A stretch of 64,000 bases of DNA from Thermoanaerobaculia bacterium. GTDB lineage: Bacteria; Acidobacteriota; Thermoanaerobaculia; Gp7-AA8. Below are positions 1 to 64,000 of the stretch, piece after piece. Below the pieces are notes generated by a model, which was given only the letters and a program-made list of their open reading frames with translations, searched no databases and had not been told where the DNA came from. A program made the translations under genes and the position numbers. Where the stretch lies: NCBI GenBank assembly GCA_017883205.1, contig JADGNZ010000001.1:62001-126000 (forward strand). The letters are read 5' to 3'. Position 1 is the first letter of the stretch; every line of letters begins with the position of its first letter.

Positions 1-57
1 TCAATAAGGAAGAGCAGGCGTCACCGTGCAGGTGCAGCTTGAGCCGACCCGCGTTTG

Positions 58-435
58 TCAGCGCGCGCGACGCCGGGCGCCGACGCGCATCCGCAACGTG
101 GCGAACTTCGTTTTTTGCGCGGGCGTCAGGACGATCTCGATATCCGCGTTCGTTGCGTCGATCTCGCCGCGCACCTGCGGACGGACATTGCTCATGAGCG
201 CGTCGATCTTCGCGCGGTGGCGTTCGATGATCTGCTGTACCTGCGTCTTCTGCTGTGGCGTGAGCTCGAGCTCGCCGGCGAGTCGTTCCGCCATCCGGTC
301 GGCGGCGAAACGTGCTGCGCGCCGCGGGAAGAGACGGATCAGGTAGAAATGGTCGCCAGCCACGCCAACGAGAATGCCGGCGAGAAACGCGACGATCACG
401 ACCACGACGGCCGCTGTGCGGGTCTTATTCGACAC
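58..435 (-). CDS. Spy/CpxP-like small membrane-anchored protein
   Basis: A 125-residue protein with one N-terminal membrane segment (about residues 7-27) and a helical periplasmic part. Two LTxxQ-type motifs (LTPQQ at 58-62, LTPAQ at 103-107) are the hallmark of the Spy/CpxP/CnrX group, which senses envelope stress or metals and chaperones exported proteins. The GTG at 435 is preferred because a GGAGGAG Shine-Dalgarno sits 9 nt upstream; an ATG at 444 lies directly against that site. The gene overlaps the end of the anti-sigma gene by 11 bp and is last in a four-gene cassette. A role as sensor or target of the sigma/anti-sigma pair is inferred from position. Confidence 0.72.
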   Translation of the reverse strand: MSNKTRTAAVVVVIVAFLAGILVGVAGDHFYLIRLFPRRAARFAADRMAERLAGELELTPQQKTQVQQIIERHRAKIDALMSNVRPQVRGEIDATNADIEIVLTPAQKTKFATLRMRVGARRRAR

Positions 436-742
436 TGAACACATCTCCTCCGACCGAGACGTCGACCGTCTGGCTGCTCGACACCGCGTCGAGGCCCGGC
501 GCGGGCTCGGGAGATAGCTCCAGCCAGCCGACGCCGACAATCGCCGCCAGCGAGAGTGCCGCGAGCGAGGCCACGACCGGCCGGAACCAGCGCGCCAGTA
601 TCAGCGCCACGCCTCCCGCCGCTTCTTCGGACACACGCGCGCGGACGCGGGCCGCGATGCGCGTTGTCATTACGTCATCCGGCTCGTACTGAAGTTGCCG
701 GGCGTCGTTACGCAACTGCTCGAGGAAGGTGTCGTCAGTCAT
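425..742 (-). CDS. putative anti-sigma factor (short, single TM)
   Basis: A 105-residue protein with a charged cytoplasmic N-terminus (1-50), one membrane segment (about 53-72) and a short outer tail. It starts 8 bp inside the end of an ECF sigma gene, the classic coupled sigma/anti-sigma arrangement. No HxxxCxxC zinc motif is present, so it is not a ZAS-type anti-sigma factor. Function is inferred from position, size and topology; the sequence itself is not distinctive. Translational coupling to both neighbours is suggested by the overlaps. Confidence 0.6.
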   Translation of the reverse strand: MTDDTFLEQLRNDARQLQYEPDDVMTTRIAARVRARVSEEAAGGVALILARWFRPVVASLAALSLAAIVGVGWLELSPEPAPGLDAVSSSQTVDVSVGGDVFSVE

Positions 743-1394
743 TGTTGCCCCCGTGAAGGTCTGCCAGTTTCTCTTTCAGCTTGCCCCGTGCCAGCGACAG
801 ATGCGACCGCACCGTGCCCTCAGTCAGCTTTGTCATCGCGGCGATCTCAGTGTGGCCGAACTGCTCGACGAGATACAGGCGGGCCACGATACGCTGCATC
901 TCCGGAAGCGACTGGATGGCGCGATCGATCCGCGCCGCCAGCTCGTTCGTGATCGCCGGAAGATCGGCGCGGTCACGCCGCTCTGCCGGTGCCGCGTCGG
1001 TGATCTCTTCATGCCGGAACCGTTTGCGATGCTTGATCAGGTCGAGGCCGAGGTTCGTGACGATGCGATAGATCCAGGGACCGAATGGCTCGCCGGTCTT
1101 GAAACGGGCGATGTTCTCGTACGCCTTGACGAACGCCTCCTGCGCCAGGTCTTCCGCGTCGGCTGCATTCCGCACGATTCCCCAGGCGATCGAGACCACA
1201 CGCTTCGTGTATTTCGTCACGAGGTAGCCGTACGAACCGGCATCGCCCGCCTTGACCGCGGTAATCGCGCGCGCTTCGATCGGGTCTTCGCTTATTGCGC
1301 TTCTCGTCTGCGCCCTCTCCGCCGTAAAAACCGATCGATCGAGCGCAAGGGAGCCAAGAGAGGCTCCCCCGAACATCGACGTGGCGCTCATCAT
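735..1394 (-). CDS. ECF-family RNA polymerase sigma factor
   Basis: A sigma-70 family extracytoplasmic-function factor of 219 residues. Region 2 (about 53-120) contains the NAADAEDLAQEAFVKAY stretch typical of sigma2, and region 4 (about 160-212) carries the helix-turn-helix EIAAMTKLTEGTVRSHLSLA. The first 40 residues are not conserved in the family, so a later start is possible. The gene lies 4 bp after a Spy-like gene and overlaps the following anti-sigma gene by 8 bp. The cassette most likely responds to envelope stress or metals and may control its own operon; no clear ECF promoter was identified. Confidence 0.9.
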   Translation of the reverse strand: MMSATSMFGGASLGSLALDRSVFTAERAQTRSAISEDPIEARAITAVKAGDAGSYGYLVTKYTKRVVSIAWGIVRNAADAEDLAQEAFVKAYENIARFKTGEPFGPWIYRIVTNLGLDLIKHRKRFRHEEITDAAPAERRDRADLPAITNELAARIDRAIQSLPEMQRIVARLYLVEQFGHTEIAAMTKLTEGTVRSHLSLARGKLKEKLADLHGGNND

Positions 1395-1398
1395 CTTC

Positions 1399-1875
1399 TT
1401 ACTTCTCGGCCTGTCTGGCTATCCGCTGCTGCAGAAACGTTGCAGCTTTGGCGCGCTGGTCGGCGGAGAGGACGTTGAGTGCCTTTGCGGCGGCGTTGAG
1501 AGCGTTGCTCTTCATGATGTGCTCAGCTTCGCTCTGCTTGTCGAGCAGCGCCTGCGCGGCAGCGACATCGTTCGGATTCGCGATCAGAGCCTGTGCGACG
1601 GACTGCATGCCGCTGCGCATCGACGCGCGGTACGGCTCATTCTGCGTCCGCAGATCGGCGAAGATCTTCTTGATGTCGGCAGCCTGCTGATCGGAGAGGT
1701 TGAGTGCCGCTTTGGCGCGGCCGAAGTGACCGAACATCATCATGCCGCTGCGGCCGCTAGCCATGCATCCATGTCCGCGGCCCATTCCGAGCCCGTGCTG
1801 CGCCAGCGCGAGCGGGACGATGATCAGTACGACCAGGACCGCAACCCCCGATACGATGAGAATGCGCTTCTTCAT
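1399..1875 (-). CDS. exported Spy/CpxP-like protein, Met/His/Gly-rich
   Basis: A 158-residue protein with a clear signal peptide or anchor (residues 1-26). A Gly/Met/His-rich segment follows (about 27-52, including GLGMGRGHGCM and MMMFGHFG), then a helical domain with Spy-like repeats (LNLSDQQ and LNVLSADQR). The Met/His cluster could bind copper or another metal, which is inference. It is first in the cassette, with an AAGGAGA Shine-Dalgarno six nt before ATG. Together with the second Spy-like gene it brackets the sigma/anti-sigma pair, as periplasmic sensors do in CnrYXH-like metal-response systems. Confidence 0.75.
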   Translation of the reverse strand: MKKRILIVSGVAVLVVLIIVPLALAQHGLGMGRGHGCMASGRSGMMMFGHFGRAKAALNLSDQQAADIKKIFADLRTQNEPYRASMRSGMQSVAQALIANPNDVAAAQALLDKQSEAEHIMKSNALNAAAKALNVLSADQRAKAATFLQQRIARQAEK

Positions 1876-1928
1876 GGGTTCTCCTTGTTAGCGAACGGGT
1901 TACGACGGTGGCATACGAACGTTGAACA

Positions 1929-1934
1929 TATAAT
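1929..1934 (+). promoter_or_regulatory. putative -10 box of the 1957 gene
   Basis: A perfect TATAAT lies 22 nt before the ATG at 1957, in the 81-bp divergent gap to the Spy-like cassette. No good -35 hexamer is seen at the usual distance. Confidence 0.45.
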
Positions 1935-1956
1935 CCCGGCAAGTCGCGCCGCTCCT

Positions 1957-3279
1957 ATGCGAACTCTCTTAGCAATCGTCGCGCTTGTGTGCGCGTGCTT
2001 CAGTTCCGCGCTCGCGCAACCGCTCGTCTGTCCGCCGGTTGCCGCTGCCGCCGGGCGTCCGTGCGAGATGTTCCACTATCACGTGTTGATGTTTCGCCCG
2101 GACAACCGCGGATTCATCGAGCTGTACGGTATCAATCAATTCTCCTCGCAGGCAGCCTGCGACCGCGCGCGCGACCTTCAATTCAAGCGCAACATGGCCG
2201 TGGTCGAGTTCTTCCGCACCCAGCGACGGGCTGACTGGTGGAAGGCGGATACGTGCGGGCCGTGCCACTGCGACATGACGGTGGAAACTGCCAGCCCCAA
2301 CATGCTCACGGATTCCGCTCGCTGGTCGCAGGTGCAGCTCGCGAACGACGTCCGCCAGCGGGTCCGCGAGCGTCTACTCGACGCCGGCATCTTGTCGGAC
2401 GCCGAGCTGATTCGAGGTCTTGCGGCGCCGATGGTCACGGCTCCGCTCATCGGCGGTCCGAAACTCGTCACGATGCCGCAGGCGGTTGCGACAGCGGTCG
2501 CATCCAACAGCCCGGATGATCTTCGGATCACTAAGGCCGTCGATACGACTGCGGCTTCGACCTCCTCGCTCGATCTTCCCCTGGCGGACATCCCGCTTCC
2601 GGGCATAGCATCGCCGGTTAGCCCCGTGCCGACGCCAGCGCCACTGTCACCTGCACCATCTCCGATCACTCCGGCGGACGTGCAGAAACCGGCTCCTGCT
2701 CCGCAGCCAGGACCGGTCCCGGCACCCGTTCCCGCATCCGTTCCAGCCCCGGCACCCCTCGGTCCCCCACCTGCGATTGAGCCTACGGTTGTCGTAGCCG
2801 ACGAACCGGAGTTGCCCGCGCCCGAAGATGTCGCGGACGCATTCATCAGTATTGAATCCCAGCGCATCCAAAACGTGCTGAAAGTCAGCGGATCGATCGG
2901 CGACGAATCGGTCAAAGCGCAGGTTCTCGACGCCTGCACACAACGCATCCAGCTCCTTTCCAATCTGCGCTCGATCATCGTCGGTTCGGGAGCAAAGAGC
3001 CGCCTGGTCGCCGCTGCCAACGGTGCTAAGAAAGAGAGCGAGCGGCTGGCCCTCGTGTCTAGACTCCTCGGCAGCGATGTCGGGCCGCACTGGGCGCCGA
3101 AAGACGCGGAAGACGTCGTCTTCGACCCGGGAGTGACCGATCCCGAGCGCGTGCTTCGCGATGCAACCGCCTCGGATCAGCAGAAGCGGCACGCACTCTA
3201 CGCGCTGCTGGCGACGTCATCACCGACCGAGCAGCAGCAGTTGTGGCTCACTTCCGTGATCGAGGCGCTCCTCAAATGA
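1957..3279 (+). CDS. exported protein of unknown function, Pro-rich linker
   Basis: I do not recognise this 440-residue protein. It has a signal peptide (1-20, ending SALA), a cysteine-containing N-terminal domain with a CGPCHC motif at 100-105, and a long Pro/Ala-rich linker (about 208-278). A helical C-terminal domain rich in Gln, Ser and charged residues follows. The open frame extends upstream to 1252, but only the ATG at 1957 gives a signal peptide and it follows a good -10 box. The CGPCHC motif could be a disulphide or metal site. The architecture suggests an envelope protein with two domains joined by a rigid spacer. The next gene is also exported. Confidence 0.75.
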   Translation: MRTLLAIVALVCACFSSALAQPLVCPPVAAAAGRPCEMFHYHVLMFRPDNRGFIELYGINQFSSQAACDRARDLQFKRNMAVVEFFRTQRRADWWKADTCGPCHCDMTVETASPNMLTDSARWSQVQLANDVRQRVRERLLDAGILSDAELIRGLAAPMVTAPLIGGPKLVTMPQAVATAVASNSPDDLRITKAVDTTAASTSSLDLPLADIPLPGIASPVSPVPTPAPLSPAPSPITPADVQKPAPAPQPGPVPAPVPASVPAPAPLGPPPAIEPTVVVADEPELPAPEDVADAFISIESQRIQNVLKVSGSIGDESVKAQVLDACTQRIQLLSNLRSIIVGSGAKSRLVAAANGAKKESERLALVSRLLGSDVGPHWAPKDAEDVVFDPGVTDPERVLRDATASDQQKRHALYALLATSSPTEQQQLWLTSVIEALLK

Positions 3280-3370
3280 AGGCAAAGGGCAGAAGGCAGA
3301 GGGCAGAAGGGAAATGAGGCCAGCGCTCGTTGCAAATCTCTGCCTTCTGCTCTCTGCCTTCTGCCTTCTT
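3278..3370. repeat. inverted repeat, GGCAGAAGGCAGAG family
   Basis: The left arm (about 3278-3310) is made of GGCAGAAGG / GGCAGAGG words; the right arm (about 3337-3370) is their complement (CTGCCTTCTG). The right arm lies inside the next coding sequence and encodes its signal-peptide core. Confidence 0.8.
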
Positions 3371-5017
3371 GCACAGGAAGCGCAGCCTGCTCCCGCGCAA
3401 ACTCCCGCACCCGCGCTCCAGCCGGCGGCATCCGCAGCCATGCCTCCCAGCGAGGAGTTCGTCAAAGCCGTGTACTTCGGCAAGAAGTTTGCCGAGATCA
3501 AAGACTACGCGAGCGCCTACCAGCAGTTCGCAAAAGCAGATCTTCTCCAGCCGGACGTTCCCGGCGTGCTTTACAACATGGGCGTCCTGCTCGCTCGTAC
3601 CGGACGCTATTCCGAAGCGCAGGCAAAGGTCGACCGGTACAACCAGCTCTTCCCCGCCGGCGCGGAGAAGCCGCTCGTGGCCAGGTTGCAGCTCGAGCTC
3701 GAGTTCGAACGGGAACTGCAGAAAAAGCGGCAGGTCGATGACGAGTACACCGCGATCTTCACGCGCGGCCGCTACCTTTACACCAAAGGCGATCTGCCGG
3801 CGGCGCTGAAACTATTTCAGGACGCCGAGCAGCAACGTCCCACCGATCCTGCTGCCGTGTTTAATCAGGGTGTCGTCTACGAGAAGCTCGGAGATCTTCC
3901 AAAGGCTTCGGAGCGTTTTCATCGCTACGAGGAGTTGGAGCCGGACGCCGGCGCGAAGTCTGCGGCCGACCAACGCCTCCTCGGCATCGAGAGCGAGATG
4001 TCCGACATGAAGACGAAGTTCATCTGCCCCTTCTGCGGATTCCGCCTTCCAATCGGCGCGACCTGGTGCCCGCACTGCTGGCACGGTCCGTATCTGACCT
4101 CGCAATCTGCCTGGAGCTCGAGGCCTTGTAGCGATGGTGCGACTGCGACGCGTTCCACTTTCTATGCCGACAATCGCTTCGCGAAGAACGAGTCGTTGCC
4201 CTGTCTCTTCAATGGCTCGATGCTCGAGGCGTTGCGCTACACGCCCGCGCGCCAGCAGCAAGTGCAGGAGGCGCGCAAAGCGGAAGGTTGGTCGTACGCG
4301 GGCGACATCATCCAGGCGTGGCGCGACCGGCAGGGCAACGAGATCCGCTACGTCCAGGGGGCCGACTATCTCGAGAAGATCACGTCGCCCTCCAGCGGCG
4401 ACGTGCTGCTCTTCGCTGCACACAAGACCGCAGACATCGGGATTCTCCTGCTCGATCGCGACGACGTCGTCATCGATGGCCAGAAGTACACAGTGCACTA
4501 CACCTTCGACGCGCAAAACCGGATCGCGCAGGAGCAGGTTGCCTATCAGAATGCCGCGGGCTGCGACGATGTCGTCACGATGACCGCCGACGTCACATAC
4601 ACGAACAACAACCTATCGGCTCTCAAGATCCGAGGGGGCTACAACGGAGCTGTCGTGCAGGGATCGCCTCGCCTCGACTGGGAAGCGAACATCACGTATG
4701 CATACGACACCAACGACAGATTGACGAAAGAAGATCTCGCACTTACGTCGATGACGAAGACCTACACCGAGCGCCCGTACGGCGCAGAGCGTCAGGAGAT
4801 CGGAACGCTCTACCAGGACATGCGCGTACGCAAGCCGGTCGAGCGCATGCTCAGCGCAGGCGATCGTTGCGGCATTTCCGGTACGCAGGTTCTGGGCAAT
4901 CCGGTCGACCTTCGCCCGTTCTACGCCCTCACGCCGAACCTGGCCATCGTCCTCGGCAACGGCGTCACGCGCGCGAGCGTGAGCTTCACGTATCCCGATT
5001 CGTACAGAGTGCACTAG
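3314..5017 (+). CDS. exported TPR protein with zinc ribbon
   Basis: A 567-residue protein. A predicted signal peptide (1-20, core LCLLLSAFCLLA) is followed by a Pro/Ala linker, TPR-like helical repeats (about 50-215), and a zinc-ribbon with Cys238, Cys241, Cys252 and Cys255 (CPFCG...CPHC). The C-terminal half (about 260-567) is beta-rich and resembles RHS-like or WD40-like strands only loosely. A four-Cys zinc ribbon is odd outside the cytoplasm, so either the export signal is fortuitous or the ribbon is structural. The signal peptide is encoded by a repeat arm. The TPRs suggest a scaffold role; no enzymatic function is visible. Confidence 0.7.
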   Translation: MRPALVANLCLLLSAFCLLAQEAQPAPAQTPAPALQPAASAAMPPSEEFVKAVYFGKKFAEIKDYASAYQQFAKADLLQPDVPGVLYNMGVLLARTGRYSEAQAKVDRYNQLFPAGAEKPLVARLQLELEFERELQKKRQVDDEYTAIFTRGRYLYTKGDLPAALKLFQDAEQQRPTDPAAVFNQGVVYEKLGDLPKASERFHRYEELEPDAGAKSAADQRLLGIESEMSDMKTKFICPFCGFRLPIGATWCPHCWHGPYLTSQSAWSSRPCSDGATATRSTFYADNRFAKNESLPCLFNGSMLEALRYTPARQQQVQEARKAEGWSYAGDIIQAWRDRQGNEIRYVQGADYLEKITSPSSGDVLLFAAHKTADIGILLLDRDDVVIDGQKYTVHYTFDAQNRIAQEQVAYQNAAGCDDVVTMTADVTYTNNNLSALKIRGGYNGAVVQGSPRLDWEANITYAYDTNDRLTKEDLALTSMTKTYTERPYGAERQEIGTLYQDMRVRKPVERMLSAGDRCGISGTQVLGNPVDLRPFYALTPNLAIVLGNGVTRASVSFTYPDSYRVH

Positions 5018-5025
5018 TGGATGAA

Positions 5026-5194
5026 GAGATCAGGAAATCAGAGATCAGAGACACCAGAGATCAGAAGCCTGCCTGGTCTCTAATCTCTGTCTCTCGTGAC
5101 TCATGAGAATTCTTTTGCGCGAACAAATGATCAAGCGAAGCCTTCCTGATCTCCGATCTCTTGTCTCTGATCGCTGCTGTTCTGATCTCTCGCT
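5026..5194. repeat. inverted repeat, AGAGATCAG/AGAGAC family
   Basis: Words AGATCAG and AGAGAC on the left (5026-5064) are complemented at 5072-5097 and again at 5144-5194 (CTGATCTC, TTGTCTCTGATC). It fills the whole gap between the TPR gene and the methyltransferase. The same word set recurs at 22.9, 24.6 and 33.9 kb. Confidence 0.8.
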
Positions 5195-5197
5195 GTC

Positions 5198-5911
5198 ATG
5201 ACCTGGTATCGCGAATGGTTCGGCGAGGAGTACCTCGAGCTCTACGCGCATCGCGACGAGCACGAAGCCAGGCGGCAGGTGCTCTTCTTCCGCGAGCACT
5301 TCGGCGACGTCAACGGAGTCATTCTCGATCTCGCCTGCGGCATGGGGCGCCATCTCACGGAATTCAACGGTGCGGGCTTCGACGCGGTGGGCTGCGATCT
5401 CTCCTTCACGCTCCTGCGCACCGGCATCGATGAATATGGACCGCTTCCCGTCGCGCGCGCGGACATGCGGTCGCTCCCCTACTGCAGCGGAAGCTTCGCC
5501 GGCCTGGTCAACTTCTTTACGAGCTTCGGCTACTTCGCGACGGAAGAGGAAAACCTCAGCGTGGTGCGTGAGATGGCGCGCGTACTGCGGCCGGACGGAG
5601 TGTTCCTCTTTGACTATCTCAACGTCGACCGCGAGCTCGACAAGCTCGTCGAGCGCGAGACGCGTGATACGCCAAGCGGCCGCGTGGAGATCGAGCGCTG
5701 GTTCGATCCGCGTGACCGTTCGTTCAACAAACGGATCACGATCGGTCAAAAGCGTTACCTGGAGCGCGTTCGCGGTTACGATCTCAATGAGATCTCGACG
5801 ATGTTCACTTCTTCGGGCCTTTCGATCCGCCAGGTCTTCGGCGACTTTGACGGCGCGCCGTTCGATGCCGCCTCGCCGCGCCTCATCCTCGTCGGGAGCA
5901 AAGCCCCATGA
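5198..5911 (+). CDS. class I SAM-dependent methyltransferase
   Basis: A 237-residue Rossmann-fold methyltransferase. Motif I (VILDLACGMGRH, about 41-52) binds S-adenosylmethionine, followed by an acidic residue in VGCDLS and by ADMRSLPY and EMARVLRPDGVF, typical of Methyltransf_11/25. The substrate cannot be told from sequence. The stop codon overlaps the bshC start (ATGA), so it is co-translated with the bacillithiol genes, and a role in thiol metabolism or in modifying a small molecule is possible but unproven. No Shine-Dalgarno is obvious; the leader is the GATCAG repeat. Confidence 0.85.
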   Translation: MTWYREWFGEEYLELYAHRDEHEARRQVLFFREHFGDVNGVILDLACGMGRHLTEFNGAGFDAVGCDLSFTLLRTGIDEYGPLPVARADMRSLPYCSGSFAGLVNFFTSFGYFATEEENLSVVREMARVLRPDGVFLFDYLNVDRELDKLVERETRDTPSGRVEIERWFDPRDRSFNKRITIGQKRYLERVRGYDLNEISTMFTSSGLSIRQVFGDFDGAPFDAASPRLILVGSKAP

Positions 5912-7464
5912 GCAGCGTGAAGCCCAGCGTGAAGACGGAACCTCCCTGTCTCCGCTTTCCGTTGGTCAACTATCCCGGCCTGAGCAAATTCACGCGCGAC
6001 TGGCTCGTCGCCGACAAGAACGCAACTCAATTCCTGGAGCGCGAACCGCGAACGGAGCGTCGGCGGCCCGCCGGCTGGACCGCCGCCGGCCCGGCGGCGA
6101 CCCTCGTCAAAGCCCTCGCCGAATCCAACCGTCACTGGAATCACAACGTCGACGACGATCTCGCCCGCTGGGCCACCGGCGAAACCTTCACCGTCATCGC
6201 CGGCCAGCAGGTCGGCTTCGCCGGCGGACCGATCTACACGCTAGCCAAACTCGCCGGCATGCTCAAGCTGAAGCGCGTCAACGAGGCAAACGGCATTCCG
6301 ACGACCGTCTTCTTCTGGCTGGCCACCGAGGATCACGACTTCGCCGAGGTGGCGACGCTGGCACTGCCGAAGCGCGATCCGAAGCAGCAGCTGGATCTGA
6401 CAACGCTTCGCGCGCGCAAGCCCGATTCACGACGCGTCGTCGGCTCGCTGCCGATACCGGAAGAGCTGACGCGCAGTCTCATCGAATACCTCGATATCCC
6501 CCGCCCCGCCTGGTTGCGCGAAGGAATCACCTTTCGCGATTCCTTCGCGGAGCTGCTCACGTCTGCGGTCGATGAGAAGTTCATCCTCGTAGATGCGCTT
6601 CTCCCTGAGCTACGCCGCGCCGGCCAGCCGCTGTTTGACGACATCCTGAAAAATTGGGACAGCATTCAGCATGAGCTTGCCGAACGCTCGAAGGCATTGG
6701 AGAGCGCCGGCTACGCACCACAAGTCGTTCCGCGCGACGGCGAACCGTACACGCTACTTTTCGAGCTGGATGATCACGGCGGACGCGAGCTGCTCGATGG
6801 TTCGAGACCGATTGCTTCGCCGGAACGAACGTCGACTTCCGCGCTGACTCGCCCGCTGCTGCAGGACTTCGTTCTTCGCCCCGATCTCTTCGTCGGCGGA
6901 CCTTCCGAGGTGGCGTACTACGCGCAGATCGCACCGTTGCACGAGCTGCTCGATCTCCCGATGCCGCACGTCGCTCTTCGCGCGCACGAGCTGGTCGCGC
7001 CGAAACGCATCGTCCGCACGATCGCGCGCTACGACATCAAACCGGAAGAGATCTTCGCCGGCGCGGACGCGCTGCTTGCGACGCGCGAGCCGGCGGGCGT
7101 GAGCGAGGTCGAGCAACTGGCCGCCGAGGCGCGGCGTGCACTCATCGAGAAGCTTGTTTGCATCGGCGAGATCGCACTTCCCGCCGAACACGCGCTGGCG
7201 CGAGCCATCAATCGCTCGATCGGTCATATCGAGTATCACTTCGACAAGCTGACCGAGCGCGCCATCCGCGGCCTGGCTCGCAAAGACCGGGAACGGTACG
7301 CCGCGGTCCGCGATCTGGTGACGACGCTCCTCCCCGACGGCTTGCCGCAAGACCGCGTAACCGGCTGGTTCGGCTACTGGAACGAGCACGGCCGGCACCT
7401 GATCGATCGAATGATCGACGAAGCGGAACAGGATGAGGACGTGTGCAAGGTGGTGAGTTTGTGA
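5908..7464 (+). CDS. bshC: bacillithiol biosynthesis cysteine-adding enzyme BshC
   Basis: BshC is thought to add cysteine to GlcN-malate, the last step of bacillithiol synthesis. This 518-residue protein has the family length and the N-terminal signature LVNYPGLSKFTRDWL. It also carries the IAGQQVGFAGGPIYTLAKL motif (about 91-109), the TEDHDFAEV stretch and a C-terminal coiled coil. It starts inside the methyltransferase stop (ATGA overlap) and is followed by bshB1 and bshA, so all three dedicated bacillithiol genes lie together. This makes the functional call strong. Confidence 0.92.
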   Translation: MSSVKPSVKTEPPCLRFPLVNYPGLSKFTRDWLVADKNATQFLEREPRTERRRPAGWTAAGPAATLVKALAESNRHWNHNVDDDLARWATGETFTVIAGQQVGFAGGPIYTLAKLAGMLKLKRVNEANGIPTTVFFWLATEDHDFAEVATLALPKRDPKQQLDLTTLRARKPDSRRVVGSLPIPEELTRSLIEYLDIPRPAWLREGITFRDSFAELLTSAVDEKFILVDALLPELRRAGQPLFDDILKNWDSIQHELAERSKALESAGYAPQVVPRDGEPYTLLFELDDHGGRELLDGSRPIASPERTSTSALTRPLLQDFVLRPDLFVGGPSEVAYYAQIAPLHELLDLPMPHVALRAHELVAPKRIVRTIARYDIKPEEIFAGADALLATREPAGVSEVEQLAAEARRALIEKLVCIGEIALPAEHALARAINRSIGHIEYHFDKLTERAIRGLARKDRERYAAVRDLVTTLLPDGLPQDRVTGWFGYWNEHGRHLIDRMIDEAEQDEDVCKVVSL

Positions 7465-7521
7465 TGCAGCATCACGCGCATTGCAACTTCCGCGGTGACA
7501 CGGCGATGAGAGGTTCGAACG

Positions 7522-8244
7522 ATGCTTGAACCGGTCGACATGATCTTCTTCGGAGCGCATCCCGACGACATCGAGCTTTCGTGCGGCGCCACGATCGCGA
7601 AAGCGGTGAAGGACGGACTGCGCGTCGGCATCATCGAGCTGACGCGCGGCGAGCTGGGAACGCGTGGCACTCCCAAAATCCGCCGCCGCGAGGCGCTCAA
7701 AGCTGCCGGCATCCTCGGCGCGCGCTTTCGGGAGCAGCTCGACTTCGGCGACGGCGGGATACGCACCGGCCGCGACGAGGAGATGCAGATCGTCGCCGCC
7801 GTCCGCCGCTGCAAACCGAAAGTCGTCTTCACGATGTGGCCCGACGACCGCCATCCCGACCACATCCGCACGGGACAGATCGTCGCGCAGGCCTCCTTTC
7901 TGTCGGGTCTGCGCGCGCTCGAGACGGACCTTCCCGCGCACCGGCCGCAAGTGACGATCTACTACCCGCAAAACTATCTCGTCACGCCCAGCTTCGTTGT
8001 CGACGTAACGAAGACGTGGAAGACGAAGATGCGCGCCATCGCCGCTTTCAAGTCGCAGTTTCACAATCCGAAGTCGAAGGAACCGCCGACGTTCATCGCC
8101 GACAAGAAGTTTCTGGAGATGATCGAAGCGCGCGGCCGCCACTTCGGCGCGCTGATCGGCGTCGAATATGGCGAAGCGTTCATGACCAAACAACCGCCGA
8201 AGGTCGACGACATCATCGCGGCATATGAAGGGAGAGAGCCGTGA
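7522..8244 (+). CDS. bshB1: bacillithiol biosynthesis deacetylase BshB1
   Basis: A 240-residue PIG-L/LmbE-family zinc deacetylase that removes acetyl from GlcNAc-malate. The N-terminal GAHPDDIEL motif (His13, Asp15, Asp16) supplies zinc ligands and the catalytic base, and a second HPDH motif (about 112-115) supplies the remaining histidine. The LTRGELGTRGTPKIRRREA stretch is typical of BshB1. It sits 57 bp after bshC and is followed by bshA, in the bacillithiol operon. Confidence 0.93.
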   Translation: MLEPVDMIFFGAHPDDIELSCGATIAKAVKDGLRVGIIELTRGELGTRGTPKIRRREALKAAGILGARFREQLDFGDGGIRTGRDEEMQIVAAVRRCKPKVVFTMWPDDRHPDHIRTGQIVAQASFLSGLRALETDLPAHRPQVTIYYPQNYLVTPSFVVDVTKTWKTKMRAIAAFKSQFHNPKSKEPPTFIADKKFLEMIEARGRHFGALIGVEYGEAFMTKQPPKVDDIIAAYEGREP

Positions 8245-8269
8245 TGGAAGTGGCCACTTACAACGAACC

Positions 8270-9388
8270 ATGAGAATCGGCATCACCTGCTACCCCACAT
8301 TCGGCGGATCCGGCGTCGTGGCCACGGAGCTCGGCATCGCGCTGGCGCGCGGCGGCGATGACGTTCACTTCATCAGCTACCAGATGCCGTCGCGCCTCAG
8401 CGTGCTCCACGAGCGTGTGCGCTTTCACGAGGTCACTGTCACGCCGTATCCGCTCTTCGATCCGTATCCGCCGTACACGCTGGCGCTGGCAACGAAGATG
8501 GCAGAGGTGGCGGATTACGAAAAGCTGGATATCCTTCACGTTCACTACGCGATTCCGCACGCCATCAGCGCCCACCTTGCGCGCGAGATCCTTTCGTCGC
8601 GCAAGCTGCACTTCGTTACTACGCTCCACGGCACAGACATCACGCTCGTCGGCCGCGATCCGAGCTACCTGCCGATCACGCGATTCGGGATCGAAGTCTC
8701 GGACGGCGTGACCGCGGTATCGGAGTGGCTGCGCGTCCAGACGGCGCGCAATTTCGGCACGAACAAGGAGATCGAGGTCATCCCGAACTTCGTCGATCCC
8801 GCGCGATTCCGTAAACACGACAGCGCCCTCTCGCATTTGTTTTCTTCGTCTGGCGAGAAGCTGCTCTGCCACGTCTCGAACTTTCGTCCCGTGAAACGGA
8901 TCATGGACGTTCTGGCGGTCTTCGAGCGCGTCACCCGCACCATTCCGAGCCGTCTGGTCATGATCGGCGACGGCCCGGAGCGCTCGGTCGCCGAGGCTTT
9001 CTGCCGCGATCATGGCCTCCGCGAAAAAGTCTTCTTCCTCGGCAATGTCCCGAATCTCGAGGAGGTCGTCGGCGCCGCCGATGTCTTCCTCCTCCCATCC
9101 GAGGCAGAGTCGTTCGGTATGGCGGCGCTGGAAGCGATGGCCTCGGAAGTCCCGGTCATCGGCAGCCGCGCCGGCGGCTTGCCTGAGGTGGTCGTCGAAG
9201 GCGAGACCGGCTACCTCCTCCCCGTCGGCGACATCGAAGGCATGGCCGCACGAGCCGTCGAGATCCTCTCGAACGCGGACCTCCAACGCCGCCTCGGCCG
9301 CAACGGGCGGGATTTGGCCGAAGGGAAGTTCAATGTCAACCGGGTCGTGCCGCGGTATCGGGAGTTCTACGAGAGGGTGATCGGGTAG
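8270..9388 (+). CDS. bshA: N-acetyl-alpha-D-glucosaminyl L-malate synthase BshA
   Basis: A GT4-family glycosyltransferase of 372 residues that joins GlcNAc from UDP-GlcNAc to L-malate, the first step of bacillithiol synthesis. The start MRIGITCYPTFGGSGVVATE is the BshA signature, with the GGSG loop contacting the nucleotide. The family's C-terminal PSEAESFGMAALEAMA motif is present. The open frame could begin earlier at 8225, but the ATG at 8270 matches the conserved N-terminus. It lies 25 bp after bshB1. Confidence 0.94.
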   Translation: MRIGITCYPTFGGSGVVATELGIALARGGDDVHFISYQMPSRLSVLHERVRFHEVTVTPYPLFDPYPPYTLALATKMAEVADYEKLDILHVHYAIPHAISAHLAREILSSRKLHFVTTLHGTDITLVGRDPSYLPITRFGIEVSDGVTAVSEWLRVQTARNFGTNKEIEVIPNFVDPARFRKHDSALSHLFSSSGEKLLCHVSNFRPVKRIMDVLAVFERVTRTIPSRLVMIGDGPERSVAEAFCRDHGLREKVFFLGNVPNLEEVVGAADVFLLPSEAESFGMAALEAMASEVPVIGSRAGGLPEVVVEGETGYLLPVGDIEGMAARAVEILSNADLQRRLGRNGRDLAEGKFNVNRVVPRYREFYERVIG

Positions 9389-9468
9389 CTCATGTAGGGC
9401 CGGGACGTCAAAGTGCCAGTTCTCAAGAACTGACTCCTATGGGAGCCGTTATCCACCACGGCTCGCCG

Positions 9469-9474
9469 TACAAT
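9469..9474 (+). promoter_or_regulatory. TACAAT -10 box, leaderless start
   Basis: TACAAT ends 6 nt before the GTG at 9481. With the usual 6-7 nt from -10 box to transcript start, the mRNA would begin at or next to the GTG. A perfect 7-bp palindrome (CAGTTCT/AGAACTG, 9417-9432) lies just upstream. Confidence 0.5.
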
Positions 9475-9480
9475 GCCAGC

Positions 9481-9693
9481 GTGAGTCGGAAGATCATCAT
9501 TACAACGCCTTTTCCCACTCCTGAGGAGATAGCCGCCTATTACAAGATTCCGGCGAAGCGAGTTGCTGAGCTCAATCAGATGATGGATGAGATTCGCGCA
9601 GCCGAGGCGAAGAAAAAGCGCAAGAGTGCCGGTAAGACGAACGCCGGCCGAAAACCATCAACTCGGCGCAAAGCCACAAGTTCGAAACGGTGA
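9481..9693 (+). CDS. small basic protein of unknown function
   Basis: A 70-residue protein: a short N-terminal segment (SRKIIITTPFPTPEEIAAYY), a compact helical part resembling a helix-turn-helix half (PAKRVAELNQMMDEI), and a strongly basic Lys/Arg tail. The GTG at 9481 is preferred over the ATG at 9439 because a -10 box ends 6 nt before it, with no ribosome site for the upstream ATG. The layout suggests a small nucleic-acid-binding protein, but I do not recognise the family. Confidence 0.55.
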   Translation: MSRKIIITTPFPTPEEIAAYYKIPAKRVAELNQMMDEIRAAEAKKKRKSAGKTNAGRKPSTRRKATSSKR

Positions 9694-9778
9694 CGTCCGG
9701 ACAATGACGACCGCTTGAGACAGCGAGGGTAGGAACCATCGTCGCAAACTCGCGATAGCGCGTCATCGCACAGTCTCC

Positions 9779-10228
9779 TCACGACTTCTCCCTTGCCAAC
9801 GTCCCCGACATGATCGCTTGCGGCGCGCGCCTGAGAATCTCGTGCTTCGCAATCGCGTAGCCGAGGATGGCGTCGACGAGCATGCGACGGCCGTCGCGCG
9901 AGAAGAGGATCAGCACCTTCTGCTTGATCTCGCGGATCTCGACGACGTCTTCCCAGCGCATCCAGCGTCCGCGTCTTCCGAGGTGCTTCAACACCCAGTT
10001 CTCGTACATCAGGCCGTCGTCGCTGAGGTAGATGTGATCGCCGTACTGCAGCACTGCCGCCGCCAGCGTTCCAACGAAGAGCAGAATCAATCCGGCCATC
10101 GGAAGCGCTTCGATCTCTTTTTCGCCCTTCGATAGGTAGTCGAACACCAGCGCTGCCGAGGCGAACGATGCCGCGCAGGAGATGAGCCGCGCGACCGGCG
10201 TTCGATCGAACTTGAGGATCCGGGACAT
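9779..10228 (-). CDS. small membrane protein, PH-like domain
   Basis: A 149-residue protein with two hydrophobic segments (about 13-30 and 43-62), then a soluble beta-rich part (about 66-130; DGLMYENWVLKHLG, RWEDVVEIREIK). The layout resembles bacterial PH-domain membrane proteins. No enzymatic motif is visible. It is divergent from proS, with its own -10 box 9 nt before ATG. Confidence 0.65.
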   Translation of the reverse strand: MSRILKFDRTPVARLISCAASFASAALVFDYLSKGEKEIEALPMAGLILLFVGTLAAAVLQYGDHIYLSDDGLMYENWVLKHLGRRGRWMRWEDVVEIREIKQKVLILFSRDGRRMLVDAILGYAIAKHEILRRAPQAIMSGTLAREKS

Positions 10229-10237
10229 GGAGTGGAA

Positions 10238-10243
10238 AGTATA
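10238..10243 (-). promoter_or_regulatory. TATACT -10 box of the 10228 gene
   Basis: On the minus strand TATACT ends 9 nt before the ATG, with no Shine-Dalgarno between, implying a leaderless or near-leaderless mRNA. Confidence 0.45.
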
Positions 10244-10257
10244 TTTCGGGGATTCGA

Positions 10258-10340
10258 GGGGGTGGGGAGTAGGGAGTGGGAGGCGGTAGAGTGAGTCACG
10301 CGATTCTCATTTCCACTCCCCACCCCCCACTCCCCACACC
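10258..10340. repeat. inverted repeat, GGGGAGTGGG family
   Basis: The left arm (10258-10282) of GGGGAGTAGGGAGTGGGAG type is complemented at 10312-10340 (CCACTCCCCACCCCCCACTC). It fills the divergent gap between the membrane protein and proS. Related elements are at 20.6 and 28.9 kb. Confidence 0.8.
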
Positions 10341-10367
10341 CTACGTCACGACGCCGCAACCGCGAGA

Positions 10368-10373
10368 TACAAT
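10368..10373 (+). promoter_or_regulatory. TACAAT -10 box of proS
   Basis: TACAAT ends 9 nt before the proS ATG; the spacer is all C and G with no Shine-Dalgarno. The mRNA probably starts within 3 nt of the ATG. Confidence 0.5.
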
Positions 10374-10382
10374 CCCGCCCCC

Positions 10383-12095
10383 ATGCGCTGGAGCCAATAT
10401 TTCATCAACACGTTGCGTGAAGTTCCCGCTGACGCCGACGTCATCAGTCAGAAGCTGATGATGCGCGCCGGCATGATCCGAAAAGTTGCCGCCGGCATCT
10501 ACACATCGCTGCCGCTCGGCCTCCGATCGATGCAGAAGATGGAGGCGATCGTCCGCGAAGAGATGAACCGCGCTGGTGCGATCGAGCTGTCGATGCCGAC
10601 GATTCAGCCGGCCGAGCTGTGGATGGAGTCGCACCGCTGGGAGCGCTACGGCAAAGAGCTGCTGCGCGTCAAAGACCGGCACGAGCGCGATTTCGTCTAC
10701 GCGCCGACGGCGGAGGAAGTCATCACCGACACCGTTCGCGATGCCATCAACTCGTATCGTCTGCTGCCGGTGAACCTCTATCAGATCCAGACAAAGTTCC
10801 GCGATGAAGTACGTCCGCGCTTCGGTCTCATGCGCGGGCGCGAGTTCGTGATGAAGGATGCTTACTCCTTCCACGCCAGCCGCGAGTCGCTCGACGACAC
10901 GTACGAGAAGATGCGCGTTGCCTACAGCGCCGTTTTCCATCGCTGCGCGCTCGATCACGTCGCTGTCGATGCCGATACCGGGAACATCGGCGGCTCGGCA
11001 TCGCACGAGTTCATGGTGTTGGCGCAGTCCGGCGAAGACGCGGTCGTCTCGTGCCCGAACTGCAAGTACGGCGCGAACATCGAGAAGGCGACTTCTAAAT
11101 TCTTTGATGCCGATGCCACGCTCGCACCGCTCGCCGAGCTCGCGCCGATCCACACTCCCGGCACCCAGTCCATCGACGATGTCGGCAAGTTCCTCAGCAA
11201 GCTGACCTCGGAGCTGGTGAAGACGCTCGTCTTCGACACCGACAAAGGCTGCGTGATGGTGCTCGTGCGCGGCGACCGCGAAGGCAACGAGATCAAGATC
11301 AAGAATCACCTCGGCGCCGAGTTCCTGGAGATGATGCCCGACACGCGATTCGAAGCCGCAACCGGCGGCCCGGTCGGCTACTGCGGTCCGGTCGGCACGA
11401 ATGCCGCGCGTGTGCTCGCAGACATTTCCCTGAGAGGTGTCGCGAACTGGGTCGTCGGCGGCAACAAGAAAGACACCCACATCGCCGGCGCCAATCCGGG
11501 ACGCGATTTCCCGGAGCCGGAGTACGGCGATTTCACGACCGTCTTCGCCGGCGATCCCTGCCCGCGCTGCGACACGCCGCTGCAGATTCATCGTGGCATC
11601 GAGGTCGGCCACGTCTTCAAGCTCGGGACGAAATACTCCGAACCGATGAACTGCACGTTTCTCGACGAAAAGGGCGCCCGTCAGCCGATGATCATGGGCT
11701 GCTACGGCCTCGGCATCGGCCGCACCGTCGCCGCAGCGATCGAGCAGAGCCACGACGACGACGGCATCATCTGGCCGATGCCGATCGCGCCATTCGAAGT
11801 CGTCGTGACGCAGATTGGCAAAGAAGACAACGTGCGCGCCACCGCCGAGGAGCTGTATCAGAGGCTGCGCGCAGCGGGTGTCGACGTTCTTCTTGACGAT
11901 CGCGACGAGCGCCCCGGGGTGAAATTCAAGGACGCGGATCTGATCGGCTTCCCCCTACGCATCGGCGTCGGCGCCAAGAGCCTGGCCAACGGCCAGATCG
12001 AGTGGAGCTTCCGCAAAGATCGCGTGAAACAGCTCGGCGCGGCGGATGAGGTGCTGGCGCGGGTGATTGAGGAAGTGACGAAGGCGCGGGTGTAA
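10383..12095 (+). CDS. proS: proline--tRNA ligase
   Basis: Class II aminoacyl-tRNA synthetase that charges tRNA-Pro, 570 residues. That is the length of the bacterial type with an editing (INS) domain between motifs 2 and 3. Motif 2 (GLMRGREFVMKDAYSF), the INS domain (about 225-380) and motif 3 (MGCYGLGIGRTVAAAIEQ, about 438-455) are visible, followed by the anticodon-binding domain (about 470-570). It is a single gene, and probably leaderless. Confidence 0.97.
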   Translation: MRWSQYFINTLREVPADADVISQKLMMRAGMIRKVAAGIYTSLPLGLRSMQKMEAIVREEMNRAGAIELSMPTIQPAELWMESHRWERYGKELLRVKDRHERDFVYAPTAEEVITDTVRDAINSYRLLPVNLYQIQTKFRDEVRPRFGLMRGREFVMKDAYSFHASRESLDDTYEKMRVAYSAVFHRCALDHVAVDADTGNIGGSASHEFMVLAQSGEDAVVSCPNCKYGANIEKATSKFFDADATLAPLAELAPIHTPGTQSIDDVGKFLSKLTSELVKTLVFDTDKGCVMVLVRGDREGNEIKIKNHLGAEFLEMMPDTRFEAATGGPVGYCGPVGTNAARVLADISLRGVANWVVGGNKKDTHIAGANPGRDFPEPEYGDFTTVFAGDPCPRCDTPLQIHRGIEVGHVFKLGTKYSEPMNCTFLDEKGARQPMIMGCYGLGIGRTVAAAIEQSHDDDGIIWPMPIAPFEVVVTQIGKEDNVRATAEELYQRLRAAGVDVLLDDRDERPGVKFKDADLIGFPLRIGVGAKSLANGQIEWSFRKDRVKQLGAADEVLARVIEEVTKARV

Positions 12096-12290
12096 GGGGA
12101 GGAACTTGGCCCCAACTTAGCCCTGGCCTGCGTTAACCTGCAATTCTAAAACTTGGCACTGGAATTGCCCGGCGACGCGATTGCAGTCAATTAGTAAGAG
12201 TGCAAGAAATTCGGGTTAGCGGCAAAGCATTGATCGGCTGATACTTACGGCCTCGTCGTTGAGTCATCTTCACGACTTACCGTCGACAAA
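12096..12290. other. gene-free stretch upstream of palindrome array
   Basis: Between proS and the repeat array I see no gene of any size. It holds a weak GGGG...CCCC hairpin just after the proS stop (12096-12118) and the sigma-54-type promoter described separately. After the array, 12693-12800 holds only the leader and the AAGGAGA ribosome site of the gene at 12801. Confidence 0.6.
12153..12168 (+). promoter_or_regulatory. candidate sigma-54 (-24/-12) promoter
   Basis: TTGGCAC, five bases, then TTGC: the -24 GG (12155-12156) and -12 GC (12167-12168) are separated by exactly 10 bp, as sigma-54 requires. Transcription would start near 12180 and run through the palindrome array into the gene at 12801. 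Confidence 0.5.
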
Positions 12291-12692
12291 TCGAGATCTA
12301 CCAAGGATAGATCGCGATCTAAAAAAAGAGATCGGCATCTAAAAAAGTAGATCCGCATCTAAAAAAGTAGATGCGCATCTAAAAATTTAGATCGCGATCT
12401 ACCCGGGATAGATCCGCATCTACCAAACATAGATCGCGATCTCCCCGGCAGAGATCCGCATCTAAAAAAATAGATCACGATCTCCCAAGGAGAGATCCGT
12501 ATCTCCCAGAAAGAGATCGCGACCTCCCCGGGAGAGATCCGCATCTCCCCAAAAGAGATCACGATCTTCCCAGGATAGATCCGCATCTACCAAACATAGA
12601 TCGCGATCTACTGAGGATAGATCCGTAGCTACCAAGCATAGATCGCGGTCTACAAGGGTAGATCGTCACCTGCCGGGCAGAGATCGAGACCC
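12291..12692. repeat. tandem array of AGATCNCGATCT palindromes, about 20 units
   Basis: About 20 units with a period of 20 or 21 bp. Each has a 12-bp core at 12309, 12329, 12349, 12369, 12389, 12410, 12431, 12452, 12472, 12493, 12514, 12535, 12556, 12577, 12598, 12619, 12640, 12660 and 12681, joined by 8-9 bp spacers that are either A-rich or C-rich. From 12389 the core alternates between the full palindrome AGATCGCGATCT (or AGATCACGATCT) and the asymmetric AGATCCGCATCT (or AGATCCGTATCT), making a 42-bp higher-order unit. No open frame crosses it convincingly. The period is two helical turns, so all cores face one side of the DNA. Confidence 0.92.
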
Positions 12693-12800
12693 TGCCGATC
12701 CCGATCGCATCCTCTCCCAGTAACCTTTCATTTCTTGACTCGTCTAAGAGAGTGAGCCGGCAGGAGGCTGGACCTCGACTGCACGGCAAAGGAGACAGAG

Positions 12801-13517
12801 ATGCCAACGAAAAAACGCCCCGGAAACCGCTCTTCCAAAACCGTCGTTCAGAAGCGCACCAGGACCAAACCAACGGCCATCGCGGCCATCCCTGACCCTG
12901 TCGCCGCAGCGGCCAGGATGGTCGAGTTGCTCAACGAAATGGAGGCCATCATCCCCGATCTGATCCAGCCGGATATCACGAAGATCAAACGCATCTCCCA
13001 GAGCGCGAAGTTCGGACGCGCGCTCATCCCAACCATGATCAACGCCGTCAACTCCTATCCACCGTTTCAACAGCGCAACATGTTCGACTCCGCCGCCGCT
13101 CAGGCCGCGATCGACTACCACGGCCAGTTGCAACCGATCATCACGAGGATGGCCGCGATCACGATGGCCATGTCGTATTCGATGAACACGAAGCTGTCCA
13201 CCTCAGGCGAACAGGCCCTTCAGTTGTTTCAATGGGGCAAGCGTCACGTGAAGCAGCCTGACGGCGGCGGGGCGCGGATCTATGTCGATGAGTTGCAGAG
13301 TGTCGTCGATCGGACGATGAACCGCCGCAAGCCGCAAAAACCCGCCAACAACCCTCCCACCACACCACCCTCAACGACTCCTCCCACCACTCCTCCCATG
13401 CAGGGCTTTATGGCCCCCTCTCTTGCCGCGAAGGCTGCGGCGAAGGCGCAATCCGATCGGGATGACGAGGAGATCATGGATCTCGTTCACAAGATCGCCA
13501 TAGATTCGAAGAAGTAG
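12801..13517 (+). CDS. hypothetical protein downstream of palindrome array
   Basis: I do not recognise this 238-residue protein. A basic N-terminus (1-30, KKRPGNRSSKTVVQKRTRTK) leads into a helical domain (about 35-165; MVELLNEMEAIIPDLI, NAVNSYPPFQQRNMF). A Thr/Pro-rich linker (about 180-202, repeated TPP) precedes a short helical tail rich in Ala, Lys and Asp. The basic head suggests nucleic-acid binding. A clear AAGGAGA ribosome site precedes the ATG. It is the only gene after the array and would share the sigma-54-type promoter, which makes it a candidate array-binding protein; that link is inference. Confidence 0.72.
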   Translation: MPTKKRPGNRSSKTVVQKRTRTKPTAIAAIPDPVAAAARMVELLNEMEAIIPDLIQPDITKIKRISQSAKFGRALIPTMINAVNSYPPFQQRNMFDSAAAQAAIDYHGQLQPIITRMAAITMAMSYSMNTKLSTSGEQALQLFQWGKRHVKQPDGGGARIYVDELQSVVDRTMNRRKPQKPANNPPTTPPSTTPPTTPPMQGFMAPSLAAKAAAKAQSDRDDEEIMDLVHKIAIDSKK

Positions 13518-13530
13518 CCGTGCGTGATGA

Positions 13531-13564
13531 AGGGGTGCCGCGTGGATGAGAACGCGGCGCCCCT
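13531..13564. terminator. strong hairpin between convergent genes
   Basis: A 13-bp stem (13531-13543 with 13552-13564, one G-U pair) and an 8-nt loop follow the 12801 gene and face the end of polX. There is no long T run, so it may act as a bidirectional, imperfect terminator. Confidence 0.6.
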
Positions 13565-13586
13565 CTTGCGGCCGCGGGGTTGCGCT

Positions 13587-15263
13587 TCACTTTGCGGGTT
13601 GCGCGTTCGCTCGCCGTGACTCCAGGTACTCCGCCACTTCCTCGACCGGCTTCGTGTTGAAGATTTCTTTCGCGGTCAGTCCCGCTTTGCGCGCTACCCA
13701 CGTTCCGCTGATCAGCGCGTTGTACTCGTGGGTGGAGTGGGCGTCGGGGTTGATGGTGAAGGTGACGCCGAGGTCGAGGGCGCGGCGGATGTAGCGCCAG
13801 TCGAGGTCGAGGCGGTTGGGATTGCCGTTGATCTCGATCATCACGCCATTCGCTGCGGCCTTCTCGAAGATCCGTTCGTACTCGACCGTATAGCCGTCGC
13901 GCGTGAGGAGCTTGCGGCCGGTCAGGTGGCCGAGCATGGTCACGTGCGGATTATCCAGAGCGCGGAGCATCCGTTCGGTCATCTCGTCCTTCGTCATGGT
14001 GAAGCGCGAATGGATCGATGCGATCACGAAGTCGAATTTCGCCAGCGTTTTCGCGTCGTAGTCGATTGACCCGTCGGGAAGAATGTCGGCCTCGGTGCCG
14101 CGAAAAACCCGCATCGGAGCTACAGCTTTCTCCTGAACGGCTATCTCCTTCTGCTGGTCGCGCAGCCGCTCGACCGTCAGCCCGCGGGCGTAGAACGCGG
14201 CAGGCGAGTGATCGGAGATGCCGACGTAGTCGAAGCCGCGCTCGCGCGCGGCCGCGAGCATCTCCTTCATCGTGTGTCGCCCATCGGAGAAGGTCGTGTG
14301 GACGTGAAACGTTCCCCGAAGATCCGAGACCTCGACGAGTCGCTTGTGACGTTTGCGCACGAGATCGTCGCCTGTTTCGCGGCGCTCCGGATCGACCCAA
14401 ACCAGACCGGACTTGTCGAACAGCTCCTTCTCCGTTCGTGCCCGGCCCAGCTTCCCGCCGCGCGCGAGGAAGGACTCGACGAATTGCTGACTGCCCGTCG
14501 TGACCAGGAGCGTCGCGCCGAACGCGTCCGGCTTCGCGAAGTGGAACCAGACCTCGATCTCGTTGCGCGCAAACGCCTTCACGGTGTTTTCGTCGATCCG
14601 TTCGATGCGCTCGACGAAACTCTCGAGAGCGCGTACGACCGGCTCCTGCGCGCGCGTGGCGATGACGATGTTGACGTTGCGGATGACCTCCAGCCGCCGC
14701 CGCACGCTGCCTGAAACCTCGGCGTCCTCGATCTCCTGGATCGCGGCGAGGTGCTCGCGGATCTGTTCGCCGACCTCCACGCCGACCGGCAGGAGAAAGT
14801 GAGATTCGCGGCGGCGCGCTTTTTCGATACCGCTCAGGATCGACTGCTCCGTTTTCGGGCCGAAGCCTTTCAGCGCGGCGAGACGGCCGGCGCGCGCAGC
14901 CTCCTCGAGCTCATCGAGGCTGCCGATGCCGAGCGACTCGTAAAGCACGCCGATCTTCTTCAGGCCGAGCTTCGGCACGCGCATCAGCTCGAAGATTCCG
15001 GGCGGATACTGGCCGCGAAGCTCCTCGGCGTATTTCGATTCGCCGGTTCGAACGAGCTCTTCGATGATGGCCGCCGTCGCTTTGCCGATGCCCGGCGTCT
15101 CCAGCAACGAACCGCTGGCGATGAGGTCCGCAGGCTCGCGATCGAGTCCGCGAATGCTGTTGGCTGCGCGCTCAAAAGCCACCGCCTTGAAATGGTTCGC
15201 TTCGCTCAGCTCCAGGTAGTCGGAGATTTCGTCGAGTGCGCGGGCGATGTCGAATTTGTTCAT
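13587..15263 (-). CDS. polX: PolX-like protein: PHP phosphoesterase with dead polymerase domain
   Basis: A 558-residue protein with the bacterial PolX architecture: N-terminal helix-hairpin-helix region (1-130, TPGIGKATAAIIEEL), a Pol-beta nucleotidyltransferase domain (about 150-310) and a C-terminal PHP domain (about 328-550). The PHP metal sites look intact (FHVHTTFSDG, GISDHSP, IASIHSR, EINGNPNRLDL, NPDAHS). In the polymerase palm the Asp-x-Asp pair is Asn196-Val-Asn198 and the third carboxylate position is Trp239, so all three metal ligands are missing. It should act as a 3'-5' exonuclease or AP-type phosphoesterase without DNA synthesis. Confidence 0.88.
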   Translation of the reverse strand: MNKFDIARALDEISDYLELSEANHFKAVAFERAANSIRGLDREPADLIASGSLLETPGIGKATAAIIEELVRTGESKYAEELRGQYPPGIFELMRVPKLGLKKIGVLYESLGIGSLDELEEAARAGRLAALKGFGPKTEQSILSGIEKARRRESHFLLPVGVEVGEQIREHLAAIQEIEDAEVSGSVRRRLEVIRNVNIVIATRAQEPVVRALESFVERIERIDENTVKAFARNEIEVWFHFAKPDAFGATLLVTTGSQQFVESFLARGGKLGRARTEKELFDKSGLVWVDPERRETGDDLVRKRHKRLVEVSDLRGTFHVHTTFSDGRHTMKEMLAAARERGFDYVGISDHSPAAFYARGLTVERLRDQQKEIAVQEKAVAPMRVFRGTEADILPDGSIDYDAKTLAKFDFVIASIHSRFTMTKDEMTERMLRALDNPHVTMLGHLTGRKLLTRDGYTVEYERIFEKAAANGVMIEINGNPNRLDLDWRYIRRALDLGVTFTINPDAHSTHEYNALISGTWVARKAGLTAKEIFNTKPVEEVAEYLESRRANAQPAK

Positions 15264-15265
15264 GT

Positions 15266-15470
15266 GCGGTGTCGGGGGTCGCGTGTCGGGTGTCGGGTGT
15301 CGGAGTGGGATGTTAGTCTCTCCTCGTCGGCTATCGGTCTTCGGTCCATCGGCCTTGATCGGCCTTTGAGAACCGATGTTACTTCTACGACTCCCGACCC
15401 CCGACGCTCCACCCCCGCGTCGATGTTACTTCTACGACGCCCGACCCCCGAACCGCGACCCCCCCGCGTA
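15266..15470. repeat. GTCGGG inverted repeat plus 47-bp direct duplication
   Basis: GTCGGGTGTCGG words (15266-15302) are complemented by CCCGACCCCCGA words downstream. The right part is a direct duplication of 47 bp: copies begin at 15374 and 15421 with CGATGTTACTTCTACGAC. It fills the divergent gap between polX and pyrF. Confidence 0.8.
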
Positions 15471-15474
15471 GAAT
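15469..15474 (+). promoter_or_regulatory. TAGAAT -10 box of pyrF
   Basis: TAGAAT ends 7 nt before the pyrF ATG, so the transcript should start at the ATG itself. It lies at the edge of the second 47-bp repeat copy. Confidence 0.5.
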
Positions 15475-15481
15475 CCCCTCC

Positions 15482-16159
15482 ATGCAAGCAACTGACCGCC
15501 TGATCGTCGCCATCGACCGTTCTTCGCGCGACGAGATTCTTCGCCTCGCCGACGCTCTGCACGGTTCGGTAGGTCTGCTGAAGATCGGTCTGCAGGCTTT
15601 CGTAGCGAATGGGCCGTCGATCGTGCGGGAGGTTCAGGATCGGGGCTTGAAGGTCTTTCTCGATCTCAAGATTCACGATATCCCGAATACTGCGCAGCAC
15701 GCGGTGGCCGCGGCAGTGGGACTCGGCGTGGAGATGGTCACGGTGCACGCTTCGGGCGGAACCTGGATGCTCCGCGCGTGCGCCAGCGATGCCACGCTCG
15801 TCCTCGGCGTCACCATTCTCACGAGCCTCGATGATGCGGAATTGATGCGCATCGGCTTCACCGGATCAGCGCTCGACAACGCGGTCCGTCTGGCGAAGCT
15901 GGCGCAGGCTGCCGGTCTGCGCGGCGTCGTCGCCTCGGCGCACGAGATCGCTGCGATTCGCGAGGCTTGCGGCAGCGAGCTGCGCATCGTTGTGCCCGGC
16001 ATTCGCCCCGAGGGCAGCGACGCAGGGGATCAGCGCAGAACGAAAACGCCCGCCGCGGCGATCGCGGCAGGCGCGGATTACATCGTCGTCGGAAGGCCGG
16101 TCACGGACGCGCGCGATCCGCGCGCGGCTGCGATGGCGATCGTCGATTCGTTAGTGTGA
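15482..16159 (+). CDS. pyrF: orotidine 5'-phosphate decarboxylase
   Basis: Decarboxylates OMP to UMP, the last step of de novo pyrimidine synthesis. This 225-residue TIM barrel carries the catalytic DLKIHDIPNT motif (Asp61, Lys63, Asp66) and the phosphate-binding VVPGIRPEG and AGADYIVVGRPV motifs. The length is typical of the bacterial group 1 enzyme. Its end overlaps the convergent downstream gene by 9 bp. No other pyr gene is nearby. Confidence 0.96.
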   Translation: MQATDRLIVAIDRSSRDEILRLADALHGSVGLLKIGLQAFVANGPSIVREVQDRGLKVFLDLKIHDIPNTAQHAVAAAVGLGVEMVTVHASGGTWMLRACASDATLVLGVTILTSLDDAELMRIGFTGSALDNAVRLAKLAQAAGLRGVVASAHEIAAIREACGSELRIVVPGIRPEGSDAGDQRRTKTPAAAIAAGADYIVVGRPVTDARDPRAAAMAIVDSLV

Positions 16160-17662
16160 GCCGGCTGCCTTCCGGCGCGCCACGCAATTGGATCCTGGGC
16201 CGGGGAAGAGGATCAACTGGCTCGAGAACTGGCGGCGGTTGCCGTTCACATCGGTGCCGACGGCACGAAAAACGTGCACGCCTTTGGTCGTGGCATCGAG
16301 GTTTGCGGCGATCTGCCACGTCGAAACCGGCGTAGTCGATGGGATGTCGATGCGCGGCGGTCCGGTGAGGGATGCCGATCCGAGGGAGCCGCCGTCCAGG
16401 AAGAGCTCGACGTTCGTGATCTTCAATGTTCCCGTCACCCAGCCGTGGATGTACGAGCCGCCGCAGACGGTGCCGGCGATCGTATCGAACTCGATCCGGC
16501 CGGTCATCAACGGACAATCGCCATAGGTCTGTGTGCCGGTCATCTCGCCGACGACATAGACGAGCGAGCCGACGGAGAGCGGGTTCCATTTCACCTCGTC
16601 GCCCTGCGTGTAGGAGACCTGCTCGTACTGCCGCGGATCGCGGCCTTCCAACATCGCCGTTGCGTAATCGAAGACATCGAACGCGAGCGTGCGGGCTGGC
16701 TGGAGTGTCTGGTAATCGAGCTCATCGATCATCGTGATCAGCCGCTCGTTCGCTTCATCGAAGACCGCCTGAGGATGGAAGATGATCGGGTTGGCGCGCT
16801 CGACCTGAAGGTTTGCGGTGGAGTGATAAGTGAACGGGGTGAAGAAGTTGCCGGACACACTGCTCGGCACGATCTTGTAGGTGATGATCACGTTGGGGTT
16901 GCCGACACCGAGGAGGTTCGAGCCGTTGCTGACGAGGAAGGTTCCCGGGATGGCGATGCTCCCCACGAGCGTCGGGGCGGCCGGGTTCGTGAGATTCCAC
17001 GCCACAGTGTTGCCGTTCGCCGCGGCGATCAGGAAGCCGAAATTGAACGCGATGTCGTTGTATCCACCGAGCGGGCTGAGAAACGTCGAAAGCGAGCTGA
17101 CGCGCGTCGGGATGAGGGGATTGCTAACGTCATAGATGTCGATGGCGTTGAAACAGTTTGGCGTGGTCGGGCCGTTTGCGGAGCAGGGAAGGTCGGTCGC
17201 GGGATAGAGCGCGGCGAGTATGTTGCCGTTGATGGCCAGGCGGTGATAGCGAAGGTTTTGCGTGCGCGAGACGAGAATCGGAGCTGTGCCCCCGGCGCGG
17301 ACGCTACGCAGGTCGTAGATCTCCAGGCCTGCTTCGCTGCTCACGTAGAGGAATCCGTTGGCGAAGGCAACGCCGCCTTTGGTTTCGCGTGCGGCCAGCG
17401 CTCCGATGAAGTCTTCGCGCGCAATCTGCATGTCGCCGAGGTCGGTGACGGTGTAGGTCGTGAGCGTCTGCCCGCGGAGCGCAAACACCTGCGAGCCGTA
17501 GCGGAAGACGCCGTGCGGCGAGAGGTAGAACGCAGTCGGCGCGGCGTTGGTCGCAACGAGCGTCAGAGGGCAGGTCGCCTGGTACTGATCGGCGAATGCC
17601 GCGGTCGGAACGAGGACAGCGGCGACAAGGACAACGAGAGCGATCCGTGACAAAACGCGCAT
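16151..17662 (-). CDS. secreted LVIVD-type beta-propeller protein
   Basis: A 503-residue exported protein. The signal peptide (about 1-25, ending AAFA) follows a GGGAGGC Shine-Dalgarno, which selects this ATG over the longer frame reaching 17743. The body (about 40-390) has repeating strands with dated-record style motifs (LEIYDLRSV, IDIYDVSNPLIPTRVSS, AWNLTNPAAPTLVGSI) typical of LVIVD/YVTN propeller repeats. The C-terminal 100 residues look like an Ig-like domain (TNVELFLDGGSLGSASLTG). A surface binding role is likely; no catalytic residues are apparent. Confidence 0.75.
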   Translation of the reverse strand: MRVLSRIALVVLVAAVLVPTAAFADQYQATCPLTLVATNAAPTAFYLSPHGVFRYGSQVFALRGQTLTTYTVTDLGDMQIAREDFIGALAARETKGGVAFANGFLYVSSEAGLEIYDLRSVRAGGTAPILVSRTQNLRYHRLAINGNILAALYPATDLPCSANGPTTPNCFNAIDIYDVSNPLIPTRVSSLSTFLSPLGGYNDIAFNFGFLIAAANGNTVAWNLTNPAAPTLVGSIAIPGTFLVSNGSNLLGVGNPNVIITYKIVPSSVSGNFFTPFTYHSTANLQVERANPIIFHPQAVFDEANERLITMIDELDYQTLQPARTLAFDVFDYATAMLEGRDPRQYEQVSYTQGDEVKWNPLSVGSLVYVVGEMTGTQTYGDCPLMTGRIEFDTIAGTVCGGSYIHGWVTGTLKITNVELFLDGGSLGSASLTGPPRIDIPSTTPVSTWQIAANLDATTKGVHVFRAVGTDVNGNRRQFSSQLILFPGPGSNCVARRKAAGSH

Positions 17663-17941
17663 ACATGCCTCCCAAAAACCACACCCAGAACGCGCTCCGC
17701 AGAGCAGTATTCGGATTCGTCTTAGCTCATAACTATCTATCAATCGGCCAGTTTTTTCAACTTGGCGCCTCGGCGGCCAGCGTCGGCTGCAGATTGCTTC
17801 GTCATCTCTGGCGCTGAAAACTTCGTGCCGTCCACACCTCGGAACGCTCTCACGGCCCGTGTATCATGTCGTCACTCAGCCTTGGAACCGGGCAGGAGAT
17901 GGAAACAACTCAGCCTGTCCGAGGCGTTACGAGTGAGAACT

Positions 17942-18526
17942 ATGCTCGACGGTAACGTGCTCGTCCTCAACAGGGTCTTCCAGGCGGTGCAGATAACCTC
18001 TGCCCGCCGGGCGCTGACCTTGTTGTACAAAGGGCAGGTCAAGGCGGTCGACTCCGAGTACCGGACCTACGACTTCGATAACTGGGCCGACATCCCGGTT
18101 CAGGCCGACGATCACTACGTCCGCACTCCCAGCCGCAACATCCTGATCCCGCATGTCGTGCAACTGCTGATCTTCGACCGCCTGCCTCGGCAGGAGGTTA
18201 AGTTCTCGCGCGGCAACATCTATCTGCGCGACGGCAATCGCTGTCAGTACTGCGGCAAGAAGTTCTCGTCGTCGGAGCTGTCGCTCGATCACGTCGTGCC
18301 GATCTCGCGCGGCGGCAAGTCGACGTGGGAAAACGTCGTCTGCGCCTGTCTTCCCTGCAATGTGAAGAAGGGAAACAAGCTGCTGACCGAGACAGGCCTG
18401 CAGATCAAGCGGCAGCCGGTGCGGCCGCGGTGGCATCCGCTTCACCGCCTTCAGGGACGGAACTTCCCCGACATCTGGAAGAACTTCCTCGACGAGGCGT
18501 ACTGGAATGTGGAACTGACGGAGTGA
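17942..18526 (+). CDS. HNH endonuclease family protein
   Basis: A 194-residue HNH protein of the widespread chromosomal type that begins MLDGNVLVLNRVFQAVQI. The nuclease module (about 98-145) has the CQYC pair (101, 104), the catalytic DHV (116-118), Asn131 and a second Cys pair (136, 139), all intact. Its role is unknown in this family; it is not next to restriction or phage genes. The start is chosen on family conservation: the open frame continues to 17762 but the extra residues are not conserved, and no Shine-Dalgarno is clear. Confidence 0.85.
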   Translation: MLDGNVLVLNRVFQAVQITSARRALTLLYKGQVKAVDSEYRTYDFDNWADIPVQADDHYVRTPSRNILIPHVVQLLIFDRLPRQEVKFSRGNIYLRDGNRCQYCGKKFSSSELSLDHVVPISRGGKSTWENVVCACLPCNVKKGNKLLTETGLQIKRQPVRPRWHPLHRLQGRNFPDIWKNFLDEAYWNVELTE

Positions 18527-18527
18527 T

Positions 18528-18549
18528 GCGTGCGCCTGGCGGCGCACGC
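18528..18549 (+). terminator. 9-bp GC hairpin after the HNH gene
   Basis: A perfect stem (GCGTGCGCC, 18528-18536, with 18541-18549) and TGGC loop begin 2 nt after the HNH stop codon. No T run follows. Confidence 0.5.
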
Positions 18550-18648
18550 GTTGTCGGTTGTCGGTTCTGACTTTCCTTTGACGAGACGGGCGACCGCCTA
18601 CTGCGAACCCTAACGCGCGAAGCGCAACTGACCGACAACCGACAACGC
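18548..18648. repeat. perfect 18-bp inverted repeat, TTGTCGG family
   Basis: Arms at 18548-18565 and 18631-18648 are exact complements built from TTGTCGG words. The element is flanked by two GC hairpins (18528-18549 and 18647-18667) and fills the convergent gap between the HNH gene and the ABC exporter. Confidence 0.85.
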
Positions 18649-18671
18649 ATCGCGCCCCGCGCGATGCAAAA

Positions 18672-20549
18672 TCACGCCTTCGCCGCCAGATCCCGCAACT
18701 CCTCCCCCTCATTCACGAAGCGGTTGATCATCACGCCGTACTGTTTCTCGTAGAGTTTGCGGTAGCGTCCGCCGAGGGCCATGAGCTCGGTGTGGGTGCC
18801 GCGCTCGGTGATCTCGCCGCCTTCGAGGACGAGAATCTGGTCGGCGTTGCGGATCGTCGATAGTCTGTGGGCGATGACGAAGGTGGTTCGGCCCTGCATC
18901 AGAGAATTCAGTCCGTCCTGGATCAGCGCCTCGGATTCGCTGTCCAGAGACGATGTCGCTTCATCGAGAATGAGGATCCGCGGGTTGGCGACGATGGCGC
19001 GTGCGATGGCGACGCGCTGCTTCTGGCCGCCGGAGAGGCGTACGCCGCGCTCGCCGACGATCGTTTCGTACTTGTCCGCAAAGCCCTCGGTGAACTCGTC
19101 GACGTGCGCGATGTGCGCGGCGTACAACACCTCCTCGCGCGAGGCCTCCGGGTTGCCGAGGGCGATGTTGTCGTAGATCGATTCAGCGAAAAGGAAAGAG
19201 TCCTGCGGCACGATGCCGAGGTGTGAGCGATAGTCGGCCAGACGGAGATCGTTCATCGGCTTGCCGTCGACGAGAATCTCGCCTTGCGTGGGGTGATGGA
19301 ACGCCGCGATGAGCGAGATCATCGTGCTCTTCCCAGATCCCGAGGGACCGACGAGCGCGATCGATTTGCCGGCAGGCGCGACGAGGTTGATGTTCTTCAG
19401 TACCGGCACGCCGGCTGTGTACTCGAACCAGACATCGCGGAACTCGATGCTGCCGGCGATGTCCTCGGTCTGTTTCTTGGCGGCATCTTCCTCATCCTCG
19501 CGCTTCTCGCCGAATACTTCGCGCATCCTCTCGAGGCCCGCGAATGCCTCAGAGAGCTGCGTGCCGATCGAGACGATCTGTACGACGGGACCAATGACCA
19601 TCGCAAGGTAGAGCATGAAGGCGATCAAGTCGCCGGGCGTCATTCCCACCGGCGGGTTGGGATTTTGTTTGGTTACAGCGGCCATGTGTGCGACCACCTG
19701 GTGTCCGCCGACGTACATCACGACCGCGCTGACCGCGCCGACGAGGAACGTGGTCATGGCGCCGGCAGTGGAGATGGTGCGCATCGTGCCGACGATGAGG
19801 TTGAGCAGTTTCCTGGCTCCTGCCTCGAAGACCTTCTCTTCGTGCTCCTCGGCGGTGTAGGCCTTGACGATGCGAATGCCAGAGAAGCTCTCGGTCAGAC
19901 GTCCAGTCACCTCGGCGTTGACCGCGCCGCGCTGTTTGAACAGAGGACGCGCGGTTGAAAACGCCCAGAACAGGATGCCCGCGAAGGCAAAGAACGCCAG
20001 GAAAACCATCGACGAAAGGCGCGCGCTGAGATGAAAGAGCAAGGCCGTGGCGATGCCTGCAGTGACGATGCCGCCGAAGATCTGCGCGAGGCCGGTACCG
20101 ACGAGGTTGCGAATCCCCTCGGCGTCGTTCATGACGCGCGATACCAGGACCCCGGTCTTAGTCGAATCGAAGTAGCGGATCGGCAGCCGCTGCACGTGCT
20201 GCTGCAGGCGCGTTCGGAGATCGGTGATGGATCGCTGCGCGGCGATGCCGAGGATCTGGGCGAGCGCGTAGTCAGTCGTGCCGCCGAAGATCGCCACGGC
20301 GAGACTCACCAACACGAGCTTCGGCAGGAGATCCACCTGCCCTTTCCCGATCACATTGTCGTAAAGCAGCTTCGACATGTACGGGAGGACGATGCTGGAA
20401 AGGCGGTTGACGAGCAGCAGCGGGATGCCTATAGCAAGCCGCGCCCGCGACCGCCAGATGATCTCGCCGGCGTCTTTGAGGATGGCCCGGAAGCGGGCCT
20501 TGTCCATCTTTTTCTTGGTCTTTTCTTTGTCTGATCCGTGGTGTGCCAT
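18672..20549 (-). CDS. ABC exporter, fused permease and ATPase (MsbA/MdlB type)
   Basis: A 625-residue half-transporter with six membrane segments (about 25-330) followed by an ATPase domain with Walker A (GPSGSGKST), signature LSGGQKQR and Walker B (RILILDEATSS). It most likely exports a lipid, peptide or drug as a homodimer; substrate is not predictable. The open frame reaches 20714, but the upstream 55 codons are only a translated intergenic repeat. The ATG at 20549 has a -10 box (TACAAT) 6 nt before it. Confidence 0.93.
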   Translation of the reverse strand: MAHHGSDKEKTKKKMDKARFRAILKDAGEIIWRSRARLAIGIPLLLVNRLSSIVLPYMSKLLYDNVIGKGQVDLLPKLVLVSLAVAIFGGTTDYALAQILGIAAQRSITDLRTRLQQHVQRLPIRYFDSTKTGVLVSRVMNDAEGIRNLVGTGLAQIFGGIVTAGIATALLFHLSARLSSMVFLAFFAFAGILFWAFSTARPLFKQRGAVNAEVTGRLTESFSGIRIVKAYTAEEHEEKVFEAGARKLLNLIVGTMRTISTAGAMTTFLVGAVSAVVMYVGGHQVVAHMAAVTKQNPNPPVGMTPGDLIAFMLYLAMVIGPVVQIVSIGTQLSEAFAGLERMREVFGEKREDEEDAAKKQTEDIAGSIEFRDVWFEYTAGVPVLKNINLVAPAGKSIALVGPSGSGKSTMISLIAAFHHPTQGEILVDGKPMNDLRLADYRSHLGIVPQDSFLFAESIYDNIALGNPEASREEVLYAAHIAHVDEFTEGFADKYETIVGERGVRLSGGQKQRVAIARAIVANPRILILDEATSSLDSESEALIQDGLNSLMQGRTTFVIAHRLSTIRNADQILVLEGGEITERGTHTELMALGGRYRKLYEKQYGVMINRFVNEGEELRDLAAKA

Positions 20550-20555
20550 CGGTGA

Positions 20556-20561
20556 ATTGTA
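20556..20561 (-). promoter_or_regulatory. TACAAT -10 box of the ABC exporter
   Basis: On the minus strand TACAAT ends 6 nt before the ATG at 20549; a leaderless mRNA is predicted. Confidence 0.5.
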
Positions 20562-20565
20562 GACG

Positions 20566-20670
20566 GTGGGCGTGGGGGGTTGGGTGTGGGGAGTGGGAGC
20601 AAAGCATTCTCGAGTTGGAGGTGCCGTTCTCTGGTCTCCCACTCCCCACCCCCCACTCCCCACCCCCCAT
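20566..20670. repeat. inverted repeat, GGGGAGTGGG family
   Basis: The left arm (20566-20599, GTGGGGGGTTGGG, GGGGAGTGGGAG) is complemented at 20636-20670 (CTCCCACTCCCCACCCCCC). It lies in a divergent gap and matches the elements at 10.3 and 28.9 kb. Confidence 0.82.
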
Positions 20671-20713
20671 GGTTCAAAACTTGCTACTGAGTCTGCTGAA
20701 TGGAGTGGCCTCA

Positions 20714-21019
20714 ATGACGTTAGTGAACTCTCTTTGCGCAGAAATCACCATCTATCAAGGAGTTGGCGAGCAGACTGGAGCGTTCGTCGAACGAAGCGCG
20801 ATTCGTGGCAAGAAGGGGCTGTGCAAGAGCATGCGGGACCTGGCGATCAAGTCACGCGTGCTCGGCGACGGCTACTACTACATCCCCATCGAGCTCTGGC
20901 CGGACACCAAAGAGCCGGTGATCGTGCACAAACATGACTGGACCGTGATCGGTTCGATTCCGCGCACCTCCCGCGCTGCCAGGAAACCGCTCGCCGAATC
21001 GCGGCCCGAGTCCGCCTGA
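20714..21019 (+). CDS. small protein of unknown function
   Basis: A 101-residue protein of unknown family, beginning MTLVNSLCAEITIYQGVG, with a central YYYIPIELWPDTKEPVIVHK stretch and a basic tail. A GGAGTGG ribosome site lies about 8 nt before the ATG at 20714; an ATG at 20669 inside the repeat is an alternative. It is 29 bp upstream of the D-Ala-D-Ala carboxypeptidase gene and may share its transcript. Confidence 0.55.
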   Translation: MTLVNSLCAEITIYQGVGEQTGAFVERSAIRGKKGLCKSMRDLAIKSRVLGDGYYYIPIELWPDTKEPVIVHKHDWTVIGSIPRTSRAARKPLAESRPESA

Positions 21020-21048
21020 AAAACAAAATCAACTCCGGAGTCCTCACG

Positions 21049-22230
21049 ATGAAACGTTGTTTCGCCGTACTGATGATCGCTGCCTTCGCTACTGCCTCCT
21101 TTGCCCAGGAGGAAGGGACGGGCGCCGCAAAGGGCGCTCAAGTCGATATGACAGGGAAGGGCTTCAGCGCCGCCTACGTCATCGAGCCGATGAGTAGACG
21201 CGTGTTGCTCGAGGAGAACGCGCATGTTCCTCTGCCCACCGCTTCGATGGCGAAGATGATGACTTGCATCATCGCGATGGAGCGGATCCAGTCGGGAGAG
21301 CTCAAGCTCGACACGCCCGTGACGGTGTCGGCACGCGCGAGCAAGATTGGCGGCTCGCAGATCTTCGCGAAGGAAGGTCAGTCCTTCCCGATGCAAACCT
21401 TGCTTGCGGCGACGATGATCCGCTCCGCGAACGACACGGCGGAGATAATCGCCGAGAAGATCGGAGGGTCTGCCGAGGCATTTGTGGATCTGATGAACGA
21501 CAAGGCTCGCCAGCTCGGACTCAAAGAGACGACGTTCTATGACCCGCACGGTCTGCCGAACAGTCAGGATCCGAAGCGTATCGATGTCTCCAGCGCGCAC
21601 GATCTCGCCATCATGGGAATCGAGCTGATGAAGTATCCGCTGATGCGCGAGTACGCGAAGACGGCCTGGATGCCCTTCACGAACGCCAGCTACACGTCGG
21701 GACTGACGAATCCGAATCACATGATCAATCCGAAGAGCCGCGACTATTACGGCGACGCCATCGGCATCAAGACGGGCTACTCCGCACCTGCCGGCTACTG
21801 CATCACCGCCGCTGCGAAACGCGGCGATATGGAGATCATTGCCGTCGTGATGGGCGCTCGTGCTGCGTCGGGCCAGGACAGCTCATTCGGCATTGCTGCG
21901 CGTCTGTTCAACGACGCCTTCGCGCACTGGCGGCAGATGACGCCCCTGCACAAAGGAATGGTGGTCGGACAAGCTGCGGTCGCCGAGGGACAAGCGAAAA
22001 CGGTGGCTGCCGTTGCCGCGGGCGACGTGCAGTCGCTCGTGCCGCGCGGGCAGGAAGGGACGATCACCGTGAAGTTCGTCCCGAGCAATCTCACCGCTCC
22101 GGTCCGCGCCGGACAGCAGGTCGGCGTGATCATCGTCAATCAAGGCGGCCAGCAAATCGGCCGGGCACCTGCTGTCGCCCAAACTGCTGTCGAGAAACAG
22201 TCGTGGTGGAAGAAGTTCTGGCCGTTCTGA
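21049..22230 (+). CDS. D-alanyl-D-alanine carboxypeptidase (S11, PBP5/6 type)
   Basis: A 393-residue low-molecular-weight penicillin-binding protein that trims the terminal D-Ala from peptidoglycan stem peptides. The signal peptide (1-19), SxxK (Ser66-Met-Ala-Lys69), SxN (Ser126-Ala-Asn128) and KTG (Lys241-Thr-Gly243) are all present. A PBP5 C-terminal domain follows (about 290-370). The end (QSWWKKFWPF) is the amphipathic helix that anchors these enzymes to the inner membrane. Confidence 0.95.
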   Translation: MKRCFAVLMIAAFATASFAQEEGTGAAKGAQVDMTGKGFSAAYVIEPMSRRVLLEENAHVPLPTASMAKMMTCIIAMERIQSGELKLDTPVTVSARASKIGGSQIFAKEGQSFPMQTLLAATMIRSANDTAEIIAEKIGGSAEAFVDLMNDKARQLGLKETTFYDPHGLPNSQDPKRIDVSSAHDLAIMGIELMKYPLMREYAKTAWMPFTNASYTSGLTNPNHMINPKSRDYYGDAIGIKTGYSAPAGYCITAAAKRGDMEIIAVVMGARAASGQDSSFGIAARLFNDAFAHWRQMTPLHKGMVVGQAAVAEGQAKTVAAVAAGDVQSLVPRGQEGTITVKFVPSNLTAPVRAGQQVGVIIVNQGGQQIGRAPAVAQTAVEKQSWWKKFWPF

Positions 22231-22306
22231 TGCGGTAGCGGTAGCCCGGCTGCGGAGTTTCGCGGTCGCGCGGTTCGGCCGGCGAGGCTCTGACCGCGCA
22301 ACCTCG

Positions 22307-22909
22307 CTATGAATCGAAGACGACACTTCGACCGTCGACGCGATACGTTCCCGACGCCAGCTTCTTCAGCGCTTCCACATACGCCACGTGCTCCTCATCG
22401 AGGATGCGGGCCGCGAGGGTGGAAGCATCATCGTCGTCGCGCAGAGGAACTGTCCGCTGGACGATGATCGGCCCGGCGTCGAGGTTCTCGTCGACGAAGT
22501 GGACGGTGCAGCCGGACACTTTCACGCCGTAAGCGACGGCCTGCGCCTGCGCGTCCACTCCCGGAAACGATGGGAGCAGCGAGGGATGGATGTTCACGAT
22601 ACGCATCGGGTAGGCCGCTACGAAGTCAGGCGAGAGCAGCCGCATGTATCCGGCGAGGACGATGAAGTCGGGCTTGGCCTGGCCGAGGATGCGCAGGACT
22701 TCCGCTTCGTGTGCAGCGCGGCTGGCGAAGGAGCGGTGATCGACGATGTGCGCGGGCAGTCCGAGCGCGCGCGCGCGTTCGATTCCGGGCGCGTCGGGCC
22801 GGTTCGAGATCACGCACACGATCTCCGCGTCGAGCTCTCCCCGCGCAATCGCCTCATGAATCGCCACGAAGTTCGAGCCGCGGCCGGAGAGCAAGATGGC
22901 TAACTTCAT
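22307..22909 (-). CDS. purN: phosphoribosylglycinamide formyltransferase (PurN)
   Basis: Transfers formyl from 10-formyl-THF to GAR in purine synthesis. The 200-residue protein has the GRGSNF phosphate-binding motif (about 8-13), the catalytic NIHPSLLPSFPG stretch, and CTVHFVDENLDAGPIIVQ with its conserved His and Asp. The ATG at 22909 gives the family N-terminus (MKLAILLSGRGS); a TTG at 22918 falls in the repeat. It follows purM on the same strand, with a nested repeat element between. Confidence 0.95.
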   Translation of the reverse strand: MKLAILLSGRGSNFVAIHEAIARGELDAEIVCVISNRPDAPGIERARALGLPAHIVDHRSFASRAAHEAEVLRILGQAKPDFIVLAGYMRLLSPDFVAAYPMRIVNIHPSLLPSFPGVDAQAQAVAYGVKVSGCTVHFVDENLDAGPIIVQRTVPLRDDDDASTLAARILDEEHVAYVEALKKLASGTYRVDGRSVVFDS

Positions 22910-22910
22910 A

Positions 22911-23066
22911 ATTGACAATTGATAATTGACAATGGACGACGAGAGATCAGTGATTAGTGGATCAGAGATCAGGGTTTGTCAGGGTTTTCGGCGTCTACTA
23001 AGCACCAATCGCTGATCGCCGATCACTGGTCTTGATTGTCAATTGTCCATTGTCAATTATCAATTG
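22911..23066. repeat. nested inverted repeat: AATTGACAATTG outside, GATCAG inside
   Basis: Outer arms (22911-22937 and 23045-23066) are built from AATTGACAATTG/AATTGATAATTG words. Inner arms (22951-22974 and 23011-23034) are built from GATCAG words like the elements at 5.0, 24.6 and 33.9 kb. It lies between purM and purN. Confidence 0.82.
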
Positions 23067-23069
23067 CCG

Positions 23070-24134
23070 TCATTCGATCCAGGATGCAAATCCCGCCGGT
23101 GGCTTGTCGTAGACGACTTTGCCGCTTCCCTTCACTACGTTGCCGATGAAGAAGAACTTCTGGCCGATCTGGCCAAAGTGCCGGACGATCGTGTCGACCT
23201 GCTCCTTCGCCGCGATGACCACCATGCCGATACCCATGTTGAAGACCCGGAGCATCTCATCGCGGCTGGTGTCGCTGTGCTGCGCGAGGAAGGTGTAAAT
23301 CGGGAGCACGGGCCATGAGCCGAGCTTGATGTGCGCGTCGAGCGTGTCCGGCAGAACGCGCGGAACGTTGTCGGTCAAGCCCCCGCCGGTGATGTGAGCG
23401 AGGGCGTGAAGCGCGTTCTGGTCGATGAGCGGCAGAAGCTCTTTGCGGTAGGAGATGTGCGGCGCCAGCAAGACCTCACCGATCTTGCCGACCTCCGGCA
23501 GAATCGTCTGGTGGTCATGGCCGAGCTGATCGAAGAGGATGCGCCGCGCCAGCGAATAGCCGTTCGTGTGAAGTCCGACAGACGGCAGGCCGATGAGGAC
23601 GTCGCCTTCGCGGACATCCTTGCCCGTCAGTAGATGTTTCTCGTCGACGACGCCGACGATGAAGCCGGCGATGTCGTAATCGTCGTCGCCATAGAAGCCC
23701 GGCATCTCCGCGGTCTCGCCGCCGATCAGTGCGCAACCGTTCTCGCTGCAGGCACGAGCCATTCCCCGGACGACATCGGTCATCACCGGTGGCCGAAGCC
23801 TGCCGGTCGCGTAGTAGTCGAGAAAGAAGAGAGGCCGCGCACCCTGAACGAGAATGTCGTTGACGCAGTGGCAGACGAGGTCGTAGCCGACGGTGTCGTG
23901 AATCTTCATCGCCTGCGCCACGCGCAGCTTCGTGCCGACGCCATCGGTCGATGAAACGAGAATCGGCTTCTCCATTCCGTCGAATGACGCGCGGAACAAT
24001 CCACCGAATGAGCCGATCTCGGAGATGACATCAGGCGTGAACGTGCCGCGCGCGATCCGCCGCACCTCGCGGAGCGCTTCGTCCTGCGCGTCGATGTTCA
24101 CGCCTGCGTCGCGATAACTCGTCTTGTCCGGCAC
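23070..24134 (-). CDS. purM: phosphoribosylformylglycinamidine cyclo-ligase (PurM)
   Basis: ATP-dependent closure of FGAM to AIR in purine synthesis. A full-length 354-residue AIR synthetase: SYRDAGVNIDAQ N-terminus, SSTDGVGTKL (about 62-71) for substrate, DYYATGRL, and ALIGGETAEMPGFY. The C-terminal AIRS domain has HITGGGLTDNVPRVLP. It uses a GTG start with TATAAT 8 nt upstream. It is upstream of purN on one strand and shares a divergent promoter with the gene at 24162. Confidence 0.96.
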   Translation of the reverse strand: MPDKTSYRDAGVNIDAQDEALREVRRIARGTFTPDVISEIGSFGGLFRASFDGMEKPILVSSTDGVGTKLRVAQAMKIHDTVGYDLVCHCVNDILVQGARPLFFLDYYATGRLRPPVMTDVVRGMARACSENGCALIGGETAEMPGFYGDDDYDIAGFIVGVVDEKHLLTGKDVREGDVLIGLPSVGLHTNGYSLARRILFDQLGHDHQTILPEVGKIGEVLLAPHISYRKELLPLIDQNALHALAHITGGGLTDNVPRVLPDTLDAHIKLGSWPVLPIYTFLAQHSDTSRDEMLRVFNMGIGMVVIAAKEQVDTIVRHFGQIGQKFFFIGNVVKGSGKVVYDKPPAGFASWIE

Positions 24135-24142
24135 GGACGGCG

Positions 24143-24150
24143 ATTATAGT
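24143..24150. promoter_or_regulatory. bidirectional promoter with overlapping -10 boxes
   Basis: The eight bases ATTATAGT contain TATAAT on the minus strand (24148-24143, 8 nt before purM GTG) and TATAGT on the plus strand (24145-24150, 11 nt before the 24162 ATG). The 27-bp gap between the two start codons leaves little room for separate promoters. Confidence 0.6.
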
Positions 24151-24161
24151 TCGCGCCCACG

Positions 24162-24626
24162 ATGGCTCAGGCTCTTCTCATCACAACGCTACTCTCGATC
24201 GCCGGACTGCTTGCTACGAGCATCATGGGATACATGGCCTCGCCGCAGCACGTGGCGACGCACATCCTCGTTGCGCTCGTGACCGTCGTGGCCGGACTGT
24301 TTTCTCAATCGATGACCCTCTTCTTCTTCATCGGCATGGGCAAACAGCTCAAGGACAAGACTCAGGGAGGCCCGGACGCAGACGCGGTTCGAAAGGCGAC
24401 GCGGGCGATGACGATGCGCGTGTCTCCCGCCGCAACCTATGCGATGGTTCTCCTGATGATCACGTTCATCATGGGAGGTGGCGTTGCCTCGGGACGGACA
24501 CCGCACTGGCTGCACATCAGCTTGTCGATTGCTACGGTGGCCATGTACGGCCGCGCCTACTGGGTGGAGCTCCGGGCCATGATGGAAAACGCGAACCTGA
24601 TGGAGAAGTATCTGAGGGAAGAATAG
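24162..24626 (+). CDS. hypothetical membrane protein, three to four TM
   Basis: A 154-residue protein with hydrophobic segments at about 5-23, 33-60, 89-110 and 113-130, and a charged C-terminus. A loop between segments 2 and 3 holds KQLKDKTQGGPDADAVRKATRAM. I do not recognise the family and see no catalytic motif. It is divergent from purM through the overlapping promoter. Confidence 0.68.
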   Translation: MAQALLITTLLSIAGLLATSIMGYMASPQHVATHILVALVTVVAGLFSQSMTLFFFIGMGKQLKDKTQGGPDADAVRKATRAMTMRVSPAATYAMVLLMITFIMGGGVASGRTPHWLHISLSIATVAMYGRAYWVELRAMMENANLMEKYLREE

Positions 24627-24730
24627 AGATCAGAGACAAGAGACAAGTGACAAGAGATCAGACACAGTCAGAGACAAGAGGTCACCAAATCGAATTGTCG
24701 AGTCGTGCATTCTGATCTCTTGTCTCTGAC
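24626..24730. repeat. inverted repeat, AGAGATCAG/AGAGACAAG family
   Basis: The left arm 24626-24681 (AGATCAGAGACAAG words) pairs with 24711-24730 (CTGATCTCTTGTCTCTGAC). It sits between the convergent 24162 and pilS-like genes. Confidence 0.82.
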
Positions 24731-24739
24731 CACTGCGCT

Positions 24740-26380
24740 TCATGCCACCGCGTTCTGAATGGACGCCGACACCGGCAGCGAAACCGTAATCGCCGTACCC
24801 ACGCCTTCGCGCGATGTCACATCGATGCGGCCACCATGCTCCTGCACGATTCGGTAGGAGATGGCCATGCCGAGCCCAGTGCCGGAAGGGAAATTCGTGC
24901 GGAAAGGCTGGAAAAGGCGCCGCTGGTCGGCGTCGTTCATACCGCGGCCATTATCACTGAACACAATTTTGTAGTGATCGTCCCCAACCTCGGTTGTGAC
25001 GAGCAGGGTGCCCCCATCGGGCATGGCCTGCACGGCGTTGCGGGCGATGTTCCAGAAGACCTGCCGGATCTGATCGCCGTCGCCGACTATGGTGTAGGAC
25101 GGCGGTGTGATCGAGTGCTCGATCGTGTGACCGGCGCCGAGCTCCGGAGAGTTCCCGAGGAGGTCGAGGGTCTCGGAAAGGCTGGCGGCAATGTCGAACT
25201 CCGCGGGACGTTTCTCCTGCGGTTTCACGAAGCGCAGAAAGTCGGCGATCGATTTGTTCAGCCGCTCGGACTCTTTCAGGATGATCGACATGAGCCGTTG
25301 TTCCTGAGGGTTGAGCGCCGTCGATTTCTTGAGCACCTGCACCGAGCCGGCGATGGCAGCGAGGGGGTTGCGGATCTCGTGAGCGATGCCGGCCGAGAGC
25401 TCGCCGACGGCGGCCATGCGGTCTTTCAGTCGAAGCTCAGCTTCGAGCTTCTTCATATCGGTGAGGTCCTGGAAAATGAGCGTGTACCCCGAAGCCATTC
25501 CCTCGATGGAGTTGAGAGGCGTGAGCGCGAAACCGAGACTTCGCGTCTCATCGCCAATTTGAAAGTCATTCTTCTCGCTTCGGACCACCGGCTCGGCAGT
25601 CAGCGTTCGGGGAACCCCCTGCCACTCGCCCGCGGCGTAGAAGCCAAATTGCTCGATCCTGTGTCCGATCACCGACTGCGCGTCCTGATGAAGAATGAGG
25701 CACCCCGCGGGGTTGATAAACGTGACGATGCCTTCCTGCGACAATGTGATCAGGCCTGATGGGATCGACTCGACGACGTTCTGGTTCAGAGCCCGCAGCT
25801 CCGCGAGGTTCTGGCGGTTGGCATCGAGCTCTTCGAACGTCTTCCGCAGTTTCTCCGCGAGATACGAGGTCAGGAACGCCGTGGCGTAAAAGCCGGCGAA
25901 GTTCGTAGCCATGTTGAAGTAGAGGCGCGACGAGCTCCACGGCGTGGGAACGAACCATGACTGCTCGGGCAAAGGGAGAACGCCGTAGTACATCAAGTCG
26001 GCGAGCGCCCCGTAGAGAATGACGGCACCGCTGGCGGCAAGAAGACCTCCGCGACGGTAAAGCAGCATCGACGCGGTGATGATCGAGACGAGGTAGAGGA
26101 ACGAGAACGGCGAGTCGAGGCCGCCTGTGAAATAGACGAGCACCGTCTCGACGACGAGATCGCCGGAGATCTGAATGACGAGGTTGAGCTTGCGTGAAGT
26201 GAGGAGCTTGCCGACGCCGATGTACGCGAGGGTGAGTCCGTACGTGAGGCCCGCGGTGGTGTAGAGATAGTTGATCGGCAGCAGTTCGCGGACGGTGTAC
26301 TGAATGATGAGCGTAGCGAGCAGCAGCGTCGTCACGGCGACGACGCGTACGGCAATCAGCATGCGGGCGTCGGTGTGCAT
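24740..26380 (-). CDS. PilS/NtrB-like sensor histidine kinase
   Basis: A 546-residue kinase: about six membrane segments (1-190), a PAS-like domain (about 210-310), an H-box (GELSAGIAHEIRNPLAAIAG, about 332-351) and an HATPase domain with N-box (NIARNAVQAMPDGG) and G-boxes (DNGRGM, GTGLGMA). PilS-type kinases phosphorylate the sigma-54 activator PilR to switch on pilin genes, and the position after pilB-pilT-pilC supports this. No response-regulator gene follows; downstream is a repeat and a convergent gene. A GTG at 26410 is an alternative start. Confidence 0.88.
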   Translation of the reverse strand: MHTDARMLIAVRVVAVTTLLLATLIIQYTVRELLPINYLYTTAGLTYGLTLAYIGVGKLLTSRKLNLVIQISGDLVVETVLVYFTGGLDSPFSFLYLVSIITASMLLYRRGGLLAASGAVILYGALADLMYYGVLPLPEQSWFVPTPWSSSRLYFNMATNFAGFYATAFLTSYLAEKLRKTFEELDANRQNLAELRALNQNVVESIPSGLITLSQEGIVTFINPAGCLILHQDAQSVIGHRIEQFGFYAAGEWQGVPRTLTAEPVVRSEKNDFQIGDETRSLGFALTPLNSIEGMASGYTLIFQDLTDMKKLEAELRLKDRMAAVGELSAGIAHEIRNPLAAIAGSVQVLKKSTALNPQEQRLMSIILKESERLNKSIADFLRFVKPQEKRPAEFDIAASLSETLDLLGNSPELGAGHTIEHSITPPSYTIVGDGDQIRQVFWNIARNAVQAMPDGGTLLVTTEVGDDHYKIVFSDNGRGMNDADQRRLFQPFRTNFPSGTGLGMAISYRIVQEHGGRIDVTSREGVGTAITVSLPVSASIQNAVA

Positions 26381-26404
26381 GGTTTCTGCGGGTGACGAGG
26401 TTTT

Positions 26405-26468
26405 CACCACAGAGACACAGAGATCACAGAGTCACATTCAACTCTGTGACCTCTGCGTCTCTATGGTT
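26405..26468. repeat. inverted repeat, ACCACAGAGACACAGAG family
   Basis: The left arm 26405-26433 (CACCACAGAGACACAGAG) pairs with 26442-26468 (CTCTGTGACCTCTGCGTCTC). It fills the gap between pilC and pilS and runs up to the pilS start region. Confidence 0.82.
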
Positions 26469-26491
26469 CATCGTTTTTCAGGCTTCGGCCG

Positions 26492-27691
26492 CTATCCCAC
26501 TTTTCCGATCAGAGTGAACATCGGCATATACATGGCGATGACGATGCCACCGATGGCGACACCGAGGAAGGCGATGAGCACCGGCTCGAGGAGTTTCATC
26601 AGGCCGGCCACGGCAGTGTCGACTTCGTCTTCGTAAAAGTCAGCGATCTTCGATAGCATCGTGTCGAGTGCGCCGGTCTGTTCGCCGACCGCGATCATCT
26701 GCACGACCATGGATGGGAAGACGTCGGTGTCGGCCAGCGGCTCGCTGATGGTCTTGCCTTCTTCGACCGACTTCCGCGTAGCCATGATGGCATCTTCGAC
26801 GATGGCGTTTCCTGAGGTGCGTGCGGTGATCTGCAGGCCGTCGAGGATGGGAACGCCCGACGCCGTGAGGGTCGAAAGCGTACGGCAGAAGCGGGCCACG
26901 GCGATCTTGCGCATCAGCATCCCGAGAATCGGCATCTTCAGGACGATTCCATCGAGAACGCGCTTGCCTTTGTACGTCTCGTGATAGCGGCGCAGCGAGT
27001 AGATGGTGCCGCCGATGACGATGACCATAAGCCACCAGAAATCGGCGATGAAATTCGATAGCCAGATGACGATCTGGGTCGGCATCGGAAGCTCGGCGCC
27101 GAGGCCTTTGAAGAGGGCTGCAAAGACCGGGATGACCTTCCAGAGAATGATGGCGATGACGATGCAGGCGATGGAGATGACGGCGACCGGATAAATCATC
27201 GCCGACTTTACCTGGCTGTTGAGCTTGACCGACTTCTCGATGTACTGCGCCAGGCGTTGAAGGATGGTGTCGAGAATACCGCCCGCCTCACCGGCTGCGA
27301 CCATGTTCGTGAAGAGATCGTTGAAGATCTTCGGATGTTTGCGCATCGAGTCGGCGAGGTTGGAGCCCGACTCGACATCCTGGCGAATTTGAATGAGAGC
27401 GCGCTTGAAGGTTTTGTTTTCCTGCTGGCCGGCCAGAATCTCGAGGCACTGCACGAGCGGCAGGCCGGCATCGATCATGACCGAGAACTGGCGCGTGAAG
27501 ATGGCAACGAGTTGGGGGGCGACCCCTCCGCCGAATTTCGGCAGCGCGATCTCCTTCCCCTTCTCTTTGATCGACGGCGCTTCAATCCGTTGGCGGCGAA
27601 GGATCTGTTCCGCCGCGTCTTTGGAATCGGCGGTCAGGACGCCACTCTGCATCTGGCCGGCTCGCGATCCCTTCCATTCGAACGTAGGCAT
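26492..27691 (-). CDS. pilC: type IV pilus inner-membrane platform protein PilC
   Basis: A 399-residue T2SSF-domain protein that couples the PilB and PilT motors to the pilus. Two T2SSF repeats (about 70-195 and 270-395) have the family signatures RQFSVMIDAGLPLVQCLEIL and RTLSTLTASGVPILDGLQ. Each ends in a GE-TG motif (AAGEAGGILD and AVGEQTGALD), with membrane segments at about 170-190, 215-240 and 370-395. The second Met of MMPTFEWKG is taken as the start because GGAGG is 5 nt before it. It lies 22 bp after pilT. Confidence 0.95.
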   Translation of the reverse strand: MPTFEWKGSRAGQMQSGVLTADSKDAAEQILRRQRIEAPSIKEKGKEIALPKFGGGVAPQLVAIFTRQFSVMIDAGLPLVQCLEILAGQQENKTFKRALIQIRQDVESGSNLADSMRKHPKIFNDLFTNMVAAGEAGGILDTILQRLAQYIEKSVKLNSQVKSAMIYPVAVISIACIVIAIILWKVIPVFAALFKGLGAELPMPTQIVIWLSNFIADFWWLMVIVIGGTIYSLRRYHETYKGKRVLDGIVLKMPILGMLMRKIAVARFCRTLSTLTASGVPILDGLQITARTSGNAIVEDAIMATRKSVEEGKTISEPLADTDVFPSMVVQMIAVGEQTGALDTMLSKIADFYEDEVDTAVAGLMKLLEPVLIAFLGVAIGGIVIAMYMPMFTLIGKVG

Positions 27692-27715
27692 CATTTCCTC
27701 CGGTTAACGACTGCT

Positions 27716-28843
27716 TCACGCCGTGCGCGGACGGCTGCCCGCGGCTGGTGGCGCGCCCTGCGGTGCGAGGACGCCGGCGCCGCGGGAAATCATTTCCTGG
27801 AGCTCGTCAGGATTCGAGGAACGAGCGAGCGCCACCTGCAGCGTAATGTGCTTCTTGAAGTACAAGGTCGCCAACGACTGGTTGAAAGTCTGCATTCCGT
27901 ACTTGGCTTGTCCGGTCTGCATCATCGAGTAGATCTGATGCACCTTGTCTTCTCGGATCAGATTTCGGATGGCGGCGTTTGGTACGAGAATCTCCATCGC
28001 CATGACGCGGCCTTTCCCGTTCGCTTTCGGCAGGAGGCTCTGGCACATGATCCCTTCCAGAACGAACGAAAGCTGGGCGCGGATCTGTGGCTGCTGGTGC
28101 GACGGGAAGACGTCGACGACGCGGTTGATGGTCTGCGCCGCCGAGTTCGTATGAAGCGTTCCGAAGGTGAGGTGGCCAGTCTCGGCGATGCGCAGCGCGG
28201 ACTCGATCGTCTCAAGATCGCGCATCTCGCCGATGAGCACGACGTCGGGGTCCTGGCGCAGCGCGGACTTGAGCGAGTTCGCGAACGAATGCGTGTCGGC
28301 GTGAAGTTCGCGCTGGTTGACGATGCAGCTCTTGTGGGAGTGAAGAAACTCGACCGGATCTTCGATGGTGATGATGTGCTCGTGCCGCTCGCGGTTGATC
28401 TTGTCGATCATCGCCGCGAGGGTGGTCGACTTGCCCGAGCCGGTCGGGCCGGTGACCAGCACGAGACCGCGGGGACGGTTGCAGATGTCTTCAACGACTG
28501 TCGGCAGTCCGAGCTCGCGAAACCCGAGGATCTCGTATGGAATTTGGCGGTACACGGCGGCCGTGGCGCCGCGCTGATTGAAGATGTTGGCGCGGAAGCG
28601 GGCCAGCCCCTTGATGCCGAAGGAGAGGTCGAGCTCCAGGTTCTCCTCGAAGCGGTGCTTCTGCGCATCGGTAAGCACGGAGTAGGCAAGCTGCTTGGTC
28701 TCCGGTGCGGTGAGCACAGGCATGTCGAGCGGCGTGAGCTTTCCATCGATCCGGATCTGCGGGGCGGAGTTGGTCGTGACGTGCAGATCAGAGCCGCCGC
28801 GCTCGACCATCGTCTTCAGAAGTTGATGAAGGGTGACTGGCAT
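27716..28843 (-). CDS. pilT: type IV pilus retraction ATPase PilT
   Basis: A hexameric secretion ATPase of 375 residues that depolymerises pili. N-terminal PAS-like part (1-100), Walker A (GPTGSGKST, about 135-143), Asp box, Walker B (DVVLIGEMRD), His box and the C-terminal AIRNLIREDK stretch are all in place. The GGAG ribosome site 5 nt before ATG is at the edge of the intergenic repeat. It is downstream of pilB and upstream of pilC. Confidence 0.96.
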   Translation of the reverse strand: MPVTLHQLLKTMVERGGSDLHVTTNSAPQIRIDGKLTPLDMPVLTAPETKQLAYSVLTDAQKHRFEENLELDLSFGIKGLARFRANIFNQRGATAAVYRQIPYEILGFRELGLPTVVEDICNRPRGLVLVTGPTGSGKSTTLAAMIDKINRERHEHIITIEDPVEFLHSHKSCIVNQRELHADTHSFANSLKSALRQDPDVVLIGEMRDLETIESALRIAETGHLTFGTLHTNSAAQTINRVVDVFPSHQQPQIRAQLSFVLEGIMCQSLLPKANGKGRVMAMEILVPNAAIRNLIREDKVHQIYSMMQTGQAKYGMQTFNQSLATLYFKKHITLQVALARSSNPDELQEMISRGAGVLAPQGAPPAAGSRPRTA

Positions 28844-28852
28844 ATTTTCTCC

Positions 28853-28925
28853 GGGGAGTGGGGGGTAGGGAGTGGGGTGTAGAAGAGGAGAAAGTTAAGC
28901 TCCCCACACCCGAGACCCCACTCCC
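28853..28925. repeat. inverted repeat, GGGGAGTGGG family, between pilB and pilT
   Basis: The left arm 28853-28880 (CCGGGGAGTGGGGGGTAGGG) pairs with 28899-28925 (CTCCCCACACC...CCCCACTCCC). The left end supplies the GGAG ribosome site of pilT and the right end abuts the pilB stop codon. Confidence 0.82.
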
Positions 28926-30641
<1,716 letters not shown>

Positions 30642-30701
30642 AGGTCCAAGTAAGGTGCTGCTAAGTTGCGGGGCATGAGTGATTTCGATAGATGACCGGC
30701 G

Positions 30702-30731
30702 AGTTTACCTCCCTCCCCGAATCACCGTCAA
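30702..30731 (-). promoter_or_regulatory. candidate sigma-70 promoter of the pil operon
   Basis: On the minus strand TTGACG (30731-30726), 18 bp, then TAAACT (30707-30702), about 60 nt before the pilB ATG. It starts inside the last codons of the heptosyltransferase gene. Confidence 0.35.
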
Positions 30732-31696
30732 CGCGAGTTTATTTTGAGTACGAGCCGCAAAGCGTCGTCGACGGTGATCGATTGCATCGACTTCGTCGTG
30801 CCGAATGACTCGGCCACGTTGCCGAGCTGTCCGTAGGGCCCGTTGCGCGCCGGATCGGTCGGACCGTAGAGACCGGCGACGGGAACGCCGAGCGCGGCCG
30901 CGAGGTGCAGCGGGCCGGTGTCGCCGCCGACGACCAGCCGCGCGCCGCGGAGAAGGAACGCCAATTCGCGGAAGGTCGTGGGCGGCGCAAGGTCGGCGCC
31001 GATCGCGCGACCGATCGACTCCTCGCCCGGGCCGCATGCGACGAGGACGTCATTGCCGAGGCGGCGGGCAAGCTCGGCAAACCGCTCGGTTGGCCATTGC
31101 TTTTCAGGCCGCCCAGCGCCCGGAAGAAACACGATGCGATTGGCGAATGCGCGGAGCTTGCCGGAAGAGTCATCGGCGAACGGAGAGAAATCGACCTTAG
31201 GTACGCCTGCAATCGCAGGGGCGAGCGCTCGGGCGAGAGCGAGGTTCCACTCGACGACGTGGCGCGAACGATCGATCGCAATGGGCCGGTTGACGAACCA
31301 TGCGGCCGGCTTCTCGCGGATGACCTCCCGCGCGAATCCGTATCGCCGCGCCGCGCCGCTGACGCGTGCAATCAGCGCGGATTTGATGAGACCCTGAAAG
31401 TCGATCGCGTCGCCGTAGCCGCGAACGTTCCGCACCGCCTCGCGGATCCGCGCGAGCGACCACTTCTTCAGCGACACGCGAATCGCCGTCACGCCGGCGA
31501 CGAGCTCGACGAGTTGGGCGTACGCTGGCTCGACTGCCCATGCGATTTCCAGCTGCGGCAGCGCGTCTCGCAGCGCAACGACGGCGGGAATCGTGTGGAT
31601 GACATCGCCGAAAGCGGAGAGGCGGATGACGAGCAGGGATGAAGGATGAGGGATGAAGGATGAGGGATGAGTGAAGCTCATCGATTCATCATTCAT
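30728..31696 (-). CDS. ADP-heptose:LPS heptosyltransferase (GT9, WaaC-like)
   Basis: A 322-residue GT9 enzyme that adds heptose to the LPS inner core. Family motifs are LLVIRLSAFGDVIHTIPAVV (about 20-39), FLPGAGRPEKQWP (nucleotide-sugar site) and VGGDTGPLHLAAALGVPVAGLYGPTDP (about 254-280). The first 20 residues (MNDESMSFTHPSSFIPHPSS) are not conserved and are encoded by an inverted-repeat arm. The ATG overlaps the rfaE2 stop (ATGA), so the extension is probably translated. It ends a heptose operon with rfaE1 and rfaE2. Confidence 0.9.
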   Translation of the reverse strand: MNDESMSFTHPSSFIPHPSSLLVIRLSAFGDVIHTIPAVVALRDALPQLEIAWAVEPAYAQLVELVAGVTAIRVSLKKWSLARIREAVRNVRGYGDAIDFQGLIKSALIARVSGAARRYGFAREVIREKPAAWFVNRPIAIDRSRHVVEWNLALARALAPAIAGVPKVDFSPFADDSSGKLRAFANRIVFLPGAGRPEKQWPTERFAELARRLGNDVLVACGPGEESIGRAIGADLAPPTTFRELAFLLRGARLVVGGDTGPLHLAAALGVPVAGLYGPTDPARNGPYGQLGNVAESFGTTKSMQSITVDDALRLVLKINSR

Positions 31697-31715
31697 CCTT
31701 CCGCCTTCATCCTTC
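31634..31715. repeat. inverted repeat GGATGAAGGATGAGGG inside two genes
   Basis: The left arm 31634-31672 (GGATGAAGGATGAGGGATGA words) pairs with 31683-31715 (TCATCATTCATCCTTC). It covers the last codons of rfaE2 and the first 20 codons of the heptosyltransferase, including the junction of stop and start. Confidence 0.82.
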
Positions 31716-32169
31716 GCAGCATTTCGCTCGTCGAGTGCTCCTTCGCATCTCCCACGATCGCCACTCTCCCGCCATACGCTCGCACGATCTCCGCCTCGGG
31801 CACGCTGTCGGGCGTGTAGTCGGTTCCTTTGCAGTGAACGTCAGGCTTGAGGTCGCCGATCAGGCGTCCCGGACTGCGATCGTGAAAAATCGTGACGTAG
31901 GAGACGCCTCGAATCGAAGAGACAAGCTCGGCTCGCTCGGCTTCGCTCATCACCGGCCTGCCCGGCCCTTTCAACTCGCCAACGGACTCGTCTCCGTTGA
32001 TGCCGACGACGAGCACATCCGCCTGACGCGCGGCATCCTGCAGGTAGCGAAGATGGCCGACGTGCAGGACGTCGAAACAGCCGTTGGCGAAGGCGATGGT
32101 CTTACCGGCGGAACGTTCTCTCGCAAGTGCGTCCGCGAGCTCACGTTCATCGAGGATCGGCGCGTTCAC
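31693..32169 (-). CDS. rfaE2: D-glycero-beta-D-manno-heptose 1-phosphate adenylyltransferase
   Basis: A stand-alone nucleotidyltransferase of 158 residues, equivalent to the C-terminal half of HldE. It converts heptose 1-phosphate to ADP-heptose. The FANGCFDVLHVGHLRYL stretch (HxGH motif, about 36-39) and the KGTDYTPDS and STSEML motifs are typical. It overlaps both neighbours by 4 bp (ATGA), so the kinase, this enzyme and the heptosyltransferase are coupled. Its final residues (MKAEG) are encoded by a repeat arm. Confidence 0.94.
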   Translation of the reverse strand: MNAPILDERELADALARERSAGKTIAFANGCFDVLHVGHLRYLQDAARQADVLVVGINGDESVGELKGPGRPVMSEAERAELVSSIRGVSYVTIFHDRSPGRLIGDLKPDVHCKGTDYTPDSVPEAEIVRAYGGRVAIVGDAKEHSTSEMLRRMKAEG

Positions 32170-33221
32170 TCGCTGAGCGCCTCATCCCGCTCGATCGCTT
32201 TGTGCAACTCGTCGTGCGACACGGTGGCCGTTCCCATCTTCATGACGACGATGCCTCCCGCATAGTTCGCGATCGTCGCCGCTTCGGCGAACGAGGCTCC
32301 GGCTGCAAGCGCCAGAGTGAAGGCAGCGATGACGGTGTCACCGGCTCCTGTGACGTCGGCAACCTGATCGGTTCCATACACAGGGATGAACACCGGCGCG
32401 CGCGTTTCACCCTCGAACAGCGCCATGCCGCGGCTGCCGCGCGTGACGAGCAGAGCGCCGCAACCGAGAGCCTTCTGCAGCGTTTCGCCGACCTGCTTCA
32501 AGCGTTGTTCGCTGTCGTCGCCGTTGAACAGCGACGTTCCGGCTGCCGCCGCGGCTTCCTCCTCGTTCGGTGTTGCCGCGGTCACGCCGGGGTAGGCGAG
32601 CAGGTTGTAGCGGGAGTCCAGCGTGATCGCTTTTCCATTTGCCGCACGTGTCAGAGCGGCGGCGAGCGCCTGCGTCACGACGCCGTAGCCGTAGTCGCTG
32701 ATGAGTCCCGCATCGCACGACGTCACCTGCTCGCGCAGTGCCGCTTCGATGCGCGACGCTTCAGCGCCGGTGAGATCGCAGTGATCCTCGATGTCGTAGC
32801 GGACGATCTGTTGCCGGCTGGCGTGCGGCATGCCGCCGAGGATGCGGACTTTGGTCGGCGTCTTGTAGCGAGTCGCGCGCAACACCGCGCTGCAGTCGAT
32901 GCCTTGCCCGGCCATCGCATCGACGAGTTGCTGCCCCTGCGGATCATCACCGAGGATGGAAACGGGAATCGGTACGCCGCCGAGGGAGAAGATGTTGTTG
33001 ATGGCGTTGCCGGCGGCGCCGAGAAGGACATCGTCGCGGTACTGGCGAAGGATCAACACCGGCGCTTCGCGCGAGATCCTCTTCGGCGTCCCATAGATGA
33101 AGCGGTCGGCGACGATGTCGCCATAGACGACGATCCGCCGCCCCTTCATCCCTTCCGCAAGCTGCAGCAGACGCGACCGCGCAAACACGGACGAAGGATA
33201 TCGGATTATCGTTTCACTCAT
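32166..33221 (-). CDS. rfaE1: D-glycero-beta-D-manno-heptose-7-phosphate kinase
   Basis: A PfkB-family sugar kinase of 351 residues, equivalent to the N-terminal half of HldE. Features: YGDIVADRFIYGTPKRIS at about 41-58, GAAGNAINNIFSLG (substrate lid), TPNEEEA, and the ATP/anion-hole motif DVTGAGDTVIAAF near 292-304. The ATG at 33221 overlaps the start of the divergent DUF5522 gene; a GTG at 33242 is an alternative. HldD, GmhA and GmhB are not in the window. Confidence 0.93.
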   Translation of the reverse strand: MSETIIRYPSSVFARSRLLQLAEGMKGRRIVVYGDIVADRFIYGTPKRISREAPVLILRQYRDDVLLGAAGNAINNIFSLGGVPIPVSILGDDPQGQQLVDAMAGQGIDCSAVLRATRYKTPTKVRILGGMPHASRQQIVRYDIEDHCDLTGAEASRIEAALREQVTSCDAGLISDYGYGVVTQALAAALTRAANGKAITLDSRYNLLAYPGVTAATPNEEEAAAAAGTSLFNGDDSEQRLKQVGETLQKALGCGALLVTRGSRGMALFEGETRAPVFIPVYGTDQVADVTGAGDTVIAAFTLALAAGASFAEAATIANYAGGIVVMKMGTATVSHDELHKAIERDEALSE

Positions 33222-33399
33222 GTCTCCGCTGATCGAAGGCACCGATTTCTACTACGAAGGCGGCTTCATGGTATTCACCGAGAAGTTCCTGCGCGACCGC
33301 GGCTATTGCTGCGAGTCGGGCTGCCGTCATTGCCCTTACGGATTCCGAAAAAATCAGCGAAGTGACGCTCCGCAAGATCTTCCGCCGGAACCCGAATGA
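33220..33399 (+). CDS. small DUF5522 protein, Cys-rich
   Basis: A 59-residue protein beginning MSPLIEGTDFYYEGGFMVF, with the four-Cys core YCCESGCRHCPYGF (Cys35, Cys36, Cys40, Cys43) and a charged tail. The CCxSGCxHCPYG signature is that of DUF5522, a small protein that probably binds a metal or metal cluster; its role is unknown. Its ATG overlaps, base for base, the ATG of rfaE1 on the other strand (CATG at 33219-33222). It ends 7 bp before the convergent cheW gene. Confidence 0.85.
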   Translation: MSPLIEGTDFYYEGGFMVFTEKFLRDRGYCCESGCRHCPYGFRKNQRSDAPQDLPPEPE

Positions 33400-33406
33400 T
33401 GATTCG

Positions 33407-33883
33407 TCACGCTTGAAGCGCAAGGTCGGCGACGGCCAACTCGCGCCGTTCGTCGCCGCTGAGAACGTTCTCGATGTCGATGAGCAGATAGACCTCGTCG
33501 GCGTGCGGGACGATGGCGATGAGCAGCTCGCCTCGTATGCCGTGGACGAGCGGCGGCGGCGGAAGGAGCGCGTCCCTGCTGATGGTGACGATCCGATGCA
33601 CGGCGTCGACTTTGAGTCCGATCACGCCGGCGCTGCTGTGCGTTATGAGGACGAGCGGCTCGCTGAGCTCCTGCAGATCCGGATACAACCGCTTCCGCAG
33701 ATCGACGATCGGAATCACTTCGTTGCGCAGAACGATGATGCCTTCCACGAAGGCAGGTGCGGTCGGCAGCGAGGTCGAGCCGGCGTACGGGATGATCTGG
33801 CGCACGGCCATGATGTCCAGCACGAACGTCTCCGGTCCGATACCAAACGAGATCAGCCGCAGCTCGGCGGCAGCATCAGGCAT
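33407..33883 (-). CDS. CheW-like scaffold protein
   Basis: A 158-residue single CheW domain (about 5-145): LRLISFGIGPETFVLDIMAV, GIIVLRNEVIPIVDLRKRL and SAGVIGLKVDAVHRIV are typical strands. CheW links chemoreceptors to the CheA kinase. No cheA, MCP or other chemotaxis gene is nearby, so it may serve a distant chemosensory or pilus-motility cluster. A -10 box (TACAAT) ends 6 nt before ATG. Confidence 0.9.
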   Translation of the reverse strand: MPDAAAELRLISFGIGPETFVLDIMAVRQIIPYAGSTSLPTAPAFVEGIIVLRNEVIPIVDLRKRLYPDLQELSEPLVLITHSSAGVIGLKVDAVHRIVTISRDALLPPPPLVHGIRGELLIAIVPHADEVYLLIDIENVLSGDERRELAVADLALQA

Positions 33884-33889
33884 TTGCGC

Positions 33890-33895
33890 ATTGTA
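33890..33895 (-). promoter_or_regulatory. TACAAT -10 box of the cheW gene
   Basis: It ends 6 nt before the ATG at 33883 on the minus strand; a leaderless mRNA is predicted. Confidence 0.5.
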
Positions 33896-33899
33896 AGCG

Positions 33900-34064
33900 C
33901 GGGGGTCGGGAGTCGGGGGTCGGGTGTCGGAGATCAGAGATCAGGAGACCGGAGATCGGGAGATCAGTCGCAGCCTGCTCTCTTGTCTCTTGTCTCTTGT
34001 CTCTTGTCTCTGATATTCAGAGATCAGCAAGCCAGCTCCGACCCCCGACCCCCGCCGACCCCCG
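33900..34064. repeat. nested inverted repeat: GGGGTCGGG outside, GATCAG/CTTGTCT inside
   Basis: Outer arms (33900-33930, GGGGGTCGGGAGTCGGGGGT; 34037-34064, CCGACCCCCGACCCCCG) enclose inner arms of GATCAGAGATCAGG (33931-33967) and TCTCTTGTC repeats ending GATATTCAGAGATCAG (33979-34027). It fills the divergent gap between cheW and the O-methyltransferase. Confidence 0.85.
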
Positions 34065-34073
34065 CACCTACGT

Positions 34074-34079
34074 TAAGCT
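34074..34079 (+). promoter_or_regulatory. TAAGCT -10-like box of the O-methyltransferase
   Basis: TAAGCT ends 6 nt before the ATG at 34086. It is a weaker match to TANNNT than the others but at the same position. Confidence 0.35.
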
Positions 34080-34085
34080 CCGAGT

Positions 34086-34730
34086 ATGAAATCCCGAACC
34101 GATCAGGTCATCAAACGCGTTCAGGCTGAGTATCTCGACACGCTCCTTCCGGCCCGCGATGCGTTGCTGGCGCGGATGGAAGCGTTTGCGGCGGAGCACA
34201 ACCATCCGATCGCGGATCCCGAGGTCGGGCAGCTCATGAAGCTCCTCGTGCGCGCAAAGAATCCGAAACACCTCATCGAAGTCGGGACGAACATCGGATA
34301 CTCCGTCGTCGTCCTCGGCCGTGAATGCGGCGCTGAGGCGGTGATCGAGACCATCGAGCTCGATCGCGGCATCCTCGCCACGGCCTGCCAGTTCGTCGCG
34401 GAGGCAGGTCTGGTCTGCGAGGTGAAGTTTCACGAAGGTGCCGCGCTCGAGGTTCTGCCCAGGCTGGCCGGACCGTTCGATTTCGTCTTCATCGATTGCG
34501 TGAAGACTGAGTACGAGCAGTATCTCGATCAACTCCTGCCGAAGCTCGAGCCCGGCGCGATGATCGTCTGCGACAACCTTCTGTGGGGCGGAAAAGTGGC
34601 GGAATTGGTCCACGACCCATCGACCGACGCGCTTCGTGCGTTCAATCGGCGCATCACGACGGATCCGAGGCTGGCATCGATCGTTCTGCCGGTCGGCGAC
34701 GGCGTCGGAATCTCGATCGTCAACGCATAA
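34086..34730 (+). CDS. SAM-dependent O-methyltransferase (COMT family)
   Basis: A 214-residue Methyltransf_3 protein. Motif I is HLIEVGTNIGYSVVVLG (about 59-75), the adenine-binding acidic residue is in IETIELDRG, and the divalent-metal ligands lie in FVFIDCVKTEY (Asp near 139) and IVCDNLLWGGKV (Asp-Asn near 164). Such enzymes methylate catechol-like hydroxyls. No pathway genes surround it. Confidence 0.9.
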   Translation: MKSRTDQVIKRVQAEYLDTLLPARDALLARMEAFAAEHNHPIADPEVGQLMKLLVRAKNPKHLIEVGTNIGYSVVVLGRECGAEAVIETIELDRGILATACQFVAEAGLVCEVKFHEGAALEVLPRLAGPFDFVFIDCVKTEYEQYLDQLLPKLEPGAMIVCDNLLWGGKVAELVHDPSTDALRAFNRRITTDPRLASIVLPVGDGVGISIVNA

Positions 34731-34731
34731 G

Positions 34732-34757
34732 AAAAAGGGCCGCCTCGGCGGCGGCCC
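34732..34757 (-). terminator. rho-independent terminator of the DUF1573 gene
   Basis: An 8-bp GC stem (GGGCCGCC, 34737-34744, with 34750-34757) is followed on the minus strand by five T (34736-34732). It lies just after the O-methyltransferase stop, so it probably stops transcription from both sides. Confidence 0.8.
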
Positions 34758-34781
34758 TGGGATCGGCTTCGTCTGATTCGA

Positions 34782-35903
34782 TTACTTCGCCGCGGATTTG
34801 GGCGGCGCCTTGATCGTCGCCTTCATCGGCACGGTCACGATCGGGAAAACCTTGTCGTTCGTGAAGATTTTCACCGTGCCGTCGAGATCGCCCGGCTTGG
34901 CATCCTTGGCGATCTGCAGGGTCACTTCGTATTCACCCTTGTTGGCGCCCGGCTTCACGCTGGTCACGATGGCGGAACTGCTCGACTCGGCCTTGGAGAC
35001 GACGAACGATTCCGGCGTTTTCATGTTGTTCGAATGCAGGACGACCATGCGGGTGGCAGCAACATCGGCCGGTGTGACTTCGCCGAAGTTCAGCGCGGAC
35101 GGCTCGACACGGAACGGCGGACGGATCACGCCCGCGATGCTCACGAGATACTCCGGCTGATGCTTGGAGTTGGTGACGATGCGGACATGCTCGGCGAGCG
35201 GGCCGACCCTCGCATCGGGACCACCGACGGTGATCTTGACCTTGTACTGGTTCTGGCCGGGCTTCCCGACATTCGGAGCGAGATCGCCCTCGTTGGTGAT
35301 CTTCTCGAAGGACGCTTTGATCCAGGGGTCTTTCCCTGGCTCGGGAGCTGGGGTCTCGACGCTCGTGACCTGGAACGGATCGTCCTCATCGGAGTAGATC
35401 GTGACCGTCTGCGAGTCGGCGTCGCCCTGTAGAAGGTTGAAGCGAACAAATCCGGCCGGGAACGCCTCGACATACGGCTTGACGATTGCGTGAATCGTGA
35501 GCTGCGAGGTTGGCGTGGTGGGATCGTTGGTCTCGAGCGTGACCGACTTTGCGATCGGGCCGGCAAACGCCGTGGTGTCGACGTGGGCTGTGACCTTTCC
35601 GCTCTCGCCGGGCTTGATCACCTTGTCGAAGTCAGCAACGGTGCAACCGCAGCCAGGCTTCGCGGCGATGATCTGAAGGTCGGCGTCACCGGTATTCTTG
35701 ACGACGAACGACCAGTCGAGTTTCTCGCCTTTGGGAATCGTGCCGTAGTCTTTGACCGGCTCGACGATGGTGAGGCGGGGCGCTTTTTCCGCGACCGCAT
35801 CGCTCTTCTTGTCCTTCGCTGGCGGATCAGCGGCAAAGGAAATGGCCGCCGTCAGCGCGACCAGGACTGCGATCATAACGATGAGAATTCGCTTCGACGA
35901 CAT
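34782..35903 (-). CDS. exported DUF1573 protein
   Basis: A 373-residue exported protein. The signal peptide (about 1-23, ending ISFAA) is followed by a DUF1573 Ig-like domain (about 40-145) with DYGTIPKGEKLDWSFVVKNT and the GCGCT signature (AAKPGCGCTVADFDKVI). A second beta-sandwich repeat lies at about 245-370 (LNFGEVTPADVAATRMVVL). DUF1573 proteins are common envelope proteins of unknown role, related to ASH/MSP domains. ATG at 35903 follows an AGGAGGG ribosome site; a TTG two codons upstream is less likely. Confidence 0.88.
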   Translation of the reverse strand: MSSKRILIVMIAVLVALTAAISFAADPPAKDKKSDAVAEKAPRLTIVEPVKDYGTIPKGEKLDWSFVVKNTGDADLQIIAAKPGCGCTVADFDKVIKPGESGKVTAHVDTTAFAGPIAKSVTLETNDPTTPTSQLTIHAIVKPYVEAFPAGFVRFNLLQGDADSQTVTIYSDEDDPFQVTSVETPAPEPGKDPWIKASFEKITNEGDLAPNVGKPGQNQYKVKITVGGPDARVGPLAEHVRIVTNSKHQPEYLVSIAGVIRPPFRVEPSALNFGEVTPADVAATRMVVLHSNNMKTPESFVVSKAESSSSAIVTSVKPGANKGEYEVTLQIAKDAKPGDLDGTVKIFTNDKVFPIVTVPMKATIKAPPKSAAK

Positions 35904-36016
35904 GGACAAAACCCTCCTGTGTTGGACGACCTGAAACGATCTGTGATGCGCCCGATTCGAACATCCACGCGAATGAGACGATTCCCTGCCGTAGCGGCCG
36001 TCATTCTACAATCTGT

Positions 36017-36049
36017 GCCGCGGAGCACGTTTCTTGCTCGGTCCGCGGC
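36017..36049 (+). promoter_or_regulatory. hairpin over the mpl start region
   Basis: A perfect 8-bp stem (GCCGCGGA, 36017-36024, with 36042-36049) ends 3 nt before the mpl ATG. A TACAAT box lies just upstream (36008-36013). No Shine-Dalgarno is visible; the stem may limit ribosome access. Confidence 0.35.
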
Positions 36050-36052
36050 GCA

Positions 36053-37501
36053 ATGCCTCACGTTAAAGTACTTCCACCAGTCAAACGGGTCTACCTGATC
36101 GGGATCGGTGGCACCGCTATGGCCTCGCTCGCTGGGATGTTGCAGGAGCGGGGTTACGAAGTGGCCGGTTCCGATGAGCACGTTTATCCGCCGATGTCGA
36201 CCTACCTCGACCGCCTCGGCATTCCGGTGCTCGAAGGGTATACGAACGAGCATCTTCTGAGGTTCCATCCCGAGCTCGTCGTCATCGGAAACGTCGCCTC
36301 TTCCGCCAATGCCGAGGCCGCTGCCACGCTCGAGCTCGATCTGCCGTACACATCGATGCCGGAAGCGATCTACGAGCTGTTCATCAAGGGGAAACATTCC
36401 ATCGTCGTGACCGGCACGCACGGTAAGACGACAACCACCTCGCTCATGGCCTGGCTCCTCGAATCGGCCGGCCGCGATCCGAGCATGGTCGTCGGCGGCA
36501 TCCCGCTCAATTTCAATCACAACTTCAAGCTCGGGGATGGCCACGAGTTCGTCATCGAAGGGGATGAGTACAACACGTCCTTTTTCGACAAGGGGCCGAA
36601 GTTTCTGCACTACGGCGCGAACACGCTGCTCGTCAACAACATCGAGTTTGATCACGCCGACATCTACGCGAATCTCGACGCGATCATCGATGCCTTCCGC
36701 AAAGGTGTGCAGCAGGTGGCGCCGGACGGCATGATCGTCGCGAACGGCGACGACGCCAATGTGCGCTCGTTGCAGGCCGATGCACGGGCGCGCTGGTTCA
36801 CGTTCGGGACGTCGCGCGGCTGCGATATTTTCGCCACCAATCCCGAGTACACGCCGGCTGGCAGCGCATTCACCGCGTGGTGGGAAGGCCGCGAATGGGC
36901 GCGCTTCCGCACGACCATGTCGGGAGCGCACAACGTCGTGAACGCGTTGGCGGACATCGCCATCGCCCGGCATCGCGGACTCTCCGCCGAAGAGATTCAG
37001 CGTGGGTTGGAGACGTTCGAAGGCATCAAGCGGCGGATGGAAGTGCGCGGCGTGGAGCGTGGCGTAACGGTCATCGATGACTTTGCGCATCACCCCACCG
37101 CGATCGACACGACGCTCGCAGGCGCAAGGCGTCGTTTCCCCGGCCAGCGCATCTGGGCTCTTTTCGAGCCCCGCTCGATCTCTTCGAGCCGGAAAGAATT
37201 TGAGTCCGGATACATCGAGGCGTTTCATCAGGCAGACCGCGTCATCATCGGGGCCGTCTTTCACAAAGGGCGTTACGAAACGCGTTATGGCCTCGACAAG
37301 ATGATGTCCGTCTCAAACATTGTTGAGCGCCTGAATGCGGATGGCATCCGTGCCGAGCAGATCGACGACACCGACGCTATTGCCGGCGTGGTCGCGCGCG
37401 ACGCGCAGCCAGACGACGTCATTCTCGTGATGTCGTCGGGCTCATTCGACGGTGTACACGAGAAGATCCTGGAGCGGTTGAAGGGGAACGAGAAGCTTTA
37501 A
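36053..37501 (+). CDS. mpl: UDP-MurNAc:L-Ala-gamma-D-Glu-meso-DAP ligase (Mpl)
   Basis: Attaches recycled murein tripeptide to UDP-MurNAc. The 482-residue protein has the Mur-ligase layout: N-terminal Rossmann domain (HVKVLPPVKRVYLIGIGGTAMASLAG), ATP loop TGTHGKTTTTSLMAW (about 117-131), central GGIPLNFNHNF and EGDEYNTSFFDKGPKF typical of Mpl rather than MurC, and the DDFAHHPTAI motif (about 343-352). It supports a meso-DAP peptidoglycan and murein recycling. It stands alone, convergent with the Nudix gene. Confidence 0.94.
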   Translation: MPHVKVLPPVKRVYLIGIGGTAMASLAGMLQERGYEVAGSDEHVYPPMSTYLDRLGIPVLEGYTNEHLLRFHPELVVIGNVASSANAEAAATLELDLPYTSMPEAIYELFIKGKHSIVVTGTHGKTTTTSLMAWLLESAGRDPSMVVGGIPLNFNHNFKLGDGHEFVIEGDEYNTSFFDKGPKFLHYGANTLLVNNIEFDHADIYANLDAIIDAFRKGVQQVAPDGMIVANGDDANVRSLQADARARWFTFGTSRGCDIFATNPEYTPAGSAFTAWWEGREWARFRTTMSGAHNVVNALADIAIARHRGLSAEEIQRGLETFEGIKRRMEVRGVERGVTVIDDFAHHPTAIDTTLAGARRRFPGQRIWALFEPRSISSSRKEFESGYIEAFHQADRVIIGAVFHKGRYETRYGLDKMMSVSNIVERLNADGIRAEQIDDTDAIAGVVARDAQPDDVILVMSSGSFDGVHEKILERLKGNEKL

Positions 37502-37555
37502 CCACAGAGACACAGAGGACACAGAGAAACCTCTGTGCTCTCTGTGTCTCTGTGG
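37502..37555. repeat. perfect hairpin between two stop codons, CACAGAGACACAGAG family
   Basis: CCACAGAGACACAGAG words (37502-37526) pair with CTCTGTGTCTCTGTGG (37540-37555). The element fills exactly the space between the mpl TAA (37499-37501) and the Nudix TAA on the other strand (37558-37556); its ends (TTAACCAC and GTGGTTAA) provide both stops. Same family as 26.4 kb. Confidence 0.85.
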
Positions 37556-38086
37556 TTAAGTGTTTCTTCTCTCCCGATCCAGAAACCAGAGTCCCGCCCA
37601 TACCTTGGCGTCGATCATGATCCCTTCGCTGTTTTTGCGCTCGAGCCAATCGACGACGTCGCCGCGCGGGACGCGGTGAACCGTGATGTCTTCGTTGCCG
37701 ATGCCACCGCCCTTGCCGCGCTCTTCGAGACCCGATGCGCGAAAGAAAGTGACGGTCTCGGAGGTGATCCCGGCGGACGTCGGACCACTCGTCAACCGCT
37801 CGACCGTCCTGCACGCGTAGCCGGTTTCCTCTTCCAACTCCAGCTTCGCCGTCTCCTCGGGGTCGTCGTGGCCCTCTTCATCGCCGACCAGTCCGGCGGG
37901 AAACTCGATGACGCGGGCGTCAAGCGGCCGCCGGTATTGCTCGACGAAGAGCACGCGATCGTCGTCGGTGACGGCGAGGATGATCACCGCTGTCTTCCCC
38001 TTCTTTCGCTCGACGTACTGCCATGTATCCCGTTCCAGCACCAGGACGTGCGTTCCTTCGAAGACGGTTTTCGGCTCGTCGCTCAT
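37556..38086 (-). CDS. Nudix hydrolase, ADP-ribose pyrophosphatase type
   Basis: A 176-residue Nudix protein. YRRPLDARVIEFPAGLVGDEEG is the ADPRase-type lead-in, and the Nudix box ends AKLELEEETGY (about 91-101). The conserved Arg before the first Glu of the box is Leu here; the metal-binding Glu residues (LEEE) are kept, so activity is likely. Substrate is probably ADP-ribose or another nucleotide sugar. It starts 2 nt after the radical SAM gene ends, suggesting co-translation. Confidence 0.9.
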   Translation of the reverse strand: MSDEPKTVFEGTHVLVLERDTWQYVERKKGKTAVIILAVTDDDRVLFVEQYRRPLDARVIEFPAGLVGDEEGHDDPEETAKLELEEETGYACRTVERLTSGPTSAGITSETVTFFRASGLEERGKGGGIGNEDITVHRVPRGDVVDWLERKNSEGIMIDAKVWAGLWFLDRERRNT

Positions 38087-38088
38087 GA

Positions 38089-39162
38089 TCAGAAAAGACT
38101 ACCTTGCGTCGTGGGCCGTCGAAAAGCGCCCGCCGACAGGTCGTACTTTTTCTCGTTGAGGTGCAGCCTGCGGCACGTCACCTCGAACATTGCTTCGATC
38201 TGATCGGCGAAGATCCCTTTGCCTCGCTGGCGGATGCCCCACTGCGGATCGTAGAGCTTCCCTTCGCGCAGATCGCGGACGCGGTTCATGACTTTTTCCT
38301 TGCGGTCGGGATAGTGCTCTTCCAGCCATTTCTCGAACAGTGGCGCCACAGCCCAGGGCAAACGCAGAACGACAAATCCGGCCGATGTTGCGCCGGCATT
38401 TGCGGCCGCGGTCAGGATCGAAGGCATCTCGTGGTCCGTGATCGCCGGCACGACCGGCGCCACCATCACACCCGCGGGAATCCCGGCCTTCGCCAATGCC
38501 TCGATCGCCGCGATGCGCAGCTCCGGCCGCGACGCGCGCGGTTCCATCAGATTGGCGAGATGCGGATCGAGGGTTGTCACGGAGATGTGGACCGACACGG
38601 CGTTGTGCGCGGCCAGCTCCTGCAGGATGTCGATGTCGCGTGTGACGAGTTGGTTCTTCGTGATGATGCCGACCGGATTGCGGAACTCGGCCAACACGGC
38701 CAAACAACGCCGCGTGATCTCCAGCTTGCGCTCGATCGGCTGATAGGGATCAGTTACGCCGCTGATGGCAATCATCCGCGGCTCGTACTTGCGCGACATC
38801 AGCTCCTCGCGCAGCAATTCCGGCGCGTCTTCTTTCACCAGGATCTTCGTCTCGAACTCGAGACCGGCCGAAAAGCCGAGGAACTCGTGGGTCGGGCGCG
38901 CGAAGCAGTAGATGCAGCCATGCTCGCAGCCGCGGTACGGATTGATGCTCGTGTCGAAACCGACGTCGGGACTGTCGTTGTCCGAGAGGATCGTGCGCGT
39001 CGGATCGCGCAGAAAGAGCGTTCGCGGCAGGGGCGCCGGCTCGTCGTCGTTCGGCGACGCGTCTTCATCGAGCACGTACTCGAGCTTCTCGAACCGGTTC
39101 TGCGGATTCCAGCTCGCGCCGCGGCCCTTAATCGCTTCGCGGCTGGGGTCAGAGGTCGTCAT
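38089..39162 (-). CDS. radical SAM protein, PA0069 family
   Basis: A 357-residue protein of the PA0069/SPL-like radical SAM group. The N-terminal GRGASWNPQNRFE (about 13-25) is the family signature, and the cluster motif is CEHGCIYC (Cys79, Cys83, Cys86). SINPYRGCEHGCIYCFARPTH matches spore-photoproduct-lyase relatives. The reaction is unknown; members are often near DNA repair genes. The second ATG (39162) is preferred; 39189 adds nine unconserved residues. Confidence 0.9.
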   Translation of the reverse strand: MTTSDPSREAIKGRGASWNPQNRFEKLEYVLDEDASPNDDEPAPLPRTLFLRDPTRTILSDNDSPDVGFDTSINPYRGCEHGCIYCFARPTHEFLGFSAGLEFETKILVKEDAPELLREELMSRKYEPRMIAISGVTDPYQPIERKLEITRRCLAVLAEFRNPVGIITKNQLVTRDIDILQELAAHNAVSVHISVTTLDPHLANLMEPRASRPELRIAAIEALAKAGIPAGVMVAPVVPAITDHEMPSILTAAANAGATSAGFVVLRLPWAVAPLFEKWLEEHYPDRKEKVMNRVRDLREGKLYDPQWGIRQRGKGIFADQIEAMFEVTCRRLHLNEKKYDLSAGAFRRPTTQGSLF

Positions 39163-39244
39163 CGCCTCCGAGGCTACCGCGATGGTCAAGAAAGTCTACG
39201 GTGGGTGGAAAAGTTGCGAATTGCTGGTTGCCGAGGTAGCGCGT

Positions 39245-41905
<2,661 letters not shown>

Positions 41906-41911
41906 TGCGGT

Positions 41912-41917
41912 AGTTTA
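41912..41917 (-). promoter_or_regulatory. TAAACT box before the DoxX-like gene
   Basis: It ends 6 nt before the ATG at 41905 on the minus strand and includes the TAA stop of yyaL; status as a promoter is uncertain. Confidence 0.3.
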
Positions 41918-43930
41918 GGCCTTCGCGATTTGAAGCAACACCCGCAACCGCTCCGGATCAGCGGTCGGCTCCGCACACGCATACGCTTCGCAGATAAACG
42001 CCATCGCGCGATCGGCGGGACGGTTCTGCATCAGCGGCAGATCGCTTGAGCTGTTTCCTGCGACGAGCACGCGATGTGGCAAGTACGACTCGCCAACCAC
42101 TCTTCGCAGCGCGCGGAAGACTGCATCGTCGACGTCGCCCGTGATCACGATCTCTTTCGGCTGCCCGGCCCGCCATTCTGCAACGCCGAGCAGCAGACCG
42201 AAGCCAGATGGATAGCGCTCGGCGACCGGCGTGATTGCCGCGATCGTCTTCGTCGCCGCCTCGGCGTACCGCTCTTCGCCAAACAGAAGGGCAAGCCGGA
42301 GGAGGACATCCGCTGCGATGGAGTTGCCCGAGGGCGTAGCGTTGTCGAAGAGATCCTTCGGCCGCGTGATGAGCGCCTCGTGATCGGTTGGCGTGTCGAA
42401 GAAGCCGCCGTTCTGCGCATCGGCGAAACGATCGAGAATCTGATCGGCAAGTTGGCGCGACGCGTCTAGGTAACGGCGCTCGTGCGTGGCCTCGTACGCG
42501 AGGGCGAGCCCCCAGGCGACGCCGCTGTAATCCTCGAGCAGGCCGGCAATCCTCGGCGTGCGCATCAGTCGCCCATTTGCGTCGATCCGCGTCAGGAGAA
42601 AATCGGCATTGCGGCGAACGACGTCGCGATAGGGATCTTTATCGAACGCGATCGCCGCCTCGGCGAACGCGACGAGCATCCAGCCGTTCCAGCTGGCGAG
42701 GATCTTCTCGTCGCGCGCCGGCCACACGCGCTGCGATCGCGCGCCGTACAACTTGCACTTGCCGCGCGCGGCAACGTCGGCGAGTTGATCGATCGTAATT
42801 CCGAGATCGGCAGCGACCGACTCCGGATCGCGCGGGACGTTGAGGATGTTTTCTCCTTCCCAGTTGCCGCGTTCGGTGATGTCGTACAGCGCGCAGAAAA
42901 TGCGTCCCTCCTCTTCGCCCAGTAGAGTCATCACTTCAGCGCGCGACCAGACATAGAACTTGCCCTCGACACCTTCCGAATCGGCGTCCTGCGTCGCGTA
43001 GAAGCCGCCGTCTGGAGAGGTCATCTCGCGTTGTACGAACCCGAGGATTTCGCTGACGACGCGGGCGAAGAAGGGATCCTTCGTGTACTGCCACGCCCGC
43101 GTGTAGAGACGCGCCAGCAACGCGTTGTCGTAGAGCATCTTCTCGAAGTGCGGCACGAGCCAGTGCGCATCAGTGGAGTAGCGGTGGAACCCGCCGCCGA
43201 CCTGGTCATACATTCCGCCGCGAGCCATCTTCGTCAAGGTGTGAGTGATGATCTCGTCCAGGCGTTTGTCGCCGTTCCGCCAGGCCACCTGCATCAGAAA
43301 ATCGAGCGACATCGACGGCGGAAACTTTGGCGCGCCGCCGAACCCCCCATGGGCCGGATCGTAGCCCTGGGCGATGCGCGTGGCGGCACGGTCGAGCGCG
43401 TCATGCTCGAGCGCTCCGCCCCCCTGAAACTTCACGGTGCTCAACGAACGGACGACCTCCGCCGACGCCGCCTCCACATCCTCGCGCCGCGACCGATACG
43501 CCTCGGACACATGCTCCAGCACCCGCCGGAAGCCGGGCATGCCGTGACGATCGTCGGGCGGAAAGTACGTGCCGGCGTAGAAGGGCGCGCCGGCCGGCGT
43601 GAGGAACATCGACATCGGCCAGCCGCCGTGGCCGGTCATCATCTGCACCGCTTCCATGTAGATCGAGTCGACGTCGGGCCGCTCCTCGCGGTCGACTTTG
43701 ACCGCGACGAACTTCTCGTTGAGGATCGCCGCCAGCTCCTCGTTTTCGAACGACTCGCGCTCCATCACGTGGCACCAGTGACAGGCGGAGTAGCCGATGG
43801 AGAGGAAAAGGGGCTTGTCCTCGGCACGCGCCCTCGCGAACGCTTCGTCGCCCCACGGATACCAGTCGACGGGGTTGTGCGCGTGCTGCAGGAGGTAGGG
43901 AGAAGTCTCGTTGGCGAGGCGGTTGGCCAT
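41915..43930 (-). CDS. thioredoxin-domain protein YyaL (DUF255/spermatogenesis-associated 20)
   Basis: A 671-residue protein: N-terminal thioredoxin-like DUF255 domain (1-160) with [18 protein letters not shown] and the redox motif CHWC (Cys50, Cys53). An alpha/alpha-barrel resembling N-acylglucosamine epimerases follows (about 200-600; [22 protein letters not shown]). The family is widespread and poorly understood; it may act on sugar- or lipid-linked substrates or as a redox factor. It starts the four-gene operon running to 39245. Confidence 0.92.
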
Positions 43931-44073
43931 GTTCAGAGTCTATGCCCGCCTTGTTTCGCGCGATCGTTTCTGCAAACTTGACATCAACATCATCAGACTA
44001 GCGAGACGATGGCGTATTCGGCAAGTTTTACCTCGATACATTCCAGAATCGATTGTTTCGACACACAAATTTT
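43931..44073. other. gene-free lead-in to the GTCCGGAC array
   Basis: No gene is seen. It holds the yyaL -10 box at one end and, at 44062-44076, a small palindrome (ACACAAA T TTTGTGT) that runs straight into the first array unit. The stretch between the array end (44480) and the xerC stop (44525) also holds nothing recognisable. Confidence 0.55.
43937..43942 (-). promoter_or_regulatory. TAGACT -10 box of the yyaL operon
   Basis: TAGACT ends 6 nt before the ATG at 43930 on the minus strand, with no Shine-Dalgarno. Confidence 0.45.
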
Positions 44074-44480
44074 GTGTCCGGACTCAAGAAACTAAGGTCC
44101 GGACTCAAGAAACCAAGGTCCGGACTCAAGGAACTAAGGTCCGGACTCAAGAAACCAAGGTCCGGACTCAAGAAACTAAGGTCCGGACACAAGAAACTAA
44201 GGTCCGGACTCAAAAACTAGGGTCCGGACCCAAGAAACTAAGGTCCGGACTCAAAAACTAGGGTCCGGACTCAAGAAACTAAGGTCCGGATGCAAGAAAC
44301 TAAGGTCCGGACTCAAGAACGAAGGTCCGGACTCAAGAAACTAAGATCCGGACCCAAGAACTAAGGTCCGGACTCAAGGAACTAAGGTCCGGACCCAAGG
44401 AACGAAGGTCCGGACTCAAGAACGAAGGTCCGGACTCAAGAAACGAAGGTCCGGACTCAAGAACTTGGGTCGGGACTCGC
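44074..44480. repeat. tandem array of GGTCCGGACT palindromes, about 20 units
   Basis: Twenty units of TCCGGACTCAAGAAACTAAGG type with a 20- or 21-bp period. TCCGGA cores are at 44077, 44098, 44119, 44140, 44161, 44182, 44203, 44223, 44244, 44264, 44285, 44306, 44326, 44347, 44367, 44388, 44409, 44429, 44450 and (degenerate) 44470. The core GGTCCGGAC(T/C) is palindromic and the A-rich spacer CAAGAAACTAA varies slightly. Because early units are 21 bp, a frame stays open across them, but later 20-bp units break it, so it is not a gene. It lies between yyaL and the 3' end of xerC. Confidence 0.92.
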
Positions 44481-44524
44481 GGCAACTCAGATGCGATCCC
44501 AAATAACACGGAGAATGGCCGCTC

Positions 44525-45427
44525 TCACGCCTTCGGGTGCGCCTTCTTGTACACCGCGATCAACTGCCAGTCGTTGAGGTGCGTGTACTTCTGGGTCGTG
44601 GAGAGCGAGACATGGCCGAGGAGCTCCTGGATGCCGCGAAGATCGGCTCCGGCGTTGAGGAGATGCGTGGCGAAGGAGTGGCGCATCGTGTGGGGTGACA
44701 CGCCTGCGCGAAGCGACGCCCTCCGAACGTAGCGGTCGAACAACCGGCGCACGCTGCGCGTCGTAATGCGCTGCCCGCGGTAGTTGACGAAGAGGGCCGG
44801 CTCCTCGATGTCGGTGGCCAGCCCGCCGCGTACAGCCAGCCACTCCCGAATCGACGCTTCCGCTTTCGAGCCGAACGGTACGATCCGTTCCTTCGATCCC
44901 TTGCCGCGCACCTTCACCAGCCGCGCACGAAGCTCGACGTCCTCGATATTGATTCCGACCAACTCGCTGATGCGCAAACCCGAGGCGTAGAGAACCTCGA
45001 GAAACGCGCGGTCGCGAAGGCCGAGCGCATTCGATGTGTCGGGCTGCTCGATCAGGAGCGCCACGTCCGCCGGCTGCAACACGGTGGGCAGATGCTTCTC
45101 GCGCTTCGGCGTGGCGACACTGCGTGCCGGATTGGCCTCGACAAGGCCTTCGCGCATCAAATACTTGAAGAACGACCGGATTGCCGACAGGTGCCGGGCC
45201 GCCGAGGCGCGTGCGAGCTTGCGGCGGGCCAGATGCGCGAGATACGAGCGGATGGCCAGGTGATCGATGAGGGTGAAGTCGAGCTGATCGCGGCCCAGAG
45301 TCAGATAGTCGTTGCAGAGAAACGAGATCAGCGACTCGAGATCGTCGCGGTAGGCGATGATGGTGTTGACGGAGACGTTCCGCTCGTAGGTGAGGTAATC
45401 GAGGAAATCGCCGATTTCGTTCTTCAC
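44525..45427 (-). CDS. xerC: tyrosine recombinase XerC
   Basis: A 300-residue site-specific recombinase that resolves chromosome dimers. The N-terminal core-binding domain is at 1-105. The catalytic residues are all present: Arg152 (ASGLRISEL), Lys176 (RGKGSKERIV), His246 and Arg249 (SPHTMRHSFATH), His272 (LGHVSL) and nucleophile Tyr281 (QKYTH). The GTG at 45427 gives the usual XerC length and has GGGAG upstream; a TTG at 45466 is unlikely. Its 3' end is 44 bp from the palindrome array. A hairpin with a T run lies in its leader. Confidence 0.93.
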   Translation of the reverse strand: MKNEIGDFLDYLTYERNVSVNTIIAYRDDLESLISFLCNDYLTLGRDQLDFTLIDHLAIRSYLAHLARRKLARASAARHLSAIRSFFKYLMREGLVEANPARSVATPKREKHLPTVLQPADVALLIEQPDTSNALGLRDRAFLEVLYASGLRISELVGINIEDVELRARLVKVRGKGSKERIVPFGSKAEASIREWLAVRGGLATDIEEPALFVNYRGQRITTRSVRRLFDRYVRRASLRAGVSPHTMRHSFATHLLNAGADLRGIQELLGHVSLSTTQKYTHLNDWQLIAVYKKAHPKA

Positions 45428-45458
45428 GCCCGCCACTCCCGCAGTGATGATACGCCTG

Positions 45459-45488
45459 AAAAACAAAAGGCCCCGATCGCTCAGGGCC
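45459..45488 (-). terminator. hairpin plus TTTTGTTTTT in the xerC leader
   Basis: Read on the minus strand, GGCCC (45488-45484), a 10-nt loop, GGGCC (45473-45469), then TTTTGTTTTT (45468-45459). It lies upstream of xerC, not downstream of a known minus-strand gene, so it is either an attenuator of xerC or the 3' end of an unannotated small RNA starting near gcvT. Confidence 0.5.
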
Positions 45489-45628
45489 AGTTGCCGACCG
45501 GAAGTTCCCAGTCCCGCTCGAAAGAACGGACGTTGAGTTTGTCCGATTCCTCTCTCAGCCGTTCGTCGCCACCGTCATTGCGCCCGCGGCACAGCGCGTG
45601 CTAGGTTCGCGTCCCCCGGAGGCTGTCC

Positions 45629-46726
45629 ATGTCTGACGAGGTCACAACTCTCAAGAAAACCCCGCTGAACCAGCTCGAGCACGAGCTCGGCGGGAAGATG
45701 GTCGACTTCGGTGGCTGGGAGCTTCCGGTGCAGTTCAGCGGCATCCTCGAGGAGCATGCCGCGGTTCGCGAGCACGTCGGCCTCTTCGATGTCTCGCACA
45801 TGGGCGAGCTGACCGTCAAAGGTCCGGACGCCCTGGCGCTCCTGCAGCGCGCGACGTGCAACGACGTCTCGAAGCTCGAGAACGGCCGCGCTCAGTACAA
45901 CGGGCTGCTCTATCCGACGGCCGGATTCGTCGACGACATTCTCGTCTACCAGAACGCCAGCGATGACTTCTTCGTGGTCGTCAACGCCTCAAACAGCGAC
46001 AAAGACTACGAATGGCTGGCCGATGCCGCGAAAGGGATGGACGCCGAGGTCCGTAACGTCAGCGCCGATTACGCGCAACTGGCGCTGCAGGGCCCGGAGG
46101 CCGAACGCCTGCTCCAGCCGATGACCGACGTCGACCTCGCCCCGATGAAGTACTACCGCTTCGGCACCGGCAAGGTCGACGGCGTGCCGGCCATCGTGTC
46201 GCGCACCGGCTACACCGGCGAAGATGGATTCGAGATCTACGTCGCGCCGTCCGAAGGTTCCCGCATCATGCGCAAGCTGCTCGACGCGGGGGCGAAGCCA
46301 TGCGGCCTCGGCGCGCGCGACACGCTCCGCCTCGAGGCGAAGATGGCGCTCTACGGAAACGACATCGACCAGACGACCACGCCGCTCGAAGCCGATCTCG
46401 GCTGGATCGTCAAGGTCGAGAAGGGTGACTTCTTCGGCCGCGACGTCCTGCAGCGCGAGAAGGCCGAGGGACCGCGCCGCAAGCTGGCGGGATTCGAGAT
46501 GGTCGACCGCGGAATCGCCCGCCACGGATACCCCGTCGTCGATGGCAGCGAGGAAATCGGTGTCGTCACCAGTGGCACGCATTCGCCGACATTGAAAAAA
46601 GCGATCGGTCTCGCATATCTTCCGCTCGGCAAATCAGCGCCCGGCAACGAATTCATGGTCCTCATCCGAGGAAAAGAAGTTCGGGCGCGTGTTGTCCCCA
46701 CACCCTTCTACAAGCGATCGCGATAA
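45629..46726 (+). CDS. gcvT: glycine cleavage T protein (aminomethyltransferase)
   Basis: Transfers the methylene group from lipoyl-GcvH to tetrahydrofolate and releases ammonia. The full-length 365-residue protein has the conserved VDFGGWELPVQF (about 31-42), VGLFDVSHMGEL (about 50-61; the catalytic Asp lies in FDVSHMGE), and SRTGYTGEDGFEIY (about 190-203). ATG follows a CCGGAGG ribosome site. It is first of gcvT-gcvH-gcvPA-gcvPB; the L protein (dihydrolipoamide dehydrogenase) is not in the window. Confidence 0.96.
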   Translation: MSDEVTTLKKTPLNQLEHELGGKMVDFGGWELPVQFSGILEEHAAVREHVGLFDVSHMGELTVKGPDALALLQRATCNDVSKLENGRAQYNGLLYPTAGFVDDILVYQNASDDFFVVVNASNSDKDYEWLADAAKGMDAEVRNVSADYAQLALQGPEAERLLQPMTDVDLAPMKYYRFGTGKVDGVPAIVSRTGYTGEDGFEIYVAPSEGSRIMRKLLDAGAKPCGLGARDTLRLEAKMALYGNDIDQTTTPLEADLGWIVKVEKGDFFGRDVLQREKAEGPRRKLAGFEMVDRGIARHGYPVVDGSEEIGVVTSGTHSPTLKKAIGLAYLPLGKSAPGNEFMVLIRGKEVRARVVPTPFYKRSR

Positions 46727-46737
46727 AAGGAGCGGCG

Positions 46738-47127
46738 ATGACTCCGGAAGACAGTAGATACGCCAAGAGCCACGAATACATCAACGTAGAGGGTGAAGTC
46801 GGAACGATCGGCATCACCGAGTACGCGCAGAAAGAGCTGGGCGACGTCGTATTCGTCGAGCTGCCGCAGGTCGGCACGCAACTCGAGGCCGGCGACGAGC
46901 TTGGATCGATCGAATCGGTCAAAGCCGTCTCCGAGCTTTTCGCTCCGGTCGGCGGCGAAGTCATCGAAGTGAACGAGCGCCTCGCCGAAAAGCCGGAGTT
47001 GATCAACACCGATCCGTACGGCGACGGCTGGATGGTCCGCATCAAAGTGGCAGACCTGAGTGAGGTCGATGAGTTGCTCATGACAGCCGAGGAATACGAC
47101 GAGTACGTGGAGACGGAATCCCACTAA
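46738..47127 (+). CDS. gcvH: glycine cleavage H protein
   Basis: The lipoyl carrier of the glycine cleavage system, 129 residues. Lys62 in GSIESVKAVSEL is the lipoylation site; YAKSHEYINVEGEVGTIGIT is the usual N-terminus. It lies 11 bp after gcvT with an AGGAG ribosome site, and 1 bp before gcvPA. Confidence 0.97.
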   Translation: MTPEDSRYAKSHEYINVEGEVGTIGITEYAQKELGDVVFVELPQVGTQLEAGDELGSIESVKAVSELFAPVGGEVIEVNERLAEKPELINTDPYGDGWMVRIKVADLSEVDELLMTAEEYDEYVETESH

Positions 47128-47128
47128 C

Positions 47129-48526
47129 GTGACCAATCTCCCCGATCCTCTTACCTCGGTCCACCGCTACATCTCCAACGCTTCCGAAGATGTCCGCGAG
47201 ATGCTCGCGGTCATCGGCGTCGATTCCATCGACAGGCTTTTCGAAACGATTCCGGATGAAGTCAAACTGACCGCCCTGCTCGACATCCCGGGGCCCTGGT
47301 CTGAGATCGAGTCACGGCGCTGGTTCCGTGATCTGGCAGCTAAGAACAAGTCGGCTGTCGATCACGTCTCGTTCCTTGGCGGCGGCGCGTATCTGCACTA
47401 TCAGCCGGCATGCATCGATCAGTTGCTGCTGCGTGGCGAGTTCCTGACGTCGTACACGCCGTATCAGCCTGAAGTGTCGCAGGGAACGCTGCAAACCATC
47501 TTCGAGTACCAGACGCACCAGTGTCTACTGACGGGACTCGACGTCGCCAACGCCTCGCTCTACGACGGCTCGACCGGATTGTGCGAGGCGGTGCTCCTGG
47601 CCGAGCGCGTCGTTCACAATCGCAAGAAGGTCGTCATCGCGCGATCGGTCCATCCGCAGTACACCGAAACCGTCCGCACCTACGTGCAGAACCTCGGCTA
47701 CGAGATCGTGGAAGTAGGCTGGACCGCCGATGGACGCGTCGACACCGCAGCGCTACGCGAGGCGTGTACGAACGATGTCTTCGCGGTCGCCGTGCAATCG
47801 CCGAACTTTCTCGGCGTGATCGAAGACTACGACGCGATCCGAGAGATTGCCGACGCCGCCGGCGCGGTGAAGATCGCCGTGATCACCGAAGCAACATCCC
47901 TCGGCATCCTTACTCCGCCCGGCGCGCACGGCTTCGATATCGCTGTCGGCGAAGGGCAGGCCTGGGGCATTCCGACGCAGTTCGGCGGCCCCTACGTCGG
48001 CTTCATGGTCGTCAAAGAGGCGCTGAAGCGGCACATGCCGGGACGTCTCGTCGGTGAGACTGTCGACGTCGATGGCCGCCGTGCGTACGTGCTCACGCTC
48101 GCCACGCGCGAGCAGCACATCCGCAGAGGCAAGGCCACATCGAACATCTGCACGAATGAAGCGCTGATCGCACTCGGCGCGAACATGTATCTCTCGCTGA
48201 TGGGGAAAGAGGGACTGCGCGAAGTCGGCGAGCAGTGCCTGCAGAAGACGGCGTATCTGCGAAAGAAACTCAGCGGCGTCGGATCTGTTTCACTGCCGTT
48301 CGACGGTCCTGTTTACAACGAGATCGTCGTGCGGACGCCGTTTCCTGCGACGCAAATCCTCGCCGACCTCGAGCACGAAAAGATCCTCGGCGGGATTCCG
48401 CTCGGCCCGTTCTACGAGGGCCACGAAAACGACTTCCTCGTCGCCGTCACGGAGTTGCACACGCGCGAGAACCTCGATCACTTTGTCGCCGCGCTGACGG
48501 CGGCGACCTCCCGGGAGCGGCGATGA
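47129..48526 (+). CDS. gcvPA: glycine dehydrogenase (decarboxylating) subunit 1
   Basis: The N-terminal half of the split P protein, 465 residues, that with GcvPB decarboxylates glycine. SFLGGGAYLHYQPACIDQLL (about 81-100) and GEFLTSYTPYQPEVSQGTLQ are family hallmarks, as is GEGQAWGIPTQFGGPYVGFM (about 274-293). A GTG start lies one base after the gcvH stop. Split P proteins are found in Firmicutes, Thermotogae, Acidobacteriota and others. Confidence 0.95.
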   Translation: MTNLPDPLTSVHRYISNASEDVREMLAVIGVDSIDRLFETIPDEVKLTALLDIPGPWSEIESRRWFRDLAAKNKSAVDHVSFLGGGAYLHYQPACIDQLLLRGEFLTSYTPYQPEVSQGTLQTIFEYQTHQCLLTGLDVANASLYDGSTGLCEAVLLAERVVHNRKKVVIARSVHPQYTETVRTYVQNLGYEIVEVGWTADGRVDTAALREACTNDVFAVAVQSPNFLGVIEDYDAIREIADAAGAVKIAVITEATSLGILTPPGAHGFDIAVGEGQAWGIPTQFGGPYVGFMVVKEALKRHMPGRLVGETVDVDGRRAYVLTLATREQHIRRGKATSNICTNEALIALGANMYLSLMGKEGLREVGEQCLQKTAYLRKKLSGVGSVSLPFDGPVYNEIVVRTPFPATQILADLEHEKILGGIPLGPFYEGHENDFLVAVTELHTRENLDHFVAALTAATSRERR

Positions 48527-50019
48527 CCACGATCCTCGAAAGCGATGCCGCCACTACTGCTGTCCCTCAGAGCACGAATCGTGAGGGACTGATCTTCGAG
48601 CATTCCAAGCGCGGACGGCGCGGCTACCAGCTGCCGGATCTCGATGTTCCCGAGGATGCCGAGGCGTTGCCCGCGTCGCTGCGGCGCGGTGAGATCGTTG
48701 ACGAAGTGGAAGTGTCCGAGGTTGATGTCATCCGCCACTTCACGCGGCTGTCGAAGCTGAACGTTTCGATCGATGCCGGCCTTTACCCGCTCGGATCGTG
48801 CACGATGAAGCACAACCCGCGGCTCAACGAGGAGCTTGCGCGCACGCCCGGCTTCGCGCTGTCGCATCCGCTGCAGCCCGATCACCAGGTGCAAGGCAAC
48901 CTCGCCTTGATCTGGCACATCGAGCAAACGCTGAAGGAGATCTTCGGCCTACCGCGGGTGACGATGCAGCCGGTCGCGGGTGCACACGGCGAGCTGACCG
49001 GCATCCTGATGGTGCACAAGGCGCTTGCGAAGAGCGGCAACGCGCGCAAGTACATCCTCATCCCCGATTCCGCGCACGGCACCAACCCTGCCTCGGCTGC
49101 CTTCGCCGGCTACCAGATCAAAGAACTGAAATCGAACAACCGCGGCACCGTCGACATCGACACGCTCGCCGCCGCGGTGACCGAAGACGTCGCCGCGCTG
49201 ATGATCACGGTGCCGAACACGCTCGGCGTTTTCGAGACCGACATCAAACGTTTCGCCGAGATCCTGCACGACAAAGGCGCGTATCTCTACTGCGACGGCG
49301 CGAACCTCAACTCGTTCGTCGGTATCGCCCGCCCGGGCGACATGGGCATCGACGTCATCCACTCCAACCTGCACAAGACGTTTTCGACGCCGCACGGTGG
49401 CGGTGGTCCGGGCGCAGGACCGGTCGGCGTTTCCGAGCGGCTCGTTCCGTTCCTGCCGACGCCGACCGTCGAGAAGCGCGAGGACGGAACGTTCTATCTC
49501 GATCACGGCCATCCCGATTCGATCGGCCGCGTCCGCGCCTTCAACGGCAATTTCAACGTGCTCGTTCGCGCGCTCACGTACATGCGCTCGATGGGTCCCG
49601 ACGGCCTGCGCCGCATCGCCCAGATCGCCGTGCTGAACGCGAACTACATCCGCGCCCGTTTGCGCGGCTCGTATCACCTGCCCTACGACGCGCCGTCGCT
49701 GCACGAAGTCGTCTTCAGCGACAAGTTGCAGACACCGAAGGACGTCCACACGCTCGACATCGCCAAGCGTCTGATGGACTACGGCTTCCACCCGCCAACG
49801 ATCTACTTTCCCCTCATCGTCGCCGGCGCCCTGATGATCGAGCCGACCGAAAGCGAGCCTAAGGAAGAGCTCGACGCCTTCTGCGACGCGATGATCGCCA
49901 TCGCCCGCGAATGCGAAGAGCGCCCCGAGCTGGTGCGCAGCGCCCCGCACACGACACCGGTGCGTAGGTTGGACGAAGCAAGAGCGGCCAGGCAGCCGGT
50001 GTTACGGTGGAAGCGGTAG
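48523..50019 (+). CDS. gcvPB: glycine dehydrogenase (decarboxylating) subunit 2
   Basis: The C-terminal half of the split P protein, 498 residues, which carries the PLP site: Lys285 in [20 protein letters not shown]. Further hallmarks are [17 protein letters not shown] (about 86-102), [16 protein letters not shown] and PTIYFPLIV. Its ATG overlaps the gcvPA stop (ATGA), ensuring equal synthesis of the two subunits. The open frame extends upstream to 48235, but that part only shadows gcvPA. Confidence 0.96.
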
Positions 50020-50022
50020 GGG

Positions 50023-50334
50023 CTACGACGCTTTCTTCGAGGCTCGCTCGATAGCCTGATGCAGTTCCCAATCTGCCTGCAAGCGCATCCAGAACTGCGG
50101 CGAGGTCTTGAACAAGCTCGCCAATCGGAGAGCGGTATCGGCGCTGATTGCGCGCTTTCCCAAAACGATTTCGTTCAGCCGGTTCAACGAAATCCCGAGA
50201 CGCTTGGCAGCATCGACCTGACTGATGCCGAGCGGTTTCAGGAACTCCTCGAGGAGCATCTCGCCGGGCGGGATCGCGGGTCCCAGCCAGTCTGGATTCC
50301 TAGCGATAATCTTCGACGCGGACTTCATAGGCAT
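50023..50334 (-). CDS. higA: HigA-family antitoxin
   Basis: A 103-residue Xre-type antitoxin of the HigA family: helix-turn-helix (about 33-75, ISQVDAAKRLGISLNRLNEIV) with N-terminal PGEMLLEEFLKP and C-terminal SPQFWMRLQADWELHQA, both family signatures. It neutralises HigB and represses the operon. It overlaps the higB end by 35 bp (29 bp if the second Met is used). It is convergent with gcvPB, 3 bp away. Confidence 0.93.
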   Translation of the reverse strand: MPMKSASKIIARNPDWLGPAIPPGEMLLEEFLKPLGISQVDAAKRLGISLNRLNEIVLGKRAISADTALRLASLFKTSPQFWMRLQADWELHQAIERASKKAS

Positions 50335-50590
50335 TCCCTTTTTCCCACCGAAACGTCACTCGATACTGGTCGTTGATTCTGATGCTGTGGCGCCCAGCCT
50401 GATCGCCCTTCAACCGCTCTAACCGATTGCCTGCCGGAAGGATGAGATCTTCGAGGCGAGCGGCAACATCGATCGCGAGGAGTTTCCGCTGAACACTCCG
50501 CCAGATTTCCCGGGGTATTCGTCTGGCCTGACGGGTGTTGTCTTCTTGAAAGAGATCTGAAGTCGTCTCGTCGCCGAAAGACTGAATCAC
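50300..50590 (-). CDS. higB: HigB-family mRNA interferase toxin
   Basis: A 96-residue RelE-superfamily toxin that cuts mRNA on the ribosome. DNTRQARRIPREIWRSVQRKL, LILPAGNRLERLKGDQAGRHSIRIN and QYRVTFRWE are HigB hallmarks, with the basic residues of the active site kept. The toxin precedes the antitoxin, as usual for higBA. The GTG start has TAGTAT 9 nt upstream (50605-50600). Confidence 0.93.
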   Translation of the reverse strand: MIQSFGDETTSDLFQEDNTRQARRIPREIWRSVQRKLLAIDVAARLEDLILPAGNRLERLKGDQAGRHSIRINDQYRVTFRWEKGNAYEVRVEDYR

Positions 50591-50632
50591 TTAACCTACA
50601 TACTACACGGGTAGCATGTAAGGTGCCAGCGG

Positions 50633-52474
50633 TTACTTTCTGAAGCCCACCAAATAGCGTCCCGCCTTTACGCGCACCGGATAGTTCGCGTCGATCCATG
50701 CCGCGATCGGCGGGATGCGGTCGCGGTTCGCGATGCCGTCGAGCGAGCCGAAGACTTTCATTCCTTCTAGCACGACGAAGACCGGTGGGTGCGCGGCGAG
50801 TTGCTGCATTGCTTCGGCGCTCAACTCCGGGGTGGAGAGCATGGCGATGTCGGGGCAGCGCGTGGCAGGACGGCGGTCCAGCAGGTAGTAGAGCGCGCGT
50901 TCGCCGGAGAGGTCAAAGATCGAGCCGGGCCCGGCTTGTTGCGCGAGGTCACGCAGCGCGGCGAGATCGGAGGCGTTCTCGGCGTACGTGTAGATTCCGC
51001 GGCCGCGCGGCATCGGATACGGAACCATCCCTTCGTGACGCTGACGGGCGGGCCAGCCGGCGATGAACTTCCATCCGAGGGTGGCGTTCAGGGCGACCTC
51101 GAAATAGCGGAAGCCAAGGATCGCGAACACGACCAGCGCAACGGCGCGCCAGGCGCTTCGCTGGCGTCGCAGCCAATCGCGACAAAGCGGCTCGATTAGG
51201 AATGCCACCACGGCGACGCCAAGGAGTGGAATGCCGAAGCGCGTGTGGCTCCAACTGCAACGGCCGGCAGCCGTGCGGAAGAGGATGATCGAGAAGATGG
51301 CCACGATGGCGATGCGCATGTCGCGCTTGCGCACGGCAAGGGCGAGAAGGAAGCCGAAGAATACCGGCGGCAGGTAGTAGCGCGCGGATTCGGAGGCCAG
51401 CCACTCCCAGAGCTGTACGGGGTGAACGAGGAGCGCCAGCGATGGAAGCGGTTTCGCAGGCAGCGACCAGATCGCGTCAATGGCTCGCGGAATGATGACG
51501 AACGAGTCGCGGAAGAAGTGAGACAGATCAGCGCGCGCGACAAGCAGGACGATGAGCGGCGCGACAATCGCGGCCAGAGCAATGAGGGTGACGCGGCGCG
51601 TGTAAATCAGAATGACGATCGCGCTCCCCGCAACTGCGCAGATACCGACGTCGAGGCTCCAGAGAATGCCGAGCGAGGACACGATGGCAGCCACGTAGAG
51701 CAACGCGGGTGTCGGAGTTGTATCGCCAACCGCGAGGATTCTTCTCCGACCCCCGACCCCCGACTCCCGACTCCCGGCGTACGCCAGCAGCGCCCACACC
51801 GCGATCAACAACGGCAGCCAGCGAAAGTACGGAAAGACTGGCACTTCGCCTGCGCCGATCGCGCAGAGCGCCAGGAACACCGCAGCGACGAGCCCACCTG
51901 TCGATGCCGTCACTTCTGCCGCGATCGGAACCAGCATCGCCAGCGCGGCTGCGTCGAGCACCGTTTCCAGCCGCCGCGTCTTTTTCGGCGATGGCTTGCT
52001 GCCGAGGACTAAGGCGTCGAGGCCGCCGTCAATGGCAAAGCCGTGAAGGAAGAAGATGTCACCGTACGGTCGTCCGCCATCCAGCATCACAGACGCGGGC
52101 GTGAGGTGCTCTCCTTCGTGGAACATCTCCATGAATGAGTAGGGATGGTCGTGGACGACCAGCATGACGACGAAGACGGCGAGCGCGGTGAGGATTGTCG
52201 CGGTGGTTCTTGCGGGGGTCGGGAGTCGGGAGTCGGGGGTCGGAGCGGTCTGGCGGGCGCTCAGCGCCAAAGCGCCGAGGGCGCTTGCGACCGTCAGGGC
52301 GATGACGACGAAGTAGTCGAAGCCTTTTGGGTACTTCGCCAGCGTCACGGCGCCGATGCCGCCGGTCGGAACCGAAAACCAGACGATGCAATGCGGGGCG
52401 ATCGCGAAGACGAGAAGGGTGCCAATGACCGCACCGAGAAGGAGGCGGCTTGGTGACTTCAAGGCAGCTCCCAT
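50633..52474 (-). CDS. large multi-pass membrane protein, GT-C-like
   Basis: A 613-residue protein with about ten to twelve membrane segments and a soluble C-terminal domain (about 480-613). The topology is that of GT-C/PMT-type lipid-linked sugar transferases (FHEGEHLTPASVMLDGGRPYGDIFFLHG suits the first periplasmic loop with acidic residues). The exact family is not clear. Two hydrophilic loops (about residues 78-88 and 233-243) are translated repeat sequence of the GTCGGG family, inserted in opposite orientations. An O-antigen-ligase or flippase role cannot be excluded. Confidence 0.72.
   Translation of the reverse strand: MGAALKSPSRLLLGAVIGTLLVFAIAPHCIVWFSVPTGGIGAVTLAKYPKGFDYFVVIALTVASALGALALSARQTAPTPDSRLPTPARTTATILTALAVFVVMLVVHDHPYSFMEMFHEGEHLTPASVMLDGGRPYGDIFFLHGFAIDGGLDALVLGSKPSPKKTRRLETVLDAAALAMLVPIAAEVTASTGGLVAAVFLALCAIGAGEVPVFPYFRWLPLLIAVWALLAYAGSRESGVGGRRRILAVGDTTPTPALLYVAAIVSSLGILWSLDVGICAVAGSAIVILIYTRRVTLIALAAIVAPLIVLLVARADLSHFFRDSFVIIPRAIDAIWSLPAKPLPSLALLVHPVQLWEWLASESARYYLPPVFFGFLLALAVRKRDMRIAIVAIFSIILFRTAAGRCSWSHTRFGIPLLGVAVVAFLIEPLCRDWLRRQRSAWRAVALVVFAILGFRYFEVALNATLGWKFIAGWPARQRHEGMVPYPMPRGRGIYTYAENASDLAALRDLAQQAGPGSIFDLSGERALYYLLDRRPATRCPDIAMLSTPELSAEAMQQLAAHPPVFVVLEGMKVFGSLDGIANRDRIPPIAAWIDANYPVRVKAGRYLVGFRK
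51746..51776. repeat. GTCGGG-family repeat inside a coding sequence (copy A)
   Basis: CCGACCCCCGACTCCCG words on the plus strand, translated on the minus strand as GSRESGVGGRRR. It is inverted relative to copy B at 52213. Confidence 0.8.
52213..52243. repeat. GTCGGG-family repeat inside a coding sequence (copy B)
   Basis: GGGGGTCGGGAGTCGGG words on the plus strand, translated on the minus strand as TAPTPDSRLPTPA. With copy A it forms a long inverted pair within one gene. Confidence 0.8.
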
Positions 52475-52530
52475 TTAGCCTGCATTTCTCACTTGCAGGA
52501 AATTGCAAGCAGAGCGTTTCAATCGAGCGC

Positions 52531-52726
52531 CTTCTCCCCCACGCTTTTTGTGGGGGAGAAGGTGGCCGAAGGTCGGATGAGGGGGCGATTGAAGTGATCC
52601 ATACACGAGCGGGATTCCGGAGGCATGCACAAACTGATCGGCAGTGTCTGAAGATCGCGCAGGTTGCAAGTCCCCCCTCATCCGCCTTCGGCACCTTCTC
52701 CCCCCGAAAAACACGGGGGGAGAAGG
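52531..52726. repeat. two REP/RIME-like palindromes in inverted orientation
   Basis: Copy 1 (52531-52585): perfect 12-bp stem CTTCTCCCCCAC / GTGGGGGAGAAG, then GGTGGCCGAAGGTCGGATGAG. Copy 2 (52671-52726) is its inverse, with stem CTTCTCCCCCCG / CGGGGGGAGAAG. Copy 1 is flanked by TTCAATCG and CGATTGAA. This fills the gene-free stretch 52475-52790; I see nothing else in it. Confidence 0.82.
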
Positions 52727-52790
52727 CGCTCGACACAAAGGAGTCGCTGAAAAAGTGTGAGGAATGCGGTCGCGCGGTGCACTCACGGCG

Positions 52791-53006
52791 TCAGATGTAC
52801 ACGCCGGTGTTCAGGGCTTCGAGCGCCGCGCGCACCCGATCGTATTCGCGCCGCTTCAGGCATTCGATCGGTTGGTCGCCATTCAGAATTGGGTTGGGCG
52901 TTCTCAGCCAACGATCTGCAGCGTCGGACGCAAAAGTCGCGGCAAGGTCATCGTCGAGCGCACCTTCGTTAGTCTTCGCGCTCCGCTCTCGAATCGTGGC
53001 GCTCAT
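52791..53006 (-). CDS. MbcA/ParS/Xre antitoxin C-terminal domain (DUF2384), orphan
   Basis: A 71-residue protein ending RTPNPILNGDQPIECLKRREYDRVRAALEALNTGVYI-like sequence, which is the toxin-binding DUF2384 domain of MbcA/ParS antitoxins. The N-terminal DNA-binding part normally found in these roughly 130-150-residue antitoxins is missing, and no RES-domain toxin is adjacent; the downstream side is only repeats. It lies 21 bp after the APC permease on the same strand. It is probably the remnant of a RES/Xre module or a solo antitoxin domain. Confidence 0.68.
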   Translation of the reverse strand: MSATIRERSAKTNEGALDDDLAATFASDAADRWLRTPNPILNGDQPIECLKRREYDRVRAALEALNTGVYI

Positions 53007-53027
53007 CGTCTGTCCATCTTCCTCGCC

Positions 53028-54602
53028 CTACTCCACATCCCTCTCCGGTAGCTGCTGTTCGGGGTTGAAGTCGTGCGTCAGCATGCCGCCGGGGGGAATG
53101 AGCGGGCCGTTGCCGCGATGACGCAGCTTGCTGTTGCGATAGCCGTATGAGAGGTACACGACCATCCCTACGAGCAGCCAGATGCCGAAGCGCCACCACG
53201 ACTCTTTCGGAAGATATTTCGCTAGGAAGAGGCATGACAGCGCGCCGAGCACGGGGAGGAACCATGTGCCGCCCGGAACCTTGAACGAGCGCTCGCGGTG
53301 CGGGTCTTTGACGCGAAGAATGATGATGCCGATGCAGACGAGGAAGAACGCGAAGAGCGTTCCGATGTTCGTCAGATCGACCATTGCGTCGAGCGAGGAG
53401 AAGAGCGCCGCCACGCCGACGAAGATGCCGGTGATGATCGTGGCGACGTGCGGCGTGCGGAACTTCGGGTGGACGCGGGCAAAGAATGGCGGCAGCAGTC
53501 CATCGCGCGACATCGCGAAGAAGATTCGCGGCTGACCAAGCTGAAACACGAGCAAGACTGCGGTGTGCGCGACGACCGAACCGAAGGCGACGACACCCAC
53601 CATCCAGTTCGGCATCGTGGCGTACTTCATCGCCAGCGTCAGCGGTTCGGCCTGCTCGCTGGAGAGTTTCTTCACCAGGTCGGCGTACGGGATCATGCCG
53701 GTGAAGACAGCGGCGATGATCGCGTAGATGATCGTGCAGATGATGAGCGAGCCGATGATGCCGATCGGCATGTCCCTTTTCGGATTCTTTGCCTCCTCGG
53801 CCGTCGTCGAAACGGCATCGAATCCGATGTAGGCAAAGAAAACGATCGCCGCGCCTGTGGCGATGCCGTGAAAGCCGTTTGGTGCGAACGGATGCCAGTG
53901 CGCCGGCTTCACGTACTTGAAGCTGACGAAGACAAAAAAGGCGAGCACGGCGAGTTTGATGGCCACCATCCAGAAGTTGAAGCTGGCCGCTTCGCGGATA
54001 CCCCACACCAGTACGATCGTGATCAGCGTGACGATGCCGACGGCGAGAATGTTGAAGATGATCGGAACGCCGAAGATATGCGGCGCCGCGGCCACGACCT
54101 GCGGCATTTTCGACATCGCCGTGCCGTAGTCGACGGTCAGCCATCCGGGCAGAACGATGCCGAAGCCCTCCAGGAGCGTGTTCATGTAATTCGCCCAGGA
54201 GATCGCGACGGCGACGTTGCCGATGGCGTACTCGATCATCAGATCCCAGCCGATGATCCACGCCACGAGCTCGCCGAGCGTCGCGTACGAGTATGTGTAC
54301 GCGGAGCCTGACACGGGGACCATCGACGCGAACTCGGCGTAGCAGAGCGCCGTGAATCCGCAGACGACGGCAGTGAGGACGAACGAGATCATCAGCGCCG
54401 GACCAGCACCGGGGCGGTGCGCGTCACCAGCGGCAGCGGTTCCGATCGTTGCGAAAATGCCCGCGCCGATGATCGCGCCGATGCCGAGTGCGATCAGGTT
54501 CCAGGGACCGAGGCTCTTCTTGAGTTGATGCCCCTCTTCCTGCGTTCCGGCGATGAGGTCGTCGAGCGATTTGGTGGCGAAAAGGCGGCCGATTACAGAC
54601 AT
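53028..54602 (-). CDS. APC-family amino acid permease
   Basis: A 524-residue transporter with about 12-14 membrane segments. The start region IALGIGAIIGAGIFATIGTAAA (about 37-58) carries the GIGAIIGAGIF substrate loop of CAT-type (cationic amino acid) permeases, and GFDAVSTTAEEAKNPKRDMPIGI (about 236-258) is the second family hallmark. Probably a proton-linked amino acid importer; specificity is not clear. It is divergent from the small exported protein at 54667. Confidence 0.92.
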   Translation of the reverse strand: MSVIGRLFATKSLDDLIAGTQEEGHQLKKSLGPWNLIALGIGAIIGAGIFATIGTAAAGDAHRPGAGPALMISFVLTAVVCGFTALCYAEFASMVPVSGSAYTYSYATLGELVAWIIGWDLMIEYAIGNVAVAISWANYMNTLLEGFGIVLPGWLTVDYGTAMSKMPQVVAAAPHIFGVPIIFNILAVGIVTLITIVLVWGIREAASFNFWMVAIKLAVLAFFVFVSFKYVKPAHWHPFAPNGFHGIATGAAIVFFAYIGFDAVSTTAEEAKNPKRDMPIGIIGSLIICTIIYAIIAAVFTGMIPYADLVKKLSSEQAEPLTLAMKYATMPNWMVGVVAFGSVVAHTAVLLVFQLGQPRIFFAMSRDGLLPPFFARVHPKFRTPHVATIITGIFVGVAALFSSLDAMVDLTNIGTLFAFFLVCIGIIILRVKDPHRERSFKVPGGTWFLPVLGALSCLFLAKYLPKESWWRFGIWLLVGMVVYLSYGYRNSKLRHRGNGPLIPPGGMLTHDFNPEQQLPERDVE

Positions 54603-54653
54603 GCGTGCCGGGAATCATGGGCGCGCGGCGGCGGAGGGTCAAGTATCGCGGCG

Positions 54654-54659
54654 TATGAT
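54654..54659 (+). promoter_or_regulatory. TATGAT -10 box, leaderless start
   Basis: TATGAT ends 7 nt before the ATG at 54667, which supports that start over the ATGs at 54655 and 54658 that overlap the box. Confidence 0.45.
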
Positions 54660-54666
54660 GCCCGCG

Positions 54667-55200
54667 ATGCGGATCGTCACGGCACTCCTCGCGCTTGCGG
54701 CGCTCACGTGCGCCACGCAGCCGAAAGGGCCGGTATGCATCGACCTCTCCGGAACCTACAAACTGGCGGAGCAACCGGTGCGCAAAGGCACTGGTTCGGC
54801 CGCGTTCGTGTTCGGCGAAGGAGCCTCGCTTGCCCGGGTTGAAACGCTGACCATCCTGCAGCCGGGCTGCCGGATCGAGCTACAGGCGAAGGGCGATGGC
54901 GGAAAGACCTACGACGCCGTTCTGGAGAACGATCTCGCCTGGACCGACGACGGAGTTTCAGCAACCTGGTCGCCGCAGAAGACGACCTCCTCCATCCTCG
55001 CAGGTGCGTCGAGCCGCACGCGCACGCTCACGATGCGCCTTTCGCCCCAGCGCGACATGCTGACGATCTCATCCGAATTCGACGAGCGGGGACTGGCTCT
55101 TCTCTTCATGCCGTTTCATGACCACGGCTCCGCGACCTGCGTCATGAAGCGGGTTCCTGCCGCGCTCGATGCTCAGCCTTCCCGGCCTGTCTCCCGCTAA
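54667..55200 (+). CDS. small exported protein of unknown function
   Basis: A 177-residue protein with a signal peptide (about 1-15, MRIVTALLALAALTCA). The Cys could be a lipid anchor but the lipobox is poor (Thr at -1). The mature part is beta-rich with two Cys (CIDLSGTYKLAEQ; ILQPGCRIELQ), like small lipocalin-type or inhibitor-type envelope proteins. Not recognised. It is followed by mmsA 82 bp downstream. Confidence 0.65.
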   Translation: MRIVTALLALAALTCATQPKGPVCIDLSGTYKLAEQPVRKGTGSAAFVFGEGASLARVETLTILQPGCRIELQAKGDGGKTYDAVLENDLAWTDDGVSATWSPQKTTSSILAGASSRTRTLTMRLSPQRDMLTISSEFDERGLALLFMPFHDHGSATCVMKRVPAALDAQPSRPVSR

Positions 55201-55282
55201 AGGCAATTTTCGAGACGCGCGGCGGCTTGATTCTTCGCGCGGCCCGGATAGAGTTCGGAGCGCAATCACCCGAGGAGACTTT

Positions 55283-56764
55283 ATGACCACGATGGAAAGC
55301 CCTGCCCGCACGCAATACCCCGACGTCTGCAACTACATTGGCGGTACGTTTATCGAAGGGGCGGATCGCTACCTCGACGTCTTCAACCCGGCCGACGGGT
55401 CGGTAATCTCCCGTGTGCCGTTGTCGTCCGCGAGCGATGTTGATCGCGCAGTCGCGGCTGCGAAGAAAGCGTTTCCCGGCTGGTCGGCGACTCCGATCAA
55501 GGAGCGCGTCCAGGTCTTCTATCGATTCAAAGCACTCCTTGAGCAGAACATCGATGAGCTGGCGCGCCTCGTGACCGCGGAGAACGGGAAGATCGACAGC
55601 GAAGCACGCGCCGAGGTGTTGAAGTCGGCAGAGCTCTGCGAGTTTGCCTGCTCGTTACCGCAGATCACGGCCGGCGAAGTTCTCGAAGTCTCGCGCGGGG
55701 TCGAATGCCGCGTCGAGCATTTTCCAGTCGGCGTCGTTGCTTCGATCACGCCGTTCAACTTCCCCAACATGGTTCCTAACTGGACGATCCCGAACGCCAT
55801 CGCGCTCGGCAACTGCATGGTCCTGAAGCCCAGCGAGCTCGTTCCAATCTCCTCGGGCCGCATCGCCGAGCTACTCCGCGATGCCGGTCTGCCTGACGGC
55901 GTGCTCAACATCGTTCACGGCGGCCAGGAGACAGTCGAAGCGATCTGTGACCATCCCGGAATTGAAGGGATCAGCTTCGTCGGCTCGACGAAGGTGGCAA
56001 AGATCGTCTATCGCCGCGGTACCTCGAACTACAAGCGTGTCCTGGCCCTCGGCGGCGCGAAGAACCACCTCATCGTCATGCCGGACGCCGACCCGGAGAT
56101 GACGTCGAGCAACGTCGTTGCCTCGATGTCAGGCTGTGCCGGTCAGCGCTGCATGGCCGCCTCGGTCATGATGGCCGTCGGCAAGAGTGATCACATCATC
56201 GAGCGGATGGTTTCGATCGTTCAGTCGATGCAGCCGGGAGTTCACATCGGACCGGTCATCTCGGCAGCAGCGAAAGCGCGCATCGAGAGCTACATCACCG
56301 AGGCCGAAAAGATGGGCGCGAAGGTGCTCGTCGACGGGCGTGGCTACAAGGTGAAGGGGAAAGAGAACGGCTACTACGTCGGCCCGACGCTGATCGACCG
56401 CGTCACTCCTGACATGCGCATCGCGCAGGAGGAAGTCTTCGGACCGGTGATGGTGATCATCCGCGCGAATGACGTGGCCGAGGCCGTCCGCGTGCAGCAG
56501 CGCTCGCCGTATGGCAACGCAGCCAGTGTCTTCACCGAAAGCGGCGGCGTGGCTCGCTACGTCATGGAGAACGCCAGCGCGGGGATGGTCGGCGTAAACG
56601 TCGGTGTGCCGGTGCCGCGCGAGCCATTCAGCTTCGGCGGCTGGAACGATTCGAAGTTCGGCGTCGGCGACATTACCGGCCGAGGGTCGATCGAGTTCTG
56701 GACGAAGTCGAAGAAGATGACGACCAAGTGGAACAAGGAAGCCGGCGTGAACTGGATGTCTTAA
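55283..56764 (+). CDS. mmsA: methylmalonate-semialdehyde dehydrogenase (CoA-acylating)
   Basis: A 493-residue aldehyde dehydrogenase of the MmsA/IolA group. It oxidises methylmalonate or malonate semialdehyde to propionyl- or acetyl-CoA in valine, beta-alanine or inositol breakdown. NYIGGTFIEG N-terminus, FNFPNMVPNWTIPNAIALGN (about 156-175) and Cys290 in CAGQRCMAAS identify it over ordinary ALDHs; GGAKNHLIVMPDAD is also typical. ATG follows a GAGGAG ribosome site. No other valine or inositol genes are nearby. Confidence 0.95.
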   Translation: MTTMESPARTQYPDVCNYIGGTFIEGADRYLDVFNPADGSVISRVPLSSASDVDRAVAAAKKAFPGWSATPIKERVQVFYRFKALLEQNIDELARLVTAENGKIDSEARAEVLKSAELCEFACSLPQITAGEVLEVSRGVECRVEHFPVGVVASITPFNFPNMVPNWTIPNAIALGNCMVLKPSELVPISSGRIAELLRDAGLPDGVLNIVHGGQETVEAICDHPGIEGISFVGSTKVAKIVYRRGTSNYKRVLALGGAKNHLIVMPDADPEMTSSNVVASMSGCAGQRCMAASVMMAVGKSDHIIERMVSIVQSMQPGVHIGPVISAAAKARIESYITEAEKMGAKVLVDGRGYKVKGKENGYYVGPTLIDRVTPDMRIAQEEVFGPVMVIIRANDVAEAVRVQQRSPYGNAASVFTESGGVARYVMENASAGMVGVNVGVPVPREPFSFGGWNDSKFGVGDITGRGSIEFWTKSKKMTTKWNKEAGVNWMS

Positions 56765-56788
56765 CGGTCGAACGTGACCCCGGTTACC

Positions 56789-56816
56789 TTGATTGAAATC
56801 GCTCCGGTGTCATAAT
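56789..56816 (+). promoter_or_regulatory. candidate promoter of the PspA/ABC/AAA+ operon
   Basis: TTGATT (56789-56794), 16 bp, CATAAT (56811-56816); the -10 box ends 11 nt before the ATG at 56828, so the leader would be about 5 nt. Confidence 0.5.
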
Positions 56817-56827
56817 CCCCTCGTTCC

Positions 56828-57463
56828 ATGAGCGACAACAAGACGTGGGGATCGACCGTGATGGGCTGGTTCGTGGTCAAGGACCAGGCCGAGGGCTCGG
56901 ATGAGCCGGCGCCAGCGGTCGCTGACGACGGTGCCGCGGCGGCGCCGCAAGCGGACGTTCCTGTCTTCAACACCCCCCCTCCGCCTGCGCCGGGCGGCAA
57001 GGTCGACTTCGATAAGGTCTTCGAAGCGGCCGGCATCGATGCCGACGAGCGGCAGCGCGTTTCGCGCACGCTCGAGTTGCTGACCTCACTTCCTCCGGAC
57101 ACGGAGGCTGCGGTCAAGAAGCAGATCGTGATGGCGTCGCTGCGGGCGTTTGGCGTCCCGATCGAAAAGATCATCGAAGCCGGCGCGCAGGAGCTGCAGG
57201 CGCTCGACGGCTATATCCGTGCGGGCGCTGGAGATACGGACAAAGTAACCTCCGAGGCGGACCAACGCATCAAACAATACGAAGAAGAAATCGTAAAACT
57301 CAAGACAGTGATGCAGGACCGGGTCGCAGAACAGCAAAGCGTCGTAACCTCCTGCAACGAGAAGAAGCTCGAGGTGCAGAAAGTCCTCGAGTTCTTCGGG
57401 CAGGAAGCGGTTGCACGCGTCGTTCGCGAATCGCCGAAGCTACAAGAACCATCAGGGAGCTGA
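56828..57463 (+). CDS. helical protein paired with PspA, unknown function
   Basis: A 211-residue protein: short N-terminal part (MGWFVVKDQ), an acidic Pro/Ala-rich linker (about 20-58), a compact helical domain (about 60-135; [22 protein letters not shown]) and a C-terminal coiled coil (about 140-205; [18 protein letters not shown]). No membrane segment. It is not a PspA itself. It lies 5 bp before pspA, so the two are co-translated and probably interact; the coiled coil could pack on PspA filaments. I do not recognise the family. Confidence 0.72.
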
Positions 57464-57468
57464 GAACT

Positions 57469-58167
57469 ATGGGAGTTTTTTCGAGACTGGGTAATCTCTG
57501 GAAGGGCTTTCTTTCTCTTTGGATTGCTGACATCGAGCAGGAGCACCCCGAGATCGCGTACGAGAACGCGATCAACTCGATGATCGCCAAGTACGCCAAG
57601 CTGAAGGGCGCCACCGCGGCGATCATCCGCCGCCGCGAAGATCTCGATGATCGTTTCAAGAAGGCGAACGCTGATCTGGCCCAGACCGCGGCGGAGCTGA
57701 ATACGGCGGTCGAGACGAATCAGGACGATCTTGCGGTCATCCTCATTCAGAAGAAGAATCAGCTCACGGCCGACATCGCAGAGATGCAGACGGACCTCGA
57801 GACGGCGCACTCCGATGCGCAGTCGGCGAAGACGTCGCTCCTCGGCGTGCAGTCGGAGATCAAGAAGCTGCAGGCCGAGCGTGAAACGATGCTGGCCAAG
57901 ATGCAGTCGGCACAGGCGCGGATCAAGATTCAGGAACAGCTCGACGGCCTTTCGGTCGACGATGAGGTGCGCGCGCTCGACAACGTGCGGACGCACATCA
58001 AGAACACGATCGCCGAAGCGAACCTCGGCAAAGAGCTTTCCGATTCGTCACTCGACTCCCGTCTGGCCGGCCTTCGCAGTCAGGTCGGCGACGTTCAGGC
58101 CAAACAGGAGCTCGCAGAGATGAAGGCTCGCAAAGCCGCGCAGCAGCAGGGCCAGAAGACGATGTAG
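57469..58167 (+). CDS. PspA/IM30-family protein
   Basis: A 232-residue, almost wholly helical protein of the PspA/Vipp1 family, which belongs to the ESCRT-III superfamily and coats or remodels membranes. It starts with an amphipathic helix ([20 protein letters not shown]), as PspA does for membrane binding, followed by the long coiled coil (about 25-160) and further helices to 225. Unlike E. coli PspA there is no pspBC or pspF nearby; instead it sits in an operon with an ABC transporter and an AAA+ ATPase. A membrane-protection or scission role is likely. Confidence 0.9.
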
Positions 58168-58237
58168 TCATTGGTCATCCCGGGCGTGAGCGCGGGAGCT
58201 GCTCACCTCGGGCTCGCAAGGTTTCTTGGAGGATCTG

Positions 58238-59872
58238 ATGAAACTCACTCCGTTCGCAAAATTCTTCATTACCGTGGTGGTCCTTGCCGTCGTCGGATAT
58301 GCGGCCTACCACTACAAAGGCGCCGACATTCGCAAGTGGGCCACCGGCAGCGACAAAGGGCAATCGCAGACCAGTACGAGCGCGGTCGGCAGCAGCGATT
58401 TCGATGCCCTCAAGAACGCGCCGGCGGACCCGTCGCGCGATGCCTCCGTCACCGGTGTCTCCGCCGTCAACGTCAGCGGCGGCAAGTTGACTCGCCCGCT
58501 CGTCGTTGCCATCAATACCTGGGCCGGTCACTCGCCCGGGATCGTTTTCAACAACGGGCTGGATCCAAGCGATTCATCGAACTTTCGCCGCAAGTACGGG
58601 CTGGATGTGAAGTTCGTGTTGATCGAAGACCCTGCCTCGAAGCTGGCTGCATTCCGCAAGGGCGACGTCGACATCATGTGGAACACCGTCGACAACTGGG
58701 CGCGCGAGGCTTCGATCCTCGCCGAGAACGGCCAGAAGGCGAAGTCGGTGATCATGCAGGACTGGTCCCGCGGCGGCGACGGCATCGTCTCGCTGGCCTC
58801 GATCAACTCGATCGAGCAACTCAAGGGGCACAAGATCGCCTGCACCCAGTTCACACCGTCGCATTTCCTGCTGCTCTATCTCCTGTCGCAGTCAGGCCTG
58901 TCGGCCGACGATCGAGCCGCCGTCGAGAAGAACATCATCTTCACTCAGGATGCGCCGGCCGCGGCCGCAATGTTCAAAGCGAAGCAGGTCGATGCTGCCG
59001 TAACGTGGGAGCCCGATCTCTCCGGAGCCGTCACCGCACGCGGCGACGAAGCGCACGTTCTGGTCTCTACCACCGCCGCAACCAACATCATCGCCGACAC
59101 GCTTTGCGCGCGGCAGGACGTGATCGACAAGGCCCCCGAGTCGGTGCGCGACTTCGTTCACGGCTGGCTCGACGGCATCGAGATGATGAAGAACGATCCA
59201 GCCAACGCTTACGCGATCGTTGGCAAAGCGCTGAAGCTGGACACGGACACCGTTTCGGGAATGCTCTCCGGACTCAAGCTCACGACCTATGCGGACAACG
59301 CGCAGTTCTACGGACTGTCCGGCGGCAAAGCCCACTACGACACTCTGTTCGAGACTGCGTTCGTGATCTGGCGCAAGAAGGGGCTGGTCACACGCTCGGT
59401 CGAGGCGAAGGACTGGGTCGATACGCGCTTCCTGAATTCGCTCGCCGCCAGCTACGGAACGCAGAAGGTTGAAGAGCCGAAGATCGCTGCGAAAGCGCCG
59501 TCAGCGAATGACCGCGCCATCATCAACAAACAGATCGAGGTTCACTTCACGCCGGGGTCCGACGACATCATGCCGGGCTCGTTCTTCGTCCTCGACTCCC
59601 TCGGCGACACCATGACGTCATTCGGCAACACCTACCTGCGCGTTGAAGGAAACACTGACGCCACTGGGTCACCCACCAAGAACATGACGCTCTCCGAACG
59701 GCGCGCTCTGGCGGTAAAGAACTACATCGTCAAGACGTTCCCGAACATCGATCCGAACCGCTTCCAGACCATCGGCCGCGGCTCAACCAATCCGGTCGCC
59801 GATAACTCCAGCGAAGCCGGGCGCCAGTTGAATCGCCGCACGGAGATCAAGGTCGTTCTCACGACCCAGTAA
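58238..59872 (+). CDS. substrate-binding protein fused to OmpA peptidoglycan-binding domain
   Basis: A 544-residue fusion. An N-terminal membrane anchor (about 7-25) leads through a Ser/Ala linker to a NitT/TauT-type periplasmic-binding domain (about 85-410; AINTWAGHSPGIVFNNG, DVDIMWNTVDNW, ACTQFTPSHFLLLYLLSQSG). A C-terminal OmpA/MotB domain (about 428-544) has VEGNTDATGS and LSERRALAVKNYI for diaminopimelate binding. It would be fixed to both inner membrane and cell wall. ATG follows TTGGAGGA. It overlaps the permease gene by one base, so it belongs to that transporter. The ligand is unknown. Confidence 0.88.
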   Translation: MKLTPFAKFFITVVVLAVVGYAAYHYKGADIRKWATGSDKGQSQTSTSAVGSSDFDALKNAPADPSRDASVTGVSAVNVSGGKLTRPLVVAINTWAGHSPGIVFNNGLDPSDSSNFRRKYGLDVKFVLIEDPASKLAAFRKGDVDIMWNTVDNWAREASILAENGQKAKSVIMQDWSRGGDGIVSLASINSIEQLKGHKIACTQFTPSHFLLLYLLSQSGLSADDRAAVEKNIIFTQDAPAAAAMFKAKQVDAAVTWEPDLSGAVTARGDEAHVLVSTTAATNIIADTLCARQDVIDKAPESVRDFVHGWLDGIEMMKNDPANAYAIVGKALKLDTDTVSGMLSGLKLTTYADNAQFYGLSGGKAHYDTLFETAFVIWRKKGLVTRSVEAKDWVDTRFLNSLAASYGTQKVEEPKIAAKAPSANDRAIINKQIEVHFTPGSDDIMPGSFFVLDSLGDTMTSFGNTYLRVEGNTDATGSPTKNMTLSERRALAVKNYIVKTFPNIDPNRFQTIGRGSTNPVADNSSEAGRQLNRRTEIKVVLTTQ

Positions 59873-60681
59873 TGGCCACACGCCGCAAGATTTCGATCTG
59901 GTCGATTCGCCAGCCCGTGCCGCGCGGCACGGCGCTGGCGCTCGCATTCGTGATGCCGATCGTCGTCATCGGCGCGTGGAGCATTGTCAGCTACGGCCAC
60001 CTGGCGCCGGCCGACTTCCTTCCGTCGCCGAGTGAGGTGATTCGCGGCACGCTGCAGCTCTTCATTCAGTACGAGCTCTTCACCTCGATCGTGATCTCGA
60101 CGCAGCGGATCGTGACCGCGTTCCTCCTGGCCTCCGCGGTGGCGATTCCGCTCGGGATCCTGATGGGCGCGTTTAACCCGATCAATCACCTCTTCGACTC
60201 GATCGTCGCGCCGTTGCGGTACATGCCGATCTCGGCATTCATTCCGCTGCTCATCCTCTGGTTCGGCATTTACGACCAGGAGAAGATCGCCTTTCTGTTT
60301 CTTGGGGTATTCGTCTATCTGCTTCCGGTAGTGGTTTCGGCGATTCGTGCCGTTCCCGAGGAGTTGGTGCAGACCGCGCTGACTCTAGGCGCATCAAAGT
60401 GGCAGGTCGTCCGCACCGTGCTCCTGCCATCGGCGCTTCCGGAGATCTTCGAATCGTTCCGAGTGATGAATGCGATCCTCTGGACTTACGTCATCCTCGC
60501 CGAAGCGGTGAATCCCGAGCATGGACTCGGATACATGGTCGAGCTTGCCCGAACGCATCAGAAAGCTTCGTGGTCGTTCGCCGGATTGATCGTCATCGGT
60601 GGCATTGGCCTCATCACCGATCAGGTCATTCGCATGATCTCTGCGCTTCTCTTTCGCTGGAAGGAAGACGCTGATGGCTGA
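59872..60681 (+). CDS. ABC transporter permease, NitT/TauT type
   Basis: A 269-residue BPD_transp_1 permease with about six membrane segments. FLPSPSEVIRGTLQLF (about 47-62) is the TauC/SsuC signature, and the EAA loop is ALTLGASKWQVVRTVLLPSALPEIF (about 164-188), which contacts the ATPase. The start overlaps the last base of the binding-protein stop (TAATG), and the end overlaps the ATPase start by 8 bp. Confidence 0.93.
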   Translation: MATRRKISIWSIRQPVPRGTALALAFVMPIVVIGAWSIVSYGHLAPADFLPSPSEVIRGTLQLFIQYELFTSIVISTQRIVTAFLLASAVAIPLGILMGAFNPINHLFDSIVAPLRYMPISAFIPLLILWFGIYDQEKIAFLFLGVFVYLLPVVVSAIRAVPEELVQTALTLGASKWQVVRTVLLPSALPEIFESFRVMNAILWTYVILAEAVNPEHGLGYMVELARTHQKASWSFAGLIVIGGIGLITDQVIRMISALLFRWKEDADG

Positions 60682-61549
60682 CGAACAACCGCAAGCAGGC
60701 GAACCGGGAACCGTCGCTGTCACCGCCGACGCCAAGCCGTCGAAGGCAACCTACGTCAGCGAGCGTGCCGAACAAGCGCGGCTGCGCATCACTGACCTCG
60801 GCGTGACGTACGTCGGCCACGATGGCCGCGAGACAGAAGCGGTGCGCGAAGTGACGCTCGACATCGCCGACAAGCCCAACGTCGGCGAAATCGTCGTTTT
60901 TCTGGGGCCGTCCGGCTGCGGTAAGTCGACGATTCTCAAAGCGGTGGCCGGCCTGCTCGCTCCGACGAGGGGCGAGATCCTCATCGACGGCGTACCGGTC
61001 ACCGGCGTCGGCCGCGATCGCGGAATGGTGTTTCAGGCATACACCTCGTTTGGATGGCTGACGGTTCGACAGAACGTCGAGTACGGCCTTCGCCTACAGG
61101 GTCTCGACGCAAAAGAGCGTGCGACGCGCTCAAAGAAGTATCTCGAAGCAGTCGGACTCGCCGACTTCGCTGACCGTTATCCGAAAGACCTCTCTGGCGG
61201 CATGAAGCAGCGCGTGGCCATCGCGCGGACGCTGATCAACAAGCCGAAGCTGGTGCTGATGGACGAGCCGTTCGGCGCGCTCGATCCGCAAACCCGTTGG
61301 GGGATGCAGAGTCTTCTCCTCGACGTATCGCGCGACGAGGACAACACGATCCTGTTCGTCACGCATGACGTATCAGAAGCGGTCTATCTCGCCGATTCGA
61401 TCTACGTTATGGCCCCGCGTCCGACCAAAATCCTCCATCGTGTCGATGTGCCCTTTTTCCAGAATCGGGACATGGCTCTGAAGTCGTCAAAGGAGTTTCG
61501 AGGGGTGGAACAGAAACTCCTCGACTTCCTGTACGCGCCAGCCTCGTAG
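60674..61549 (+). CDS. ABC transporter ATP-binding protein, NitT/TauT type
   Basis: A 291-residue ATPase with Walker A (GPSGCGKST, about 78-86), Q-loop (VFQAYTSFGWLTV), signature LSGGMKQR and Walker B (LVLMDEPFGALDPQTR), all intact. The 40-residue N-terminal extension is longer than in TauB. It powers the transporter whose binding domain carries the OmpA fusion. A TAGAAT box covering the stop codon may start a second transcript for the next gene. Confidence 0.94.
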   Translation: MADEQPQAGEPGTVAVTADAKPSKATYVSERAEQARLRITDLGVTYVGHDGRETEAVREVTLDIADKPNVGEIVVFLGPSGCGKSTILKAVAGLLAPTRGEILIDGVPVTGVGRDRGMVFQAYTSFGWLTVRQNVEYGLRLQGLDAKERATRSKKYLEAVGLADFADRYPKDLSGGMKQRVAIARTLINKPKLVLMDEPFGALDPQTRWGMQSLLLDVSRDEDNTILFVTHDVSEAVYLADSIYVMAPRPTKILHRVDVPFFQNRDMALKSSKEFRGVEQKLLDFLYAPAS

Positions 61550-61552
61550 AAT
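61547..61552 (+). promoter_or_regulatory. TAGAAT box, possible internal leaderless start
   Basis: TAGAAT ends 6 nt before the GTG at 61559 and includes the TAG stop of the ATPase gene. Confidence 0.35.
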
Positions 61553-61558
61553 GATCCC

Positions 61559-62497
61559 GTGCCCGATCCTCCGAAAAAGGACGCCTCGCCGCTACAGACT
61601 GTGACGTCGCAGCAGCGTGCGCCGAAGACAGCCGCTGTGGCGAAGCCCGCGCAACCGCAGGCGGACCTCGGCCGCGCCATTCGCGAGACCGCCACCGACG
61701 CGGTCAAAGAGGCTGCCTTTCACAACCGGCCCTACCTGAAGATGGCCTTCGCCAATCCCTACAACCTCTCGCTGCTTCTCGGCGGTGTGACGGCGTCGCT
61801 GCTCACCGCCAATCCTCTACCCGGAGTCATCGCGCTCGGCGCCGAGGCACTCTGGCTTCTGCACGGATCCGACTCGCAATACCTTCGCCGCATTCTCTGG
61901 GACCCGCGCCTGGAAAAGATCCGACTGGCGATGGAAGAGCAGGACCGCGCGGAAAAGATGAAGGATCTTCCGGACAGCGAGAAGGAGCGCGTGAACGGGC
62001 TGGTTGCGCGCGAGCAGCAGATCAACAAGCTGGCCTCTGCCAACCCTTCATTCACCGGTGACCTTCTGCGCACCGAGCTAGTGAAGACGCACAAGCTCGT
62101 CGAGTCGTTTCTGGAGATGGCGCTGACCGTGAACCGCTACGAAAACTACCTCGGCACAGTGGACGTAGATGCGCTCGAGCGCGATCGGGAGCGCTGGCAC
62201 GACCGATCGATCGCACAGCAGGCCAGTGCGCCCGAGCGAGACATTGCCCTTAAGAACTTTGCCGTGATCCAGAAGCGCGTCGAGCGCGTTCACGAGATTG
62301 GCCGCTACCTCGGCGTCGCCCGCGCGCAACTCGATCTCATCGAGAACTCGTTCCAGCTCATCGCCGATCAGATCGTGACCATGCAGTCGCCCAACGAGCT
62401 GTCCGGACAACTCGACGATCTGCTCGACGGCGTCGATTCCATCCGCCAGACCGCGATCGACACCGAGAAACTACTCAACGGAACGGAGAGCGTATGA
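61559..62497 (+). CDS. membrane/coiled-coil protein of unknown function
   Basis: A 312-residue protein: Pro/Ala/Lys-rich N-terminus (1-40), a hydrophobic hairpin (about 67-102, NLSLLLGGVTASLLTANPLPG then ALGAEALWLLHG) and a long helical part (about 115-310) with coiled-coil character. It starts with GTG and its stop overlaps the AAA+ start (ATGA). It is not recognised, but the layout (membrane hairpin plus cytosolic helical arm) and tight coupling suggest an adaptor between the membrane and the AAA+ ATPase. Confidence 0.75.
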   Translation: MPDPPKKDASPLQTVTSQQRAPKTAAVAKPAQPQADLGRAIRETATDAVKEAAFHNRPYLKMAFANPYNLSLLLGGVTASLLTANPLPGVIALGAEALWLLHGSDSQYLRRILWDPRLEKIRLAMEEQDRAEKMKDLPDSEKERVNGLVAREQQINKLASANPSFTGDLLRTELVKTHKLVESFLEMALTVNRYENYLGTVDVDALERDRERWHDRSIAQQASAPERDIALKNFAVIQKRVERVHEIGRYLGVARAQLDLIENSFQLIADQIVTMQSPNELSGQLDDLLDGVDSIRQTAIDTEKLLNGTESV

Positions 62498-64000
62498 CGA
62501 AAGCCATCCTTCCGAGTTGGGCCGATGAGCTACGCAGCCGCTACCTGCGGAGCGAGGCCTCCATCTTCGTCCTGCACGGCAACGTGTATGACGCGGTGAT
62601 CAGCGACGGCCGCATCGTCACTCTCACCGAGTTCCTCGGCGAAGTTCTACTCGATCAGTCGAAAGAAACGATCGCGGTTTACAACGTCGCCACGGGCGTT
62701 CGTTTCCTTAAGCGTGCACCTACAGTCAACGTCGACGAGGCGCTTCTCTCCGGCGATAAACCGCGCGTTCTGGCGGCACTCGAGCGCTTGCTGGTGGGCG
62801 GCACGAGGACGGCGGTCATCCTCGAATATGCGGAAGCGATCGCTCCCGCCGGCGATCCCAACTTTCAGAGCGAAGCGGATCGCGCCGCGCTCGTGACGTT
62901 GCACCGCTGGTCGTTCCTGGAAGAGATCGAGCGCAGCGACAACATCGTCATCCTCATCGCCGAAAATCTGACCGAGCTTGCGTCGAAGCTCGTCTCCAAT
63001 CCGCGCGTGGCCGTCGTCGAGCTGCCGATGCCCGATCGCGAGGAGCGCAATGCCGCGGTCCGCGTCGCGGACAAGCGTCTCGATGACAAGGATGTCGCAC
63101 GCTACGGGGAGATCACGGCCGGGCTCAAGGCGATCCAGATCATCTCGATCCTCACGCCTCCGCCTGCGAGCGAGGAGGAATCGCGCCAGCGCGAGGACTT
63201 CATCACCAGCATTCTCACGGGTCCCGACACCGCCGAGCGCGCGAAGAAGATTGCCGCGTTGACAGCCGGTCTCAGTCACGACGAGATCGCGAAGTTGATC
63301 GCCCCCGGGGCGCAGCCTGCCAGCATTCCGCAGGATCGCGATGCCCGCGCCCGCAAAGAAGTCGATGCGCTCATCGCGCACCGCAAGCGCGAGATTCTCG
63401 AGCGCGAGTGTTTCGGTCTGATCGAGTTCGTCGAACCGGCGCACGGATTCGAGGTCGTCGGTGGGATGGACGAGGTCAAGAAGGATCTTCTCGTCATCGC
63501 CAACAGCATCCGCAACGGCGAGACATCGCGTGTTCCGATGGGCGTGCTCTTCACCGGACCCATGGGAACGGGGAAGACGTTCGTGGCCGAGGCGTTCGCG
63601 CGCGAGTGCGGGCTGACGACGATCAAGCTGAAGAACTTCCGCTCGAAGTGGGTGGGCGCCACGGAGGGAAATCTCGAGAAGATTCTGAACGTGATCCGCG
63701 CCATCGGACAGGTCGTCGTCATCATCGACGAAGGCGACCGCGCTTTCGGAAATACGGATGGCGAAGGCGACGGCGGGACGTCGTCCCGGGTCATTGCCCG
63801 CATCAAGGAGTTCATGTCGGACACGTCGAATCGTGGACGAATCCTTTTCCTGGTGATGACGAACCGGCCCGATAAGCTGGACGTCGATCTCAAACGCGCC
63901 GGCCGTCTCGATCGCAAGATCCCGTTCCTCTATTCGCAGACCGCGGAAGAGGTGGAAGCCGTCGCCAACGCGCTCCTGAAGAAAAACGCCATCGTCACGG
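62494..64000 (+). CDS. two-module AAA+ ATPase, 3' end beyond window
   Basis: At least 502 residues, cut by the window end. The first module (about 20-245) has AAA-like strands ([40 protein letters not shown]) but no Walker A, resembling the dead N-terminal module of Ycf46-type ATPases. The second is active-looking: Walker A GPMGTGKT (355-362), Walker B VVVIIDE (Asp412, Glu413), and arginine finger region RAGRLDRK (468-475). It is coupled to the preceding gene by ATGA. With PspA in the operon, a Vps4-like disassembly motor is an attractive inference. Confidence 0.88.

Follow-up and report, generated by a model that had tools for sequence, protein, structure and literature searches.

Toward the end of the 64,000-nucleotide window analyzed here, a stretch of a Thermoanaerobaculia bacterium genome, the open reading frame (ORF) list shows seven forward-strand genes that start at position 56,828 and form one operon. 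They encode, in order, a helical protein (helix), PspA, a solute-binding protein (SBP) with an OmpA domain, an ABC permease, an ABC ATPase, a protein we call TMcc, and an AAA+ ATPase. The helix and PspA genes are separated by 5 bp. The gap between the PspA and SBP genes is 70 bp if the latter begins at the ATG at 58,238, where the family consensus begins in our alignment, and 58 bp with the possible alternative TTG start at 58,226. The SBP and permease genes overlap by 1 bp and the permease and ATPase genes by 8 bp, followed by a 9-bp gap between the ATPase and TMcc genes and a 4-bp overlap between the TMcc and AAA+ genes. The AAA+ ORF is still open at the window end, and the parent contig places its stop at window coordinate 64,323 (full ORF, L003:7495-9324). 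The ORF coordinates, Pfam matches, and parent contig bear out an earlier sequence-only reading that had described seven genes in one direction with short gaps or overlaps. Because this order recurs in many genomes, it lies far beyond chance. A scan for sigma-70 promoters was uninformative (2 found versus 1.5 expected).

The second gene (57,469–58,167, forward strand) encodes a 232-residue PspA/IM30 protein of the ESCRT-III superfamily that matches PF04012 (PspA_IM30) with 70.1 bits against a cut-off of 33.9. It scores 45.8 bits with the TIGR02977 equivalog model, under the cut-off of 242.95 bits, and judged by this score it is a divergent PspA. A profile of its subfamily matches sll0617 in the PDB (7o3w) with an E value of 6.3e-27. 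Its C terminus reads QKTM, encoded by the final four codons (58,153–58,164, forward strand).

The AAA+ ATPase (62,494–64,000 and on to 64,323 beyond the window, forward strand) comprises 609 residues. Its second module, D2, is a standard AAA domain (PF00004, 95.6 bits, residues 351–478) in which the Walker A, Walker B, and SRH arginines are kept in 10 of 10 alignment rows; the PF00004 match and these motifs place it with the classic-clade AAA modules typified by Vps4/ESCRT-IV. By sequence, a PDB profile search finds D2 nearest to Cdc48/p97. The N-terminal module has no Walker A motif, it aligns with D2 collinearly yet without significance (hhalign probability 1.2%), and residues 1 to 300 returned a single PDB match, to a ribosomal protein, at an E value of 0.97. 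The earlier term "two-module AAA+" thus fits the protein in a loose sense at most. No MIT domain was found in residues 1 to 502 among Pfam matches up to an E value of 0.1.

Between these two genes lies the ABC importer cassette. The binding protein (58,238–59,872, forward strand) combines an N-terminal hydrophobic anchor, an NMT1/SsuA-like domain (PF09084, 45.6 bits), and a C-terminal OmpA domain (PF00691, 60.8 bits). The anchor is its one hydrophobic stretch, covered by 19-residue windows starting at residues 4 to 11 of the TTG-start form. The OmpA domain is near full-length (profile positions 2–98 of 98), and Asp478 and Arg493, which we take to be the diaminopimelate-binding residues, are invariant in 16 rows; this coverage and the Asp/Arg pair identify an OmpA-like peptidoglycan-binding domain. 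The TauC/SsuC-like permease (59,872–60,681, forward strand) matches BPD_transp_1 (PF00528, 77.8 bits), with the NCBIfam TauC and SsuC models below their own cut-offs. The ATPase (60,674–61,549, forward strand) matches ABC_tran (PF00005, 114.4 bits), is nearest to the taurine type, and has its Walker A motif at residue 78, its signature at 173, its Walker B at 193, and its H-loop at 229. All of the NCBIfam taurine, sulfonate, and nitrate models listed fell under their cut-offs. The cassette is thus an ABC importer with an OmpA-domain binding protein, as first proposed.

The two remaining members, which the sequence-only reading had called unrecognized, indeed match no family at cut-off. For the 211-residue helix protein (56,828–57,463, forward strand), the best Pfam match had an E value of 0.017. 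Its AlphaFold2 (AF2) model (m554faa2e502e; mean pLDDT 84.2) predicts a low-confidence region from residue 1 to 40–50, small helices at 61–107, and a long helix at 112–190; its family alignment has 26 rows. TMcc (61,559–62,497, forward strand, GTG start, 312 residues) matches neither Pfam nor NCBIfam families at cut-off, and its AF2 model (mc9e723ba6f51; mean pLDDT 83.7) suggests a hairpin and a helical bundle. The earlier reading described this protein as membrane/coiled-coil; in the operon copy the hydrophobic hairpin shows up weakly (best 17-residue Kyte-Doolittle mean 1.42), whereas most of 37 relatives have it plainly and L086 (0.85) has none. Neither protein is recognizable by sequence as a PspA/Snf7 relative, as hhalign to the PspA profile gave probabilities of 0.6% for TMcc and 1.6% for helix, and for TMcc no PspA/Snf7 model appeared among the 25 of 86 Pfam families listed. 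Foldseek returned no match at E ≤ 0.001 for either model. VIA-align matched TMcc to varied helical bundles with Z up to 11.4, a range common for such folds, and helix with Z up to 5.4; an ESCRT-III IST1/CHMP1B match of the helix model (Z 5.0) was set aside as one among equals. For TMcc a shared fold with PspA/Snf7 is still conceivable. A scan of viral contigs contained no TMcc relatives.

Across 80 named AAA+ loci, PspA lies within the locus in 44. The whole ABC cassette is present at 29 of these 44, and no ABC gene is present at 13, so the PspA/AAA+ core and the ABC cassette are separable. The sequence-only reading had named independent occurrence of these genes without conserved linkage as the finding that would count against it. 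The genes do occur apart, at these 13 loci, and in 14 genomes from a single Acidobacteriota family PspA has a TMcc-type neighbor but AAA+ is missing; the linkage is nevertheless conserved in several phyla by record titles, with the same seven-gene order in Acidobacteriota and Myxococcales records. It survives both rearrangement of the cassette, the genes remaining adjacent at L104, L117, and L099, and its replacement, a distantly related cassette that retains the OmpA domain occupying the same operon at L057, L063, and L118. In a 197-genome Acidobacteriota sample, TMcc had 45 matches, 33 near PspA and 20 near SBP-OmpA, and at three PspA-free loci (L283–L285) it adjoins ABC genes. Because TMcc stands beside PspA without AAA+ and beside ABC genes without PspA, it may be a connector.

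In 77 genomes from the phylum of Pyxidicoccus fallax (G241), PspA was found in 47 of 47 AAA+ genomes versus 14 of 30 AAA+-negative ones. Of these 47, 36 have a PspA and AAA+ 4 to 13 kb apart on one contig, and 11 have no PspA within 20 kb on the AAA+ contig. In at least 5 of a 24-genome set lacking PspA at the AAA+ locus shown (G226, G234, G235, G241, and G242), PspA is on the AAA+ contig roughly 11 to 22 kb away. Truly distant pairs are few, namely G237 (about 0.3 Mb) and G117, G138, and G175 (about 1–1.2 Mb); the contigs in other cases are short. The frequent 4- to 13-kb proximity makes the linkage stronger and leaves fewer truly distant cases for an argument from the PspA tail. Among the 31 Acidobacteriota genomes of that sample with AAA+, three (G044, G053, and G119) gave no PspA_IM30 match.

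That argument concerns a short motif, defined strictly as K[TS][MILV] at the C terminus or followed by G, which was first seen in operon-linked PspAs and then counted in further genomes. It occurs in 101 of 167 PspAs from AAA+ genomes or loci versus 0 of 48 from AAA+-negative genomes, a count that includes the strict-positive operon PspAs of G210 and G154 and leaves out G066, whose contig ends before the AAA+ position. The motif is also present where the PspA and AAA+ genes are 4 to 13 kb apart or on different contigs. In the 77-genome sample, it marks 35 of 47 AAA+ genomes versus 0 of 14 AAA+-negative PspA-bearing genomes, including 7 of the 11 without a nearby PspA; in the 24-genome set, 23 genomes bear PspA and 17 of these have the motif. 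The corresponding Acidobacteriota counts, before the G066, G210, and G154 corrections, are 10 of 23 versus 0 of 23. A looser motif was dropped, since it separated the 77-genome sample (44 of 47 versus 0 of 14) but also scored in many AAA+-negative Acidobacteriota (21 of 23 versus 11 of 23). Many of the 66 PspAs of AAA+ genomes or loci without the strict motif are extra paralogues; others have the variant tails KELGP, KEIGP, RTLGP, and KKQI, and the C termini are KEPLL in three Bacteroidia and QKTT in G221. The distant pair in G237 has the strict motif, and those in G117, G138, and G175 have only RTLGP. No motif-bearing PspA was found in G063, G094, G206, or G273. These distributions suggest that the conserved tail is a putative grip point for the AAA+ motor.

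The association of these genes had already been published, with nearly the same inference as in the sequence-only reading. The main text of Ravi et al. (2024, mSystems, PMC11237479) describes neighborhoods of PspA, a two-domain AAA+ protein with an inactive N-terminal copy, and ABC/PBPB-OmpA genes (example OGG56892.1), and infers ATP-dependent membrane remodeling linked to solute transport. The operon has the same set, with ABC ATPase, permease, and solute-/peptidoglycan-binding protein in one operon with PspA and AAA+, and its N-terminal AAA+ module may be such an inactive copy. Ravi et al. also name Snf7 homologues that bear a TM segment; TMcc could be one of these or could be something else. 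Their main text mentions no C-terminal motif, C terminus, or linear motif. What is added here is the linkage counts, the TMcc and helix data, and the PspA tail motif. The operon resembles ESCRT-III/Vps4 (CdvB/CdvC) in encoding an ESCRT-III-superfamily polymer protein together with a classic-clade AAA+ protein and in the putative docking tail on the former, and it differs in that its AAA+ has no detected MIT domain and a D2 that best matches Cdc48/p97. Also comparable is an archaeal Cdc48-related ATPase without MIT that adjoins a PspA-like gene; as described in PMC10936438, its N-terminal domain is Cdc48/VAT-type, and the operon module, searched separately, matched no solved structure. Classical Psp systems (PspF-PspABC) share PspA, but by Pfam domain content the AAA+ protein here is not a transcription activator, and the predicted absence of PspC was confirmed for this genome (0 matches to PF04024; control positive in 7 of 14). 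The cassette shares an NMT1/SsuA-like SBP, a BPD_transp_1 permease, and a taurine-type-nearest ATPase with NitT/TauT importers (TauABC, SsuABC), from which the membrane anchor and OmpA domain of its SBP set it apart.

Linkage, co-occurrence, and the tail motif support the Vps4-like PspA-AAA+ link proposed earlier, and we lean modestly toward the operon encoding a bacterial counterpart of the ESCRT-III/Vps4 cycle with an importer tied to it. In this model, polymers of PspA would coat the cytoplasmic membrane on its inner side. The AAA+ protein, with a noncanonical module ahead of one active p97-type ATPase domain, would grip the PspA tail, either a C-terminal K[TS][MIL] or [EQ]KT[IL]G a few residues upstream of the end, and thread PspA out of the polymer for recycling. 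TMcc would be a membrane-bound connector contacting PspA on one side and the ABC importer on the other, with the importer's binding protein presumably anchored in both the inner membrane and peptidoglycan. A role in transport, or in envelope stress and sensing at the wall as the sequence-only reading suggested, would be speculative.

The tail could be read in other ways. In a 113-row PspA tree built by a quick method, all 40 motif rows fall on one side, which holds 59 rows, 55 of them from AAA+ genomes or loci; the key split has an SH-aLRT of 85, below 95. Motif and clade are confounded, and the motif may only mark a clade that serves lipid binding or polymer packing and is co-inherited with AAA+ without contact, a reading we find doubtful though not far-fetched. 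It is favored by a tree-aware test of independent pairs that was not significant (at most 3 in the motif/AAA+ direction, 0 opposite, median p 0.5). It sits less well with the 4 AAA+-negative rows on the motif side, all without the motif (40 of 55 versus 0 of 4; Fisher p 0.0085, uncorrected for relatedness), and with flanking residues that vary more than the motif, a comparison partly circular because rows were chosen by the motif. The tail might also have nothing to do with the operon AAA+ and act as a degron that a different protease, for example ClpXP, recognizes. C termini such as VKKTM presumably resemble ClpX C-terminal tags, but the motif is internal in 16 thinned rows, where a free-C-terminus tag would not tolerate the 4 to 16 extra residues, and its absence from all 48 PspAs of AAA+-negative genomes makes this account improbable.

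A further possibility is that the AAA+ protein serves the ABC transporter or TMcc, in assembly or quality control, with PspA merely a membrane-stress companion. In G053 and G206 the AAA+ gene has ABC-type neighbors, with PspA weak or unseen at the locus, the TMcc-ABC linkage without PspA at the locus and the three Acidobacteriota AAA+ genomes without a PspA_IM30 match point the same way, and against these stand the 13 PspA-bearing AAA+ loci without an ABC gene, the presence of PspA in every AAA+ genome of the 77-genome sample, and a tail motif that follows AAA+; on balance we consider this unlikely. The ABC linkage could instead be neutral, in which case the genes would encode common NitT/TauT-type importers that have nothing to do with PspA. 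The same 13 loci would fit this, yet a distantly related OmpA-bearing cassette in the same operon at three loci, and genes that remain adjacent at the three rearranged ones, leave it little likelihood.

We put at slightly under an even chance the broader proposal that many bacteria, in Acidobacteriota, in Myxococcota and further deltaproteobacteria, and among relatives of Bacteroidota, have a dedicated ESCRT-III recycling motor, a p97-related, non-Vps4 AAA+ protein whose N-terminal module would recognize the K[TS][MIL] or [EQ]KT[IL]G tail of a distinct PspA clade, an independent invention of the Vps4 tail-docking logic. In its discussion of disassembly, a 2024 paper on PspA rods leaves the in-cell process open and, drawing a parallel with Vps4, proposes chaperones or PspF. 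The main text of Ravi et al. (PMC11237479) calls assembly control unknown for those PspA homologues that have no AAA ATPase associated with them. The present data set apart two kinds of PspA, with and without motor and tail. A named AAA+ protein and a short, removable tail make PspA recycling directly testable, and the tail bears on what recycles PspA coats in bacteria.

Within the window (G000:C1:62001-126000 of a 6.37-Mb genome), seven open reading frames (ORFs) lie on one strand, the first beginning at 56828; neighbours overlap by up to 8 bp or are separated by gaps of up to 58 (or 70) bp. With their Pfam matches, these ORFs bear out the seven same-direction genes of the sequence-only reading. 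Pfam assigns five of the seven products (PspA_IM30, NMT1 plus OmpA, BPD_transp_1, ABC_tran, and AAA), corresponding to PspA, a binding protein with an OmpA domain (SBP-OmpA), a permease, an ATPase, and an AAA+ protein. The first product (the 56828 protein) and the sixth, a hairpin and helical-bundle protein starting at 61559 (TMcc), have no Pfam or NCBIfam match at cut-off. The AAA+ gene ends beyond the window, at window coordinate 64323, and is followed by an ORF resembling, by eye, Glu/Leu dehydrogenase; its closest named relative among the matches listed, at 89% identity, belongs to a Thermoanaerobaculia MAG, which places the source genome in Acidobacteriota.

In the second AAA+ module (D2), Walker A, Walker B, and the SRH arginines are retained by all 10 aligned rows; the top PDB matches of this module are of the Cdc48/p97 type. 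Conservation extends to the N-terminal module (LPxWA, then F.L.GNV), which lacks a P-loop and aligns collinearly, but not significantly, with D2 across Walker-B-like and sensor-1-like stretches. All four motifs searched for are present in the ABC ATPase, and the binding protein combines a single hydrophobic N-terminal stretch with an OmpA domain bearing invariant Asp and Arg residues. A regular expression, possibly too strict, found no EAA loop in the permease, and the importer scored under cut-off against the SsuA, TauA/C, and nitrate models listed.

We scanned genome contigs with a profile of the AAA+ alignment (A1) and identified partner genes with their own HMMs at 80 named loci, the best 80 of at least 422 confirmed matches. 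PspA lies within the retrieved locus at 44 of these best 80, accompanied by three ABC genes at 29, part of them at 2, and none at 13. Ten of the 80 are without PspA but have TMcc and/or ABC genes; 13 have no recognised partner despite at least 7 kb of upstream sequence, and another 13 have none within upstream sequence shorter than 7 kb. The sequence-only reading had proposed looking for this gene order across phyla, and PspA–AAA+ loci do recur under several phylum titles. Among the matches listed, these are Acidobacteria (and subgroups), Myxococcales/Deltaproteobacteria, and Bacteroidetes/Balneolaceae/Fodinibius, with single loci in a Cyanobacteria MAG (L074), a Riflebacteria MAG (L099), and a planctomycete (L117). 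Across 197 Acidobacteriota-phylum genomes, 26 SBP-OmpA matches lie within 12 kb of PspA (16), AAA+ (16), and TMcc (22), and 45 TMcc matches lie near PspA (33), SBP (20), and AAA+ (19); these counts are lower bounds because loci in G204, G053, and G206 have sub-cut-off partners. Among 77 genomes from the phylum of Pyxidicoccus fallax (G241), PspA lies 4–13 kb from AAA+ on the same contig in 36 of 47 AAA+ genomes. A PspA_IM30 match is absent in 16 of the 77, none of which has AAA+.

The halves of the operon also occur apart. No ABC gene was found at PspA/AAA+ loci L029, L041 (whose sequence ends inside AAA+), L062, L074, L076, L092–94, L107, L111, and L120; L062 has an OmpA-type match (45 bits) on the opposite strand, and L031 has one immediately downstream. 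PspA adjoins TMcc without AAA+ in 14 genomes (family f28), and ABC profiles found no ABC genes at the eight f28 loci scanned (L122–L129); G101 has a partial SBP match on a separate contig. Conversely, L283, L284, and L285 hold TMcc and ABC genes at a locus without PspA. In the cassettes of L057, L063, and L118, SBP scores 236–257 bits versus ~850–900 for close Acidobacteriota copies, with the OmpA domain present, and at L057 both PspA and AAA+ still score as close copies (307 and 901 bits, respectively). Gene order is rearranged at L104, L099, and L117, with the genes still adjacent. At L099:3324-8363, three consecutive binding-protein-profile ORFs follow AAA+ and PspA, then one permease and one ATPase. 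Additional shorter AAA-type ORFs, ~200 bits to the AAA+ profile, occur near the operon at L057:1854-2870 and L119:12291-13709.

Because TMcc is common to the PspA half and the ABC half, we propose from these gene neighbourhoods that it connects the two. AF2 models of TMcc and the 56828 protein are confident and helical (mean pLDDT 83.7 from 38 rows and 84.2 from 26 rows, respectively): TMcc is predicted as a short helical hairpin (67–83, 86–102) plus a bundle, the 56828 protein as a small helical head plus a 79-residue helix. Fold searches with both models gave no informative match. A 56828-type protein at L283:8424-9158 (G094), where PspA was not found, precedes ABC genes and contains RDLGP, similar to PspA tail variants.

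Most operon PspAs (alignment A4) have KTM, KSM, KTL, or KTI as their last three residues or, alternatively, EKTIG close to the C-terminus. The tail motif was fixed from these proteins in advance of tests on other genomes, as K[TS][MILV](G|end); AAA+-negative genomes are those with no match to A1 at E 1e-30. In 24 genomes whose AAA+ locus as retrieved shows no PspA, PspA is present in 23, with the motif in 17 of the 23, and shares the AAA+ contig in at least 5 of the 24, roughly 11–22 kb away. In the 77 genomes (G219, G221, G230, and G241 belong to both sets), PspA occurs in 47 of 47 AAA+ genomes versus 14 of 30 AAA+-negative ones, and the motif in 35/47 versus 0/14 of those bearing PspA; by distance from AAA+, the motif is found in 28/36 near and 7/11 not near. 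An Acidobacteriota sample gave 10/23 versus 0/23, its negatives including G066, whose contig ends before the AAA+ position, and the operon PspAs of G210 and G154 not being counted. Both of the latter carry the motif and were added to a pooled set of 215 PspAs (discovery loci included, G066 excluded), in which it occurs in 101/167 from AAA+ genomes or loci versus 0/48, and in 40/86 versus 0/27 after 75% identity thinning. Shuffled tails match at 0.9%. Since the AAA+ label is assigned per genome or locus, extra PspA paralogues dilute the motif fraction. A second, distant source-genome PspA (G000:C14:394-1137, L004), divergent to ORFs resembling, by eye, phosphate (Pst) transport genes, has the motif in its tail, EQKSLGPKGD.

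The tail motif and PspA clade are confounded. A tree of 113 rows, built by a quick method, puts every one of the 40 motif rows on one side (59 rows; SH-aLRT 85), and 55 of these 59 are from genomes or loci with AAA+. The remaining four, which are AAA+-negative (G062, G072, G209, G264), all lack the motif (40/55 versus 0/4; Fisher p 0.0085, relatedness ignored); with at most three independent differing pairs on the tree, a sign test cannot reach significance. AAA+ genomes also supply exceptions, among them QKTT (G221) and GP-type variants, and three AAA+-bearing Bacteroidia MAGs (G236, G242, and G239, at L146, L147, and L148) share a different end, KEPLL. No motif-bearing PspA was found in G063, G094, G206, and G273, which have AAA+ and PspA, and no PspA_IM30 match in the AAA+ genomes G044, G053, and G119. 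In a further AAA+ genome (G058) the match runs into N; at G058:C120:143999-144277 (L296), 1502 of 3279 locus bases are N, and the open frame reported as 24,127 aa is, given this N content, probably not a giant gene.

Ravi et al. 2024 (PMC11237479) already describe a PspA/AAA+/ABC association, so the core idea of the earlier reading was already in print. In literature with preprints and most subscription papers outside its scope, we found no experiments that examine an action of this AAA+ on PspA, and no mention of the tail motif. The gene association is real, conserved, and previously described; the new, testable parts are the PspA tail motif and the proposed connector role of TMcc.
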